DNA of 43,631 bases, taken from positions 1 to 43,631 of the IMG/VR virus record IMGVR_UViG_3300025324_000018; one strand, given 5' to 3'. Origin of the DNA: a virus. The notes beneath the pieces are model-generated. The model did no database searches, was not told where the DNA came from, and saw only the letters and a program-made list of their open reading frames with translations. The stretch's first letter is position 1. Each line of letters starts with the position of its first letter. Shown here in pieces: positions 1-43,631 of the stretch. The position numbers and the translations under genes are program-made.

Positions 1-6
1 GCTCCC

Positions 7-366
7 ATGCCTAACGGTTTCTCTGAAGAATGGGGCAATCGGATATTCATGAAGGAACAGAGTGAAGCTGATCTAGAAACTCGCTTGAAGGCTATCGCTC
101 AGGGGCGATGGACAGTTAAGCCTATTGATGTACCTTGGCAGGACTGGGCTGCTCCCACAAAAGGACTCATGCAAAGCCTTCTTGAATTATCCTCGCTTGA
201 TGATGGTGACTCCTTGCTCAATACCTTGCTTACACAGGGGTACCAGGGACAGGACGCCGTGACAACTATCAGGAAGGACCCTAGATTTCTTCGGACTTCA
301 ACTCTCCGTAACGAGTTAAATAATGCCGTAGTAGGTCTGGGCAGACAGTTTGGATACATCGCATAA
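7..366 (+). CDS. Virion-associated hypothetical protein, start uncertain
   Basis: A 119-residue ORF beginning close to the window edge. The reading frame is open to base 1, so it could also be the tail of a longer gene. An in-frame ATG at 49 is an alternative start. The protein is soluble and mostly helical, with no signal peptide or membrane segment and no family that I recognise. Its stop overlaps the ATG of the next gene (TAATG), so the two are translationally coupled. It lies upstream of the scaffold and capsid genes, so a role as internal virion or head protein is inferred from position only. If the window ends are joined, a TAG directly precedes this frame, and the truncated large ORF at the right edge ends at a TGA overlapping the ATG at 49. 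Confidence 0.65.
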   Translation: MPNGFSEEWGNRIFMKEQSEADLETRLKAIAQGRWTVKPIDVPWQDWAAPTKGLMQSLLELSSLDDGDSLLNTLLTQGYQGQDAVTTIRKDPRFLRTSTLRNELNNAVVGLGRQFGYIA

Positions 367-1223
367 TGGCTGACTTCAATGCGATAGAAGAGGTACTGGC
401 AGACTTCCCTTGGTTGCAGGAGCTAGGGCCGGATATCTATAACCTCATTGTCGATCTGGTCATTTCTGACGTACCACCTGCCGCTATTGCTGAACAGGTT
501 AGACAGACCGATGTATACAAGACCCGTTTTGGTGGTATGGAGCTTCGTCGGGCTAAAGGTCTCGGCGCCATTACCGAGCGAGAGTATATGGCCATCCAGG
601 ACCAGTATCGAAATCTGCTACGGGACTATGGTGTTTGGTCATTTTTTGGTACTTCCCCCACAGAATGGAACAGTCTAGCGGCTGGATTCATCGGCACAGA
701 TGTTTCGCCTTTGGAAATTAGCCGTAGACTAGATGAAGGGTACGCTGCTGTTGTGGATGCTGCACCAGTAGTTGGTGAGGCCTTCCGTTTGTTCTATGGA
801 GTTGAGCCAACGCCAAATGCCTTGCTTCTCTACTTCCTCGACACTGATCGTGGTAGTCAGGAGATTGAGCAGCAACTCATGACCACAATGGTGGGGGCGG
901 AAGCTCTAAGATATGGCCTCAATATCACTAGAACCAGGGCCGAGCTCCTTGCCAAGAGCGGTGTAACGGGGCAAATTGCCCGCACTGGATTCGCCGACAT
1001 TGCTCGGGAGCAACCTCTCCTGGAACAGCTTGCCAAGATTCATCGTTTTTCACCATTATCTCAAGAGGACTTGGAACAACTGTTCTTCCACGAGGATCCT
1101 GAGATTCTTGGTCAAAGACGAAGGATCTTTGAAACGTCTTTGGCCGCATTCCAAGGTCCTACAGCCAGACAATCTCGAACGGGCGGGCTACTCGATCTAG
1201 TTGACCTTCGCCGGACTTTTTGA
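366..1223 (+). CDS. Probable internal virion protein
   Basis: A 285-residue protein starting at an ATG that overlaps the preceding stop. Residues about 50-90 carry a segment in which an aromatic/Arg/Phe-Gly patch leads into E-L-R-R-A-x-G-L and then a Tyr-rich helix (EREYMAIQDQYRNLLRDYG). From memory, similar segments recur in large internal or minor structural proteins of tailed phages. The rest is Glu/Leu-rich helical sequence without catalytic motifs. It precedes the scaffold gene, separated by a 66-bp gap holding a hairpin. The function (ejected or portal-vertex protein) is an inference from position and helical character. Confidence 0.7.
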   Translation: MADFNAIEEVLADFPWLQELGPDIYNLIVDLVISDVPPAAIAEQVRQTDVYKTRFGGMELRRAKGLGAITEREYMAIQDQYRNLLRDYGVWSFFGTSPTEWNSLAAGFIGTDVSPLEISRRLDEGYAAVVDAAPVVGEAFRLFYGVEPTPNALLLYFLDTDRGSQEIEQQLMTTMVGAEALRYGLNITRTRAELLAKSGVTGQIARTGFADIAREQPLLEQLAKIHRFSPLSQEDLEQLFFHEDPEILGQRRRIFETSLAAFQGPTARQSRTGGLLDLVDLRRTF

Positions 1224-1240
1224 TAGAGTTCTACCAAGTC

Positions 1241-1267
1241 CTTTCGAGAGTTTCCCGACCTCGAAAG
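1241..1267 (+). promoter_or_regulatory. Hairpin upstream of scaffold gene
   Basis: CTTTCGAG at 1241-1248 is perfectly complementary to CTCGAAAG at 1260-1267, leaving an 11-nt loop. It lies in the 66-bp gap before the scaffold gene and has no following T-run, so it may be a processing or stability hairpin rather than a terminator. Confidence 0.45.
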
Positions 1268-1289
1268 CGGAGAAGGGAGAGTTGACAAG

Positions 1290-1889
1290 ATGGCCAGTGA
1301 GTACGAGGAGCTAGTTGATAAGGCTTTGGCCGGGGATGCTGAAGCAGCCGTTGAACTCAAGGAGAAGTATAGCGGCAGCAATCTCAGAGATCAGGCCGAA
1401 ACTTCCAGCAAGAAGCTCCAAGAATGGGCACCATTGGTGAAGCAGCAAAGACTTCAGGAGGCTGTGGCAGCATTACCTGAGGAGTTGCGGAGCTACAGTG
1501 TCTCTCTAGAGGACCTGGGAGAAGTCCCACCCGAAGGAATCACGACGGAACTTGTCAAGAGTAAAGCAGAAGCCAAGCAGACTGCGGTTCTCAAGTTGAG
1601 GCAGCAGGCTGCGACCGATGCGGGATTCGAGACCGTAGAGGAGTACGAGCAAGCTCTGTCGGCGATCAGGAAGCAGAAGGAAACAACGGTGAAGGTAACT
1701 GAGCTAGTAGGGGCTGCCATTGGAAGCTCTGGTGGGGTAGTACCCTCCGAAGCTCCCAAGGAACCTCATGAGCAGATGTTCGATGCCCACGAGGCGGCAA
1801 GGAAGTCTGGCAAGACTCAGGACTATGCCATGGGAGAGGGCATCGAAGCTCTTTTCACCGCTCAAGCACCAGTCGAGGGGGAAGGCTGA
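1290..1889 (+). CDS. Putative capsid scaffolding protein
   Basis: A 199-residue, charged, Glu/Lys/Ala-rich protein predicted to be mostly helical, with heptad-like stretches around residues 20-60 and 80-125 and a flexible Pro/Gly-rich C-terminal third. This composition, the size, and the position one small gene upstream of the major capsid protein are typical of phage scaffolding proteins, which guide procapsid assembly and are then lost. There is no protease motif, so proteolysis would need another enzyme. A purine-rich SD (GAAGGGAGAG) precedes the ATG. The assignment rests on composition and synteny, not on a sequence family. Confidence 0.7.
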   Translation: MASEYEELVDKALAGDAEAAVELKEKYSGSNLRDQAETSSKKLQEWAPLVKQQRLQEAVAALPEELRSYSVSLEDLGEVPPEGITTELVKSKAEAKQTAVLKLRQQAATDAGFETVEEYEQALSAIRKQKETTVKVTELVGAAIGSSGGVVPSEAPKEPHEQMFDAHEAARKSGKTQDYAMGEGIEALFTAQAPVEGEG

Positions 1890-2156
1890 TTGGCCCATCA
1901 CAGGGACACTCATCCCGAATACGTCGAGGGGTGCTACCACTGCAAGATCCTGTCTACGAATAGGGCTCAGTCGTACTCGAACGGAGTGACGAACAGAGAC
2001 ACTCCGCCTAGTGGGAACAAAAACTCCTTCGAAAGAGGGAACCGAACTGACGAGAGAGGGATTTCCTATCTCGATAAGGATGGTGCTCCTCTCAAGATGA
2101 AAGAGCGATTTGACTCACGGGACTATGGTCAAGGCCCAATTCGGATTGGGTACTAA
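1890..2156 (+). CDS. Small hypothetical protein with Cys/His cluster
   Basis: An 88-residue protein starting at a TTG one base after the scaffold stop, behind GGGGGAAGG as SD. Near the N terminus His residues precede a C-x-x-C pair (CYHC), which could bind one metal ion. The remainder is polar, rich in Arg, Asp and Gly, and likely disordered. It sits between the scaffold and capsid genes, so a decoration or capsid-assembly function is possible. I do not recognise the family. Confidence 0.65.
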   Translation: MAHHRDTHPEYVEGCYHCKILSTNRAQSYSNGVTNRDTPPSGNKNSFERGNRTDERGISYLDKDGAPLKMKERFDSRDYGQGPIRIGY

Positions 2157-2166
2157 GGAGCAGTAA

Positions 2167-3279
2167 GTGGCCGTTCAAGTTGGGACTCGAACGTCCTACG
2201 ATTCAACCGTAGGAAAGAAGCTCAACGTGGAGGATGCCATCTTCATGATCTCTCCCTTCGACGTTCCCCTCTTGGGGACCTATGGTGCGGAGAGACGCTC
2301 TGTCCTCGGCTCTGGTGGAACTGATACAGTCAAGGTCGAGTGGTTGGAAGACGAACTGGTTCCTGGCTCTGATTCCCTGGGTGCAACGGCAGTCACTGCC
2401 GATACCTACATCACAGTCGTCAACCGAACGTACTTCAAGACCAACGACCTTATCCGTATCGACGACGAATACATGAGGGTTACGCAGTATGGGACAACTG
2501 CGGACACTCTGGAGGTCGAGCGTTCGTGGGGTACTCCCGCAGCCGCTCAACACTCCAACGCCGCCACCGTCCTGATTCTGGGCATGTTGCCTGCGGAAGG
2601 GTCTGATCCGGTTTCCGGGATCAACTTCCAACGGACTCAGCCGTTCAACATCACTCAGATTTTCCAGGACGAAGTCGAGGTCACCCGTACTGAGGAACGG
2701 GCAGCGAAGTATGGGGTTGCTTCTGAGGCTGCATACCAGATTGGTAAGCGACTCAAGGAGAACGCCATCAAGATGGAGCGGAACATCATTCTGGGCACCC
2801 GAAACGATGACACTTCCGCCAAGCGTCGCTCCTTTGGAGGTCTGGACTTCTTCATCGTCACTGGTGCGGATTCCACGACCACCACGATGGCTGAAGCTGC
2901 TCTCCTAGATCAGCTTCAGAATTCCTACGACAGAGGGGGTTCAGTAGACTACCTCTTGGTAGGCGGGACGCAGAAGCGGAAAATCTCGGCCTTCGATGCT
3001 TCCAAGATCGCACTTGCTAGAGATGACAATGTGCGTGGCTCCGTGGTCGACTGGTACGACTCAGACTTCGGACGAATCTACATCGTCCTTGACCGTTGGG
3101 TACCGTTGCGATTCGCCTTCGGGTTAGAGACGCAATACATCTCAATGGAATGGATGGATAGGTTCTTCGTCGAGGCTCTGGCCAAGACTGGTGACCGCCA
3201 GCAATGGGAGCTCATTTCCGAGGTGACCATGAAGGTGAAGAACGAGAAGGCCCACTTCAAGTTCACCGCCCTTCAGTGA
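2167..3279 (+). CDS. Major capsid protein, SU10/DUF5309 type
   Basis: A 370-residue protein with the hallmarks of the DUF5309 (SU10-like) HK97-fold capsid family: an N-terminal segment about tolerating paired Pro/Leu stretches (SPFDVPLLG), an inserted beta-rich domain (about residues 80-140), then the E-x-T-R-T-x-E-R-A helix leading to the long spine-like helix (about 180-215), and a C-terminal region with a conserved D-R-W-V/FFVEALAKTGD core. It forms the icosahedral shell. The start is GTG at 2167. A strong hairpin follows the stop, so high expression could end here while downstream genes receive read-through. This family is common in podoviruses and some siphoviruses. Confidence 0.88.
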   Translation: MAVQVGTRTSYDSTVGKKLNVEDAIFMISPFDVPLLGTYGAERRSVLGSGGTDTVKVEWLEDELVPGSDSLGATAVTADTYITVVNRTYFKTNDLIRIDDEYMRVTQYGTTADTLEVERSWGTPAAAQHSNAATVLILGMLPAEGSDPVSGINFQRTQPFNITQIFQDEVEVTRTEERAAKYGVASEAAYQIGKRLKENAIKMERNIILGTRNDDTSAKRRSFGGLDFFIVTGADSTTTTMAEAALLDQLQNSYDRGGSVDYLLVGGTQKRKISAFDASKIALARDDNVRGSVVDWYDSDFGRIYIVLDRWVPLRFAFGLETQYISMEWMDRFFVEALAKTGDRQQWELISEVTMKVKNEKAHFKFTALQ

Positions 3280-3287
3280 TAGTAAGG

Positions 3288-3337
3288 AAGATGGGGGATC
3301 GAAATGAGGCGAGCAGGTCTAAAGGATCCCCCATCTT
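3288..3337 (+). terminator. Terminator-like hairpin after capsid gene
   Basis: AAGATGGGGGATC (3288-3300) and GATCCCCCATCTT (3325-3337) are perfect 13-bp arms around a 24-nt loop, followed only by TCTGCC. It lies between the capsid gene and the next SD. The weak U-run suggests partial termination or 3'-end protection, which would give excess capsid mRNA. Confidence 0.7.
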
Positions 3338-3356
3338 TCTGCCTTAAGGAGAACTG

Positions 3357-3572
3357 ATGGCAACCTACAGTGAGATTGAAAATTTCTCCAAGAGGGAACT
3401 TGTTGATTTTCTCAATACCATCGTAACTGCCAGTCGAACTGATCTCCTTACCATGAAAAAGGACGAGCTTCTTCATATGGCAATGGTTTATGGGGAACCA
3501 GAAGAAACGCCGGCCACGATTGCCGACGTCAACCCAAAAAGCGACCTACGCACTTCGCACTCGGTCAGGTAA
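3357..3572 (+). CDS. Small hypothetical protein
   Basis: A 71-residue protein with an excellent SD (TTAAGGAGAACTG) before its ATG. Residues 8-45 could form two helices (E-I-E-N-F-S-K-R-E-L-V-D-F-L, then a Lys-Lys-Asp-Glu-Leu motif), reminiscent of SAP/HeH-like or Rho-N helical mini-domains. The basic C-terminal tail overlaps the glycosyltransferase start by 83 nt in another frame. No enzymatic function is apparent. Confidence 0.6.
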   Translation: MATYSEIENFSKRELVDFLNTIVTASRTDLLTMKKDELLHMAMVYGEPEETPATIADVNPKSDLRTSHSVR

Positions 3573-4314
3573 GATAGCCATAGGCTATTGCCATCCTTAC
3601 CAAGTCTCCTCGATTTGGCATACCTCTCTAATTAACCTTCTCCAAAAAAACTGGCGAAGGATCCCTTATGTGATTTCCGTCAACTCAGGGCCGAAAGTGG
3701 ATGCAGCACGGAACGATATCTTCAAAGTCTGGCTGACTGAGACTGACGCCTCTCACATGTTGATGGTAGACACAGATATGGTTTTGCCTGTGGACGTTCT
3801 AGATCGTCTCCTTGCCTGTAACAAGGATATTGCTAGCGCTCTATGCTTCACCACAGGCTTTAATGGGAACCGGGTAATCCCAGCTATCAGGGTGATAGTG
3901 GAAAGCTCGGACGGTAGTCCGACCCTTCAGCCCCTTTGGGATTATCCTGTCAACACGCTCATCCAAGTCGATGCCATAGGGGCTGCTTGTTTCCTTGTCA
4001 AGCGAAAGGTCGCGGAAGGTATCTGGGAAGCAAGAGGTCGAGATCATGCGATGCCGTGGTTCGCTCACGGGATGCATAATGGCGTCGTAATAGGGGAGGA
4101 CGTCGCGTTTTGCCTTACTGCGGGGAAATGTGGTTTCGAGGTCTGGGTCGATACTGGGCTCGTGGTGGATCATGTTAAACCTCACCTTTATGGGGAATCG
4201 GATTACGTGTTCTCGTTGTCAGGGGAAGGACACCCCCATTATACTGAGCGTGATGAAGTCCCAATCTACCGAAAGCTGACAGGTAATGGTAGTTTTGGTG
4301 AAGAACCTCGTTGA
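3490..4314 (+). CDS. GT-A fold glycosyltransferase
   Basis: A 274-residue glycosyltransferase-like protein. After a basic leader of about 27 residues comes a beta-strand (IAIGYCHP), an ARND nucleotide-contact segment near residue 74, the metal-binding D-x-D in MLMVDTDMV (about residues 93-99), an acceptor-side segment with Cys and Phe-Thr, and a GEDVAFC acidic motif near residue 200 followed by a C-terminal VDH. This order matches family-2-like GT-A enzymes using sugar nucleotides. It overlaps the previous gene by 83 nt; 3490 is the only ATG. Since the phage encodes a dCMP hydroxymethylase-like enzyme, candidate acceptors are modified DNA bases or virion proteins; location in the late operon favours virion glycosylation. 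The acceptor is unknown. Confidence 0.8.
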   Translation: MGNQKKRRPRLPTSTQKATYALRTRSGKIAIGYCHPYQVSSIWHTSLINLLQKNWRRIPYVISVNSGPKVDAARNDIFKVWLTETDASHMLMVDTDMVLPVDVLDRLLACNKDIASALCFTTGFNGNRVIPAIRVIVESSDGSPTLQPLWDYPVNTLIQVDAIGAACFLVKRKVAEGIWEARGRDHAMPWFAHGMHNGVVIGEDVAFCLTAGKCGFEVWVDTGLVVDHVKPHLYGESDYVFSLSGEGHPHYTERDEVPIYRKLTGNGSFGEEPR

Positions 4315-5140
4315 TCGGATCGCTAAGTCGTTCCGAGTTAGTGATTCCATGGGTATCCTCAAAGCTGGGATTGGCTCAGATGAGGAAAGTTTAACCTTTA
4401 CTGAGATACTTCCAAATCTTGGTCCTGGAACTAGGATTGAGATGGGAACCGAGATGATGGCAGTTCTTGAGACTTTCCAAACGAGCGGAACAGTGAAGGT
4501 CTTAAGAGGGATTCTTGGCACTACGAAAACCAACCATCTGGTTGGTGAGGAGTTCTTTATTGACCCAAGAATCTACCGCTCCGATATCTTGGTTTTGATA
4601 AACGATGCCCTCAACGCCATGTATCCAACCTTGTACGACATTGGTGAAGATACCTTTGATTACCTCACCTCCATAATCGGCTATGATTTACCTTCCGACG
4701 CTGATGGAATACTTCAGGTAAGGGCTCTTGTGGATTCCGGGGCCAATTATTGGAAGAGGATCAGTGATTGGGAAGCAGATGGAAGTGTTCTGAATATCCG
4801 CGTAGCTTTACCTTCTACTTCAACGATAGAGATCAAGTACCGGAAGCCATTTACACCAGCGGAATTAGAGACGGATATCTTGGACGATTTGGGGGTGGCT
4901 GAATATATGCAGGACTGTCTTTTCTACTACCCTATGAGTCGTTTGATGGTAGCGGAAGAGATTGATCGCTCCAAGACCGATACTGCTCAATCACACCAGA
5001 GAGCCCAAGACGTTCCGCCATTCCTCGCAGTAAGAACTGGTGAATGGTATCAAGCCAGATTCCTTGATGCAGTTAGAAATGCAAGGGCAAGGCTCCGTAG
5101 ACAGGTAAGGGAAGTGGTGACAGCGGGTTATGGCTCGTAG
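4286..5140 (+). CDS. Head-to-tail adaptor (gp11-like) candidate
   Basis: A 284-residue protein following the capsid/glycosyltransferase block and preceding fibre and nozzle-like genes. The N-terminal half is beta-rich (a small barrel around residues 25-90 with E-M-x-A-V-L-E and V-L-R-G-I-L-G-T segments); the middle contains a helix reading Y-R-S-D-I-L-V-L-I-N-D-A-L-N-A-M-Y-P, which resembles neck/adaptor proteins of podoviruses; the C-terminal part is helical and ends in a basic tail. Size and position suggest the dodecameric adaptor ring under the portal. It overlaps both neighbours by 10-30 nt. Assigned by architecture and synteny rather than by a definite family. Confidence 0.55.
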   Translation: MVVLVKNLVDRIAKSFRVSDSMGILKAGIGSDEESLTFTEILPNLGPGTRIEMGTEMMAVLETFQTSGTVKVLRGILGTTKTNHLVGEEFFIDPRIYRSDILVLINDALNAMYPTLYDIGEDTFDYLTSIIGYDLPSDADGILQVRALVDSGANYWKRISDWEADGSVLNIRVALPSTSTIEIKYRKPFTPAELETDILDDLGVAEYMQDCLFYYPMSRLMVAEEIDRSKTDTAQSHQRAQDVPPFLAVRTGEWYQARFLDAVRNARARLRRQVREVVTAGYGS

Positions 5141-6263
5141 ACATTATTCCAACATTGCAGTAGCTACTACCTTAGTTAGCGGAATTGACGCTTCGGATAC
5201 TTCTCTTGTAGTAGCAGACGCAACTGGATTTCCTCAGGCTCCATTTGCCCTCATGATTGATGAGGGAACAGCCGATCAGGAGGTAATTCTAGTTGGAAGT
5301 AAGAGTGGCACCAACTTTCTAGGCCTCACAAGAGCATTTGATGGTACAGTTGCCAAGCAGCACCTAGCCAATGCGGCTATTGTCCATGTTGTAATAGCTT
5401 TGGATCTTGACACCATTTTTGCTCACTCTCACGCTGGACCAGGAGCAGATGATTCTGCCCTGATCTCCCACCTTGATCTTGTGGATGCAGGTCCGGATGA
5501 GCATCATGAAAAAACTCACCTTCACGATGGAGCAGATGGATCTGGCGTTGTTTCTCATCCAAGCCTCACCAATATCACTACGGATGACCATCACGATATC
5601 TTGCACATTCATGATGGCTTTGATGGTTCTGGTCAAGTAGATCATGACAGCCTAATCAATATAGGGCCAAACGATCATCATGACGAGGACCACGCTACTC
5701 GTCATGCTATCGGTGGAGCCGATGCTCTTACTTCTGGAGTTCCTTCAGTATCGACACCTGGGGATAGCGCCAGTGAGGGTGTTGGTTCTGGCTTCTCCCG
5801 CAATGACCATAAACATGGTAGAGAAGCAGGCAAAAGAGTGGTGGTTCGCAAGACCGCTGGCGAGGAAATCTTCTCCACTACCACTTTCCAGAACGACGAC
5901 CACCTTTTCTTCGCCATCGGAGCTAACGAGGTCTGGGTCTTCACCTTCTTCGTGATGTATAGTAGTCCTGCGGCGGCTGACATCAAGATGCGCGTTGTAG
6001 GACCGACCGGCTACGTCACTCGCCACGGCTGGGAGGTCCGTCTTGATACCAGCGACGCTCTATTTCCCTTTAGCGTTCAGGTCGAGGAGACTACCGGAAT
6101 CCCCTTCGGTGCGGACATTACCCGGCGCCACATTGTGATTGACGGGATCATCATCAACGCCGGGGTTGCTGGTAACTGCCAATTGCAATGGGCACAGAAC
6201 GTATCCAATGTCGGTACTACTGCGGTCGAAATGCATAGCTATCTGGTCGCCCATAGTGTCTAA
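5130..6263 (+). CDS. His-rich tail fibre / spike protein
   Basis: A 377-residue protein in three parts. Residues 1-90 form a beta-rich anchoring domain. Residues about 95-205 contain repeated D/H-rich units (DEHHEKTHLHDG, DDHHDILHIHDG, NDHHDEDHATRH), typical of phage fibres in which His/Asp clusters bind iron or other metals along a trimer axis. Residues 225-377 are a beta-sandwich tip (KRVVVRKTAGEEI onward) of a type I associate with phage receptor-binding ends. Codon use changes to GC-rich in the last part (from about 5860), suggesting an exchanged tip. It probably contacts the host surface. Confidence 0.75.
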   Translation: MARRHYSNIAVATTLVSGIDASDTSLVVADATGFPQAPFALMIDEGTADQEVILVGSKSGTNFLGLTRAFDGTVAKQHLANAAIVHVVIALDLDTIFAHSHAGPGADDSALISHLDLVDAGPDEHHEKTHLHDGADGSGVVSHPSLTNITTDDHHDILHIHDGFDGSGQVDHDSLINIGPNDHHDEDHATRHAIGGADALTSGVPSVSTPGDSASEGVGSGFSRNDHKHGREAGKRVVVRKTAGEEIFSTTTFQNDDHLFFAIGANEVWVFTFFVMYSSPAAADIKMRVVGPTGYVTRHGWEVRLDTSDALFPFSVQVEETTGIPFGADITRRHIVIDGIIINAGVAGNCQLQWAQNVSNVGTTAVEMHSYLVAHSV

Positions 6264-6267
6264 CTAA

Positions 6268-8172
6268 ATGCCAAGACTCCCATTTCCTCTTCCATCATCG
6301 CTAATAGCTCCAAAGGCCTCAGTAGTTCTGGTTGTTGGTGTAGGGACGGTCTGGAATGTGGCTATAGACGGTCAAGGTTACCTTCTCTCAACTCTAGACC
6401 AGGAGTCCCCATTCGAGTTCAGAAGCTACGAGGTCCAGTCCATTCAACCAGAAAATCTCAGAATAGATCAGTCAGGAGAACCTGGAGAACAGACCCTTAG
6501 CTATTGGTGGCCCCGAGCCCAGCATTCGTGGCATGAAGGAGCGGGACAAAAGGTTTTTGATGGTCCAGTTTCCTCTAGATTTGCCTTCGATACCTCAAAA
6601 GGTCTGGATATTTGGGAAGATGGTAAGATCACCCTTCTCAAAAGTACCTTCCAATTAGACAGCGGAACACCATCGGACTTCGATCTTCTGGTAGATGCTG
6701 GATTCCTATTCCTTGCCAAGGCTGGAACGATCTGGAAAATTCTAGACATTGACGATCACCCCACCTCCTCAAATAGCCAAGATTTTGGTGTAGCTGGTGA
6801 GGAGGTCGTGTCTATGGTTTCAGATGGCCGTTATATTTACGTGGCTTGGGAAGTTGGGGGCAACAACGGCATCAAGAGGATGGATATGACGGCTGACTGG
6901 AGTGGATCTCCCACAGTAACTCTGGTAAATGATCTCGATCCAGAGATAATGGGCTTCGTAAAAGGACGACTTCTCTGTGGAAAAGATAACAAGCTTTACC
7001 AAGTCATACCTCACGATGGAACAGCTACAACTGAACCAGCAGCCATCTACACCCATATGTTCTCAGACTGGACATGGACCGGGATAACAGAGGGAGGCCC
7101 AGGAATTTTCTGCTCAGGGTTCTCTGGCGATCAATCTGAAATTCTCCTAATAGGATTAGACGCTAGCGATATTGCCGCCGGTCTAACTCTTGGGGCACCT
7201 CGCTCAGTCTGGATTGCACCAACTGGAGAAATAATCCAAAGCATTCGAGGCTACAGAGGAACTGGGTTAGTAATTGGCACAAGTCGTGGTGTAAGAGTAG
7301 GAATTATCTCAGGCACAGATTTGGATGTTGGTCCAGTTCTTGTGGAAACACCACAACCAGTCAAGGCTCTTTATCCATACGGCGACTTCATGTATTTCGG
7401 ATGGAGTAAGTTCGATGGCACTTCATCTGGGATTGGAAAACTTCAGCTTGGAGACCTCGTGTATGCCTCTGATCTTATGGCAACTGCTCAGGGGGATGTT
7501 ATCTCTATTGCCATTTTCAACAAGCGTCCTGTGTTCAGCATGATTGGCACTACTAAGGCTGTATTTGCAGAACATGGAACTAACTACGTTGCCAGTGGCT
7601 ACTTCACCACAGGAGAGATCAGATTCAATACCTACGAAACAAAGGTGATACGGTTCTTCGATGCCCTTATCACCGGTCTTGGTACTCTCGGGCTAGAAAT
7701 AGCTCAAGATGAAAACCCACTCTCACCTCATATAACTAGTGGAATAATTGGCTCCCTCACTGAGCCATTGAGTGTAGAGGCAACCAGATTTGATCTCAAG
7801 ATTTCCCTCAACTCACCTATCGCCGATCCAACTAGCAGACCAATCATGAATGAATGGAGAATTCGTGGGGAGCCCCGTCACCTGGGTCGATTCAGGTACA
7901 TTGTACCGCTCATGGTCTATGACAAAATGACCACGATGAATAGTCGAGAGGTTGGATTCGTTGGCTATGCTGTAGACCTTCGGAACAAGTTAATGGACCT
8001 GTGGAGAGACGGAAATGCGGTTTTTTTTCAAGACCTCGATTCCTGCATTCCTGGGGCACGATCTGGTTTCAATGCCAAGATCGAAGATTTCCGTTTCAAG
8101 GTTTTTGCTCCACCAGCAAACTGCAAAGGTTTTGGAGGTATTGCCCTAGTCATTCTGAGGGACTTGGGATGA
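6268..8172 (+). CDS. Large tail nozzle / beta-propeller-like virion protein
   Basis: A 634-residue beta-rich protein with repeated strand pairs of the type G-x-x-I-W-K-I, G-R-Y-I-Y-V-A-W and G-D-F-M-Y-F-G-W, suggesting a beta-propeller core (about residues 90-420), followed by a beta-sandwich C-terminal half. Similar architecture is known for podovirus nozzle proteins (T7 gp12-type), and it follows an adaptor-like gene, so it is a candidate for the distal tail tube. No enzymatic motif is visible. An alternative is a large receptor-binding or minor tail protein. Its stop overlaps the next ATG. Confidence 0.6.
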   Translation: MPRLPFPLPSSLIAPKASVVLVVGVGTVWNVAIDGQGYLLSTLDQESPFEFRSYEVQSIQPENLRIDQSGEPGEQTLSYWWPRAQHSWHEGAGQKVFDGPVSSRFAFDTSKGLDIWEDGKITLLKSTFQLDSGTPSDFDLLVDAGFLFLAKAGTIWKILDIDDHPTSSNSQDFGVAGEEVVSMVSDGRYIYVAWEVGGNNGIKRMDMTADWSGSPTVTLVNDLDPEIMGFVKGRLLCGKDNKLYQVIPHDGTATTEPAAIYTHMFSDWTWTGITEGGPGIFCSGFSGDQSEILLIGLDASDIAAGLTLGAPRSVWIAPTGEIIQSIRGYRGTGLVIGTSRGVRVGIISGTDLDVGPVLVETPQPVKALYPYGDFMYFGWSKFDGTSSGIGKLQLGDLVYASDLMATAQGDVISIAIFNKRPVFSMIGTTKAVFAEHGTNYVASGYFTTGEIRFNTYETKVIRFFDALITGLGTLGLEIAQDENPLSPHITSGIIGSLTEPLSVEATRFDLKISLNSPIADPTSRPIMNEWRIRGEPRHLGRFRYIVPLMVYDKMTTMNSREVGFVGYAVDLRNKLMDLWRDGNAVFFQDLDSCIPGARSGFNAKIEDFRFKVFAPPANCKGFGGIALVILRDLG

Positions 8173-8495
8173 CTGAAAACCATATGTCGCCAGATCATCT
8201 CGCAATCTACCAAAAGATTGAGGAGGTTCAGGGAGAAATTAAACACCACATCGACATAGATCATCCGCAGATAGCAGAAAAGGTAAATGTAATCGAAGCA
8301 GGTCTGGAGGATATAGCCACAGTGATTGTAGGCCCTAAGAGAAGCGAGTTCCTTGGTGGGGGAAGGGATGAGAAGAAGGCACTCATTCGTCAGGGAAAGA
8401 TTCAGATAAGAATCCCATGGCGAGTTTGGGCAGCCATCATAACAGCCATAGGAGCTGTTGTGGCGGCAAATTTAGCAGGAGGTAATGCACCATGA
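8169..8495 (+). CDS. Small coiled-coil membrane protein, lysis candidate
   Basis: A 109-residue protein. The ATG at 8169 overlapping the previous stop (ATGA) is preferred over a longer upstream reading that would lie inside the previous gene. The N-terminal 60 residues are helical and charged with heptad character; residues about 85-105 form one hydrophobic transmembrane helix (VWAAIITAIGAVVAANLAG) preceded by basic residues. This resembles XhlA-like or other one-TM holin/antiholin proteins. It is coupled to a second membrane gene, together forming a likely lysis pair placed at the end of the late operon. Confidence 0.6.
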   Translation: MTENHMSPDHLAIYQKIEEVQGEIKHHIDIDHPQIAEKVNVIEAGLEDIATVIVGPKRSEFLGGGRDEKKALIRQGKIQIRIPWRVWAAIITAIGAVVAANLAGGNAP

Positions 8496-8686
8496 TCCAG
8501 TTCTTTAAGCTCTTAATCTTCGGAGAACCGGCAGTGGTTTTTGGAGCTCTATCTACAGGTTTAATGGCTGCTCTAGCTTTCTGGGAAGCGGCTCCCCTGT
8601 GGTTCGGAATCATGGCAGTGACGGTGAATGGTCTAGGAACCTGGTTTACTAGACAGAATTCATCGCGAAATAAGCCGAACGGCTAA
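8492..8686 (+). CDS. Two-TM small membrane protein, holin candidate
   Basis: A 64-residue protein with two hydrophobic segments (about residues 12-31 and 35-52) joined by a short turn and ending in a basic polar tail (R-Q-N-S-S-R-N-K). This is the topology of class II holins. The ATG overlaps the stop of the preceding membrane gene. The endolysin gene is not adjacent but lies on the other strand at 28799-29551, so the holin call rests on topology and position at the end of the late operon. Its stop codon physically overlaps that of the convergent nuclease gene (CTAA). Confidence 0.6.
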   Translation: MIQFFKLLIFGEPAVVFGALSTGLMAALAFWEAAPLWFGIMAVTVNGLGTWFTRQNSSRNKPNG

Positions 8687-8991
8687 CGTCGTTCTTGAGC
8701 GAGCTTATCGACTTCATCCAGAACGTCCAAGGCATCCTGGGTCGATGAGATTAATGCGGAAATGCCCCCTGCATCTCTAATACGAGTCAGCGTTACCTGC
8801 TGACGTAGGGAGAGATCAGACTTGCGTCCAGATGGCTTGACTTCTAGCCCTAAGAATTTACCTCGGTAGCAACCTACAATATCGGGGATCCCCGAAGTTT
8901 GATAGGGTCCCCCATGAATCTTCACCCACCAACCCCCTCTAGCCCTGAGATATTTCAGGACTTGGTCGGTGAGTACCTTTTCTCTACTCAC
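8683..8991 (-). CDS. VRR-NUC family nuclease
   Basis: A 102-residue stand-alone VRR-NUC domain (PD-(D/E)xK superfamily): a G-I-P-D-I-V-G segment supplying the catalytic Asp, then F-L-G-L-E-V-K supplying the E-x-K pair, and a downstream R-Q-Q basic helix with G-G. Stand-alone phage members are structure-selective nucleases acting on branched or single-stranded DNA, fitting Holliday-junction or flap processing. Start is GTG. It is the last gene of the - strand replication block, and a hairpin at 9012-9050 separates it from the ssDNA-binding gene. Its stop overlaps the convergent holin candidate's stop. Confidence 0.85.
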   Translation of the reverse strand: MSREKVLTDQVLKYLRARGGWWVKIHGGPYQTSGIPDIVGCYRGKFLGLEVKPSGRKSDLSLRQQVTLTRIRDAGGISALISSTQDALDVLDEVDKLAQERR

Positions 8992-9011
8992 TGGAACTCT
9001 CCCACAAGATT

Positions 9012-9050
9012 GGGGGCTGGATGTAGAGTTGCCTCATGAATCCAGCCCCC
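9012..9050 (-). terminator. Strong intergenic hairpin
   Basis: GGGGGCTGGAT (9012-9022) and ATCCAGCCCCC (9040-9050) are perfect 11-bp arms with a 17-nt loop between the ssDNA-binding gene and the nuclease gene. The - strand transcript continues with AATCTTG, not a U-run, so it may be an attenuator or RNA-stability element. Confidence 0.6.
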
Positions 9051-9088
9051 TCTCTTGAGCGCATACAAGCGAACGAGCTATTGCAAGC

Positions 9089-9892
9089 TTACAGATCCTC
9101 GTCGTCCAGATCAATATCCTCGGTTTCTTCTCCAGACTCAGACTCGAAGTGAGCCTGAAGCCTAGCCCGAAGCTGCTTGGCAGTTAGGCGCTGCTTGCCC
9201 CTACTGGGTTTCGTACTGATGCCTTCCTCATCAGCAAGTTCCTTGAGGTCGGCAAGAGTCATGGCTTCGAGGTCGATTTCCTCTTCCTCGCCTTCTTCCT
9301 CTTCCTCCTCACCTTCCTCTTCCTCGTCCTCCCACTCTTCCTCAGCCTCTTCTTCTTCTTCCTCCTCTACCTCCTCGTCTTCCTCTTCCTCGTCCTCGAA
9401 TTCTTCTTCCTCCTCCTCAAGCTGTGACTGATGGAAGACGTCGTTGATTTCGGAACGGATCTTGTTCTCGTACTCACCATCTACGACCTCGATAGCGCAG
9501 GTACGGTTGATGAGTCTAGAGAGATCCATCCGTTGAGCAGAGTCACTGATCTTGACGGCAGGTTCGAGTGCCTGCAACACAGCCCGGAAGCTCCACAGAG
9601 ATTCCTGCATTAGCATGGTGTTGTAGTAGAACACTTGCCCGTCATACTTGCCACCGTCAGCTATAGCAAATTGCCACTCAACCCCAGGGTTCCCAGTCTT
9701 GAAAGGCTTTGCTACTGCTCTGTGGACTCTTGCCAGGTAGTTCCCTTCTGGGATTCTAACCCGGCGGCGACGGCCAGCTTCGATCCCTTTGAGATTGACC
9801 TCTACTGTGGTCTTATCTCGGATCCTAGCTTGGCCCGGCTTTACGCCGCCTGACGACCCGCTTGGTCGTCCCCGTCTTGCTGGCTTTACCAA
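9089..9892 (-). CDS. DUF669-like ssDNA-binding protein with acidic linker and SAP-like tail
   Basis: A 267-residue protein. Residues about 40-155 form an OB-like domain with P-E-G-N-Y, G-N-P-G-V-E-W-Q-F and Y-Y-N-T features, as in DUF669 phage proteins that act as ssDNA-binding partners of Sak4 recombinases. Residues about 157-208 are nearly all Glu/Asp, and residues 210-250 form a SAP/HeH-like helical domain (L-A-D-L-K-E-L-A-D-E-E-G-I ... L-R-A-R-L) followed by a second acidic tail. Acidic tails of SSBs usually recruit partner proteins. The TTG start overlaps the Sak4 gene by 68 nt; SD support is weak and a shorter start is possible. Confidence 0.75.
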   Translation of the reverse strand: MVKPARRGRPSGSSGGVKPGQARIRDKTTVEVNLKGIEAGRRRRVRIPEGNYLARVHRAVAKPFKTGNPGVEWQFAIADGGKYDGQVFYYNTMLMQESLWSFRAVLQALEPAVKISDSAQRMDLSRLINRTCAIEVVDGEYENKIRSEINDVFHQSQLEEEEEEFEDEEEEDEEVEEEEEEEAEEEWEDEEEEGEEEEEEGEEEEIDLEAMTLADLKELADEEGISTKPSRGKQRLTAKQLRARLQAHFESESGEETEDIDLDDEDL

Positions 9893-10715
9893 CCTTTTCT
9901 CCCCTCTTTTGGTCGATTATCTGCACCAGTTTCGGAACAGTCACGTCATAAGCATGCCTGGGCAACCAGGGTTCTTCACCTATTGGCGTCACTCTTTCCC
10001 CAACCATAAGATCAGGGTCCCGAAACGTCATACCGAACCGGATATTCTCGCTCTCTTCCATACCTCCTTCCTCTTCCTCAGTAAAAGTCCTGGCGATTAT
10101 GTCAGGCCTTTTAAGGATAGCTCTCCTGATACTTGGTGTCATATCAGGAATAATGAAACCTTCAAACTCATCATCCTCACGAGGTTGCCGTTCATGAGCA
10201 GTAAGGATGAGATGCATCTTCCTGGTCTTGCAGACAGTCTCTAGCTCCTCAAGCCACTCTATCACTGTGCTAGCTAGCCGTCCCCATGTTCTTTGATCCG
10301 TTACACCTGCGGCTCTCGCATCATCTCTAGCTTCCTCATCCTTATTGATGAATCTCATGGCAAGATCAACCACACCACTCATCGAGTCAATACCCACAGT
10401 TCGGTAATCATGTTCAGCGTACCGCAGATAGAACAGAAAGTCATAGGCATCTTTCCATCGTGGAACTATGTAGTCTCCTTGCTCATCAATGGGGAATACA
10501 TCCATACTTCTGACATGGCGAATTGTCATGTGCCCCGGTTCTGCTAGGAAGTTGATCGGCCTCGGCCCAGTAGAGATAAATGAGGTTTTACCACTCTTGA
10601 TCCGACCCCACAGAAACATGTAGAGAGTCCTGGACGGTGCCGTTTCAGTTGCAGGCCGGACTTGTTTTTGGATTAACTGGATTCGCTTCGCTCGCTTGTC
10701 AAGGCTAATTGCCAA
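9825..10715 (-). CDS. Sak4-like RecA-family ATPase
   Basis: A 296-residue AAA_24/RecA-core protein. Walker A is G-R-I-K-S-G-K-T-S (about residues 37-45); a Walker B-like V-G-I-D-S-M-S lies near residue 110; a sensor strand M-H-L-I-L-T-A-H-E lies near 167. This matches Sak4 single-strand annealing recombinases that pair with DUF669 SSBs, and exactly such a gene overlaps its 3' end. The C-terminal 30 residues are Lys/Arg-rich and could contact DNA. It starts with TTG behind AGGAGAGG and overlaps the upstream nuclease gene by 11 nt. Confidence 0.82.
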   Translation of the reverse strand: MAISLDKRAKRIQLIQKQVRPATETAPSRTLYMFLWGRIKSGKTSFISTGPRPINFLAEPGHMTIRHVRSMDVFPIDEQGDYIVPRWKDAYDFLFYLRYAEHDYRTVGIDSMSGVVDLAMRFINKDEEARDDARAAGVTDQRTWGRLASTVIEWLEELETVCKTRKMHLILTAHERQPREDDEFEGFIIPDMTPSIRRAILKRPDIIARTFTEEEEGGMEESENIRFGMTFRDPDLMVGERVTPIGEEPWLPRHAYDVTVPKLVQIIDQKRGEKVGKASKTGTTKRVVRRRKAGPS

Positions 10716-11709
10716 GATCCCTCTCCTTTACGTATTGGCTCCCTTGGAACTTGGTGCGGATGAGAAATTCACCATCGCCACCTAAAAGCTGAACCAGACA
10801 GAGATCATGGTACTCACAATCCCATTCACATGGGGGAATTGTAGTCCTGACCCAAGGATCGAACTTCTCATCCCTCTCCATCTCTAGATAAGCTTCCATC
10901 TCCTGTGCTGTGTAAGTAAGCTCTTCCACTTGCCGATTGATGAGAGCTTGATCCTTCGTAATTCTGGATCTTTTGAAGAATTTGGATGGAGCCGTCTTGA
11001 GTGCTTTCAACTGAGTTTGCCAAGATTTAGGCAGTTGGCTCAGTCTGTCTACGGCATAGTAGTCCAGAAGGAAAGTTGCAAGGGTATGAAAATCGGTATC
11101 AATTCGCCGCTTGGAGATCGCTCCATCAATGTTAATTGATGGTACAGTGGGTTCCTTGGTTCTGATGTAGTTGAAGATGAATCCTTTGATATCGGCAATT
11201 CCTGCCTCTCTAAGGGCCCAGGAATAGAGAGTGGATTGTAGGTCGAATAGTCTCCACTCTGCGTCGGGAATGGAGCTCGTGGATTTGTGATCGACCACCC
11301 AGTATTCATTTCCTTCCTTTACAATCAGGTCTGGTTTGAAGGTGTAAACATCACCTTCCTCGAAGTTCACCTCGAACGTTTCCTCAGCCCAGATCACTTT
11401 CCAACTAGACTCCTCCTCACGCCAATGATAGAGATAGGCATCCATGAGTCGCTTCGCCTCATTGGGAAGGTCCCCATACATCTCCCTTTCCTCAAGGAAC
11501 AGACTGTTCCATTCCTTTACTAGAGCTTCGTGCTGGGCCTCATAGTTTCCATCCCTATAATGCGCTGCCATTAAGGAATGAAGCCAGTTGCCGAGCTTGA
11601 AATGCTTTGGAGGCATTCGAGACTCAAGGCCCAGCACATAACGGTAGTAGTATTGCCGCTTACAACGTCGAAACGTCCTGATACTGGACTGGGAGAACTT
11701 GATCGGCAA
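10705..11709 (-). CDS. Cas4/AddB-like PD-(D/E)xK nuclease with probable Fe-S cluster
   Basis: A 334-residue PDDEXK_1-type protein: S-x-R-T-F-R-R-C at the N terminus (first Cys near residue 16), G-N-W-L-H motif I His (about 44), catalytic Asp in FKPDLIV (about 125), D-H-K in WVVDHKST (about 138-140), a Q-T/Y motif helix, and three C-terminal Cys in C-E-W-D-C-x5-C (about 293-302). One N-terminal plus three C-terminal Cys is the 4Fe-4S arrangement of Cas4/AddB exonucleases. It likely makes 3' tails for Sak4 recombination. The start is TTG with a GAGG SD. A GTCTAATA motif lies just upstream. Confidence 0.85.
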   Translation of the reverse strand: MPIKFSQSSIRTFRRCKRQYYYRYVLGLESRMPPKHFKLGNWLHSLMAAHYRDGNYEAQHEALVKEWNSLFLEEREMYGDLPNEAKRLMDAYLYHWREEESSWKVIWAEETFEVNFEEGDVYTFKPDLIVKEGNEYWVVDHKSTSSIPDAEWRLFDLQSTLYSWALREAGIADIKGFIFNYIRTKEPTVPSINIDGAISKRRIDTDFHTLATFLLDYYAVDRLSQLPKSWQTQLKALKTAPSKFFKRSRITKDQALINRQVEELTYTAQEMEAYLEMERDEKFDPWVRTTIPPCEWDCEYHDLCLVQLLGGDGEFLIRTKFQGSQYVKERDLGN

Positions 11710-11732
11710 CTGGATCCTCGCTCGCTTCGAGT

Positions 11733-11754
11733 GATGCTAGTCTAATAGTCCGAC
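11733..11754 (-). promoter_or_regulatory. GTCTAATA-type motif upstream of the nuclease gene
   Basis: The 45-bp gap before the TTG start at 11709 holds GTCTAATA (11740-11747; reads TATTAGAC on the - strand), about 30 nt upstream of the start. Related copies precede the genes starting at 17104 and 22090, so it may be a -10/operator element. Confidence 0.35.
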
Positions 11755-14228
11755 TACCGTCGCACAAATGCTTCTGCATCCTCTGACCAGAACCTACCGA
11801 CCTTAGAGTCAGTTACTATAGGTACAGTCAGAAGGGTGTCCCACTCATCTTTTAGCGGCAAATTCTCCATGACTTCGAGGATTCGAGGAACTACATCGTC
11901 TAGAGCTTCCTCTCTCACCTCGAACAGAATAGAGTCATGGACTGTGGAGATGATTCTCGCCACCCTTGGATCCAGTTGGCCATGAAGCTTGACCATACTC
12001 ATGAGCATCATGTCCGAAGCTAAGGACTGGACTGGTGAGTTGATGGCCTGCCTCTCAGCTTCCTCTCGGACAAGCTTGTTGGTGGAAACTATATCCCACA
12101 GCCGTCTCTTACGACCGATAGCCGAGATCACCCATTTCCGTCGTCTAGCGGCAGAACGTTGTCTTTCATGCCAAGCTTCGAGAGATCGGTAAGTAGTGAA
12201 GAATATACGGCGGACGTCTTGCGCCTCAAGGTCGGATACATTGACGCCGTAACTGGTTCTGGCGTACTGTATAAACTTCCTCCAACCCATCCCATAAACA
12301 AACCCGAAGTTGACAGCCTTGGCTTTCTTTCTGATTTCGGAAGTAATCTCACCGTCCGAAAGCCCAGTAACCTCCATAGCTGTCTCGGTATGGATGTCCC
12401 GATTTGTGTTGAAGGCTCGGAGCATGGATTTGTCTTGGCTATAGTGAGCCACAATTCGCAATTCAATCTGGCTGTAGTCGGCGTCAACGATACGCCATCC
12501 TCGTCTACCACCAATAATCCCTCGGATGAAAGGATCTCTAGGTACTTGCTGAAGGTTGGGATTCTCGCACGAAAGCCTTCCCGTAACAGTGTGAAAAGGT
12601 TTGAAATGGCCATGAAGTCTAGCGGAATCGTCCATGAGCCCTGCCCAACTGTCAAAGTAGCGAGAAAGGTACCCTTGCCACTTTCTGAACTCCAAGATGG
12701 CATCAACGATTCCAGTGTCATCCAGATCCCCCAACCGAACTAAGGTCTCCTCATCTGTGGAGGGAGCTCCCCCCTTAGTTTCCTTCAGTATGGGGAAGTC
12801 TAGCTCATCAAAGAGAATCCCGGCGAGTTGCTTCGGTGATCGAGGATTGAATACTCTACCAGCTACCTCGAAAAGCTTTTCCTGCTCGGCTTCCATTCGA
12901 TCTTTCGCAATCATGCGTCGAGCATTGAACTTCCCCCTATGAATAGGCAGCCCAGTCAATTCAATTTCGCTTAGGACGTTCGCTGCCGGCATCAACAGCT
13001 TGTAGAACAGCCTTTCGCTTAGACCGTCACGCCTCAAACGCCGTCTCATGATGGGGTAAAGTCGTCTGGTGTAGTCTGAGTCCCTTGCTCCGTACTCGGC
13101 AAGATCGCCAAGAGTGGTTCTAGTGGTGTCAGCCTTATCGAGAAGCCCCTTGTATTGTGGAGCGCCAAGGTAATACTGGGACATAAACCCAAGATCCTTA
13201 CGAACGTTCTCATCCAGAGCGTACTGTGCCCCCATCGTATCGAAGGACTGACGAATGTGAATCCCGAACTGCTCGAGGCCTTTCTGATCGAACATACCAT
13301 TGTGCATTATCCACAGAGAAACGCCTTCGATGTATGGTTTAAGGGCGTTCAAGACCTTTTGAGGATCACGCCATCTAGATTCTGGATGCCAGAGTGGAAG
13401 AACGAATCCCACTCCCGGCTCAAAGGTGAAGTTGATCGAGGTAAGCTTGTAGCTAGAGTCCCACCATGCCAAACCCCCACCAGGAAATCTACCTACACCC
13501 CTATGAGAGGACGCTGTCTCAATGTCGATGGCTGCTGTATGGGCCAGCGACAATCTGTCAGCTAACTCCCTCAAGACCTCCTTGCTATTCACAAGGATTG
13601 CTTGGGTGACGACTTCGCCTTCTTCCCCACGCACCAGCCTTGCAAATGCTAGCAGGGCGCCCATGAAATCGCTCTCGTATCGTGGGTTACGAAGAACTGC
13701 GGCCGGGTGAACGGCTGCTACCCAGGTGGTGCCGTTCCTCTCGAAAGCTTCACCGTTATACTTCGTGATTCCTGATCGACCGAGTACCCCTCGGATCGCA
13801 GAGTTTCCAAAAAGGAGTCCATAGCTTGGTGCAACCACTTCGAGTTCTTGGAGAAGGTAGTTGGCCGTACACGTTTTGATGTTTGAAGGACTAGGCGTAG
13901 CGTTATCTTGTGGTCGGCACTTGACGACGTTGGTGACGAAGAACCACTCACGTTTCAGACCTACCTTCTTCAGAGCTTCCTCCAGATACTGACCAGCTGG
14001 ACCCGAAAATAATTTCCCCGTGATCTCCTCCTGTGACCCCGGCGCCTCGCCCACCAAGGCTAGACGCTTGGATCTTATCACCAGAGGTGGGTTCCCTATA
14101 ACGCAAACCCGAGTCGTCTTCTTGTGGAGAGGACATAGCTTGCACTTTGGATTTCTTAATCTCAGTAACTCGGACTCCAGCTTTCTTAAGGATTTGGAGA
14201 CCTGCGTGGTCCCTGTATTCTTCGGCAT
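11754..14228 (-). CDS. Uracil-DNA glycosylase / 3'-5' exonuclease / family-A DNA polymerase fusion
   Basis: An 824-residue three-domain enzyme. Residues 1-200 are a complete family-4 UDG: four Cys (29, 32, 104, 120) for a 4Fe-4S cluster, GEAPG at 60-64, and HPAAV near 173. Residues 225-400 are a DnaQ-like exonuclease with D-I-E (about 234), H-N-G-M-F-D (about 308) and Y-G-A-R-D (about 378). The rest is PolA-type polymerase: motif A DADYSQIELR (about 581), motif B R-K-K-A-K-A-V-N-F-G (about 632) and motif C VHDS (about 762). All catalytic residues are present. It is probably the replicative polymerase. The start is fixed by AAGGAGGTGAT; 281 nt overlap the dCMP deaminase gene in another frame. 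Confidence 0.93.
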   Translation of the reverse strand: MPKNTGTTQVSKSLRKLESELLRLRNPKCKLCPLHKKTTRVCVIGNPPLVIRSKRLALVGEAPGSQEEITGKLFSGPAGQYLEEALKKVGLKREWFFVTNVVKCRPQDNATPSPSNIKTCTANYLLQELEVVAPSYGLLFGNSAIRGVLGRSGITKYNGEAFERNGTTWVAAVHPAAVLRNPRYESDFMGALLAFARLVRGEEGEVVTQAILVNSKEVLRELADRLSLAHTAAIDIETASSHRGVGRFPGGGLAWWDSSYKLTSINFTFEPGVGFVLPLWHPESRWRDPQKVLNALKPYIEGVSLWIMHNGMFDQKGLEQFGIHIRQSFDTMGAQYALDENVRKDLGFMSQYYLGAPQYKGLLDKADTTRTTLGDLAEYGARDSDYTRRLYPIMRRRLRRDGLSERLFYKLLMPAANVLSEIELTGLPIHRGKFNARRMIAKDRMEAEQEKLFEVAGRVFNPRSPKQLAGILFDELDFPILKETKGGAPSTDEETLVRLGDLDDTGIVDAILEFRKWQGYLSRYFDSWAGLMDDSARLHGHFKPFHTVTGRLSCENPNLQQVPRDPFIRGIIGGRRGWRIVDADYSQIELRIVAHYSQDKSMLRAFNTNRDIHTETAMEVTGLSDGEITSEIRKKAKAVNFGFVYGMGWRKFIQYARTSYGVNVSDLEAQDVRRIFFTTYRSLEAWHERQRSAARRRKWVISAIGRKRRLWDIVSTNKLVREEAERQAINSPVQSLASDMMLMSMVKLHGQLDPRVARIISTVHDSILFEVREEALDDVVPRILEVMENLPLKDEWDTLLTVPIVTDSKVGRFWSEDAEAFVRR

Positions 14229-14565
14229 AGATCACCTCCTTAACGCCAGAATTGATGAGGAGTTGAGCACAGGAAAGACAAGGTGAAACGGTAACAAACA
14301 TCGTGGTATTGTCTGTAGAGATTCCATATTTAGCTGCAAAGGCAACCGCATTCACCTCAGCATGAACAGCCTCTCTACAGTAGGTTAAATCATCGTAGAG
14401 TTCCTCATGACCACAATGGGGCATACCAGAGGGAGCACCGTTGTAACCATGGGAAATGATCCGCTTATCACGGACGATGATGGCACCAACAGCTTTGCGA
14501 TGGCAGGTTGAGAATCGTCCAAAAAACGCAGCCAGATCGAGATAGTCTTGGACCTTCATGCTCAT
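13948..14565 (-). CDS. dCMP deaminase-like zinc enzyme
   Basis: A 205-residue cytidine deaminase-fold protein. Zinc ligands and the catalytic Glu are visible as H-A-E (68-70) and P-C-x-x-C (95-99); C-G-H and C near residues 51-63 could hold a second zinc as in T4 dCMP deaminase. It would convert dCMP to dUMP, feeding thymidylate synthesis, and 5-hydroxymethyl-dCMP is a possible alternative substrate. The core ends near residue 138; the remaining Gly/Ser-rich tail of about 65 residues is encoded antiphase to the polymerase N terminus. The gene follows a ThyA-like gene without overlap. The long tail suggests stop loss after overprinting. Confidence 0.88.
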   Translation of the reverse strand: MSMKVQDYLDLAAFFGRFSTCHRKAVGAIIVRDKRIISHGYNGAPSGMPHCGHEELYDDLTYCREAVHAEVNAVAFAAKYGISTDNTTMFVTVSPCLSCAQLLINSGVKEVIYAEEYRDHAGLQILKKAGVRVTEIKKSKVQAMSSPQEDDSGLRYREPTSGDKIQASSLGGRGAGVTGGDHGEIIFGSSWSVSGGSSEEGRSET

Positions 14566-14567
14566 GG

Positions 14568-15248
14568 TTAAAACACCCCTTCCAAATCCTTAGCGAATGC
14601 GTGAAGGCTGAAGATTGTATGGGTAAAGTAACCCATACTTACCTGAAGAAGCTGTCGGAAGAAATTCTGGTAAAGGACAGCAAGAACCACATCCTTCCGA
14701 AAATGTTTGATGAAGTCACAGGACCTCATGACGTAGTGAAGATGAAGGCTACCCTGGCGAACCATGAGGTGATAGCCTAAAGAACAAGGAACACGAATGT
14801 CCCCTCCTGTGGAAAGTAAATCGTCCGGATGCCAGATTGGTAACCAAGCTTGTCTCGTTTCCGAGTTACCTTGAAGCAGAACCTTCACCGCGTTGATATA
14901 TGGAACCATGCGCTCGCTGTAGGTATACGAGAACTTTCCATTATGAAGGAACTGCTGCCAGTAATCAGCATCCACCTTCCACGATAGACCTGGGTTTAGA
15001 TGGATTGGACCCATTCTCTCTGCAAACTCAGACGTTACGTATTCTTCCAAATGCTCAGGCAAGTCCTCCCAGGCACTCTCGGGCTCAATCAGAGAATAGG
15101 TGTAGTTCATCAGTTCATGGGTTAAGTATCCAGGATCATTAGAGACATCCATGTCCTGAACTGACTTGGATTGATAGACCACAGCTAGCTCTTTGAGGTC
15201 ACGCTTGATCTCCGATTCGACTTCCCAATACGTTGCGTAGGTTCTCAT
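14568..15248 (-). CDS. dCMP hydroxymethylase-like ThyA-superfamily enzyme
   Basis: A 226-residue ThyA-fold protein. Alignment by eye to E. coli thymidylate synthase gives nucleophile Cys155 (VPCS), phosphate Arg132, the R-S-x-D segment (M-R-S-C-D, 174-178), and His216 in SLHAF. The dUMP-reading Asn of thymidylate synthase is replaced by Asp186 (F-R-K-D), the exchange that makes T4 gp42 specific for dCMP; the MRS-x-D, FR-x-D and SLH patches resemble gp42. It probably converts dCMP to 5-hydroxymethyl-dCMP with methylene-tetrahydrofolate. The C terminus is about 20 residues shorter than gp42. ATG overlaps the previous stop (ATGA), so it is co-translated with the second ThyA-like gene. Confidence 0.8.
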   Translation of the reverse strand: MRTYATYWEVESEIKRDLKELAVVYQSKSVQDMDVSNDPGYLTHELMNYTYSLIEPESAWEDLPEHLEEYVTSEFAERMGPIHLNPGLSWKVDADYWQQFLHNGKFSYTYSERMVPYINAVKVLLQGNSETRQAWLPIWHPDDLLSTGGDIRVPCSLGYHLMVRQGSLHLHYVMRSCDFIKHFRKDVVLAVLYQNFFRQLLQVSMGYFTHTIFSLHAFAKDLEGVF

Positions 15249-16090
15249 ATCTCGAAGCCCTCCAGCTTCTCGAAGGTTAACTCTTCCGCCTTAATTGACG
15301 GCAAAAACTCCCCTCTCTGCCACTCCTGATACCGGCGTCTCACTCGTCTAAGTGGTCCGTATTTCTCCTCATCAAGAGTTTTCCCTGCTTCCTCATAGCC
15401 GACAATTCGAGACTGCCACTTAAGTATCTCAGCCCAGGTAGGTGTCGCCAAAACGGAATCAGGAAATCGAGAAGCCGCCTGCTCCAACTCCGCTGAGAGA
15501 TCGGGTTGGGTGTAGATATAAGGAATAGATTTGAACGGGTGGAGCGAGAGAACGTTGAGGTTCCACTGAAACGCAATCTCAGTTCCACTTCCCTCGGCAA
15601 TTTGTCGGGCGAGAACATGTCCGATTGCAAGATCGAGTCCCATGATGTAGGCATTGTAAGAGACTCGGCTATAGAACGTAAGAGTTGGGACAATGTGAGA
15701 GTCTGCGGCACCTCGGTAGACCACTCCAATGAGGCAGTTCCCCCACTTGTGCCTTTTTGCACGACGAGGGTTACGCCTAAACGCCATTTCCGTAAGGGAA
15801 CCATTACTCCCTCTTCCGTTGTAGAGGACACGACACCTCCTAATGAAATCGGCTGTCTCCTGTGGATCAAGATAATCCCGGATCAGCATTGTCCAACGTT
15901 GCCCGGTGAGCCAAATCTCTGCCAGATCAAAGTCGTAGTCTAATATTCCATCACACCTGAGAACAACATCGTTCAGGTTGCTGGCAATGGGTGAGATATG
16001 ATCCACAGAAAGAGAAGCAAGATGCCATCTCACCGTCTTTCGCCATAAGTCTGTGGCTGTCTTAGCCCTGACGACTCGAACTGGGTTCAA
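15245..16090 (-). CDS. Divergent ThyA-superfamily protein
   Basis: A 281-residue protein that aligns over most motifs with thymidylate synthases: an A-E-I-W-L-T-G segment (catalytic Glu58) matching E-L-L-W-F-L-x-G, Cys119 in G-N-C-L-I-G, Arg142 in F-Y-S-R, Asp153 in G-L-D at the position of the pyrimidine-reading Asn, and S-L-H-P-F (181-185) matching the D-T-H-x-Y segment. The usual R-S-x-D patch is R-V-x-Y, so phosphate or substrate binding must differ. The C-terminal 80 residues are an unmatched helical extension. Substrate unknown; it could be a second pyrimidine C5-modifying enzyme or an inactive partner of its neighbour. TTG start overlaps the preceding TGA, with AAAGGAG upstream. Confidence 0.65.
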   Translation of the reverse strand: MNPVRVVRAKTATDLWRKTVRWHLASLSVDHISPIASNLNDVVLRCDGILDYDFDLAEIWLTGQRWTMLIRDYLDPQETADFIRRCRVLYNGRGSNGSLTEMAFRRNPRRAKRHKWGNCLIGVVYRGAADSHIVPTLTFYSRVSYNAYIMGLDLAIGHVLARQIAEGSGTEIAFQWNLNVLSLHPFKSIPYIYTQPDLSAELEQAASRFPDSVLATPTWAEILKWQSRIVGYEEAGKTLDEEKYGPLRRVRRRYQEWQRGEFLPSIKAEELTFEKLEGFEI

Positions 16091-16542
16091 TAGCCGCTCC
16101 TTTGGCGAAACTTATTCACCTCTGACTTCTGGAAGTAGAGCTTGAAAAGATCCTGGGGCTCAAGTCCCGCTGTGATGCACATTTCCACAAAGAAGTGGAA
16201 AGCATCGGCGATCTCCTCTTGGAAATGATCGACGTCGGTTGGTTGAGCGTCTTTCTTCCAAGGCTTGTTCTTGAGGCAATTTGCAGCTTCCATCATCTCC
16301 TCGATGGTACGCTGCATGAGATCCTTGATTCGGTACTGGATCAAGCGAAGATCAAGTTTGCCATGAAGTAGCGGACTAGGAACTCTAGCACCATTGGCTA
16401 TTTCAATGGGACCATAAGTTTCCATAAGCTCTCTCTGCCGATTAAAGATAGCTGTAAGCATGTCCATCATAGAATGCATTCCTTGACCATATCTCTCGTG
16501 AATCTGGTCCCAATCTAGCTCAATGTCCTTGATATTAACCAT
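16087..16542 (-). CDS. All-alpha NTP pyrophosphatase (dUTPase/dCTPase-like)
   Basis: A 151-residue helical protein of the MazG/dimeric dUTPase superfamily: E-E-M-M-E-A-A (E-x-x-x-E metal motif), a K-N-K-P-W-K-K insertion typical of dUTPase_2/dCTPase members, then F-Q-E-E-I-A-D-A-F-H-F (E-x-x-D). These residues coordinate Mg and hydrolyse dUTP or dCTP to the monophosphate. Next to a dCMP hydroxymethylase-like gene it may act like T4 gp56, removing dCTP so that only the modified nucleotide enters DNA, while also supplying dCMP. The ATG at 16542 with AGGAG about 10 nt upstream is preferred to a TTG at 16548. Confidence 0.78.
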   Translation of the reverse strand: MVNIKDIELDWDQIHERYGQGMHSMMDMLTAIFNRQRELMETYGPIEIANGARVPSPLLHGKLDLRLIQYRIKDLMQRTIEEMMEAANCLKNKPWKKDAQPTDVDHFQEEIADAFHFFVEMCITAGLEPQDLFKLYFQKSEVNKFRQRSGY

Positions 16543-17104
16543 TAACAAACTCTCCTATCCGTTTCATCGCTGATTCCTGAGAAAAAGCAGGTGCACCGTT
16601 GAAGTCATACCATACTGGCTCTGGAAGATAATGGGAACCAAGGAAGAGATGATAGATCACCTTGTAAAACCAACGGATTCGGTACAGGTGACCTTGACCA
16701 ACCTTGTTTCCAAACTGATCTTGATGGATAACCATCCTATCAGAGTCTTGATTCGGTTCACCCATGCAGAAAACCAAAAGCACCTGCTCGTCGAACCCCG
16801 CCCATACGTCTATTGGATCATCAAGGCGACTCTTTCCTCTCATCACGTTGCCATAGACAAATTCCGAAATCTCAGGAGTCCTATCGAGGATATCGAGGTG
16901 AGTTACTCGACTCTTGAGGCTGTGGGAATCAACCCAGGTTTCGTAATTGGGTTTCCATCCAGTCTCTCTTCCTGCTGGCGATTTCGTTACAGAAGCTGAC
17001 TCGATCTTCGGATATTTTCCGCTTCGCCATGCCTCAATAATCTCCCCAGCCAAAGTGGTTTTGCCCCCACCATCTGGCCCTTCTAGAACGATTACCTTAC
17101 CCAT
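16535..17104 (-). CDS. Thymidylate-kinase-like dNMP kinase
   Basis: A 189-residue P-loop kinase: Walker A LEGPDGGGKTT at residues about 7-17, the D-R-T-P-E-I-S-E-F-V-Y nucleotide motif near 75 (matching the D-R-x-x-x-S-x-x-x-Y of thymidylate kinases), and a V-F-C-M strand. It phosphorylates deoxynucleoside monophosphates; in this cassette a 5-hydroxymethyl-dCMP or dTMP kinase (functional analogue of T4 gp1) is plausible. The ATG at 17104, behind a GAGAGGG SD, is chosen over an upstream codon that would extend into the helicase gene. A GTCTAATA-type motif lies about 30 nt upstream. Confidence 0.78.
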   Translation of the reverse strand: MGKVIVLEGPDGGGKTTLAGEIIEAWRSGKYPKIESASVTKSPAGRETGWKPNYETWVDSHSLKSRVTHLDILDRTPEISEFVYGNVMRGKSRLDDPIDVWAGFDEQVLLVFCMGEPNQDSDRMVIHQDQFGNKVGQGHLYRIRWFYKVIYHLFLGSHYLPEPVWYDFNGAPAFSQESAMKRIGEFVNG

Positions 17105-17129
17105 AGCCCTCTCGCTTTCTGAGTTAAAA

Positions 17130-17150
17130 AGTAGTCTAATATTCCGAAGT
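17130..17150 (-). promoter_or_regulatory. GTCTAATA-type motif upstream of the kinase gene
   Basis: GTCTAATA at 17134-17141 (TATTAGAC on the - strand) overlaps the helicase stop and lies about 30 nt before the kinase ATG, at a similar distance to the copies before 11709 and 22090. A -10-like or operator role is suggested. Confidence 0.35.
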
Positions 17151-18584
17151 CTGCGGAGCAATCATCAAGTCCGGATCATCCATCACCATGCGCTCTAAGT
17201 TTTTCTTTTCCCTAAGAGCTTGATCCACCAAGTTATCGACAGAGCCCTTAACAGTGAGATGGTAAAACGTGACAGGATCTTCTTGTCCTGACCTGACCAA
17301 ACGACCTCGGGATTGCTGATACTTGATCCAGGAGTGATCTTTAGAGAAAAAGATGGCGTCCGAACATACAGATTGTAACCCGTCAAGCGCCTCGGCTGAA
17401 CCAGCATGAAGTACCAAAACCTGAGATCGTAAGGTCCTTTGGAACTCCCTAACCACAGATCGCCGCCGAGCATCGGAGACTCCACCTCTGATAAGGAGAT
17501 CAGTTCTTGCAAGTTCGCAGATAGCCTCCATCTCCGCCACGAACGCTGCAAAGACCAAGACCTTCCGTTCTGCCGATTCGAGATCGGCGAGCAAGGACCC
17601 CAAGACGTTGAGCTTATCCCGGTGTAACTCCAAGATTTGTCCTGATGTGTCATGTACCCAACCTCCCGTCATTTGCCTAAGCCTCAGTAGTTTGGTTAGA
17701 ACTATTGGGGCCTCTATTTCGTGAGTCCTATGAACAACGTAGCCAGTCTCCGAGAAGATCGAGTAGACCTCCCAAGCATGTTGACTCATTTTCACAGGAA
17801 TGTTGACATCCGTTTCCTTAGGAAGATCCAAACAAGCTCGCTTCCTAACCGTCATAACGTAAGGCTTGTATCTCGCCCGAAGATCATCGAGGTTTTGATA
17901 GCCCCGAAGCTCATAGCCAGTCCTGCCACCCCAAACCCCATACATGTAACGGAACCTTGTCCAGGACATAGCGTCTCCTTTATATGGGTCACGCCAGATC
18001 ATCGGGTCGATCACCTTCAACTGAGAGTAAAGGTCAAGGTATTTGTTGCCGATTGGCGTTCCAGTCAGAAGAAGAACGTGCCTTGCTTTAGTTCCCAGCT
18101 TATGTGCAGCCAAGGAGCGTTTAGCGGTCGCATTCTTCACATAGTGGCTCTCGTCTAGTATCAATATGTCAGCGTCAAACGCCGAAAGTACGTCCATTAT
18201 CGCCCATTCTTGGTCCCTTCGGATGATGGCGTCATAGTTCACTACAACCATCTGCAAGCTGCTTGAGCCGTTGCTTACCATCTTCTGAATTCGGGCGGTT
18301 TTCTCGGCTATGGACCCCTCGAGGACCTCCATCTGCCGTTCGATTTGTTCTGGGAGATGTAGCGCAACCTGGTCCTCCCAGACGCCCAATGCATTGATAG
18401 GAGAAAGGACGAGGACTCTCTGTGCTTCCCTCTGTAGATAGAGAGCCGCCGAGAAGTCGATAGCCACCTTCGTCTTCCCCGTCCCCGGCTCAAAGAAAAG
18501 CCCTCCATTCCCATTCTTCCATAGCCATATGAGTGCCCTTCTCTGATGGTTGAATGGCTTAGTCCTCGGGCGGTACTTCGTCAT
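17136..18584 (-). CDS. SNF2-like superfamily 2 helicase
   Basis: A 482-residue SF2 ATPase: Q-region FNHQRRAL, motif I F-F-E-P-G-T-G-K-T-K (about residues 33-42), motif Ia VLVLSPINALGVWEDQ, motif II DESH (about 143), motif III LLTGTPIGN (about 172), and motif VI Q-S-R-G-R-L-V-R-S-G-Q near 440. All SNF2/DEAD motifs are intact, so it should translocate on DNA; phage members of this type assist replication or fork restart. ATG at 18584 (MTKYRP) is chosen because the longer reading lies in the upstream gene. It overlaps the upstream gene by 26 nt. Confidence 0.85.
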   Translation of the reverse strand: MTKYRPRTKPFNHQRRALIWLWKNGNGGLFFEPGTGKTKVAIDFSAALYLQREAQRVLVLSPINALGVWEDQVALHLPEQIERQMEVLEGSIAEKTARIQKMVSNGSSSLQMVVVNYDAIIRRDQEWAIMDVLSAFDADILILDESHYVKNATAKRSLAAHKLGTKARHVLLLTGTPIGNKYLDLYSQLKVIDPMIWRDPYKGDAMSWTRFRYMYGVWGGRTGYELRGYQNLDDLRARYKPYVMTVRKRACLDLPKETDVNIPVKMSQHAWEVYSIFSETGYVVHRTHEIEAPIVLTKLLRLRQMTGGWVHDTSGQILELHRDKLNVLGSLLADLESAERKVLVFAAFVAEMEAICELARTDLLIRGGVSDARRRSVVREFQRTLRSQVLVLHAGSAEALDGLQSVCSDAIFFSKDHSWIKYQQSRGRLVRSGQEDPVTFYHLTVKGSVDNLVDQALREKKNLERMVMDDPDLMIAPQTSEY

Positions 18585-19005
18585 CCGTAACCTTGTCGCC
18601 CAAATGCCTGCGCTGAGCTTCATCCAGAACACGACGATCTACCACAACTTGCCCTTGGGGACCAATGATGTATTCAGCCCCCATTTTCTGAGCCAGCTCA
18701 AGTACCTCCATTTGCTCTCTACTTAAGGATGGAACTTCGGGCAAGGTGCCAGCAGCATCAATGACCGGTGATTCCAAGGAAGAGGTTATTTCAAGAATCC
18801 TTGACTCTGCCGAATGAAGTTCCATGAATTTGGCCTCAACTAACTGATCCAAGTCAGGGATGTCCGGCGGTTCCGGTTCGTCCTCCGGTGGTTCTATTTC
18901 CTTCGGGATAGTTCCACCATGAAGATCGTCATGCATCTCGTTAAGGACCCCTCTGATCTGTACGAGAAGGGTAATGATCTCGGTCAATTGCTCCTCTATG
19001 GCCAC
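18559..19005 (-). CDS. Acidic coiled-coil hypothetical protein
   Basis: A 148-residue protein starting with GTG behind GGGGG. Residues 1-30 look like a leucine-heptad helix; residues 33-55 are a Pro/Glu-rich linker (E-P-P-E-D-E-P-E-P-P); residues 57-80 are helical; the C-terminal part ends in acidic residues. It is encoded between the zinc-ribbon protein and the helicase and overlaps the latter by 26 nt, so it may be a replication accessory or helicase partner. No family recognised. Confidence 0.65.
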   Translation of the reverse strand: MAIEEQLTEIITLLVQIRGVLNEMHDDLHGGTIPKEIEPPEDEPEPPDIPDLDQLVEAKFMELHSAESRILEITSSLESPVIDAAGTLPEVPSLSREQMEVLELAQKMGAEYIIGPQGQVVVDRRVLDEAQRRHLGDKVTDDEVPPED

Positions 19006-19006
19006 G

Positions 19007-19441
19007 TCAATGCCCCCAAAGTCGTGGATTGTTCTTGGTTACATGGAAATCGTCGATGAAGGTTCCACATACCTCGCACCGATCAATCCCCCATACTCGA
19101 CTATGTGCAAAAACTCGGAATTGCCGGCAATACGGGCACCAATACCGGCCCCGAGCATTCTGCTCATGCAAAACCTCATCCGAGACGAGAGAGTGAGGGG
19201 GACCATAGCCCACAGACCTACTCACTACCGTCACACTCACCTCACCACCATGTTCTTTTTCTACTTGCTTGGCGAAAGTCTTGGCCTCTCTCAGGCTGTG
19301 GAATCTTTTCCCCCTCCGACCCACCTCGGTAGTGATAACTACGAGCCAAGGAAGTGAGTTCTCCTTGAGGTGAATAGGGAAAGGATGCTTCGGTTCACCA
19401 GTCGCCTTGTCAACTATCAGAGGCTTCGTCCTCACTGGCAT
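19007..19441 (-). CDS. Zinc-ribbon protein
   Basis: A 144-residue protein with GAGAGGAG as SD before ATG 19441. Residues about 50-75 include a beta/alpha unit (R-F-H-S-L-R-E-A-K-T-F-A), reminiscent of small single-domain DNA-binding folds. The C-terminal third carries a zinc ribbon: W-C-P-Y-C, then H-S-R-V-W-G-I-D-R-C-E-V-C-G-T-F, giving C-x2-C-x(n)-C-x2-C spacing. It starts inside the 3' end of the PrimPol-helicase gene (32-nt overlap), so it could be a primase- or replisome-associated DNA-binding factor. Confidence 0.75.
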   Translation of the reverse strand: MPVRTKPLIVDKATGEPKHPFPIHLKENSLPWLVVITTEVGRRGKRFHSLREAKTFAKQVEKEHGGEVSVTVVSRSVGYGPPHSLVSDEVLHEQNARGRYWCPYCRQFRVFAHSRVWGIDRCEVCGTFIDDFHVTKNNPRLWGH

Positions 19442-21380
19442 AGAATCTCCTCTCTTTGCCCGCTCGCTTTTCCCAAATCTGATTCTTGGCTAGTAACTCT
19501 TCCACCCCCTTTCGTATGGATTTGTTCCCTAAACCTGTCTCGCTCATGAGGAACCTGAGAGTAGCGCCCTTCTGACCCACTCGCTCTATCAGTTGAAGGA
19601 TCCTCATGAGATCACTGATCGCCCCCTCCTTCACCCATGCATACTGAGAGTCCCCTATATCCCCCATAGCAAGATTGAAGGCGACGGGAGGTGGCGAGGT
19701 TCGCTCCCGAAACTCCTTCTCCACGACAATCTGATAGCCCATCTCCTCTGTTCTACTCGCCTCCAGATAGAGCGCCGCTTCTAGCCATCCATAGATTACT
19801 GTAGAGCCCAATAGCTTGATTCCACCAAGACCTCTACCACCTCTAGCTCTTGGCGTTTTACCCCAATGGTGAACTACCACGATGGCACAGCGATAGCGAT
19901 TGCGAAGGAGCAGCAGCCATTGAAGAATGGGCCGCATATCTCGGGCAGAATTCTCATCGGCTGCTCCGATCATGAGATAGAGAGGATCAAAGATAACCAT
20001 CTTTACGCCCTCCCGCTGAATGATCTCCTCAATTGCCTCTCTATCTTCTGGGAAAGTCATATCGAAGGTGAAATCGTTGTAGAACATGAGCGGAATTGCT
20101 GGTGGGAACTCTACCACAACGAAGCTGGAATCTTGCTCTATCTCTACCATCCCTTTGTGAAGTCCCCGGCTTCTGGTGATTTTCCAGAGCCGATCCCTGA
20201 GAAGTGGAAGACTATTTTCCTGTTGAACCACAAGAACGGGTCCGCATCCTTTAGGATTGACCTCATGTAAACCGAGGAAAGGGACCTCAGCAGCACAAGA
20301 AACGGCGAGGTCCAGGGTGATGAGGGACTTGTAGCTCTTTGGCAAACCAGCAACAATGCCGTGGGACCCAAGAGTCCACCAGTCCTCAACGAGCCATTCT
20401 GGTTCAGTAAGAGCTGAACCGAGCAGGTCAGAATAGGTAATAATTCTTGGCCGCACTCGCAGAGGCGTGTCAACATCATTGGAACCAGGGAAGTCTGGTG
20501 AAGTTGAACGATCAGGGGATACCTCCAAACTTCGACCCACGTAAAGATGTGCCTTCTTAACCTCGGTCCAAAGTTGATAATCCCCGTCACTTCGTTCAGT
20601 GAATTTGTTCCAAACAGTGTTCCGAACGACAAGGAACACCTCTCCTGAATCCAAACCAGCCTCGAATAGTCGGCACTCAAGCTCCCATAGTCGATCACTT
20701 CTCTGGCCGATTGGCTGCTCGGCGGACTCGGATAAGAGGACTCTGACCCTTCGATCAAGACGTGGCCATATTCGTTTAAGGATACTTTCTCGGCTCTCGG
20801 CGGGTAGAGGTACTTCCACTGCGTCGGTGTCAATGACATGGGCTTCCACTCCCTTAACGTATTCCTCAATCTCAGAAACCTTGTAAGTGGGGCCATCCCC
20901 CCACAGAAGTCTGACTCGCTGTCTTGTGCCATACTCAGGTTTGAAGTTGTAGGTGCCCGGCACACGAAGCACCTGTGTCAAGTCCCATCCCCCCTTGTCT
21001 GCCCCTATCGTATAGGTAAGACGACGATTGAGAGGAGACTGTCGAGAGGGGTCGATACGTCTCTTGAGTCGCCAGAACGCCTGATATCTGCCGGGGGATG
21101 ACTGTACGGCTACTGTGGGACGGAGATCAATGTGCCTTGGATCGACGGTGTCTAGATCAGCCCACAACCAACTCGTAGGCTGAGCATTCTCCTTCCTTCG
21201 CCTCGGCTCGCTGAACACGACAGGGCAAAAGTATTGATCGGCGTTCAAGTTGATCTGGCTGTCTACCTTGCCGTTTTCGGTCGGCCACTCTAGTCCTGGA
21301 ACCTCGTGCCAGCGTGAATCCTTGTAGGGCAGAAAGACAAATCCTGTCTGATTGCCCCAAATCTCGGGCAAAAGATCCAC
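19410..21380 (-). CDS. PrimPol-AAA helicase-primase with C-terminal winged helix
   Basis: A 656-residue replication protein. Residues 45-180 form a RepB-prime/PrimPol-like primase: D75-L-D77 (catalytic D-x-D in W-A-D-L-D-T), a Q-S-S-P-G-R-Y segment at 93, and G-G-W-D-L-T-Q-V-L-R-V-P-G-T near 130-143. After a Ser/Pro linker comes a RecA-like AAA_25 ATPase: Walker A G-L-P-K-S-Y-K-S (about 345), Walker B V-I-F-D-P-L (about 462), and an I-V-V-V-H-H-W sensor. The last 70 residues look like a winged helix (L-I-E-R-V-G-Q-K-G-A-T). It probably primes and unwinds at the origin. The GTG start lies 4 nt from the preceding stop. Confidence 0.85.
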   Translation of the reverse strand: MDLLPEIWGNQTGFVFLPYKDSRWHEVPGLEWPTENGKVDSQINLNADQYFCPVVFSEPRRRKENAQPTSWLWADLDTVDPRHIDLRPTVAVQSSPGRYQAFWRLKRRIDPSRQSPLNRRLTYTIGADKGGWDLTQVLRVPGTYNFKPEYGTRQRVRLLWGDGPTYKVSEIEEYVKGVEAHVIDTDAVEVPLPAESRESILKRIWPRLDRRVRVLLSESAEQPIGQRSDRLWELECRLFEAGLDSGEVFLVVRNTVWNKFTERSDGDYQLWTEVKKAHLYVGRSLEVSPDRSTSPDFPGSNDVDTPLRVRPRIITYSDLLGSALTEPEWLVEDWWTLGSHGIVAGLPKSYKSLITLDLAVSCAAEVPFLGLHEVNPKGCGPVLVVQQENSLPLLRDRLWKITRSRGLHKGMVEIEQDSSFVVVEFPPAIPLMFYNDFTFDMTFPEDREAIEEIIQREGVKMVIFDPLYLMIGAADENSARDMRPILQWLLLLRNRYRCAIVVVHHWGKTPRARGGRGLGGIKLLGSTVIYGWLEAALYLEASRTEEMGYQIVVEKEFRERTSPPPVAFNLAMGDIGDSQYAWVKEGAISDLMRILQLIERVGQKGATLRFLMSETGLGNKSIRKGVEELLAKNQIWEKRAGKERRFYASEDEASDS

Positions 21381-21383
21381 TTC

Positions 21384-21563
21384 TCACCGAGGGGGCCAGT
21401 GCTTGGGAATGTCGGTGTGATGAATCATCCAGAAGTACCCAAGCTTCCTCGCTCGAATTAGACCACGCTTGATGTAATATTGGACGTCTCGCACCGGAAC
21501 CCCAAAGACCTCGGCCACTTGAGCCGTGGTCATGAACTCGTCTAGGATTGACGTATCCGCCAT
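21384..21563 (-). CDS. MerR/excisionase-type HTH protein
   Basis: A 59-residue protein consisting of a single HTH_17/MerR-like wing-helix: M-T-T-A-Q-V-A-E-V-F-G-V-P-V-R-D-V-Q-Y-Y is the recognition-helix core, followed by a G-L-I-R-A-R-K-L-G wing. The ATG at 21563, with AAGGGG upstream, is chosen over an upstream alternative that crosses a palindromic promoter-like sequence. It lies just before the PrimPol-helicase gene and may be its regulator or an origin-binding cofactor. No integrase is present, so an excisionase function is unlikely. Confidence 0.75.
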   Translation of the reverse strand: MADTSILDEFMTTAQVAEVFGVPVRDVQYYIKRGLIRARKLGYFWMIHHTDIPKHWPPR

Positions 21564-21575
21564 ATCACCCCTTTC

Positions 21576-21594
21576 GTGGTCTATAAGACTAATT
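21576..21594 (-). promoter_or_regulatory. Palindromic operator-like site before HTH gene
   Basis: GTCT-ATA-AGAC (21579-21589) is a perfect 4+4 palindrome about 16 nt upstream of the HTH gene start. It resembles the GTCT/AGAC half-sites seen at 31007-31020, so the HTH protein could bind its own leader. Confidence 0.35.
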
Positions 21595-21603
21595 GAACCA
21601 CAG

Positions 21604-21675
21604 AAAAACGTCAAGCGGGTGGCTGCTGTGTTACGCCGAAGGGAATCGGATGATTCTGGCAGCCACCTGCTTGAC
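21604..21675 (-). terminator. Intrinsic terminator after basic DNA-binding gene
   Basis: Arms GTCAAGCGGGTGGCTGC (21610-21626) and GCAGCCACCTGCTTGAC (21659-21675) form 17 pairs with one G-U. On the - strand they are followed by GTTTTTC (T-run at 21604-21608). It closes the transcript from the gene at 21686 and insulates the replication block. Confidence 0.85.
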
Positions 21676-21685
21676 TTCTTTGGCC

Positions 21686-22432
21686 TTAGGTCTTCGCCTT
21701 CGGCCTCCGCTTTGCTCCGCCCTTGCCTTTCGGAGCAGCGGCCTTCTTGGCAGCTAACGTTGCGTGCGCCTTCCTCAAGCCAGCGCCTTTCTCGTGGCTC
21801 TGCTCACTCCAAGTCTTCTGAATGGACTTCACCAGAGGTGAAGTCATGGAAGACCCGAAGTTGTAGCGCTCACGACCCTCCCGATTGGCAAGCTCGGGAA
21901 AAACGCCGTTCTCGACCTGACGACGAAGCCAGGCACGGAAGGTCTTTGGGTCTGCCCCGACGGCGGCGGCAAGACTGGAAGCCGAGACACCGGCTGGTTT
22001 CTCAGCCTTTGCCTTTCTTCCCTTGGAGGGTGCTCTCGCAGCCTCCTCCTGCTCCAAGTCGTCGAGGTCGTCGAATTCATCAGCCGACATTGCGCTCCTT
22101 TCACTCGTTCGGGCTGACAGTCGTATATTAGACGTTCCTCGGGCGAGCGTCAAATCATTCGCCTGTGGCTGTTCGATGGTTCGCTTGATGGTTCGCTTGA
22201 TGGCTCCTTTCTTGATCCATGGTTGAGGGGGGCGATTCAGTTTCACAAGCTGGCTGCTTGGATAACCCCCCGCTGAGATGGTCTTGGTCGCCCCTCCTGG
22301 ATCCCACACGACCCAGACCTCGATGTTGCGCTTCCCCTTGAGCGCATAAGAAATACGCCCCACCCATCCGAACCTCTTATGACGCACCCAGGTACCGTGC
22401 GCCTTGTAGCTAACCTCCCTCTTGCTCGTCAT
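21686..22432 (-). CDS. DNA-binding protein with SH3-like N-terminus and basic tail; internal start
   Basis: The ORF encodes 248 residues from ATG 22432 (GGGAG upstream). Residues 1-75 form a KOW/SH3-like beta domain (G-T-W-V-R-H-K-R-F-G-W-V-G-R-I); a tandem K-R-T-I repeat follows. From ATG 22090, with a good GGAG SD, a 134-residue protein would be made: acidic leader, HTH core (S-A-S-S-L-A-A-A-V-G-A-D-P-K-T-F-R-A-W), and a Lys/Ala/Arg-rich nucleoid-like tail. Either one fused protein or two in-frame products are made. The HTH resembles Lsr2 C-terminal domains and the product at 28106-28372. A TATTAGAC motif lies 36-43 nt upstream of 22090. Confidence 0.65.
   Translation of the reverse strand: MTSKREVSYKAHGTWVRHKRFGWVGRISYALKGKRNIEVWVVWDPGGATKTISAGGYPSSQLVKLNRPPQPWIKKGAIKRTIKRTIEQPQANDLTLARGTSNIRLSARTSERSAMSADEFDDLDDLEQEEAARAPSKGRKAKAEKPAGVSASSLAAAVGADPKTFRAWLRRQVENGVFPELANREGRERYNFGSSMTSPLVKSIQKTWSEQSHEKGAGLRKAHATLAAKKAAAPKGKGGAKRRPKAKT
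22126..22133 (-). promoter_or_regulatory. GTCTAATA motif near internal start 22090
   Basis: On the - strand this reads GTCTAATA, embedded in a CGTCTAATATACGAC near-palindrome. It lies 36-43 nt upstream of ATG 22090, supporting a separate transcript for the shorter DNA-binding protein. Confidence 0.35.
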
Positions 22433-22730
22433 GCTGGTCGCTCCCAAGTGACCCCTCGGAATCTGCGGTCGAGAGGAACATACGGAAAAGCTCCACGGCA
22501 GAATCGTACTTCTCTATGGAGAAGGCAAAATGGCCGGGCATGCCGACTAATCCAATCTCCAAAATGAGAACTCGCTCATCCTCAGCACTCCACATGGGGT
22601 AGAGAGCTAGGTGACCTAGAGGCTGAGCCCGTACATTAAAGCCTCCGTTCAGATGCTCATGAGAGATCAAGGAGCCATCCGGGCCCATTGAGAGATACAA
22701 GAGCTCCGACTCAGGTTCCTGTTCCATCAT
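22410..22730 (-). CDS. Hypothetical early protein
   Basis: A 106-residue protein of mixed alpha/beta character (a Leu/Ile-rich strand L-I-L-E-I-G-L-V-G-M then a helix) with an acidic C terminus. ATG 22730 overlaps the stop of the upstream gene (TGATG), and its own stop lies inside the next gene, so it belongs to the early operon. No family recognised. Confidence 0.6.
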   Translation of the reverse strand: MMEQEPESELLYLSMGPDGSLISHEHLNGGFNVRAQPLGHLALYPMWSAEDERVLILEIGLVGMPGHFAFSIEKYDSAVELFRMFLSTADSEGSLGSDQHDEQEGG

Positions 22731-22999
22731 CGCGGCATCTCAAAAATGTGCCAAACATATGACTCATCAAAAACCGTACCAACATAGTAGTCCTTAGTCA
22801 ACAGTGTTCCGCCAGGTGCTGGTAATTCTAAACCAGTACCTACTACGAAGAAGTTCCTAAGTTCCCTATCTGCATTCGGGTCTACTATGGCCCAAATCGT
22901 CGGGGCTCCCATCTGCATGGCTACCTTGATGATCTGAGCGCCTCTCGGCATCTCATGACTCCAATACTGAGCAAGGGACCATTTCCAAATGACTCTCAT
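22727..22999 (-). CDS. DUF7352-like small phage protein
   Basis: A 90-residue protein with the pattern M-P-R-G-A-Q-I-I-K-V, then P-T-I-W-A-I-V-D-P-N-A, R-x-F-x-V-V-G-T-G, and a closing Y-V-G-T-V ... W-H-I-F-E. From memory these correspond to DUF7352-like small phage proteins of unknown function, common in early regions. AGAGG SD precedes ATG 22999. Confidence 0.75.
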   Translation of the reverse strand: MRVIWKWSLAQYWSHEMPRGAQIIKVAMQMGAPTIWAIVDPNADRELRNFFVVGTGLELPAPGGTLLTKDYYVGTVFDESYVWHIFEMPR

Positions 23000-23358
23000 G
23001 TTGGTTCCTCTACAACGTTGTTCTGAATGATGATGGTCCGACCTTTCTCGGGGATGAACAGAACCCTGCCAGGTGTCAAGAGCTCCTCAATGATCTGCAT
23101 GAGGTCCCTCGATAGCTCAGGATCATCGTACTTGACCGAAGCAGCGTAGGCCGCTAGAGCAACTAAGGCATGGTGATCGGTGTCAGGCTTAAGAACGAAC
23201 ACGAACGACTGAACCTCATCCATATCCTCATCGTCCCCTCCCAGATCACGGTAGACGGGACCATCTACTATTGGGACTGGATGCTCATCGACATTGACTG
23301 GTTCGTAAAAGACACGGTACTTTGCGTAGAGGCCCTCTTTTTCATAGTGACTATTCAC
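22996..23358 (-). CDS. Hypothetical early protein
   Basis: A 120-residue acidic protein starting with GTG behind AAGGAAG. A D-L-G-G-D-D-E-D-M-D-E stretch (about residues 38-48) precedes a beta strand and a helix (H-A-L-V-A-L-A-A-Y-A-A). No motif allows a function. It overlaps its neighbours by 4-8 nt within the early operon. Confidence 0.6.
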   Translation of the reverse strand: MNSHYEKEGLYAKYRVFYEPVNVDEHPVPIVDGPVYRDLGGDDEDMDEVQSFVFVLKPDTDHHALVALAAYAASVKYDDPELSRDLMQIIEELLTPGRVLFIPEKGRTIIIQNNVVEEPT

Positions 23359-23713
23359 GGTCTATCTTCCTTTCTATTGGATACTTCCACTTGGGCTCGC
23401 ATGGGAACGGGATGTATGACCGATGCTCCTTTCTAGAGATCAAGTCTTCGGCTAGCAGGAGTTCCGGCATCTCTACGGGAACGGTGACGTAGGAACCTGG
23501 GGGAAGAATGAGGTCAACGTAGTGAACCTTCACCTTGATCGGCTTCCTAGATAGGTAATGGGTACACTTTCTCACGTATCCCTCGTTGATGGGATTGAAC
23601 TCGATAGTCTCGAACCAATAACCCTCCCCATGGTTGCCTATGTAATCCGACGCTCGATGCCTAGCCTCGTACTCCTTCCGCCTCGGCGCTCTCCATATGG
23701 AATCGAGAATCAT
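23351..23713 (-). CDS. Hypothetical early protein
   Basis: A 120-residue protein. ATG 23713 (MILDSIW) is preferred to an upstream codon within the preceding gene. The N terminus is basic (W-R-A-P-R-R-K-E-Y-E-A-R-H-R-A), the middle is beta-rich with Y-V-R-K-C-T-H, and a P-P-G-S-Y-V-T-V-P-V segment could be a small barrel. No family recognised. Confidence 0.6.
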   Translation of the reverse strand: MILDSIWRAPRRKEYEARHRASDYIGNHGEGYWFETIEFNPINEGYVRKCTHYLSRKPIKVKVHYVDLILPPGSYVTVPVEMPELLLAEDLISRKEHRSYIPFPCEPKWKYPIERKIDRE

Positions 23714-23714
23714 T

Positions 23715-24173
23715 CTACTCCTCCCTCTCTTCCCCCTGCTCTTGTTCCACAGGGACAAATGGCTGATGTGTGACGATCTTCACATTCGGCCCGTAAAGTC
23801 CGCTGTCCACAGATTCTGCCGGCATAGTGGTGACGCCCTCCAAAGGGCGAGCGTACTGCTGGTCGTAGGGAATTCGAGACGCCGGTGGAGATGCCGGACG
23901 GACCGGTGATCTGAGATAGATCCTAAGCCAGGCCGGAATGAAGCTGAGGGGGATCAGCAGAGCCTCATCGAAGTCATGAGGTACGGTAGCGATGATCCGA
24001 AGATGGGAAAGCCAAGTCAGCCCACAGTCAGCACAGATGGCCCTATCCGAGAAATGCTTGAAGATCGAGAGAAGTTCCCTTTGCCTTTCTAACAGATTTC
24101 TCGTGAGAACCATCGCCCAAGCAGCGGCTAGGAATATCAGCAGGAAAACCATAAGTACGGCTCTAGTCACCAT
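23715..24173 (-). CDS. Membrane-anchored protein with Cys pair
   Basis: A 152-residue protein with an N-terminal transmembrane helix or uncleaved signal anchor (residues about 5-23, V-L-M-V-F-L-L-I-F-L-A-A-A-W), then a Arg/Glu helix, a C-A-D-C metal-type pair near 48-51, and a Pro-rich C terminus with acidic end. SD AGGGGG. It may act at the inner membrane, for example in superinfection exclusion, but that is only suggested by topology. Confidence 0.6.
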   Translation of the reverse strand: MVTRAVLMVFLLIFLAAAWAMVLTRNLLERQRELLSIFKHFSDRAICADCGLTWLSHLRIIATVPHDFDEALLIPLSFIPAWLRIYLRSPVRPASPPASRIPYDQQYARPLEGVTTMPAESVDSGLYGPNVKIVTHQPFVPVEQEQGEEREE

Positions 24174-24390
24174 TTTCCCCCTTTTCTTCTTTCGAGCCCA
24201 GTTTCCTAGTGAGGGCAGCCCCCTGATTCTTGATGGAAAGATATCTCAAGGTTGCCATCAAGACCTGAGGATTACTTACCAAGCCCTCTGGATCTTCGAG
24301 TAGTGCCTTTACCACGTCATCCGCAGCATCACTCATTTCTTTAAGGAAGTCGATAATCTCTATAACTTCCTCATTGTTAGGTTCCCTCAT
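24163..24390 (-). CDS. Small acidic hypothetical protein
   Basis: A 75-residue helical acidic protein (E-E-V-I-E-I-I-D-F-L-K-E-M-S) starting at ATG 24390 behind AAGGAAAAC and overlapping the membrane-protein gene by 11 nt. It is the first gene downstream of the structured gap at 24391-24666, so a promoter or processing site may lie in that gap. Confidence 0.6.
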   Translation of the reverse strand: MREPNNEEVIEIIDFLKEMSDAADDVVKALLEDPEGLVSNPQVLMATLRYLSIKNQGAALTRKLGSKEEKGENGD

Positions 24391-24666
24391 GTGTTTTCCT
24401 TATTTTTCGTGTTTCTAAGCATTTTTTAGGTACCGGTCGAAGGCTTGGATCGTTTTCCTTACATTCTTATTTTTTTCCTGAGGAAGTGCAGGGGGCCTGG
24501 GTCTGGTCCTTCGACCGGCGGGGTGACCCCCCCCCTACGGGGGGTGGGTCTACCCCCGTCACCGGTCATCTCGCTACGCTTCGCGGCTCGATGCCCGGCG
24601 ACTCTCCCGCCTGGGTCTAGGACCAGAGCCCGTCTTGAGTCCCCTGAGTTTTCCTTAAAGAGTTCC
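24391..24666. other. 276-bp gene-free structured region
   Basis: No convincing gene. The segment holds nested inverted repeats: CTGGTCC (24503-24509) with GGACCAG (24620-24626), inner GACCGG/GTCACCGGTC arms, and a C9-TA-CG6 hairpin near 24526-24545. ORFs reading it on either strand (for example 24459-24701) have unlike codon use and no SD. It could be a regulatory RNA, an mRNA-processing or attenuation site, or a secondary origin. Confidence 0.55.
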
Positions 24667-24939
24667 TTAGGAAGTTCCATCCCCCCAACCCATTTTTCCA
24701 TCCTTAACTTCAGGCTCGGTTTCTTCCTTAACTTCGATTTGGATGGTGGATCTTATAACTGCTCTCCTTACGACGATTACCTCAAGGATCTCATCGGGTG
24801 GGATTTTGGGGGCATCGTCGCTACGGCGGGACTGCATCTTCCCTATGGCTTCATCAAAAGAGGCCGCCTTCCACTCCGTCCATGACGGATCAATGCGGCT
24901 GTAGAGTCGACCAACAAGGATCTTTCTTTCTTCTGTCAT
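24667..24939 (-). CDS. Hypothetical early protein
   Basis: A 90-residue protein with a beta-alpha core (I-L-V-G-R-L-Y-S-R-I, then W-K-A-A-S-F-D-E-A-I-G-K-M) and a strand V-I-V-V-R-R-A-V-I; the C terminus is acidic. The stop of the upstream gene overlaps its ATG. The fold might be a small ferredoxin-like single domain. No family recognised. Confidence 0.6.
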   Translation of the reverse strand: MTEERKILVGRLYSRIDPSWTEWKAASFDEAIGKMQSRRSDDAPKIPPDEILEVIVVRRAVIRSTIQIEVKEETEPEVKDGKMGWGDGTS

Positions 24940-25232
24940 ATCTCCTCCTGTGGGGCTAAGGGACGTGGACTGCCGAACTTATTCCTAAGGACCTGCTCCC
25001 AAGGGGGCTGGGTAGAGGGGCGGCTTGGAAATCTACGGCTAAACTCAGCTTCCTCCTCGACGGCTTTGTGGTAGACTTGGGCCCAGTGACTCGCCGACAG
25101 GGCGTGCCAATGGGTCTGGACGATAGGGTGCCAAGTAGGTTCGGGGTTGAGTTTCTGTGGGGACCAATTCGCCTCGGTCCATTGGATGAATTCCTCAACC
25201 TCATCTGTGTTGAGGATTCTGTAGAGTCTCAT
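24936..25232 (-). CDS. Hypothetical early protein
   Basis: A 98-residue protein; ATG 25232 behind AAGGAAGGAAA is preferred over an upstream ATG lying in the neighbouring zinc-finger gene. A Trp/His-rich core (W-H-P-I-V-Q-T-H-W-H-A-L-S-A-S-H-W) could form a compact helical domain. No family recognised. Confidence 0.6.
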   Translation of the reverse strand: MRLYRILNTDEVEEFIQWTEANWSPQKLNPEPTWHPIVQTHWHALSASHWAQVYHKAVEEEAEFSRRFPSRPSTQPPWEQVLRNKFGSPRPLAPQEEI

Positions 25233-25401
25233 TTTCCTTCCTTCCTGTCCCATTGCATGTGGGACACTTCTCATAGTCCTCGTGACCTAGCGGGAGGCCA
25301 TGGTTCCAGGCTGGATCTGAACGGCCAGGCTTGAGAACCTCAGCCCAGCCGAGACATGTTGGGCAACGGATATCTTTAGGGATTTTGTAGTTGGCTCTCA
25401 T
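25201..25401 (-). CDS. DnaJ-type zinc-finger protein
   Basis: A 66-residue protein with two CxxC pairs (R-C-P-T-C-L-G-W and K-C-P-T-C-N-G-T-G), the second with the CxxCxGxG signature of DnaJ/Hsp40-type zinc fingers. It probably binds one zinc and a nucleic acid or protein partner. GAGGAGG SD; the ATG overlaps the upstream TAA. Confidence 0.75.
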   Translation of the reverse strand: MRANYKIPKDIRCPTCLGWAEVLKPGRSDPAWNHGLPLGHEDYEKCPTCNGTGRKENETLQNPQHR

Positions 25402-25892
25402 TAGTCCTCCTCATAATCGGGGCGGTCCTCATAGTAGGGGGAGTCGTAAGGATCTTCATAGGCGGGATTTAGAAGGGGACAATCGGCTGTGTGATATTCG
25501 TAGCAGCCACAGGAAAGTCGAAGCTCATCCTCCTCCGGCGCTCTTAGGAAAGGTTCCTCTGGTTCGTATGGCCCGTAGATTGTGATGGAATCGTCAGGGT
25601 TCAGTTTGCCTGTGAATACACCCTCATTCGTAATGATGGCCCCAAGTCTTACGCTTTCCTGTTCCCTTTGATAAGGCTCGTCTGGACCTTCAACTTCGAT
25701 TTCCTTCTGAATTGCCTCATGCCCCTCTAGCTTGCTTAGCCATTTCTCAGCTTCCTTTTGGATTCTCTCAGCCATATCTACGATAGCGTGGAGGCAGTAC
25801 TGGTAATCCCATCCGTCGCGGTCTAGATGCCTGATTTCCTTCTGAAGGATATCGGTTTTCTCTTGAAGGTAGTTGGTCGGGATCATGGACAT
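25401..25892 (-). CDS. Hypothetical protein with Cys/His cluster
   Basis: A 163-residue protein: an N-terminal helix pair (L-Q-E-K-T-D-I-L-Q-K-E-I-R-H-L, coiled-coil-like), a middle beta part, and a Cys/His segment (L-S-C-G-C-Y-E-Y-H-T-A-D-C-P) that may bind zinc, followed by an acidic Tyr-rich tail. ATG 25892 follows a GGAA SD. Function unknown. Confidence 0.65.
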   Translation of the reverse strand: MSMIPTNYLQEKTDILQKEIRHLDRDGWDYQYCLHAIVDMAERIQKEAEKWLSKLEGHEAIQKEIEVEGPDEPYQREQESVRLGAIITNEGVFTGKLNPDDSITIYGPYEPEEPFLRAPEEDELRLSCGCYEYHTADCPLLNPAYEDPYDSPYYEDRPDYEED

Positions 25893-25941
25893 TTCCTTCG
25901 ATTGTGAGCTAGTGGAATACTGTTGATTGTGAGAGAGTCAT

Positions 25942-25984
25942 GAGAGGTTACCTGATTGCCAAGAAATCACCAAGGTAACCTCTC
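25942..25984 (-). terminator. Long perfect hairpin in intergenic gap
   Basis: GAGAGGTTACCT (25942-25953) pairs perfectly with AGGTAACCTCTC (25973-25984) around a 19-nt loop. It sits 9 nt after the stop of the gene at 25993 with no T-run after it on the - strand. It may be a weak terminator, RNase-resistant 3' end or operator. Confidence 0.55.
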
Positions 25985-25992
25985 GGACTTCA

Positions 25993-26184
25993 CTACTCTT
26001 TCTCGACAGTGATCGTCACGACCAACCTCTTTGGTGGATTGCCTTCGCCGAACACCTGCTTATCTACGTAGAAGGCACCAACTGCCTGGTAGTCTCCAGA
26101 CTTAGAGTTCTGGAACTCGTCGTAACGCTCCTTGTTCTTGGTTGAACGGACGTGCCCGAAATATACGCTCACTATGTCAGCCAT
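25993..26184 (-). CDS. Small early protein
   Basis: A 63-residue protein with a near-ideal SD (AAAGGAGGTGAAAG). A beta-rich pattern (D-I-V-S-V-Y-F-G-H-V, A-V-G-A-F-Y-V) and a charged middle suggest a compact domain. Function unknown; a long hairpin follows its stop. Confidence 0.65.
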   Translation of the reverse strand: MADIVSVYFGHVRSTKNKERYDEFQNSKSGDYQAVGAFYVDKQVFGEGNPPKRLVVTITVEKE

Positions 26185-26374
26185 CTTTCACCTCCTTTGC
26201 GTGGCTAAAGCTGTTGTTGTCCCTTTCTAGTTGGGCCTCCATGGCCCTTGTGATGAATGCCGTCAAGCTCTCACCTGTTTTGTCTAACGACAAATCCACT
26301 CGTATCCGTAGCTTGAGTGGAATTCGAGTGCTGATGGGGACTGAGAGATTTTCAGTCTTCCTTCGTCTTGACAT
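26177..26374 (-). CDS. Ribbon-helix-helix-like DNA-binding protein
   Basis: A 65-residue protein with a basic N terminus (M-S-R-R-R-K), a short beta strand (L-S-V-P-I-S-T-R-I-P), and a helix pair ending in G-E-S-L-T-A-F-I-T-R-A-M-E-A-Q-L. This is the CopG/Arc ribbon-helix-helix layout. It may regulate early genes. AAGGAGG SD precedes ATG 26374. Confidence 0.7.
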   Translation of the reverse strand: MSRRRKTENLSVPISTRIPLKLRIRVDLSLDKTGESLTAFITRAMEAQLERDNNSFSHAKEVKDG

Positions 26375-26383
26375 TTAGCCTCC

Positions 26384-26686
26384 TTACTGCACGATCCATC
26401 TGTTCTTCTTTGAATCCCACTTGATTGCCCCGTAGAAGTTCCGTTTTGTGTGTGGGTCTGGCCCAACGAAGTAAACGGTGTTACTTTGGGGCATTTGAGA
26501 AAGAGCACCGTCATACTCGTTGCCGAAGAATGAAGTGGCTTCGATGTGAACCATATCAAGTGTGGATCTTCCGCTGTTCAGCATGCGCTCTACTGGATTG
26601 GTTTCTTCGTCATAGAAGCCGTTGATGTGTCTGCGAACTTCCTCTTTTGATTTGGGCCGTCGGCCGTTGATGTAGATTCCTTGCAC
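26384..26686 (-). CDS. Hypothetical early protein
   Basis: A 100-residue protein starting with GTG behind GGAAGTGAAGG. Its N-terminal half is helical and basic (K-S-K-E-E-V-R-R-H-I); the C-terminal half is beta-rich (V-Y-F-V-G-P-D-P). No family recognised. Confidence 0.6.
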   Translation of the reverse strand: MQGIYINGRRPKSKEEVRRHINGFYDEETNPVERMLNSGRSTLDMVHIEATSFFGNEYDGALSQMPQSNTVYFVGPDPHTKRNFYGAIKWDSKKNRWIVQ

Positions 26687-26692
26687 TAGCCT

Positions 26693-26761
26693 TCACTTCC
26701 TTGTTGCGATTCGATAGGCCCATGCTGCGAAGATCAGAGCCATAATGATGAAGTCCCACAT
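26693..26761 (-). CDS. 22-residue transmembrane microprotein
   Basis: A small ORF of 22 residues (MWDFIIMALIFAAWAYRI then four polar residues) with AGGGG SD about 8 nt upstream. It is one hydrophobic helix with a basic C-terminal end. It fits exactly between two operon genes, supporting translation. Membrane microproteins of this size occur in phage early regions, but the role here is unknown. Confidence 0.55.
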   Translation of the reverse strand: MWDFIIMALIFAAWAYRIATRK

Positions 26762-26774
26762 CACTCTTTCCCCT

Positions 26775-27038
26775 TCACATGCTTGAGGTGTCCAACATAT
26801 CGTCAGTTGCAGGATCGAGAGTGATTAGAAGCTCCGCTAGCTGCATGATGGTGTTGTATTCCACACTGTTCATGTTCTCAGCGTATGCTCTGGCTCCGTG
26901 ATAAGCGTTCTCAAAACCTTTCACGAATGCGCTGTAGGGATCCGTCTCGAACATTGTGTTAGCGGGCCAATTCAAGGTGAGGCCATCGGCGGACTTCACA
27001 CTGATTTCTTCGGTTGGCGTTGACTTTACTTGGTACAT
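26775..27038 (-). CDS. Hypothetical early protein
   Basis: An 87-residue protein with an N-terminal beta hairpin (V-K-S-T-P-T-E-E-I-S-V), then helical (F-E-N-A-Y-H-G-A-R-A-Y-A). AAAAAGGAGGTGA SD before ATG 27038 indicates strong translation. No family recognised. Confidence 0.6.
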   Translation of the reverse strand: MYQVKSTPTEEISVKSADGLTLNWPANTMFETDPYSAFVKGFENAYHGARAYAENMNSVEYNTIMQLAELLITLDPATDDMLDTSSM

Positions 27039-27078
27039 GGGTTCACCTCCTTTTTACATTTACTTTGTAGGTTCCTCT

Positions 27079-27486
27079 TTACTCGTAGTAGAGCTTGATG
27101 GACTTGATGTTCTCGACGGGAATGTCTACGGCCTCTACTACTTCGTCGTTTTCGTGCTCCTTTTTCAGCACGGTTAACGCTTCTAGATTGGAGAAGTCTA
27201 TGCAGGCCGCCGGCTGGCCATCTGCTATGTCGAGACCGACAAGCATGAATGTGTCTCCGTACACGTCTTGATTCTCCCCGAAGATACCTCCGTCACGAAG
27301 TGTGATCTCGGCTGACCAATCCCAGTCAGATGTGTGGGTATGCCACCCCATTTTCTGAACTGCATCGGCTGTCAAGATCAGGTTCGTTAGTTGGATTGCT
27401 CGATCTTGTGGATCTTCGCTAATCTCAAAGGTCGTTCCGTCGATGAGCTTGGTAACTTCATCTAGTAGGTCGCTCTTGAATCTCAT
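27079..27486 (-). CDS. Hypothetical early protein
   Basis: A 135-residue protein from ATG 27486 (GAGAGGAGGTGAAC upstream), chosen over an upstream in-frame codon. It has a helical N terminus, a W-H-T-H-T-S-D-W-D-W segment and a beta-rich C-terminal half ending in acidic/Tyr residues. No family recognised. Confidence 0.6.
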   Translation of the reverse strand: MRFKSDLLDEVTKLIDGTTFEISEDPQDRAIQLTNLILTADAVQKMGWHTHTSDWDWSAEITLRDGGIFGENQDVYGDTFMLVGLDIADGQPAACIDFSNLEALTVLKKEHENDEVVEAVDIPVENIKSIKLYYE

Positions 27487-27502
27487 TGGTTCACCTCCTC
27501 TC

Positions 27503-27736
27503 TCAATACTCGTAGGATTGTGTGACATAGAGAATGGCGAGCCCTTCAGTTCTTGAGGTTCGCCATTGTTTTGAGAGTTTGTGGGATTTGTTCGAGAGTC
27601 TGAGGTTCTGCTTTCTACTCGGTTTAGATGATGGGCCGAGATAGAAGTCTCTTGACGAGACCGCTAGCTTTGTGATCTCATCAATGGTGAGCCGACGACG
27701 CTTTAGATTGTCGGGTTGCTCATTGCTTGCTTGCAT
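27503..27736 (-). CDS. Basic hypothetical early protein
   Basis: A 77-residue, basic, Ser/Lys/Arg-rich protein with a possible HTH-like helix (L-T-I-D-E-I-T-K-L-A-V-S). ATG 27736 overlaps a near-palindrome (TGATTGAATCA); AGGAAG lies about 15 nt upstream, so the start is uncertain. No family recognised. Confidence 0.45.
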   Translation of the reverse strand: MQASNEQPDNLKRRRLTIDEITKLAVSSRDFYLGPSSKPSRKQNLRLSNKSHKLSKQWRTSRTEGLAILYVTQSYEY

Positions 27737-28105
27737 GATTGAATCATTGCACTTCCTGTTCGAGGAGTCAATAGATGGAGAGTTCCTCCATTTAAGCCAT
27801 AAAAGGTTGGCCTTCCGACGGCAAACCTTACTGCCCCTGACGTGCTGTTTTGTCGCCGTTTAAGGCCCTGCGGAGGCGACTCAGGCCGTTGGTGGGCCGT
27901 AGGTGGGCCACAGAGTGGCCGAGGCGCCATTTCTGTAGGATTTGGCCTCTGGATGGCCTGCACGCGGCTCCAGCCGTTGGTCCGCCGCCGTGCCGCCACC
28001 AGAAGAACCGCCGCGCCTCCGCCGTGCCGCCGCCCCTCGCTATCGAGCCCAAAGCAAAGCGAGCGCTCACTTTTGCGTGGGCGCTCGCTTGCTTCATCGG
28101 GGCAG
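27737..28105. other. GC-rich region without convincing gene
   Basis: This 369-bp stretch is GC-rich with a duplicated CCGCCGTGCCGCC (27985-27997, 28019-28031) and GGGCC/GGCC motifs. ORFs on both strands are open only because of composition and lack SDs. At its right end is a hairpin following the HTH gene. It may be a leader, replication-related or non-coding RNA segment. Confidence 0.5.
28058..28089 (-). terminator. Hairpin after DNA-binding gene
   Basis: AGCGAGCGC (28058-28066) pairs with GCGCTCGCT (28081-28089) with a 14-nt loop, followed on the - strand by TTGCTTTGG. It lies 16 nt after the stop of the HTH gene at 28106. Confidence 0.6.
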
Positions 28106-28372
28106 CTAGCTAGCTGTCACGGTGCGCTTTGCTTCTGCAAAGTGTTCGGCAACAGTCGTCGCTTGCGATTGCGTGACTCCCCAGCGATTGTGCTTCTCGC
28201 TCGACTGGTCTCGCAACGCTACGCGGCGCATGTACGCTCGGACGGTCTTTGCATCACGCTCGACGATCTCGGCAAGCTGGCTCGCTGCGATCACTTCGGC
28301 GTCGGCAAAGGCGCTGGCAAGGCGCTTGCTGTAGACAGCAAGGGCTTGCTTACTCGTTCGCTCTGCACTCAT
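28106..28372 (-). CDS. Lsr2-like HTH DNA-binding protein
   Basis: An 88-residue protein from ATG 28372 (GGGGAG SD). The HTH core A-A-S-Q-L-A-E-I-V-E-R-D-A-K-T-V-R-A-Y matches the core of the protein at 21686-22090 (S-A-S-S-L-A-A-A-V-G-A-D-P-K-T-F-R-A-W), so the two are paralogues. It is flanked by a structured, gene-free region on each side. It may bind the iteron region upstream as an initiator, repressor or nucleoid protein. Confidence 0.65.
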   Translation of the reverse strand: MSAERTSKQALAVYSKRLASAFADAEVIAASQLAEIVERDAKTVRAYMRRVALRDQSSEKHNRWGVTQSQATTVAEHFAEAKRTVTAS

Positions 28373-28447
28373 GATTTCAACTCCCCTCTGTGCAGCTAAA
28401 CGACGTGACGCTCGGGGGCGTTCGTTTGCGTGCATACAGACATTCAA

Positions 28448-28798
28448 TCATGAATGAATGAAAAAGTCAAGTCTTTTGTTTTCGCACTCTAAGAAAAAAT
28501 TTCGCACTCTCAGAACTCACGAGAGTACGAAAAGATTTCGCGACTTAGTGTCGATTTTCGCACTCTCGACCATCTCACTCAGAGTGAGCGTCCTCACTCT
28601 ATGTGAGGCGAAGCCACGCCAGCGCCGCGCCGTTACGATACCCCTGAGCGGCGCGGTGCCGTAACGGCACGGCCGCCGAGACAACACCGGAAATGTGAGG
28701 GCCGCCGATGAAATTCCGAAACTTTGACCGGGGGCCTTTAAAGTGGCGCCTTTCAAAGGCCTCGTTACCCTCCCCAGGCCCAGTCCATCCATCCATTT
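28448..28798. other. Iteron and palindrome-rich region, candidate replication origin
   Basis: Gene-free 351 bp. It holds three direct copies of TTTTCGCACTCT-like sequence (28479-28490, 28500-28511, 28555-28567) and one inverted copy (28521-28533), then perfect palindromes CTCACTC-A-GAGTGAG (28574-28588) and CCTCAC/GTGAGG (28592-28608), and GC-rich hairpins GCGCCGC/GCGGCGC (28622-28654) and GTGCCGT-A-ACGGCAC (28656-28670). The iteron part is AT-rich. No ORF survives in it. This is the best origin candidate in the window, but operator function is possible. Confidence 0.55.
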
Positions 28799-29551
28799 TC
28801 AGTAGCCGAAGATGGCAGACTTAGGCGAGGGTCCTGGTGGGCCCGCTTTTCCCCTGTCGGCGACCATCTTGCCGTAAGCTGCCCTGGTCCTGGCTCCCCA
28901 TATCCCGTCTGCGAGAAGCATCTTCCCTTCCATATCGGTATAACCGTTCAGGTTGAGAAGCTCCTGAATATCCTTGACCATTTGCTCCATATCTTCCTCC
29001 TGATACTCCTGATAGGGTGGCGCTGGCTCCGGTACCACGCCATTGTTCACTGTAAACCAATTAATCCCTGTGGCTAAGTCGGCGGGGGAACAGGTTATCT
29101 CGAAATGCATCGTGTCGCCTATCGACCAGCCTAGCCATTTCCAGACCTGTTTACCGTTATTGGTCCTAATTGCCTCCACAGCCCTGACGTGATGCTCCTT
29201 GATCTTCGAGGTCCGAAACGCCGGGTCACTCGGGGTCATTCTCCTGTGGAGGTGAGGATTGCCGTAGCCGAAATAGTCTAGATCCAAAGCTAAGGAGTAA
29301 TTGTGGAGGGAGCAATCTACACCATTTGGCTGGCAGACTTTCCCGCCGATGCCGAGGGGGCAGTTTCTGTGGCTGCCAATGATTTCCGGGACGGGATAGC
29401 CTGCTCCATGAATGGCTGCGAAAAGGGCCTGACCAGCTTCGTGTGCGGGTACGAGTAGATAAGGTGATAGATGCCAGAGGGTTATTCTTAAACCTATAGC
29501 ACAGCGGTAGGCTTGCCACTGATTACGGGTGAGGGTTGTAGACTGTGCCAT
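28799..29551 (-). CDS. Endolysin: M15 peptidase plus peptidoglycan-binding domain
   Basis: A 250-residue lysin. The catalytic domain is a VanY/M15-type L,D/D,D-peptidase: S-L-H-N-Y-S-L-A-L-D-L-D (Zn-ligand His and Asp, about residues 81-92) and H-F-E-I (about 149-152). After a Pro/Glu linker a peptidoglycan-binding helix domain follows (I-Q-E-L-L-N-L-N-G-Y ... G-I-W-G-A-R-T-R-A-A-Y). No signal peptide is seen, so release needs a holin. The ATG overlaps the upstream TGA. It lies in the early - strand operon, not beside the holin candidates at 8169-8686. Confidence 0.9.
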   Translation of the reverse strand: MAQSTTLTRNQWQAYRCAIGLRITLWHLSPYLLVPAHEAGQALFAAIHGAGYPVPEIIGSHRNCPLGIGGKVCQPNGVDCSLHNYSLALDLDYFGYGNPHLHRRMTPSDPAFRTSKIKEHHVRAVEAIRTNNGKQVWKWLGWSIGDTMHFEITCSPADLATGINWFTVNNGVVPEPAPPYQEYQEEDMEQMVKDIQELLNLNGYTDMEGKMLLADGIWGARTRAAYGKMVADRGKAGPPGPSPKSAIFGY

Positions 29552-29760
29552 CAGGAGCTACCGAACTCATCCTCATCTCTTTTCACGATCACGAACATGG
29601 GGACTCTTGGGCCCCAATAGTACATGCAGGTGCAGTCTTGGACCTTGCATCTTCGGGCGTTCCCTCCCCCATGTTGAAGCCTGGTATGCCTGCATTTAGG
29701 GATTTGGCAGACCGGCTCCACTGGTTCTTTCTTCAGAAAAGAGCGAGGTTTCATTTTCAT
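29551..29760 (-). CDS. Cys/His-rich small protein
   Basis: A 69-residue basic protein from ATG 29760 (or 29754). Cys and His residues are arranged C-x5-C-x-H-x4-H ... R-C-x4-C-T-C, a zinc-binding motif recurrent in small phage proteins. It starts just downstream of the 3' end of the tRNA-like element, with no clear SD, so expression may rely on coupling or processing. Confidence 0.55.
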   Translation of the reverse strand: MKMKPRSFLKKEPVEPVCQIPKCRHTRLQHGGGNARRCKVQDCTCMYYWGPRVPMFVIVKRDEDEFGSS

Positions 29761-29763
29761 AGA

Positions 29764-29903
29764 GCGGGGGTTGGGATTCGAACCCAACTCGACTCACGTC
29801 CTATCCTGCTGGCAGCTTCGGTTCTCCTATATCGTCAGCAACGATTGGATCCCTCTGTCCTTAGGACAGGCTAGGTCGGACTTGCCCAGCCACTACCCCC
29901 CGC
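29764..29903 (-). ncRNA. tRNA-like element with perfect acceptor and T-arm but oversized middle
   Basis: On the - strand the 140-nt element begins with GCGGGGG (29897-29903) and ends with CCCCCGC (29764-29770), seven perfect pairs, and contains a canonical T-arm (TTGGG-TTCGAAT-CCCAA). A D-arm-like segment GGC-TGGGCAA-GTC and a stem around CCTAAGG follow, but the variable region is about 60 nt longer than a class-II tRNA and includes an ATCGT/ACGAT hairpin. No CCA is encoded. It may be a decayed tRNA, a tRNA with an insertion, or a tRNA mimic. Confidence 0.5.
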
Positions 29904-29909
29904 AGAACT

Positions 29910-30047
29910 TCATTTCCCTCTCGATCCCGGCCTCTTTTGGAAGCTGTTCCAGGTTGCTGTGGAGATTGATTTCGCCGTCACCTTCGCTTGGTCCCATTGC
30001 TCTTGTCTCCGTCGGAGTTTCTTTTTGGCTTTTCGACCAGGCTTCAA
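29910..30047 (-). CDS. Lys/Arg-rich microprotein with TTG start
   Basis: A 45-residue basic protein starting at TTG, whose last two bases overlap the TGA of the previous gene; GGGGGAGGAAGA is a strong SD. Composition K-P-G-R-K-A-K-K-K-L-R-R-R suggests nucleic-acid binding. It precedes the tRNA-like element. Confidence 0.5.
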   Translation of the reverse strand: MKPGRKAKKKLRRRQEQWDQAKVTAKSISTATWNSFQKRPGSRGK

Positions 30048-30148
30048 TCTTCCTCCCCCTCATCCTCATCCCAAACGGCCCACACCATCAGGGCGAGGGC
30101 TGCTGCAACTATTGTCACTACTACGGTTAGGACTATAAGAAAGGTCAT
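30044..30148 (-). CDS. 34-residue transmembrane microprotein
   Basis: An ORF of 34 residues: one hydrophobic helix (LIVLTVVVTIVAAALALMVW) followed by a highly acidic tail (D-E-D-E-G-E-E-D). ATG overlaps the TGA of the previous gene (ATGA). Coupled genes and strong hydrophobicity support translation; function unknown. Confidence 0.55.
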   Translation of the reverse strand: MTFLIVLTVVVTIVAAALALMVWAVWDEDEGEED

Positions 30149-30300
30149 CTTTGTTTCTCCTTAGGGAGGAATCTGATGGCGTATTGGATAGTCTTGAATG
30201 GCCACTCCCACGTACCTGCGTTGGTGTCAGCACCCCAGGGTGCGACATGGACATGGGGAACATTCGGATTGGACCAGATACATCGACAGTCAGGCATCAT
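30145..30300 (-). CDS. 51-residue protein resembling N-terminal beta-helix fragment
   Basis: Start ATG 30300 behind GGGGAGGG, overlapping the previous stop. It contains H-V-A-P-W-G-A-D-T-N-A-G-T-W-E-W-P-F-K-T-I-Q, a pattern that recalls the first strand of right-handed beta-helix (DUF1565-like) proteins, but the protein stops there. It may be a remnant of a virion or lyase protein. Confidence 0.5.
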   Translation of the reverse strand: MMPDCRCIWSNPNVPHVHVAPWGADTNAGTWEWPFKTIQYAIRFLPKEKQR

Positions 30301-30599
30301 CCCTCCCCAGGGTTGACCAGGATGCGCCGATGCACCAAGCCCTCGTCCTCGGAGCAGTGTTTTATGTATTGCTCCACCAGGTAGGGACAAATGGCCTGGC
30401 ACAGAGAACAGGAACACACGTCATAGCCGTGCTGGCATATTTCATACGGCCCGTGCTCCCACCAAGTGTTGTCTCCGTCCATCAGAAACGGCTGGTCTCG
30501 GCCCTTTCGTAAGTAGCCGTTCTCCATCACCACTCCCCACTCCCCCTCAGGATTGACCAGGATGCGCCAAGGCACTATTAGCCAATGGACGACCATCAC
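30297..30599 (-). CDS. Cys-rich hypothetical protein with repeated ends
   Basis: A 100-residue protein (GTG 30599 or ATG 30596). Cysteines in C-Q-H-x-Y-D-V-C-S-C-S-L-C and further C may bind metal. Its first and last parts share R-I-L-V-N-P, encoded by a 16-bp direct repeat (30314-30329 and 30553-30568), a sign of local duplication. Function unknown. Confidence 0.5.
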   Translation of the reverse strand: MMVVHWLIVPWRILVNPEGEWGVVMENGYLRKGRDQPFLMDGDNTWWEHGPYEICQHGYDVCSCSLCQAICPYLVEQYIKHCSEDEGLVHRRILVNPGEG

Positions 30600-30615
30600 T
30601 CATCGGCGTCTCCTC

Positions 30616-30753
30616 TCAGGACTTGCTGTGCCGCTTCTTCTTTTGTGCGGCCCTGATTCGCCTCTCCACTTCGGCACAGTAAGCCTTTGGATCGTCCTTG
30701 TCTCGATTCTTGGACACGCAATCGGCGAAGTCCTTATACGGCCCGAATGGCAT
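30616..30753 (-). CDS. 45-residue basic microprotein
   Basis: Start ATG 30753 behind AAAGGAG. The sequence (M-P-F-G-P-Y-K-D-F-A-D-C-V, then A-Y-C-A-E-V-E-R-R-I) fits a type of small phage protein that I remember as recurrent, probably made of a short helical hairpin with two Cys. No biochemical role is known to me. Confidence 0.6.
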   Translation of the reverse strand: MPFGPYKDFADCVSKNRDKDDPKAYCAEVERRIRAAQKKKRHSKS

Positions 30754-30755
30754 GG

Positions 30756-31118
30756 TTACTCCTTTCCCCTCCAACCTCTACTTTTCCATCGGAAACTTCT
30801 GATCTCACCTTCGATGATTTTCTTGATTCGAGGATCTGATTCTTCGGGCTCAGGGGTATGAATGGCACAGAATTCGAGGGGATTGTAACGGCTGAGTATC
30901 GTCTCGCAGCCTTTTTTCAGACAAACCTGTCCTATGCCGTAATCTTTGGCTTGACTTTCTCCTGGGGCAACCCGACTCCCCTTGATCGTGCCTAAAGACT
31001 TCATTAGTCTCATATTAGACGATCCGATTACGGTTTCAAAGTCATTCTCGTCTGGCTCTCTCTTTAGGATTCTTGTTGGTTGACTGAAAGGCGCTTGGAA
31101 GCGATAGTCTTTAGTCAT
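30756..31118 (-). CDS. Cys/His zinc-type protein, first gene of early operon
   Basis: A 120-residue protein whose ATG (31116-31118) shares the palindrome CATG with the divergent terminase ATG. C-L-K-K-G-C ... F-C-A-I-H is a possible zinc site. Otherwise basic and unstructured at both ends. As the first - strand gene it probably is expressed earliest. No SD is seen, so leaderless or coupled translation is possible. Confidence 0.6.
   Translation of the reverse strand: MTKDYRFQAPFSQPTRILKREPDENDFETVIGSSNMRLMKSLGTIKGSRVAPGESQAKDYGIGQVCLKKGCETILSRYNPLEFCAIHTPEPEESDPRIKKIIEGEIRSFRWKSRGWRGKE
31007..31020. promoter_or_regulatory. GTCT-N6-AGAC palindrome near divergent starts
   Basis: GTCT-CATATT-AGAC lies about 100 bp inside the - strand gene from the divergent start. 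It repeats the half-sites found before 21563 and 22090 and could be an operator for the divergent transcripts. Confidence 0.3.
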
Positions 31119-33435
31119 GGCCGGTCAGAGATCGAGTGCCCGCAATACGTATAAGGAAGGCTTTATACCGGAGCGGAAGTCTGGGGAGCATTTGACTCAG
31201 GAACACTTGGACTGGTTTTATGCTGAGGTCAAACGTGGTCGTAATCCCTTCCGTGTGGGAGAGGATCTCAGTATGTCTCGCTCCTCGGTCCGCAAGCACA
31301 TGAGGTTGGCTTCTGCTAAGTATAGTCTGTCTACTTCTCCTAGATCAGCCAAAAGCAATGAGTCTCTTTCCAGCCTCGTCGTTGCTCGGAAAATGTCATC
31401 CGACGACGATCTGGAGCCGCCCGATCCCATTCTGAAGTACGCTAACCTCAACAAGTTTGCCAAGAAGGCGTATCGTGACTTTGGTTACTTTCGCCAGAGG
31501 TACTTCAATAGACGCCACATTCCCTGGCAGATCAAGATGGCCTACATCATTATGTCGTGGGTCGAGTACGGGAGAGAAACCAATGAGATCGTTAAGGGAA
31601 TTCTCAACACGCCGCCCGGCGGGGGTAAAACGACCACAGTCACTCATGACTTCCCGGCCTGGGTCGTTGCTAGGAGCAGAGAGGTACGATGCGCTCTGGG
31701 CAGCCGCACTGGACCTCAGTCAGAGAGATATGTTAGACGCCTCCGTACCACCTTTGAACGCAACCTCCTGCTCAATCTTGAGTTTGGACGATTCAAGCCA
31801 CTTGAGACTGAGTTGTGGCGTCGGGATCAGTTCTTGGTTGATGGGGTGGTTGGTCATGAGGCGTCAATTGAGTACCGTCTTGCTTTGGCTGGCTTCGATC
31901 ATACTGATCGTGCGGTTAAAAAGCGCCTCGAAGATGCTGGCGATCCCATTCACCAGGTCATTGAGAGCCTTGAAGGGGCTTTCTTGGCTGGTGAGAAGGA
32001 ACCGACGGTCACCGCTCTCTCACAGGAGATGGGCTTTCTAGGTGGTAGATACGATCTAAACCTGTGGGATGACCTCTGCGACAGATATAACAGTCGCACC
32101 CCCGACCAGCGGGACAGTCTTGAGGAATGGTGGTTCGCTGAAGGTGAGTCCCGATGCGAGCCGGGCGGCGTGGTTGCTTTGATTGGTACGAGATTCGGCA
32201 AATATGACTTGTATCGACACTGTAGAGATTTGACCTATGTGACCGATGATGCCCTTGAGGAACGTGTGTTGGACGAAGTTCACTCTGGGCTGTCAGATGA
32301 GCAGATTGCAGAGATACGAGACGACCTTGAGAGGGAACTTGTTGATAGGTACGGTGAAAAGTATGGGGAGATCATCGTACCGGGTCTTCCTAGCGAGAAA
32401 GTCAAGCCTGTCTATAGGTATATCAAGTTTCCAGCTCACGATCAGGAACGCTGCACAGCACCTCAATCTCTAAAGAACGACGATCACCTCGCTTGTGTGC
32501 TGGATGCTCAGAGATTCTCGTATCGTCATTTGCTCAAGGTCGAGGCGTCGAATCCCAAGAAGTTCAAACTTACCTATCAGCAGGAAGATGAGGCCACAGA
32601 GGAGAACCTCGTTCAGGAGATTTGGCTGACGGGGGGGCGAGATAAAGACGGCTTCATCTATCCTGGCTGCTATAACTACGAAAGATCCCTCCTTCAGTTT
32701 CCAGCAACACTAGATGATAGGAGACCAAATCTCTTCTCTGTGGCAACAGTAGATCCCTCTGCCGTCAACTGGTGGTCGATTCAGTGGTGGATTTGGGACT
32801 CTGACGATGATAAGGATTATCTGATGGACATTCTGCGAGCCAGATTGACTTCAGGTGCCTTTTTGGACTGGAATAGCCGGGAGCGGACTCACAGGGGTAT
32901 CATGCATGATTGGCAGGTGCGCTCTATGGAGATGGGCTTGCCAATAGGGGTCTGGATTGTGGAGCAGAATGCCGCCCAAAGATACCTTTTCCAGTATAAG
33001 TGGGTTCATGAGTGGATGAGGGAGATGAAAGTTACGGCTATTGGTCATGAGACTGGAGTAAATAAGAGCGATTTGGAGCTTGGAATCCAGACTCTGGGCC
33101 CTCGATATCGCCTTGGCCTCGTTGATTTGCCATATCGACAGACCGATCTCAAGACCCGAGTGAAGGTAAATGAGTTCAAGAAGGAGCTTGTCGAGTGGCC
33201 GGATGCTGTAACTGATGATATGGTTTCTGGTCATTGGTTCTTGCAGTTCAATCGGTATAAGTTACCGAGGAGCTTGAGTCTTGGTAAGGCCGCTTCTCAG
33301 ACCAAACATCCATTTGAGGATTCAATGCCTCCAGAGATGCGTCGTCGCAGAGGTCTCAATGAGCCTGAAAAGGAAAGGCTTAGTCATGTTGAGGCAAGAC
33401 GAGCGAGGGTACTCGATCAGGAGCGGCGGTCGTGA
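31117..33435 (+). CDS. Terminase large subunit with N-terminal HTH
   Basis: A 772-residue packaging ATPase-nuclease. N-terminal residues about 40-65 form a HTH (G-R-N-P-F-R-V-G-E-D-L-S-M-S-R-S-S-V-R-K-H), reminiscent of a fused small-subunit DNA-binding part. Walker A is N-T-P-P-G-G-G-K-T-T (about 164-173), Walker B-like L-N-L-W-D-D near 315, and the RNase H-like nuclease has V-A-T-V-D-P-S (about 543), V-E-Q-N near 615 and D-D-M-V near 695. Between Walker A and B there are about 145 residues including a helical insertion. The ATG is shared within CATG with the divergent gene. Confidence 0.88.
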   Translation: MAGQRSSARNTYKEGFIPERKSGEHLTQEHLDWFYAEVKRGRNPFRVGEDLSMSRSSVRKHMRLASAKYSLSTSPRSAKSNESLSSLVVARKMSSDDDLEPPDPILKYANLNKFAKKAYRDFGYFRQRYFNRRHIPWQIKMAYIIMSWVEYGRETNEIVKGILNTPPGGGKTTTVTHDFPAWVVARSREVRCALGSRTGPQSERYVRRLRTTFERNLLLNLEFGRFKPLETELWRRDQFLVDGVVGHEASIEYRLALAGFDHTDRAVKKRLEDAGDPIHQVIESLEGAFLAGEKEPTVTALSQEMGFLGGRYDLNLWDDLCDRYNSRTPDQRDSLEEWWFAEGESRCEPGGVVALIGTRFGKYDLYRHCRDLTYVTDDALEERVLDEVHSGLSDEQIAEIRDDLERELVDRYGEKYGEIIVPGLPSEKVKPVYRYIKFPAHDQERCTAPQSLKNDDHLACVLDAQRFSYRHLLKVEASNPKKFKLTYQQEDEATEENLVQEIWLTGGRDKDGFIYPGCYNYERSLLQFPATLDDRRPNLFSVATVDPSAVNWWSIQWWIWDSDDDKDYLMDILRARLTSGAFLDWNSRERTHRGIMHDWQVRSMEMGLPIGVWIVEQNAAQRYLFQYKWVHEWMREMKVTAIGHETGVNKSDLELGIQTLGPRYRLGLVDLPYRQTDLKTRVKVNEFKKELVEWPDAVTDDMVSGHWFLQFNRYKLPRSLSLGKAASQTKHPFEDSMPPEMRRRRGLNEPEKERLSHVEARRARVLDQERRS

Positions 33436-33459
33436 TAGAGTCAGTATGAAAGAGGTGAT

Positions 33460-33795
33460 ATGACAGCTCCAGTTCCAAGTGTTCAGGGCATGTTTCCCGC
33501 TCGCTTTGCGGTTATCAGTGAGAACACCATTGGGGATCAGGAGGTCTTAGCTGCGGTTCCTGGGCGCAAGATTCGGGTACTTCATTATACCTTGGTAGCC
33601 GCAGCAGCGGTAACAGTTATTTGGAAATCTGGATCAGTAGCGATCTCTGGATCAATGCCTAGGGGAGCGGATGCTGGTATGGCACCCACTTGCGAGGTAG
33701 GTCTCTTTGAGACTGCCCCAGGGGCTAATCTGGTCCTGAACCTTTCAGGTAGCGTCGCAGTTGGCGGGCATCTGACCTACGTCTTGATTCCGTAA
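33460..33795 (+). CDS. Small beta-rich virion protein
   Basis: A 111-residue beta-rich protein with AAAGAGGTGAT SD. Repeated strands (V-L-A-A-V-P-G-R-K-I-R-V-L-H-Y, V-T-V-I-W-K-S-G-S-V-A-I-S-G, A-V-G-G-H-L-T-Y-V-L) suggest a jelly-roll/sandwich like decoration or fibre-attachment protein. Gene order between terminase and fibre genes supports a virion role. Confidence 0.6.
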   Translation: MTAPVPSVQGMFPARFAVISENTIGDQEVLAAVPGRKIRVLHYTLVAAAAVTVIWKSGSVAISGSMPRGADAGMAPTCEVGLFETAPGANLVLNLSGSVAVGGHLTYVLIP

Positions 33796-33811
33796 CCTAC
33801 AGTGATGGGCA

Positions 33812-35605
33812 ATGGCCATGACTGAGGCCATTCATGCCAATAACAGTCGGACCACTCAGATTCAGTCCACGGACAGCACCTTCCCCTCCGATGTTGTTGC
33901 CGAGGTCACCGCCGCCCAGCTCTCTGCCGCGGTGTTTGCTGTCAATGATGAGGTTTTCATCCTCGCCTGGAGCAACAACGACATCAACGAGTCGGCGGCT
34001 AACAGCCGCACGGCGCTGTTCTACGGAGCGAGTGAGCAGCTCCCCGGACCCATCCTGCGCCACGGCGCCGTTAACGCTCGCCACCGCAACCACAAGCACT
34101 TCAAGCGTCTCAACTTGGGCGGCACCCTCCTGGACATCGAATACCAGATCAGTCCTGGTGGTGGAACTGCTCCCACTCAGGATTGCGAGAAGGCGGAGCT
34201 GTTCGTTATCAAGGCGGCGGACTTTGGGACCGAGGACACCGACTGGTTCTGGGATGAAGTTATCTCTGCCACTGGCCTGACCACCACCCCTGTCTCATTC
34301 GCCTCGGTCGCCATCACTCCCCCCTCGACTCAGGATTACGTTGCTGTGGCCTGGGCGGCGATAGACGCTACGACGGCCAACTCCAACGCGGTGGTGGAGC
34401 TGATGGTGGATGGGGTAGTGGTCGATGTCGCCAGTCGGGAACCCGAGAACAGCGCCGAGCTTCTCCCCTTTCTGTTCATTCGTAGGTTCAGCCTGACTTC
34501 CGGCGCTAGCCGAACTGTCGAGATCCGGTGCTACAACGACTCGGCCAGCGCCCACGAGCACGAATACACCCGGCTCCTCGTCTTCAAGGCTTCCACCTTC
34601 CCCGACCTCTACTTCAACGGCCCCGCCGATGGACTCGTCTCCACCGCCACCGACACCCAGATCGCCACCGTCACCAACACGCTCTCCGAGGCTCAGAACT
34701 GCCTCATCATCGGTACCGGGGTCATCAACATCGACACTGTGGACATCCCCACCTACCTCTGGGGTCGGTCGGGGGGAGCCGACATTGAGCCCGACACCGA
34801 TGGGGGAACTGGTTTCGGTGCCGACTGGTCCTACGACGCCACCGACGAGGTTGATGTGGCCTGGGTCGCCTACGCCAGCCTGTCCGGCACCCTCGACATC
34901 GACTTGATGCTACGCCACACCGCTGGGGGTAATCGCTCGGTCAACGACCGGGGGTTGCTGGTCTGGGGCATGAAGTTAGGTGCTGCGCCTGAACAAAAAG
35001 CAGCTTCTGACTCTTTTGCTCTGTCGGAAGCTGTGAATGAAATCGGGCTTAGTGTCGCCGATTCCGCTTCCCTTACAGAGGTCTCAACTTCTACTGCCGA
35101 GACGAATGTTTCCGATTCAGCAGCCTTGACTGATGTTCCTACGGAGATAGGCTTAAGCTCTGTAGATTCCTATAGCTTTACGGATACCTTAACCAGTTTT
35201 GATGTTGATGTATCGGTTTCTGATTCACCGTCGTTAACCGAGGCTATATCTATAGAAGCATCGTCTAGTCCCTCCGATACCTTTACACTTTCTTCAGAGA
35301 TTGGCTCCATTGATGCAGATAGAGAGGTCTTTGACACCTTTACGCTTAGCGAGGTATCTGACGTTGATGAGATAATGGATGTCTTTGGTAATGATTCCGC
35401 TACCCTGACGGAGACTTCTCAGATTACAGAGGTTCTTGAGAAGGTAGCCAGCGACAGTTTTAGCCTTACTGAGGTAAGTGACTTTGATTCTGATTTGTCT
35501 AGCTCTGATAGTGCTACCCTGTCTGAGGCTTCGCAAGTCACTGATATCCCATCCGTTGCTGGGTTCAAGGATTTGATGATCGTTGTGGGGGTCGATGGAG
35601 GTTGA
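33812..35605 (+). CDS. Fibre-type virion protein with C-terminal SD repeats
   Basis: A 597-residue protein in two parts. Residues 1-390 comprise two beta-sandwich-like modules rich in Thr, Ala and Asp (V-A-V-A-W-A-A-I-D, V-D-V-A-W-V-A-Y); its codons are GC-rich. From residue about 390 a Ser/Asp-rich repeat array begins, with units such as A-S-D-S-F-A-L-S-E and S-D-S-A-T-L-T-E, about 20 residues apart, with AT-richer codons. The same repeat type occurs at 37939-39084. A receptor-binding or capsid-decorating fibre is likely. The SD for ATG 33812 is weak. Confidence 0.65.
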   Translation: MAMTEAIHANNSRTTQIQSTDSTFPSDVVAEVTAAQLSAAVFAVNDEVFILAWSNNDINESAANSRTALFYGASEQLPGPILRHGAVNARHRNHKHFKRLNLGGTLLDIEYQISPGGGTAPTQDCEKAELFVIKAADFGTEDTDWFWDEVISATGLTTTPVSFASVAITPPSTQDYVAVAWAAIDATTANSNAVVELMVDGVVVDVASREPENSAELLPFLFIRRFSLTSGASRTVEIRCYNDSASAHEHEYTRLLVFKASTFPDLYFNGPADGLVSTATDTQIATVTNTLSEAQNCLIIGTGVINIDTVDIPTYLWGRSGGADIEPDTDGGTGFGADWSYDATDEVDVAWVAYASLSGTLDIDLMLRHTAGGNRSVNDRGLLVWGMKLGAAPEQKAASDSFALSEAVNEIGLSVADSASLTEVSTSTAETNVSDSAALTDVPTEIGLSSVDSYSFTDTLTSFDVDVSVSDSPSLTEAISIEASSSPSDTFTLSSEIGSIDADREVFDTFTLSEVSDVDEIMDVFGNDSATLTETSQITEVLEKVASDSFSLTEVSDFDSDLSSSDSATLSEASQVTDIPSVAGFKDLMIVVGVDGG

Positions 35606-35637
35606 TATGGTTTGCAAGGATCTGATAGAGTTCAACC

Positions 35638-36264
35638 ATGGGTTCCTCAGAACAGACGACCCTCACTGAGAAAGCGGAGGTGGGAGTGCAAACCATAACG
35701 AAAGACTCGCTGAAATGGCGAGCAAAGTGGTCGATTCAGAAGTTCCACGCTGCTGACATTCTGAGACAAGGTCTAGACCCTGAAAGCGCCTCTGTGGATG
35801 AGATTCTCGCCGCAGGGGTTTCTGCTTATGAGGTTCTAGATCGCTTAGAGAACCTTCTCATGTTCGGCGGGGCATCTAACCTCTGGCAGTGTCTTATTGG
35901 TAATGGGACGGGAACTGCTGGTCAGACTTTGACCTTCTTCAACAACGCCAATGCCTACATTGGTGTTGGTGACAGTACAACCGCCGCCGTTGCGACGCAG
36001 ACCGATCTTCAGGCTGCCGTCAACAAGCTGAGGAAGGCGATGGATGCTACATATCCTCAGCATACTGATGGTGTAACCGACGCCAACAACGACATTGTGT
36101 TCAAGTCCACATTCGGGACTGGTGACGCTAACTTTGCTTGGCAAGAGTGGGGCGTTTTTAATGGTTCCTCTGGTGGGCGAATGCTGAACAGGAAAGTGGA
36201 GTCGTTGGGCACCAAGACTTCTGCTTCCGTTTGGGCCTTTGTAGTCACTCTGACGCTTGCTTAA
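35638..36264 (+). CDS. Putative virion protein
   Basis: A 208-residue protein in the fibre module. The N-terminal part is helical and charged (L-T-E-K-A-E-V-G-V-Q-T-I); the middle has N-A-N-A-Y-I-G-V-G-D-S-T and L-Q-A-A-V-N-K-L-R-K-A-M; the C-terminal half is beta-rich. A tail or head-decoration protein is inferred from location. No clear SD. Confidence 0.55.
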   Translation: MGSSEQTTLTEKAEVGVQTITKDSLKWRAKWSIQKFHAADILRQGLDPESASVDEILAAGVSAYEVLDRLENLLMFGGASNLWQCLIGNGTGTAGQTLTFFNNANAYIGVGDSTTAAVATQTDLQAAVNKLRKAMDATYPQHTDGVTDANNDIVFKSTFGTGDANFAWQEWGVFNGSSGGRMLNRKVESLGTKTSASVWAFVVTLTLA

Positions 36265-36276
36265 TAAGGGGTAGAG

Positions 36277-37662
36277 ATGCCTCTGCCTGACCATAATCAG
36301 CTACCAGATGTGGTAGTTGATTTCCAGACCGGTGAGCTACTCCATACCGGCGTTGTTCATCAATGGGTCAAGGCTATGGCGGAGTTCTATCTCGACTTCG
36401 ACCATGCTGATCCACCAACCGATAATCAGGTTTGGGCCAAAGATCCAACTTCTGGTCTTTATGTGGGTACTGATATGGGGGGTGGTGGAGGCCCTCATAC
36501 ACACCCCATCACTGATTTGGAGATTTTGGGGGCCCTTCTTGGGGACGTTGTTAAGTTTGATGGAGTTGTAGCAGACTGGTCACCAGACCTTGTCGGTGGA
36601 GGGGGTAGCCAGTACGAATTCTCCACTGAACTTTACCTCAGATCAGATGTTCCTAGTGGTGTAGGCAACGGCAACAGTGGTCTTTCTTGGCTAAATGCTA
36701 AACGGACCATTGCTGGAGCCAACGCTGCCGCCCCTTCCACAGGAGCAATCATCAAGTTTGCACCTCAGCGTCACGATCTCGATTCTTGGCCGGTGGTATT
36801 TGGGCAGAAACGTCTGTCCTTTGAGGGTCCTGAAGGCCCAAGCGCTCGTTGGCAATCTGGAAACGAACGTGCCGTCATTGGTGCAGCTTCCGGTTCTTTT
36901 GCTAGGTACATGGATCTTGGCGCTTCTGGTGCGGGTGGTAGTACCTATGGTGCTCGTTGGCTTCACCTTGACTTTGATCCCCGTGGGCTTTCTGCTTCTG
37001 CTGAGTGTGTTCGATGGAACAATGTCAATTGGGGTAAAATGGTCGATTGTCGAGGGTTTGACCCGACAAATAATCCAACTGCCCACATAAACAAGCGCCT
37101 CCTCCGTGGTATAACGGATACTGATTTGTCTTGGTGTTTCTTCGATGAAAACCAGACCAGAAATATGAAACTCCTTACCGTCGATTTAGCTAATGAGTCA
37201 TCTAACTCTTGGCGAATCTGGCGTAACGATGGTGGAAGCGCTGCGGATGCTGGTCAAGACGTAATGACCGGTCCATATATAGAGCTCCTTTTGGGCTCAA
37301 ACGTTACTGGGCAAACTTCTAGGGGTCATGGATTCTTCGTGATGCATAATAAGGTGGAACAGGTTGTCAGTGGTCCGCTTTACAGAATTAAGGGAGGTCG
37401 ACCACTCTACTTCGCCTTCAATCATGGCGAACGGGGTGCTGGGGTTTTCTTGGAGTTGGATGCAACCCGAAATGCTTTGGTAGTTTCTGGTGCTGCTCAA
37501 TCAGGCAGAATCGAGTATCGAAGTAATGGTGCCCAAAGCTTTGTTACGGTCCCACCCGGAATCGTAAGGGATACGACCAATAACAACCTTTTCATCAATA
37601 ATCACTACCCCATATTGGACGCTGTTCAAGGGGGAGCTCCAAACTTCGTCAATGCGTTCTAG
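36277..37662 (+). CDS. Tail fibre/spike with beta-helix-like body
   Basis: A 461-residue protein. Residues 1-70 are an anchoring part; a G-G-G-G-P-H-T-H-P-I-T-D-L segment precedes a glycine-rich linker. From residue 110 a right-handed beta-helix-like body is suggested by G-N-G-N-S-G-L-S-W-L-N-A-K-R-T-I-A, repeated hydrophobic strands and Asn-rich turns. Such trimers bind surface polysaccharide. No hydrolase motif is visible. AGGGGTAGAG SD. Confidence 0.65.
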   Translation: MPLPDHNQLPDVVVDFQTGELLHTGVVHQWVKAMAEFYLDFDHADPPTDNQVWAKDPTSGLYVGTDMGGGGGPHTHPITDLEILGALLGDVVKFDGVVADWSPDLVGGGGSQYEFSTELYLRSDVPSGVGNGNSGLSWLNAKRTIAGANAAAPSTGAIIKFAPQRHDLDSWPVVFGQKRLSFEGPEGPSARWQSGNERAVIGAASGSFARYMDLGASGAGGSTYGARWLHLDFDPRGLSASAECVRWNNVNWGKMVDCRGFDPTNNPTAHINKRLLRGITDTDLSWCFFDENQTRNMKLLTVDLANESSNSWRIWRNDGGSAADAGQDVMTGPYIELLLGSNVTGQTSRGHGFFVMHNKVEQVVSGPLYRIKGGRPLYFAFNHGERGAGVFLELDATRNALVVSGAAQSGRIEYRSNGAQSFVTVPPGIVRDTTNNNLFINNHYPILDAVQGGAPNFVNAF

Positions 37663-37664
37663 TC

Positions 37665-37937
37665 ATGAGGGCCTTGGGAGAGAGAGTCCTCATCCTAGAA
37701 GAAGATCAACCAGAAAATGTCCGAGACTCTGGCTTACTCGTTGTGGACTTAAGGCTAAGTGAGTGGAAGACGAGGCTTGGTAGAGTTCTCTCCATAGGTA
37801 GCAAGGTTCTAGAGCCAATTTCCATTGGTGACTTGGTAGTCTATGATTACTGGCATACTGCCAGGATGGTGGGTCATTTAGACAGACGGACCCATGTGAT
37901 CGAGTCTAGAGACATCCTAGCTATTGTAGAGGTTTAG
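37665..37937 (+). CDS. GroES-like co-chaperonin
   Basis: A 90-residue protein matching the GroES fold: L-G-E-R-V-L-I-L-E-E at the N terminus, D-S-G-L-L-V-V-D in place of the mobile-loop region, G-R-V-L-S-I-G-S, I-S-I-G-D-L-V-V-Y-D-Y-W and a closing D-I-L-A-I-V-E-V, as in Cpn10 and T4 gp31. It may help fold capsid or fibre proteins with the host GroEL. It sits in the fibre operon, 2 nt after the preceding stop. Confidence 0.75.
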   Translation: MRALGERVLILEEDQPENVRDSGLLVVDLRLSEWKTRLGRVLSIGSKVLEPISIGDLVVYDYWHTARMVGHLDRRTHVIESRDILAIVEV

Positions 37938-37938
37938 A

Positions 37939-39084
37939 ATGCCTGATTTTTTGGGTGTTGGAGCTCAGGTTACAGGATTAAATGTCCTTAACCTTCTTAA
38001 TCCACCACTTCCATCAGGTATTCAGCAAAACGATACCCTTTATGTTTTCTGTGTTGCTAGGTTTGGTGGTTCTAGAACTTTCTCCTCTCCTGGTTACAAC
38101 TCACTGGGAAATGTCTATGTTGATGTAGCTGGGGCTGATCTTTCAATAGAGGTTTTGAGGAAGATTGCTGGGGCATCCGAATCTAGTCCCACCGTTACCT
38201 GTTCTGGCGCTTCTAGTGGAGACAATGGGTGGTCTGCTCAGATGATGGCGACCCGAAATGGTGACTTATCTACACCAGAGGATGCTGCTTCTATCCTTGA
38301 TAGCTCTGGAGCAAGTACGACCTTTACTCCAAACGGGATTACTACGGTTACGGATAATGCCCTAGCCATTTCCTTTGTGGCTACTTCCGATGATAACAGT
38401 TTGGCCATCCAAACTGCTCAGGGTTTTACTGCTCGTATGAGTGGATCGGCTTACGATACCACCGTAGGGAACGATCACGCTGTTGGAGTAGCAACGAAGG
38501 CAATCAGTAATCCTGGGGTCGTTACTAACCCAACATGGCAGCAAACGGTTAATGGTCCAGATTTTTGGGGCAGTATCACCATTGCTGCTAGGCATGCGAC
38601 TGGTGGCGCAGTAGAAAAAACTGCCTCAGACAGTTTCCTTCTCAGTGACTCTGGCGCAGTCGGTACGCCAATAGCTGCCAGTGATTCCTTTGCTCTCTCG
38701 GAATCACCAACCATCTCAGCCCTTATCAATGTTGGTTATACCGACGTCTACGACGATATTTATGGCAACGGACCGCCCATGGATATTGTTTCCTTCACTG
38801 ATGCCGCCATTCTGACCGAGGCTGAGAAAATTGCCTCTGATCTTTTTACCTTTACAGATGTAGGGGTTCCTTCAGAGTTGACCATAGACGTCAATGACCT
38901 ATTTACCCTCAGTGAGCTTGGTTTGGTTGTCACGGAGGAGAAGATTGCCTCAGACACATTTACCTTGCTAGAGACTAGCGATGTGGATGATACCAATAGG
39001 TTTACCACAGATAGCTTTGCCCTTTCGGAATCTGCTACAATCTTCATCCAAGATGAGACAGTCAAATTGCTGGTGATTGGGTAA
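37939..39084 (+). CDS. Virion protein with C-terminal SD repeats
   Basis: A 381-residue protein. Residues 1-225 form a beta-sandwich module with G-D-N-G-W-S-A-Q-M-M-A and W-Q-Q-T-V-N-G-P. From residue about 230, Ser/Asp repeats (A-S-D-S-F-A-L-S-E, A-S-D-L-F-T-F-T-D) match those at 33812-35605. It ends in L-L-V-I-G. A fibre or capsid-attached adhesin is plausible. Confidence 0.6.
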   Translation: MPDFLGVGAQVTGLNVLNLLNPPLPSGIQQNDTLYVFCVARFGGSRTFSSPGYNSLGNVYVDVAGADLSIEVLRKIAGASESSPTVTCSGASSGDNGWSAQMMATRNGDLSTPEDAASILDSSGASTTFTPNGITTVTDNALAISFVATSDDNSLAIQTAQGFTARMSGSAYDTTVGNDHAVGVATKAISNPGVVTNPTWQQTVNGPDFWGSITIAARHATGGAVEKTASDSFLLSDSGAVGTPIAASDSFALSESPTISALINVGYTDVYDDIYGNGPPMDIVSFTDAAILTEAEKIASDLFTFTDVGVPSELTIDVNDLFTLSELGLVVTEEKIASDTFTLLETSDVDDTNRFTTDSFALSESATIFIQDETVKLLVIG

Positions 39085-40811
39085 TGCCTGCTCCTTCAAC
39101 CGATAAGATTCTCTCCCAAAGACAGACTTCCTTGACCTATTGGCAGGAAGCTCATAATCGTATTGAGCTTCTGCTGGAAGCCTACCATGGCAACTTCCAA
39201 AAACTGTGGCCGGGTGAATTCAGACGAGGTGAGGAACCTAAGATCGCTAACTGGTTCAAGTTGGCTACAGAACGCTATAAGGGGATGGTCGGTAAGGTTC
39301 CAAAGAACTGGGTCATGCCATCTAGTGTGAGAAGGCTATCTCAGACTAAAGCAGACACTATCGAAAAGATCCTCGCTTACTACGATTCTCTGTCGGATAT
39401 GAACCGGCTCATGAAGCGCTATGCTTTCTGGCTGGTTGTGGGGGGTTTAGCCCCCATCGGCGTTGTTCCAGACGCCACTGTACGGACCCCCCGCCTCATC
39501 GTTAGGGATCCTCGAACCGTTCTCCCTGCTCCCGGTGCAGGCTCTCGTCCGGGTACCTCCACAGCTTTTGGCATGATGTCCAAGCCTCTCATGACTTCAC
39601 AGTCTCTCCATTCCGTAATCATCAATGAGACGGTCACGTCTACTTATCTTCTGGATCAGTATGGAACCGATGATGAAACAATGGCTAGGCTTCTCAAGCT
39701 TGTGGATGCAGACCCGAAGAATCTTGCCACTCCCTATAACCATCTCATTTACATGGATAAGGATTGGTGGGTTGTTCTGATCCAGCAACAGGCATTCCTC
39801 CAGGTTGAGCATGGATTAGGATTAGTTCCTTTCCGCATGACTGAAATGGAGATTCCAGATCAGTTGGGTGGGCAAGGTATGTTCGAGCAGAACATTGGCT
39901 TAATGCTCGCCTACATGAGACTCCTGAACCAGAAGCTCACCTATAACGAGAACATCGTTTGGCCTTGGCTCGTAATTCGAGGTTTGTCCGACATTGACCA
40001 TCAATCTCGGGTTATCGAGATCATGAGCCAAGATGGTAATGCTGAGTTCCTTGCCCCTCCTGGTAATCCTCAGGTGGAGCGTGATCTTGAGGTTCTTGAT
40101 CGTTTGATCCGGGTCATGAACCGAGACACCGAAGCTATGCAGGGTGAAGCGCCAGGCTCGATCATCACTGGTCCCAGTGTAAGGGAACTCAATCGGGACG
40201 TCACAACTGTGGTTCAGGATCACTGGGACATAATGAAGCCAGACCTCGAATTCGTCAAGTCGGCTGCTCTTGCTATGGATGAGAACCTCTACGGTGGCAT
40301 CAAGAAGGAAATGGTTGGTAGAGTGAAGGGTGAGCAATTCGAGCAAAGCTACACTCCTGCCAAGGACATTGCTGGTCATTACAACGTTGCCATCGACTTT
40401 GGTCTTGGTCTTGGGGGACCAGAGGGTTTTGTGGAACTCATGCAGGCTGCTGCTCAAGGCTACATGGATGAGCAGACTGTCATGGAACATCTTCCGTGGG
40501 TTAGATCGGTCTCCGAGACTCGTAGGAAGGTTTTGCTAGATCGACTTGAGAAGGTTCTTCTCGAACTGATGGCAGGGGGAGCTCCCACGGAGATCGTGAA
40601 TCATATTTCTCAATGGCACGAGGCTGTGCAATCGAAAAAGGATCCATGGCTTTGGCTTCAAGAGAATCCTATGCCAATTCCTGGAATGCCTGAAGGGCCG
40701 ATGGGTCCTGAAGGGGGCGGGATGGTTCCTCCAGAAGCACCTGCGCCGCAGATTCCTAGCACCCCAACGCCAGCTCAGCTATTATCTCTAGTGCAGGGTA
40801 GGAGAAGATAG
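39084..40811 (+). CDS. Portal protein
   Basis: A 575-residue protein with portal features: an N-terminal helical wing, the W-F-K-L-A-T-E-R-Y-K-G-M-V segment, the A-F-W-L-V-V-G-G-L-A-P beta-hairpin, R-D-P-R-T-V-L-P, then helices S-I-I-T-G-P-S-V-R-E-L and C-terminal Pro-rich tail (P-M-P-I-P-G-M-P). It forms the dodecameric ring for DNA passage. Neighbours (terminase upstream, internal proteins downstream) agree. It starts at the ATG overlapping the previous stop. Confidence 0.82.
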   Translation: MPAPSTDKILSQRQTSLTYWQEAHNRIELLLEAYHGNFQKLWPGEFRRGEEPKIANWFKLATERYKGMVGKVPKNWVMPSSVRRLSQTKADTIEKILAYYDSLSDMNRLMKRYAFWLVVGGLAPIGVVPDATVRTPRLIVRDPRTVLPAPGAGSRPGTSTAFGMMSKPLMTSQSLHSVIINETVTSTYLLDQYGTDDETMARLLKLVDADPKNLATPYNHLIYMDKDWWVVLIQQQAFLQVEHGLGLVPFRMTEMEIPDQLGGQGMFEQNIGLMLAYMRLLNQKLTYNENIVWPWLVIRGLSDIDHQSRVIEIMSQDGNAEFLAPPGNPQVERDLEVLDRLIRVMNRDTEAMQGEAPGSIITGPSVRELNRDVTTVVQDHWDIMKPDLEFVKSAALAMDENLYGGIKKEMVGRVKGEQFEQSYTPAKDIAGHYNVAIDFGLGLGGPEGFVELMQAAAQGYMDEQTVMEHLPWVRSVSETRRKVLLDRLEKVLLELMAGGAPTEIVNHISQWHEAVQSKKDPWLWLQENPMPIPGMPEGPMGPEGGGMVPPEAPAPQIPSTPTPAQLLSLVQGRRR

Positions 40812-40873
40812 TGCCGAAAGGAAAGCACAAGAAGCGGAAGAAAGGGAAGCGATATGCCCGCAAAGCCAGGTAG
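40811..40873 (+). CDS. Basic 20-residue microprotein candidate
   Basis: GTG at 40811 overlaps the portal stop (TAGTG) and the ORF ends at TAG 40873. The product (M-P-K-G-K-H-K-K-R-K-K-G) is almost all basic. It overlaps the next gene by 20 nt. Translation is plausible but unproved. Confidence 0.35.
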   Translation: MPKGKHKKRKKGKRYARKAR

Positions 40874-41072
40874 CCGATACGATAAAGGCTCTGGTACCAG
40901 GCGTGGTGCTGTAGGAGGCCCGGAAGGCGGGGCCAAATACACGGAGGAAGGAGATATGCATCCTCCCGAAGGGGCGAAAGTCCATCACGTCAAGAATCAG
41001 GGGTCCTCTGACCATAGCAGAATGGCCCCAAACTCACCAAAGCCACCACGCAAAGTTCCGCCACAGGAATAG
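40854..41072 (+). CDS. Small Pro/Gly/Lys-rich virion protein candidate
   Basis: A 72-residue polar, likely disordered protein (R-R-G-A-V-G-G-P-E-G-G, then P-K-P-P-R-K-V-P-P-Q-E) between portal and internal-protein genes. GGGAAGCG is an SD-like element. It could be a DNA-binding or assembly peptide. Confidence 0.5.
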   Translation: MPAKPGSRYDKGSGTRRGAVGGPEGGAKYTEEGDMHPPEGAKVHHVKNQGSSDHSRMAPNSPKPPRKVPPQE

Positions 41073-41074
41073 AG

Positions 41075-41329
41075 ATGCCAGGTCAAGCCATAACCAGGAC
41101 TGCGGTTCCCACTAATCCTCGGCAGATGCTTGAGGAGCTTTGGGAGGTTGTCAACGAATTGGTAGATACGGTGGCATCCATGAAAACCCTCTTTGATGCC
41201 CATACTCATAATGGAGATGGAGCGCAAGCAGGGTCGTATTTCACTTCTCCCCCCAGGAGTGATGCTGCCACTGTCACGGCAGGTACGGCGTCAGCCTTCC
41301 CGACTGCTCCAACCAAGATGAGTCACTAA
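41075..41329 (+). CDS. Small coiled-coil virion protein
   Basis: An 84-residue protein with a leucine/valine heptad helix (M-L-E-E-L-W-E-V-V-N-E-L-V-D-T-V-A-S-M), then H-T-H-N-G-D-G and a flexible Thr/Ala tail. This helix plus H-T-H-N-G pattern recalls small phage structural proteins. Function unknown. Confidence 0.6.
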   Translation: MPGQAITRTAVPTNPRQMLEELWEVVNELVDTVASMKTLFDAHTHNGDGAQAGSYFTSPPRSDAATVTAGTASAFPTAPTKMSH

Positions 41330-41330
41330 G

Positions 41331-41879
41331 GTGACTGATAGGGAGAGACGTGGGGGTCCGAGAGTCCCGGATGGAGTGCCTCGTCCCACTGCCGTTCCGT
41401 TTGCTCCGGGCCCGAATCGGAGCGATCTGTCGGCTCTGCCGGGGAGTCCTGGTACCCCCCTTCCTCCCAATCCTGCGGAGCCGCAGATCGCTTTTGGTCA
41501 AGTAGGAGGCTTCAAGAGAGCCCTAGAATCAATTCCCTTGGAGGCTCTTACACCTCAAGCTGGTGGGTTTATGGGTCCTAGTAGAGCTCCACAAGAGGCT
41601 GTCACGGCAGGTGTTGATTTGGGCGCAGGGCCAGGTGCAGGGGCTCTCATTCCTTCCCCTCTCGATCTTTCAAACCGCCTAGCTGCTCAGGAACTCAGGT
41701 ATGCGTATCCTGTTATCATGCGTCTAGCGACCATGCCCGGCGCAACCACTCAATCGAAAATCCTCGCACAGAGGCTAAGAGCCAACTTGGGTGTCCAGCC
41801 TCAGCAAGTGCCACTATTTCCAGGAGAGCAGTTTGGGGCTGTTGGAGAGACTAACAGAGGCGGCGAAGGGAGGGGCTGA
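41331..41879 (+). CDS. Pro/Gly-rich virion-associated protein
   Basis: A 182-residue protein starting with GTG. The N-terminal half is Pro-rich (P-R-P-T-A-V-P-F-A-P-G-P); the C-terminal half is helical (N-R-L-A-A-Q-E-L-R-Y-A-Y-P-V-I-M-R-L-A). It overlaps the next gene by about 47 nt and may be an N-terminal companion of the large internal protein. Confidence 0.55.
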   Translation: MTDRERRGGPRVPDGVPRPTAVPFAPGPNRSDLSALPGSPGTPLPPNPAEPQIAFGQVGGFKRALESIPLEALTPQAGGFMGPSRAPQEAVTAGVDLGAGPGAGALIPSPLDLSNRLAAQELRYAYPVIMRLATMPGATTQSKILAQRLRANLGVQPQQVPLFPGEQFGAVGETNRGGEGRG

Positions 41880-43631
41880 TCTCTTTACAGCCCCTCTAGG
41901 GTTCGTTGTCGATGTTCTAAGATCCATACCTGATGGGAATTTCGATCCCGGGCAAATTGCTGGTCGACGACTAACCCAAGCCATTGGTGGGGTAGCTGGT
42001 ATCTCTAGAGGTTTAGGCTTCAATGAGGTTGGGGAAATCATCGCAACCGAGACTCCTGTGGATGAAGCTTTGGGTGCCATCATTCGGGAGGGGGAGCTTC
42101 TTTACAATACCTCATATCAGAGAGAGCTTGGACAAGCACCAGTAGGACTGAGGGAATTTGGAGTTCAGCCGGGGGCCGTTAGCATCCAGCGGGCTGGTGC
42201 CACTGCCGGGGCTACAGTAGGGGGTACATTAGGGTTCTTGACTGGTCAATCGCCAGAGGATCCATTTACCGCTGCTGCCCGATCTTGGTCTAGATCGGCA
42301 TTTCAATCTCCTGGTCAATCTGTAGTTAGTGGCTTAGTGGGGCTCCATAGCCGTTCACCTCAGGAACAGGAAATCATCAAGGGACAATGGTGGTACAATC
42401 TGGTTTCTGGTTCTATAGATGCCGTGTCTCGATGGTATCTACAGCCAGAGGTTCTTGCTGGTAAAGGAGTTAGGAAATTCCGGGCTCGATACAATCTTGA
42501 TCGGCTTCAGGCTAGAATGGTCAAGCGTTACGGATTGAATGCTGAAGCCATCCCTGACTCTCCTGTGGGGTTTAGTCTTGGTGAGGGCGGCACCTTCTAT
42601 GCGGTCTATCGTCAATCCGATTTGAGAAATCTCTTACGGACTGGTTTGGATATTGATGAGGCAAAGATTCCTGCTGGATTATTGGATCAGGCGTCTGATG
42701 CTGTTCCTACTAATCGAACGGCTTTCCTTATTGATAGCAAGGAACAGGCATTGAAGTACGCTGCCGATCTTCAGCAAGTCAGCCCAGGTGATCCTAGCAT
42801 CATCCTTGAAGTGGATTCTAAGGGCTTGCCAGTTTTCTTTGAGGATTTCCTTGAAGATTTGGTTGATGGGGTCCCAGGCAGTGAAGCTCTTATGGCTGAT
42901 ATCAGGAACCTAGGCCCCAACGTCCGTTCAGTTCTAAGCCCATTCTCGGGTGATGTAACGCCTGCCCTTACGGCGAAACTGATATCCAATCGGGTGAAGC
43001 CTACACGACTCTATAACCCAGACGGTTCACCAATTCCTCCAAACCTCTTAGCTTCGTCAGATGAAGCCGATATTGTCTTTCGGGCGGCATCGGATCTTTA
43101 TCAAACGGCTGGTGAAGATGCCGCTATAAAGTTCCTTCGCTTTTATCGTTCCTCTAGACAAGGCCCTAACGCAGTAAGCTCCATGACCGAAGCACTCATG
43201 ACTCGCAAGGAAGTCCAGCAATCTCTGAACTGGATAGATGGTAAAACGGCTGACCAAATCCGCCGACGCCTCTTTCCTAAGAATGCGTATGGTCCATTGC
43301 TCTCTCACTGGTTGAGCCAAGCTGACTCGTATCAGGAGAGATACTGGATTCTGGCTGCATCAATGGGGCAAAGGATTCCTGATTCCATAATTATCGCTCC
43401 ACTTGCTAGAGCCAAACTTGACAAGCTCCTTGACGATATGGAGTCAGTTGCTAGAGGTGGCCCTATTACTAGCCCAGTTGAGGCTAGCATGCTTACTGGT
43501 GTGTTTGATGAGGATTTCGACGTTCTTCTAAGTCTCCACAGCAATGAGCTTGACCTCATCCATCAGGAAATTCAATACGGGGATTTCATGGATGCCCTTG
43601 CCGTATCAGCACCAACTCGGGAGTTGCCTAG
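41833..43631 (+). CDS. Large internal virion protein, truncated by window edge
   Basis: An uninterrupted frame of about 600 codons to the right edge. TTG at 41833 is chosen because CAGGAG lies 6 nt upstream; GTG 41791 is an alternative, and a stop at 41776-41778 limits it. The protein has a Gly/Ala hydrophobic segment (A-G-A-T-A-G-A-T-V-G-G-T-L-G-F), a Trp-rich region, a possible small alpha/beta module (G-G-T-F-Y-A-V-Y-R-Q-S-D-L-R-N-L-L to I-I-L-E-V-D-S), and helices. It resembles ejected internal proteins. If joined to the left end, it would end after 17 more codons at a TGA (50-52). Confidence 0.7.
   Translation, partial: MGLLERLTEAAKGGADLFTAPLGFVVDVLRSIPDGNFDPGQIAGRRLTQAIGGVAGISRGLGFNEVGEIIATETPVDEALGAIIREGELLYNTSYQRELGQAPVGLREFGVQPGAVSIQRAGATAGATVGGTLGFLTGQSPEDPFTAAARSWSRSAFQSPGQSVVSGLVGLHSRSPQEQEIIKGQWWYNLVSGSIDAVSRWYLQPEVLAGKGVRKFRARYNLDRLQARMVKRYGLNAEAIPDSPVGFSLGEGGTFYAVYRQSDLRNLLRTGLDIDEAKIPAGLLDQASDAVPTNRTAFLIDSKEQALKYAADLQQVSPGDPSIILEVDSKGLPVFFEDFLEDLVDGVPGSEALMADIRNLGPNVRSVLSPFSGDVTPALTAKLISNRVKPTRLYNPDGSPIPPNLLASSDEADIVFRAASDLYQTAGEDAAIKFLRFYRSSRQGPNAVSSMTEALMTRKEVQQSLNWIDGKTADQIRRRLFPKNAYGPLLSHWLSQADSYQERYWILAASMGQRIPDSIIIAPLARAKLDKLLDDMESVARGGPITSPVEASMLTGVFDEDFDVLLSLHSNELDLIHQEIQYGDFMDALAVSAPTRELP

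Follow-up and report, generated by a model that had tools for sequence, protein, structure and literature searches.

The 226-aa protein examined here is best explained, with a probability of about 0.7, as a member of a deep, phage-encoded clade within the thymidylate synthase (TS) superfamily that would act on C5 of dCMP and whose gene is usually paired with that of a second protein, hereafter X. The gene lies in IMG/VR virus record IMGVR_UViG_3300025324_000018, of which positions 1 to 43,631 were analyzed (hereafter the window). A sequence-only reading had proposed a T4-type dCMP hydroxymethylase and, by extension, hydroxymethylcytosine (hmC) in the phage DNA. That reading was right on the residues it cited and probably on the substrate. 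In the alignments made here, however, the residues known to determine whether a hydroxymethyl group is added do not support its further inference of T4-type hydroxymethylation and hmC DNA.

Identification of the gene and its relatives

The sequence-only reading gave no strand for the gene. Translation places a genuine open reading frame on the minus strand (Table 1), and the plus strand of the same interval contains 8 stops. The TS-like protein matches the Pfam Thymidylat_synt family (E 1.5e-8), PHROG 160 (E 3.6e-21) and PDB entries in a profile search (E 4e-16), and its AlphaFold2 model (pLDDT 95.4) is closest in fold to MilA (TM 0.84), so that the homology is not due to chance. By sequence, the HY126 dCMP hydroxylase is its closest match in the PDB, and the top-scoring ThyA structure in the PDB profile search is the N229D variant of L. 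casei TS. The protein stops directly past the His216 segment and has no ThyA C-terminal tail. All the residues previously cited, namely Arg132, Cys155, MRS-x-D (174-178), FR-x-D (183-186, here FRKD), Asp186 and SLH (214-216), are present, and the resemblance of these patches to T4 gp42 holds on alignment, gp42 reading MRSND, FRND and SLH at the corresponding places.

Homologues were gathered from phage isolates and by an alignment-based scan of IMG/VR (427 candidates, best 80 kept). IMG/VR scans with a single protein as query gave no matches, and alignment-based scans provided 80 loci each for the TS-like protein and for X. In addition to its 174 members, the family alignment includes two enzymes of the RB69 type and a truncated ORF, and the 174 relatives were not chosen by the residue at the Asp186 position. 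Asp186, Cys155, Arg152, Arg175, His216, Tyr110, Arg113, Arg78, Glu45 and Asn85-Pro86 are invariant in the family. The second phosphate-binding Arg (Arg127) is represented by Gln133, with Gln in most relatives and Lys or Arg in some. No single Glu aligns with the folate-activating residue (E. coli Glu58, T4 Glu60), for which family positions 72 and 77 are candidates. Glu45 was considered for this role and rejected, as the reference alignment places it at T4 Glu35 and the matching Glu of SPO1 and RB69.

Table 1. Features of the window (positions 1 to 43,631) and of related phage loci (L numbers) discussed in the text.
Feature	Position	Strand	Match or conservation
dCMP deaminase, conserved part about residues 1-147	13948..14565	minus	PF00383 E 1.5e-21; phrog_174 E 1.5e-51
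Family A DNA polymerase with N-terminal uracil-DNA-glycosylase-superfamily domain	11754..14228	minus	PF00476 E 8e-97; PF03167 E 7e-26
Arg-type TS-superfamily enzyme, 226 aa	14568..15248	minus	predicted (d)CMP C5-modifying
Codon Asp186 (E. coli ThyA Asn177 / T4 gp42 Asp179 position)	14691..14693	minus	Asp in 174/174
Codon Cys155, predicted nucleophile	14784..14786	minus	invariant
Codon Arg152, at T4 Asp145 place	14793..14795	minus	Arg in 174/174 relatives
Codons Tyr108-Thr109-Tyr110 (T4 Ser94-x-Tyr96 position)	14919..14927	minus	His/Tyr-x-Tyr in all relatives
Partner gene X, 281 aa, TTG start as listed, PHROG 13667	15245..16090	minus	second, divergent TS-fold protein (predicted)
Codon X Asp153 (ThyA 177 position)	15632..15634	minus	168/168
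Codon X Arg142 (ThyA Arg166 position)	15665..15667	minus	166/168
Codon X Cys119 (ThyA Cys146 position)	15734..15736	minus	167/167; profile-aligned with Cys155
Codon X Tyr73 (suggested ThyA Tyr94 position)	15872..15874	minus	167/167; before matching helix in both models, putative
All-alpha dUTPase/MazG-like NTP pyrophosphohydrolase	16087..16548	minus	PF08761 (dUTPase_2) E 1.3e-8; phrog_12184 E 2e-36
Thymidylate-kinase-like P-loop kinase, weak	16535..17161	minus	phrog_761 E 9e-12
Glycosyltransferase-like gene	3490-4314	plus	phrog_34859 E 2e-10; Pfam Anp1 below cut-off
Sulfatase-modifying-factor-like fragment	22996-23358	minus	phrog_9572 E 1.5e-13
Large terminase	31117-33435	plus	phrog_38 E 1.5e-37
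GroES-like co-chaperonin	37665-37937	plus	phrog_3188 E 1e-10
DNA methyltransferase, N4/N6 type	L033 4935-5771; L098 5072-5953		directly upstream of Arg-type TS, X-less loci
DNA methyltransferase, C5 type	L046 4859-5998		directly upstream of Arg-type TS, X-less locus
Mallos ThyA-clade enzyme	L186 481-1341		Asp at 177, Asn at -3
Phendrix annotated thymidylate synthase	L189 902-1786		Asp at 177, Asp at -3
AB434P3 annotated dUMP hydroxymethyltransferase	L190 638-1300		Asp at 177, Asp at -3

The gene resides in a conserved nucleotide-metabolism cassette

The dUTPase, the weakly thymidylate-kinase-like kinase and the dCMP deaminase named by the sequence-only reading as neighbors are all present, all on the minus strand and separated by overlaps or gaps of 2-14 bases. 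The deaminase frame overlaps that of the polymerase by 281 bases (13948-14228); because its homology ends near residue 147, the deaminase tail may be spurious, or the polymerase may start further in. The order thymidylate kinase, dUTPase/MazG, X, TS-like enzyme, dCMP deaminase, family A polymerase, exonuclease and ATPase is conserved, with small insertions, in phages of Gordonia, Mycobacterium, Streptomyces, Microbacterium, Curtobacterium, Pseudomonas, Serratia, Brevundimonas and Yersinia. No dCMP deaminase is annotated at its cassette place in Muddy and Strzyga; by host, the cassettes lacking this annotation come from a Mycobacterium phage (Muddy) and a Brevundimonas phage. Among the IMG/VR loci, the TS-like gene most commonly adjoins genes of the polymerase, X, pyrophosphohydrolase and deaminase families.

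Elsewhere in the window, a tblastn search with the large terminase against 50,697 phage records gave no match, and the phage is therefore far from known isolates. Genes for a GroES-like co-chaperonin and a sulfatase-modifying-factor-like fragment were also identified (Table 1). Shortly past the major head protein gene lies a glycosyltransferase-like gene whose product could decorate either the capsid or DNA. As a base-decorating enzyme it was set aside, since it follows the capsid gene and occurs in only one of 21 related records searched (53% identity).

The predicted substrate is dCMP

The Asp that the sequence-only reading had placed at the pyrimidine-reading position is there: Asp186 aligns with ThyA 177, where ThyA enzymes carry Asn for uracil, and every one of the 174 relatives has Asp. 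Exchanging Asn for Asp at this position makes ThyA use dCMP in place of dUMP (Liu & Santi and others, as quoted in PMC8670742), and in ThyA this Asp alone is enough to give a dCMP methylase (Liu & Santi 1992, from the same source). The residues selecting deoxyribonucleotides have been described for MilA versus gp42 (PMC5175136), and the TS-like protein carries the deoxy-selecting pair, Arg132 and Ser176. At the Ser176 position (ThyA 167), nine family members have Ala, the residue contributing to the preference of MilA for CMP over dCMP. The MetaGPA study found both phage TS proteins with Asp177 and dCMP deaminase domains to be associated with DNA carrying modified cytosine (PMC8670742).

Actinophage annotations assume instead that the enzyme serves the nucleotide pool only, as an odd dTMP synthase, in phages with unmodified DNA. 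It has been annotated as thymidylate synthase, or as part of thymine synthesis, in Azira (PMC10353413) and Serbin (PMC6509536), and the dCMP deaminase, dUTPase and thymidylate kinase of the cassette are consistent with such a role. The uracil-reading site, however, holds Asp rather than Asn in every member, and a separate ThyX is encoded by 19 of 60 genomes or contigs carrying the cassette, while Huwbert and L061 have a canonical ThyA beside the cassette enzyme; a search of the window for ThyX found none. Dedicated dTMP synthases in cassette genomes make dTMP synthesis an unlikely role for the TS-like protein, and we regard the pool-only explanation as improbable. Given Asp186, the deoxy-selecting residues and these separate synthases, dCMP (or CMP) is the likely substrate, a prediction from aligned residues and gene content that we hold with considerable confidence.

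The residues that govern the added group differ from those of T4 gp42

In T4 gp42, the water from which the hydroxymethyl group arises is handled by Ser94-x-Tyr96 and by Asp145, which lies three residues before the catalytic Cys; these residues have been proposed as a signature of hydroxymethylation (Park et al., PMC6400193). Its general form is Asp/Glu at -3 from the Cys together with Ser/Thr-x-Tyr, and T4 mutants show the importance of these residues (PMC6400193). The TS-like protein shares with gp42 the TS fold, the catalytic Cys (T4 Cys148), the cytosine-reading Asp (T4 Asp179) and the MRS-x-D, FR-x-D and SLH patches. It differs at the signature itself: Asp145 is replaced by Arg152, Ser94 by Tyr108, with Tyr or His at this place throughout the family, and the paired phosphate residues Arg123/Arg124 by Arg132-Gln133. 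The Arg aligned with Asp145 is a feature that the sequence-only reading missed.

A reference panel places this Arg in context. Asp occupies position -3 in T4 gp42, SPO1 gp29, the Kuttervirus dUMP enzyme, Phendrix and AB434P3. RB69, CIP9 and PTm1 carry Glu there, ThyA carries Leu and Xanthomonas phage Mallos carries Asn, and all 26 TS-like family members included have Arg; MilA also has Asp (VADNIDVAC in the alignment). A maximum-likelihood tree separates the TS-like family from all references with support of 100/99. The family groups neither with gp42, whose branch is long, nor with the Glu-bearing RB69 and PTm1. Within the same panel, Gordonia phage Phendrix (annotated thymidylate synthase) and Agathobaculum phage AB434P3 (annotated dUMP hydroxymethyltransferase) combine Asp at 177 with Asp at -3, the pattern of a dCMP hydroxymethylase. 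The Mallos enzyme falls in the ThyA clade (100/98) and may be a natural dCMP methylase, because Mallos shares its subfamily with XP12, whose DNA is known for containing 5-methylcytosine.

The enzyme could still be a true dCMP hydroxymethylase like T4 gp42, with another residue activating the water, so that 5-hydroxymethyl-dCMP and hmC DNA are made. Asp186 and the three gp42-like patches, a profile match to the gp42-led panel (E 1.5e-24) and the proximity of the model to the CMP hydroxymethylase MilA speak for this possibility. Against it, all 174 relatives have Arg at -3 and Tyr/His-x-Tyr in place of the published signature (PMC6400193), SPO1 gp29, the Kuttervirus dUMP enzyme and Phendrix retain Asp at -3, and the TS-like clade is separate. 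Alignment with gp42, gp29 and ThyA, as the sequence-only reading had suggested, thus upholds Asp186 but finds Arg where both hydroxymethylases have Asp, and we place this explanation at clearly less than even odds.

A dCMP methylase producing 5-methyl-dCMP, as ThyA does after the Asn-to-Asp exchange, would be compatible with the lack of a water-activating acid at -3; the N229D L. casei enzyme has this very activity (cited in PMC8670742) and is the top-scoring ThyA structure. ThyA, however, has a hydrophobic residue rather than Arg at -3, the TS-like protein ends past the His216 segment without the ThyA tail, and it falls outside the ThyA clade, which leaves a methylase rather unlikely. Less likely still is a flavin-dependent dCMP 5-hydroxylase of the RB69/HY126 kind, supplying 5-hydroxy-dC for later decoration. 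PDB entries 9iqu and 9iqc describe the RB69/HY126 enzyme as a dCMP hydroxylase with FAD, and it has been called a 5-hydroxy-dCMP synthase (PMC13390438); a gp42-type hydroxymethylase assignment for RB69ORF048c was accordingly rejected on the PDB titles and that paper. HY126 being the best PDB sequence match, the folate Glu not being evident and Mosigvirus making 5-hodCMP via a TS-superfamily enzyme (PMC13390438) favor a hydroxylase, but the Glu at -3 of that group is Arg here and the clades separate in the tree.

Since Asp177 also occurs in the RB69/HY126 dCMP hydroxylase, Asp186 predicts the base and not the added group, and Asp at ThyA position 177 is insufficient for calling hydroxymethylation. 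From these comparisons, 5-hydroxymethyl would be our tentative first choice of product, somewhat short of an even chance; some other group is doubtful, 5-methyl more so, and 5-hydroxy the least expected.

The adjacent gene X is predicted to encode a second TS-fold protein

The gene between the dUTPase and the TS-like gene is predicted by modeling to be TS-fold in nature, which the sequence-only reading missed. X has no significant match in Pfam or NCBIfam and belongs to PHROG 13667 (E 8e-30), listed as "unknown function"; two phage records name it 'pyrimidine hmase synthase', whereas PHROGs assigns it no function. Relatives were found in 85 phage records and among 91 IMG/VR candidates. The AlphaFold2 model of X (pLDDT 93.9, pTM 0.91) was compared with the PDB using Foldseek, and all 21 matches at E<=0.001 belong to the TS superfamily, with moderate TM scores of about 0.4-0.5 and with the HY126 dCMP hydroxylase and MilA at the top. 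Profile comparison aligns X Cys119 with Cys155 and X Asp153 with Asp186, albeit with weak HHalign E-values (2e-4 to 3e-3), and global HHalign of X against the TS family gave no usable alignment; the assignment of X therefore rests mainly on the predicted fold. X carries Cys, Arg and Asp in TS spacing, and the Arg-Asp distance is 11 in every X and every TS-like protein. Tyr73 and Arg142 belonged to the search patterns for half of the X loci; the Cys and the Asp did not.

In the IMG/VR loci found with X, an Arg-type TS gene adjoins or lies close by in 77 of 77 testable cases (of 80, three ending too early), the two open frames being separated by a median of 58 bases. Conversely, X was recognized in 62 of the 80 loci found with the TS-like protein. 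It was not confidently detectable at the remaining 18, where whole-record searches gave weak partial matches in five, and X is thus not strictly required. Eight loci (L007, L008, L014, L061, L065, L066, L085 and L158) have two X genes near the TS-like gene. In some X-less loci, a DNA methyltransferase gene immediately precedes that of the Arg-type TS (Table 1). In L046 this is a C5-cytosine methylase, with which complete C5 substitution in that phage fits poorly.

Discussion

The TS-like protein and X together would most likely modify dCMP at C5, as read from their conserved residues. In such a reaction, Cys155 would attack C6 of dCMP, Asp186 would read and protonate the cytosine ring, and C5 would receive an oxygen or a one-carbon unit. 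X may complete a mixed dimer or catalyze a further reaction on a nucleotide of this kind. The co-encoded kinase could phosphorylate the product and the co-encoded polymerase use it, with the dUTPase/MazG-like enzyme and the dCMP deaminase shaping nucleotide pools. That the predicted product reaches virion DNA seems to us somewhat favored. The published accounts of PMBT14, Serbin, Emalyn, Azira and P744 contain no data about modified DNA, and a literature search of accessible papers found no biochemical or LC-MS data on any member of the TS-like family.

Comparison with named systems sets the enzyme apart from each of them. T4 gp42 lies outside its clade and has no TS-fold partner gene of this kind. 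MilA (PDB 5jnh, 5b6d), the nearest solved fold, shares the pyrimidine-site Asp but has Asp at -3 and ribose-selecting Ala/Lys, unlike the deoxy-selecting Ser176 and Arg132. The RB69/HY126 enzyme shares a short C-terminus and H-x-F at the ribose His, and differs in its clade and in the acid at -3. The dUMP hydroxymethylases SPO1 gp29 and those of Kuttervirus have the TS fold and the T-R-Q phosphate segment in common with it, but Asn for uracil and Asp at -3 where it has Asp186 and Arg152. The MetaGPA variants (eLife 2021), with Asp177 and a nearby dCMP deaminase, co-occur with a carbamoyltransferase, whereas a search for hmC carbamoyltransferase in 60 cassette genomes or contigs found none.

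A more far-reaching interpretation, which we consider doubtful, is that the TS-like protein and X are the two halves of one enzyme, each with its own Cys and cytosine-reading Asp, and that this enzyme makes a cytosine nucleotide that no known TS homologue produces. The invariant Arg at the place of the water-activating Asp of T4 would then be the mark of a new chemistry, and phages infecting actinobacteria, proteobacteria and gut bacteria would widely carry the modified base.

The gene pair is present in phages that can be cultured and are in common use, including Mycobacterium phage Muddy, the Gordonia phages Cozz, Emalyn and Vine, and phages of Serratia and Pseudomonas. Their annotations list an ordinary thymidylate synthesis function and a hypothetical protein. 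Should the two proteins indeed modify cytosine, a base modification would have gone unrecognized in many sequenced actinophages, with consequences for restriction, CRISPR tests and phage engineering.
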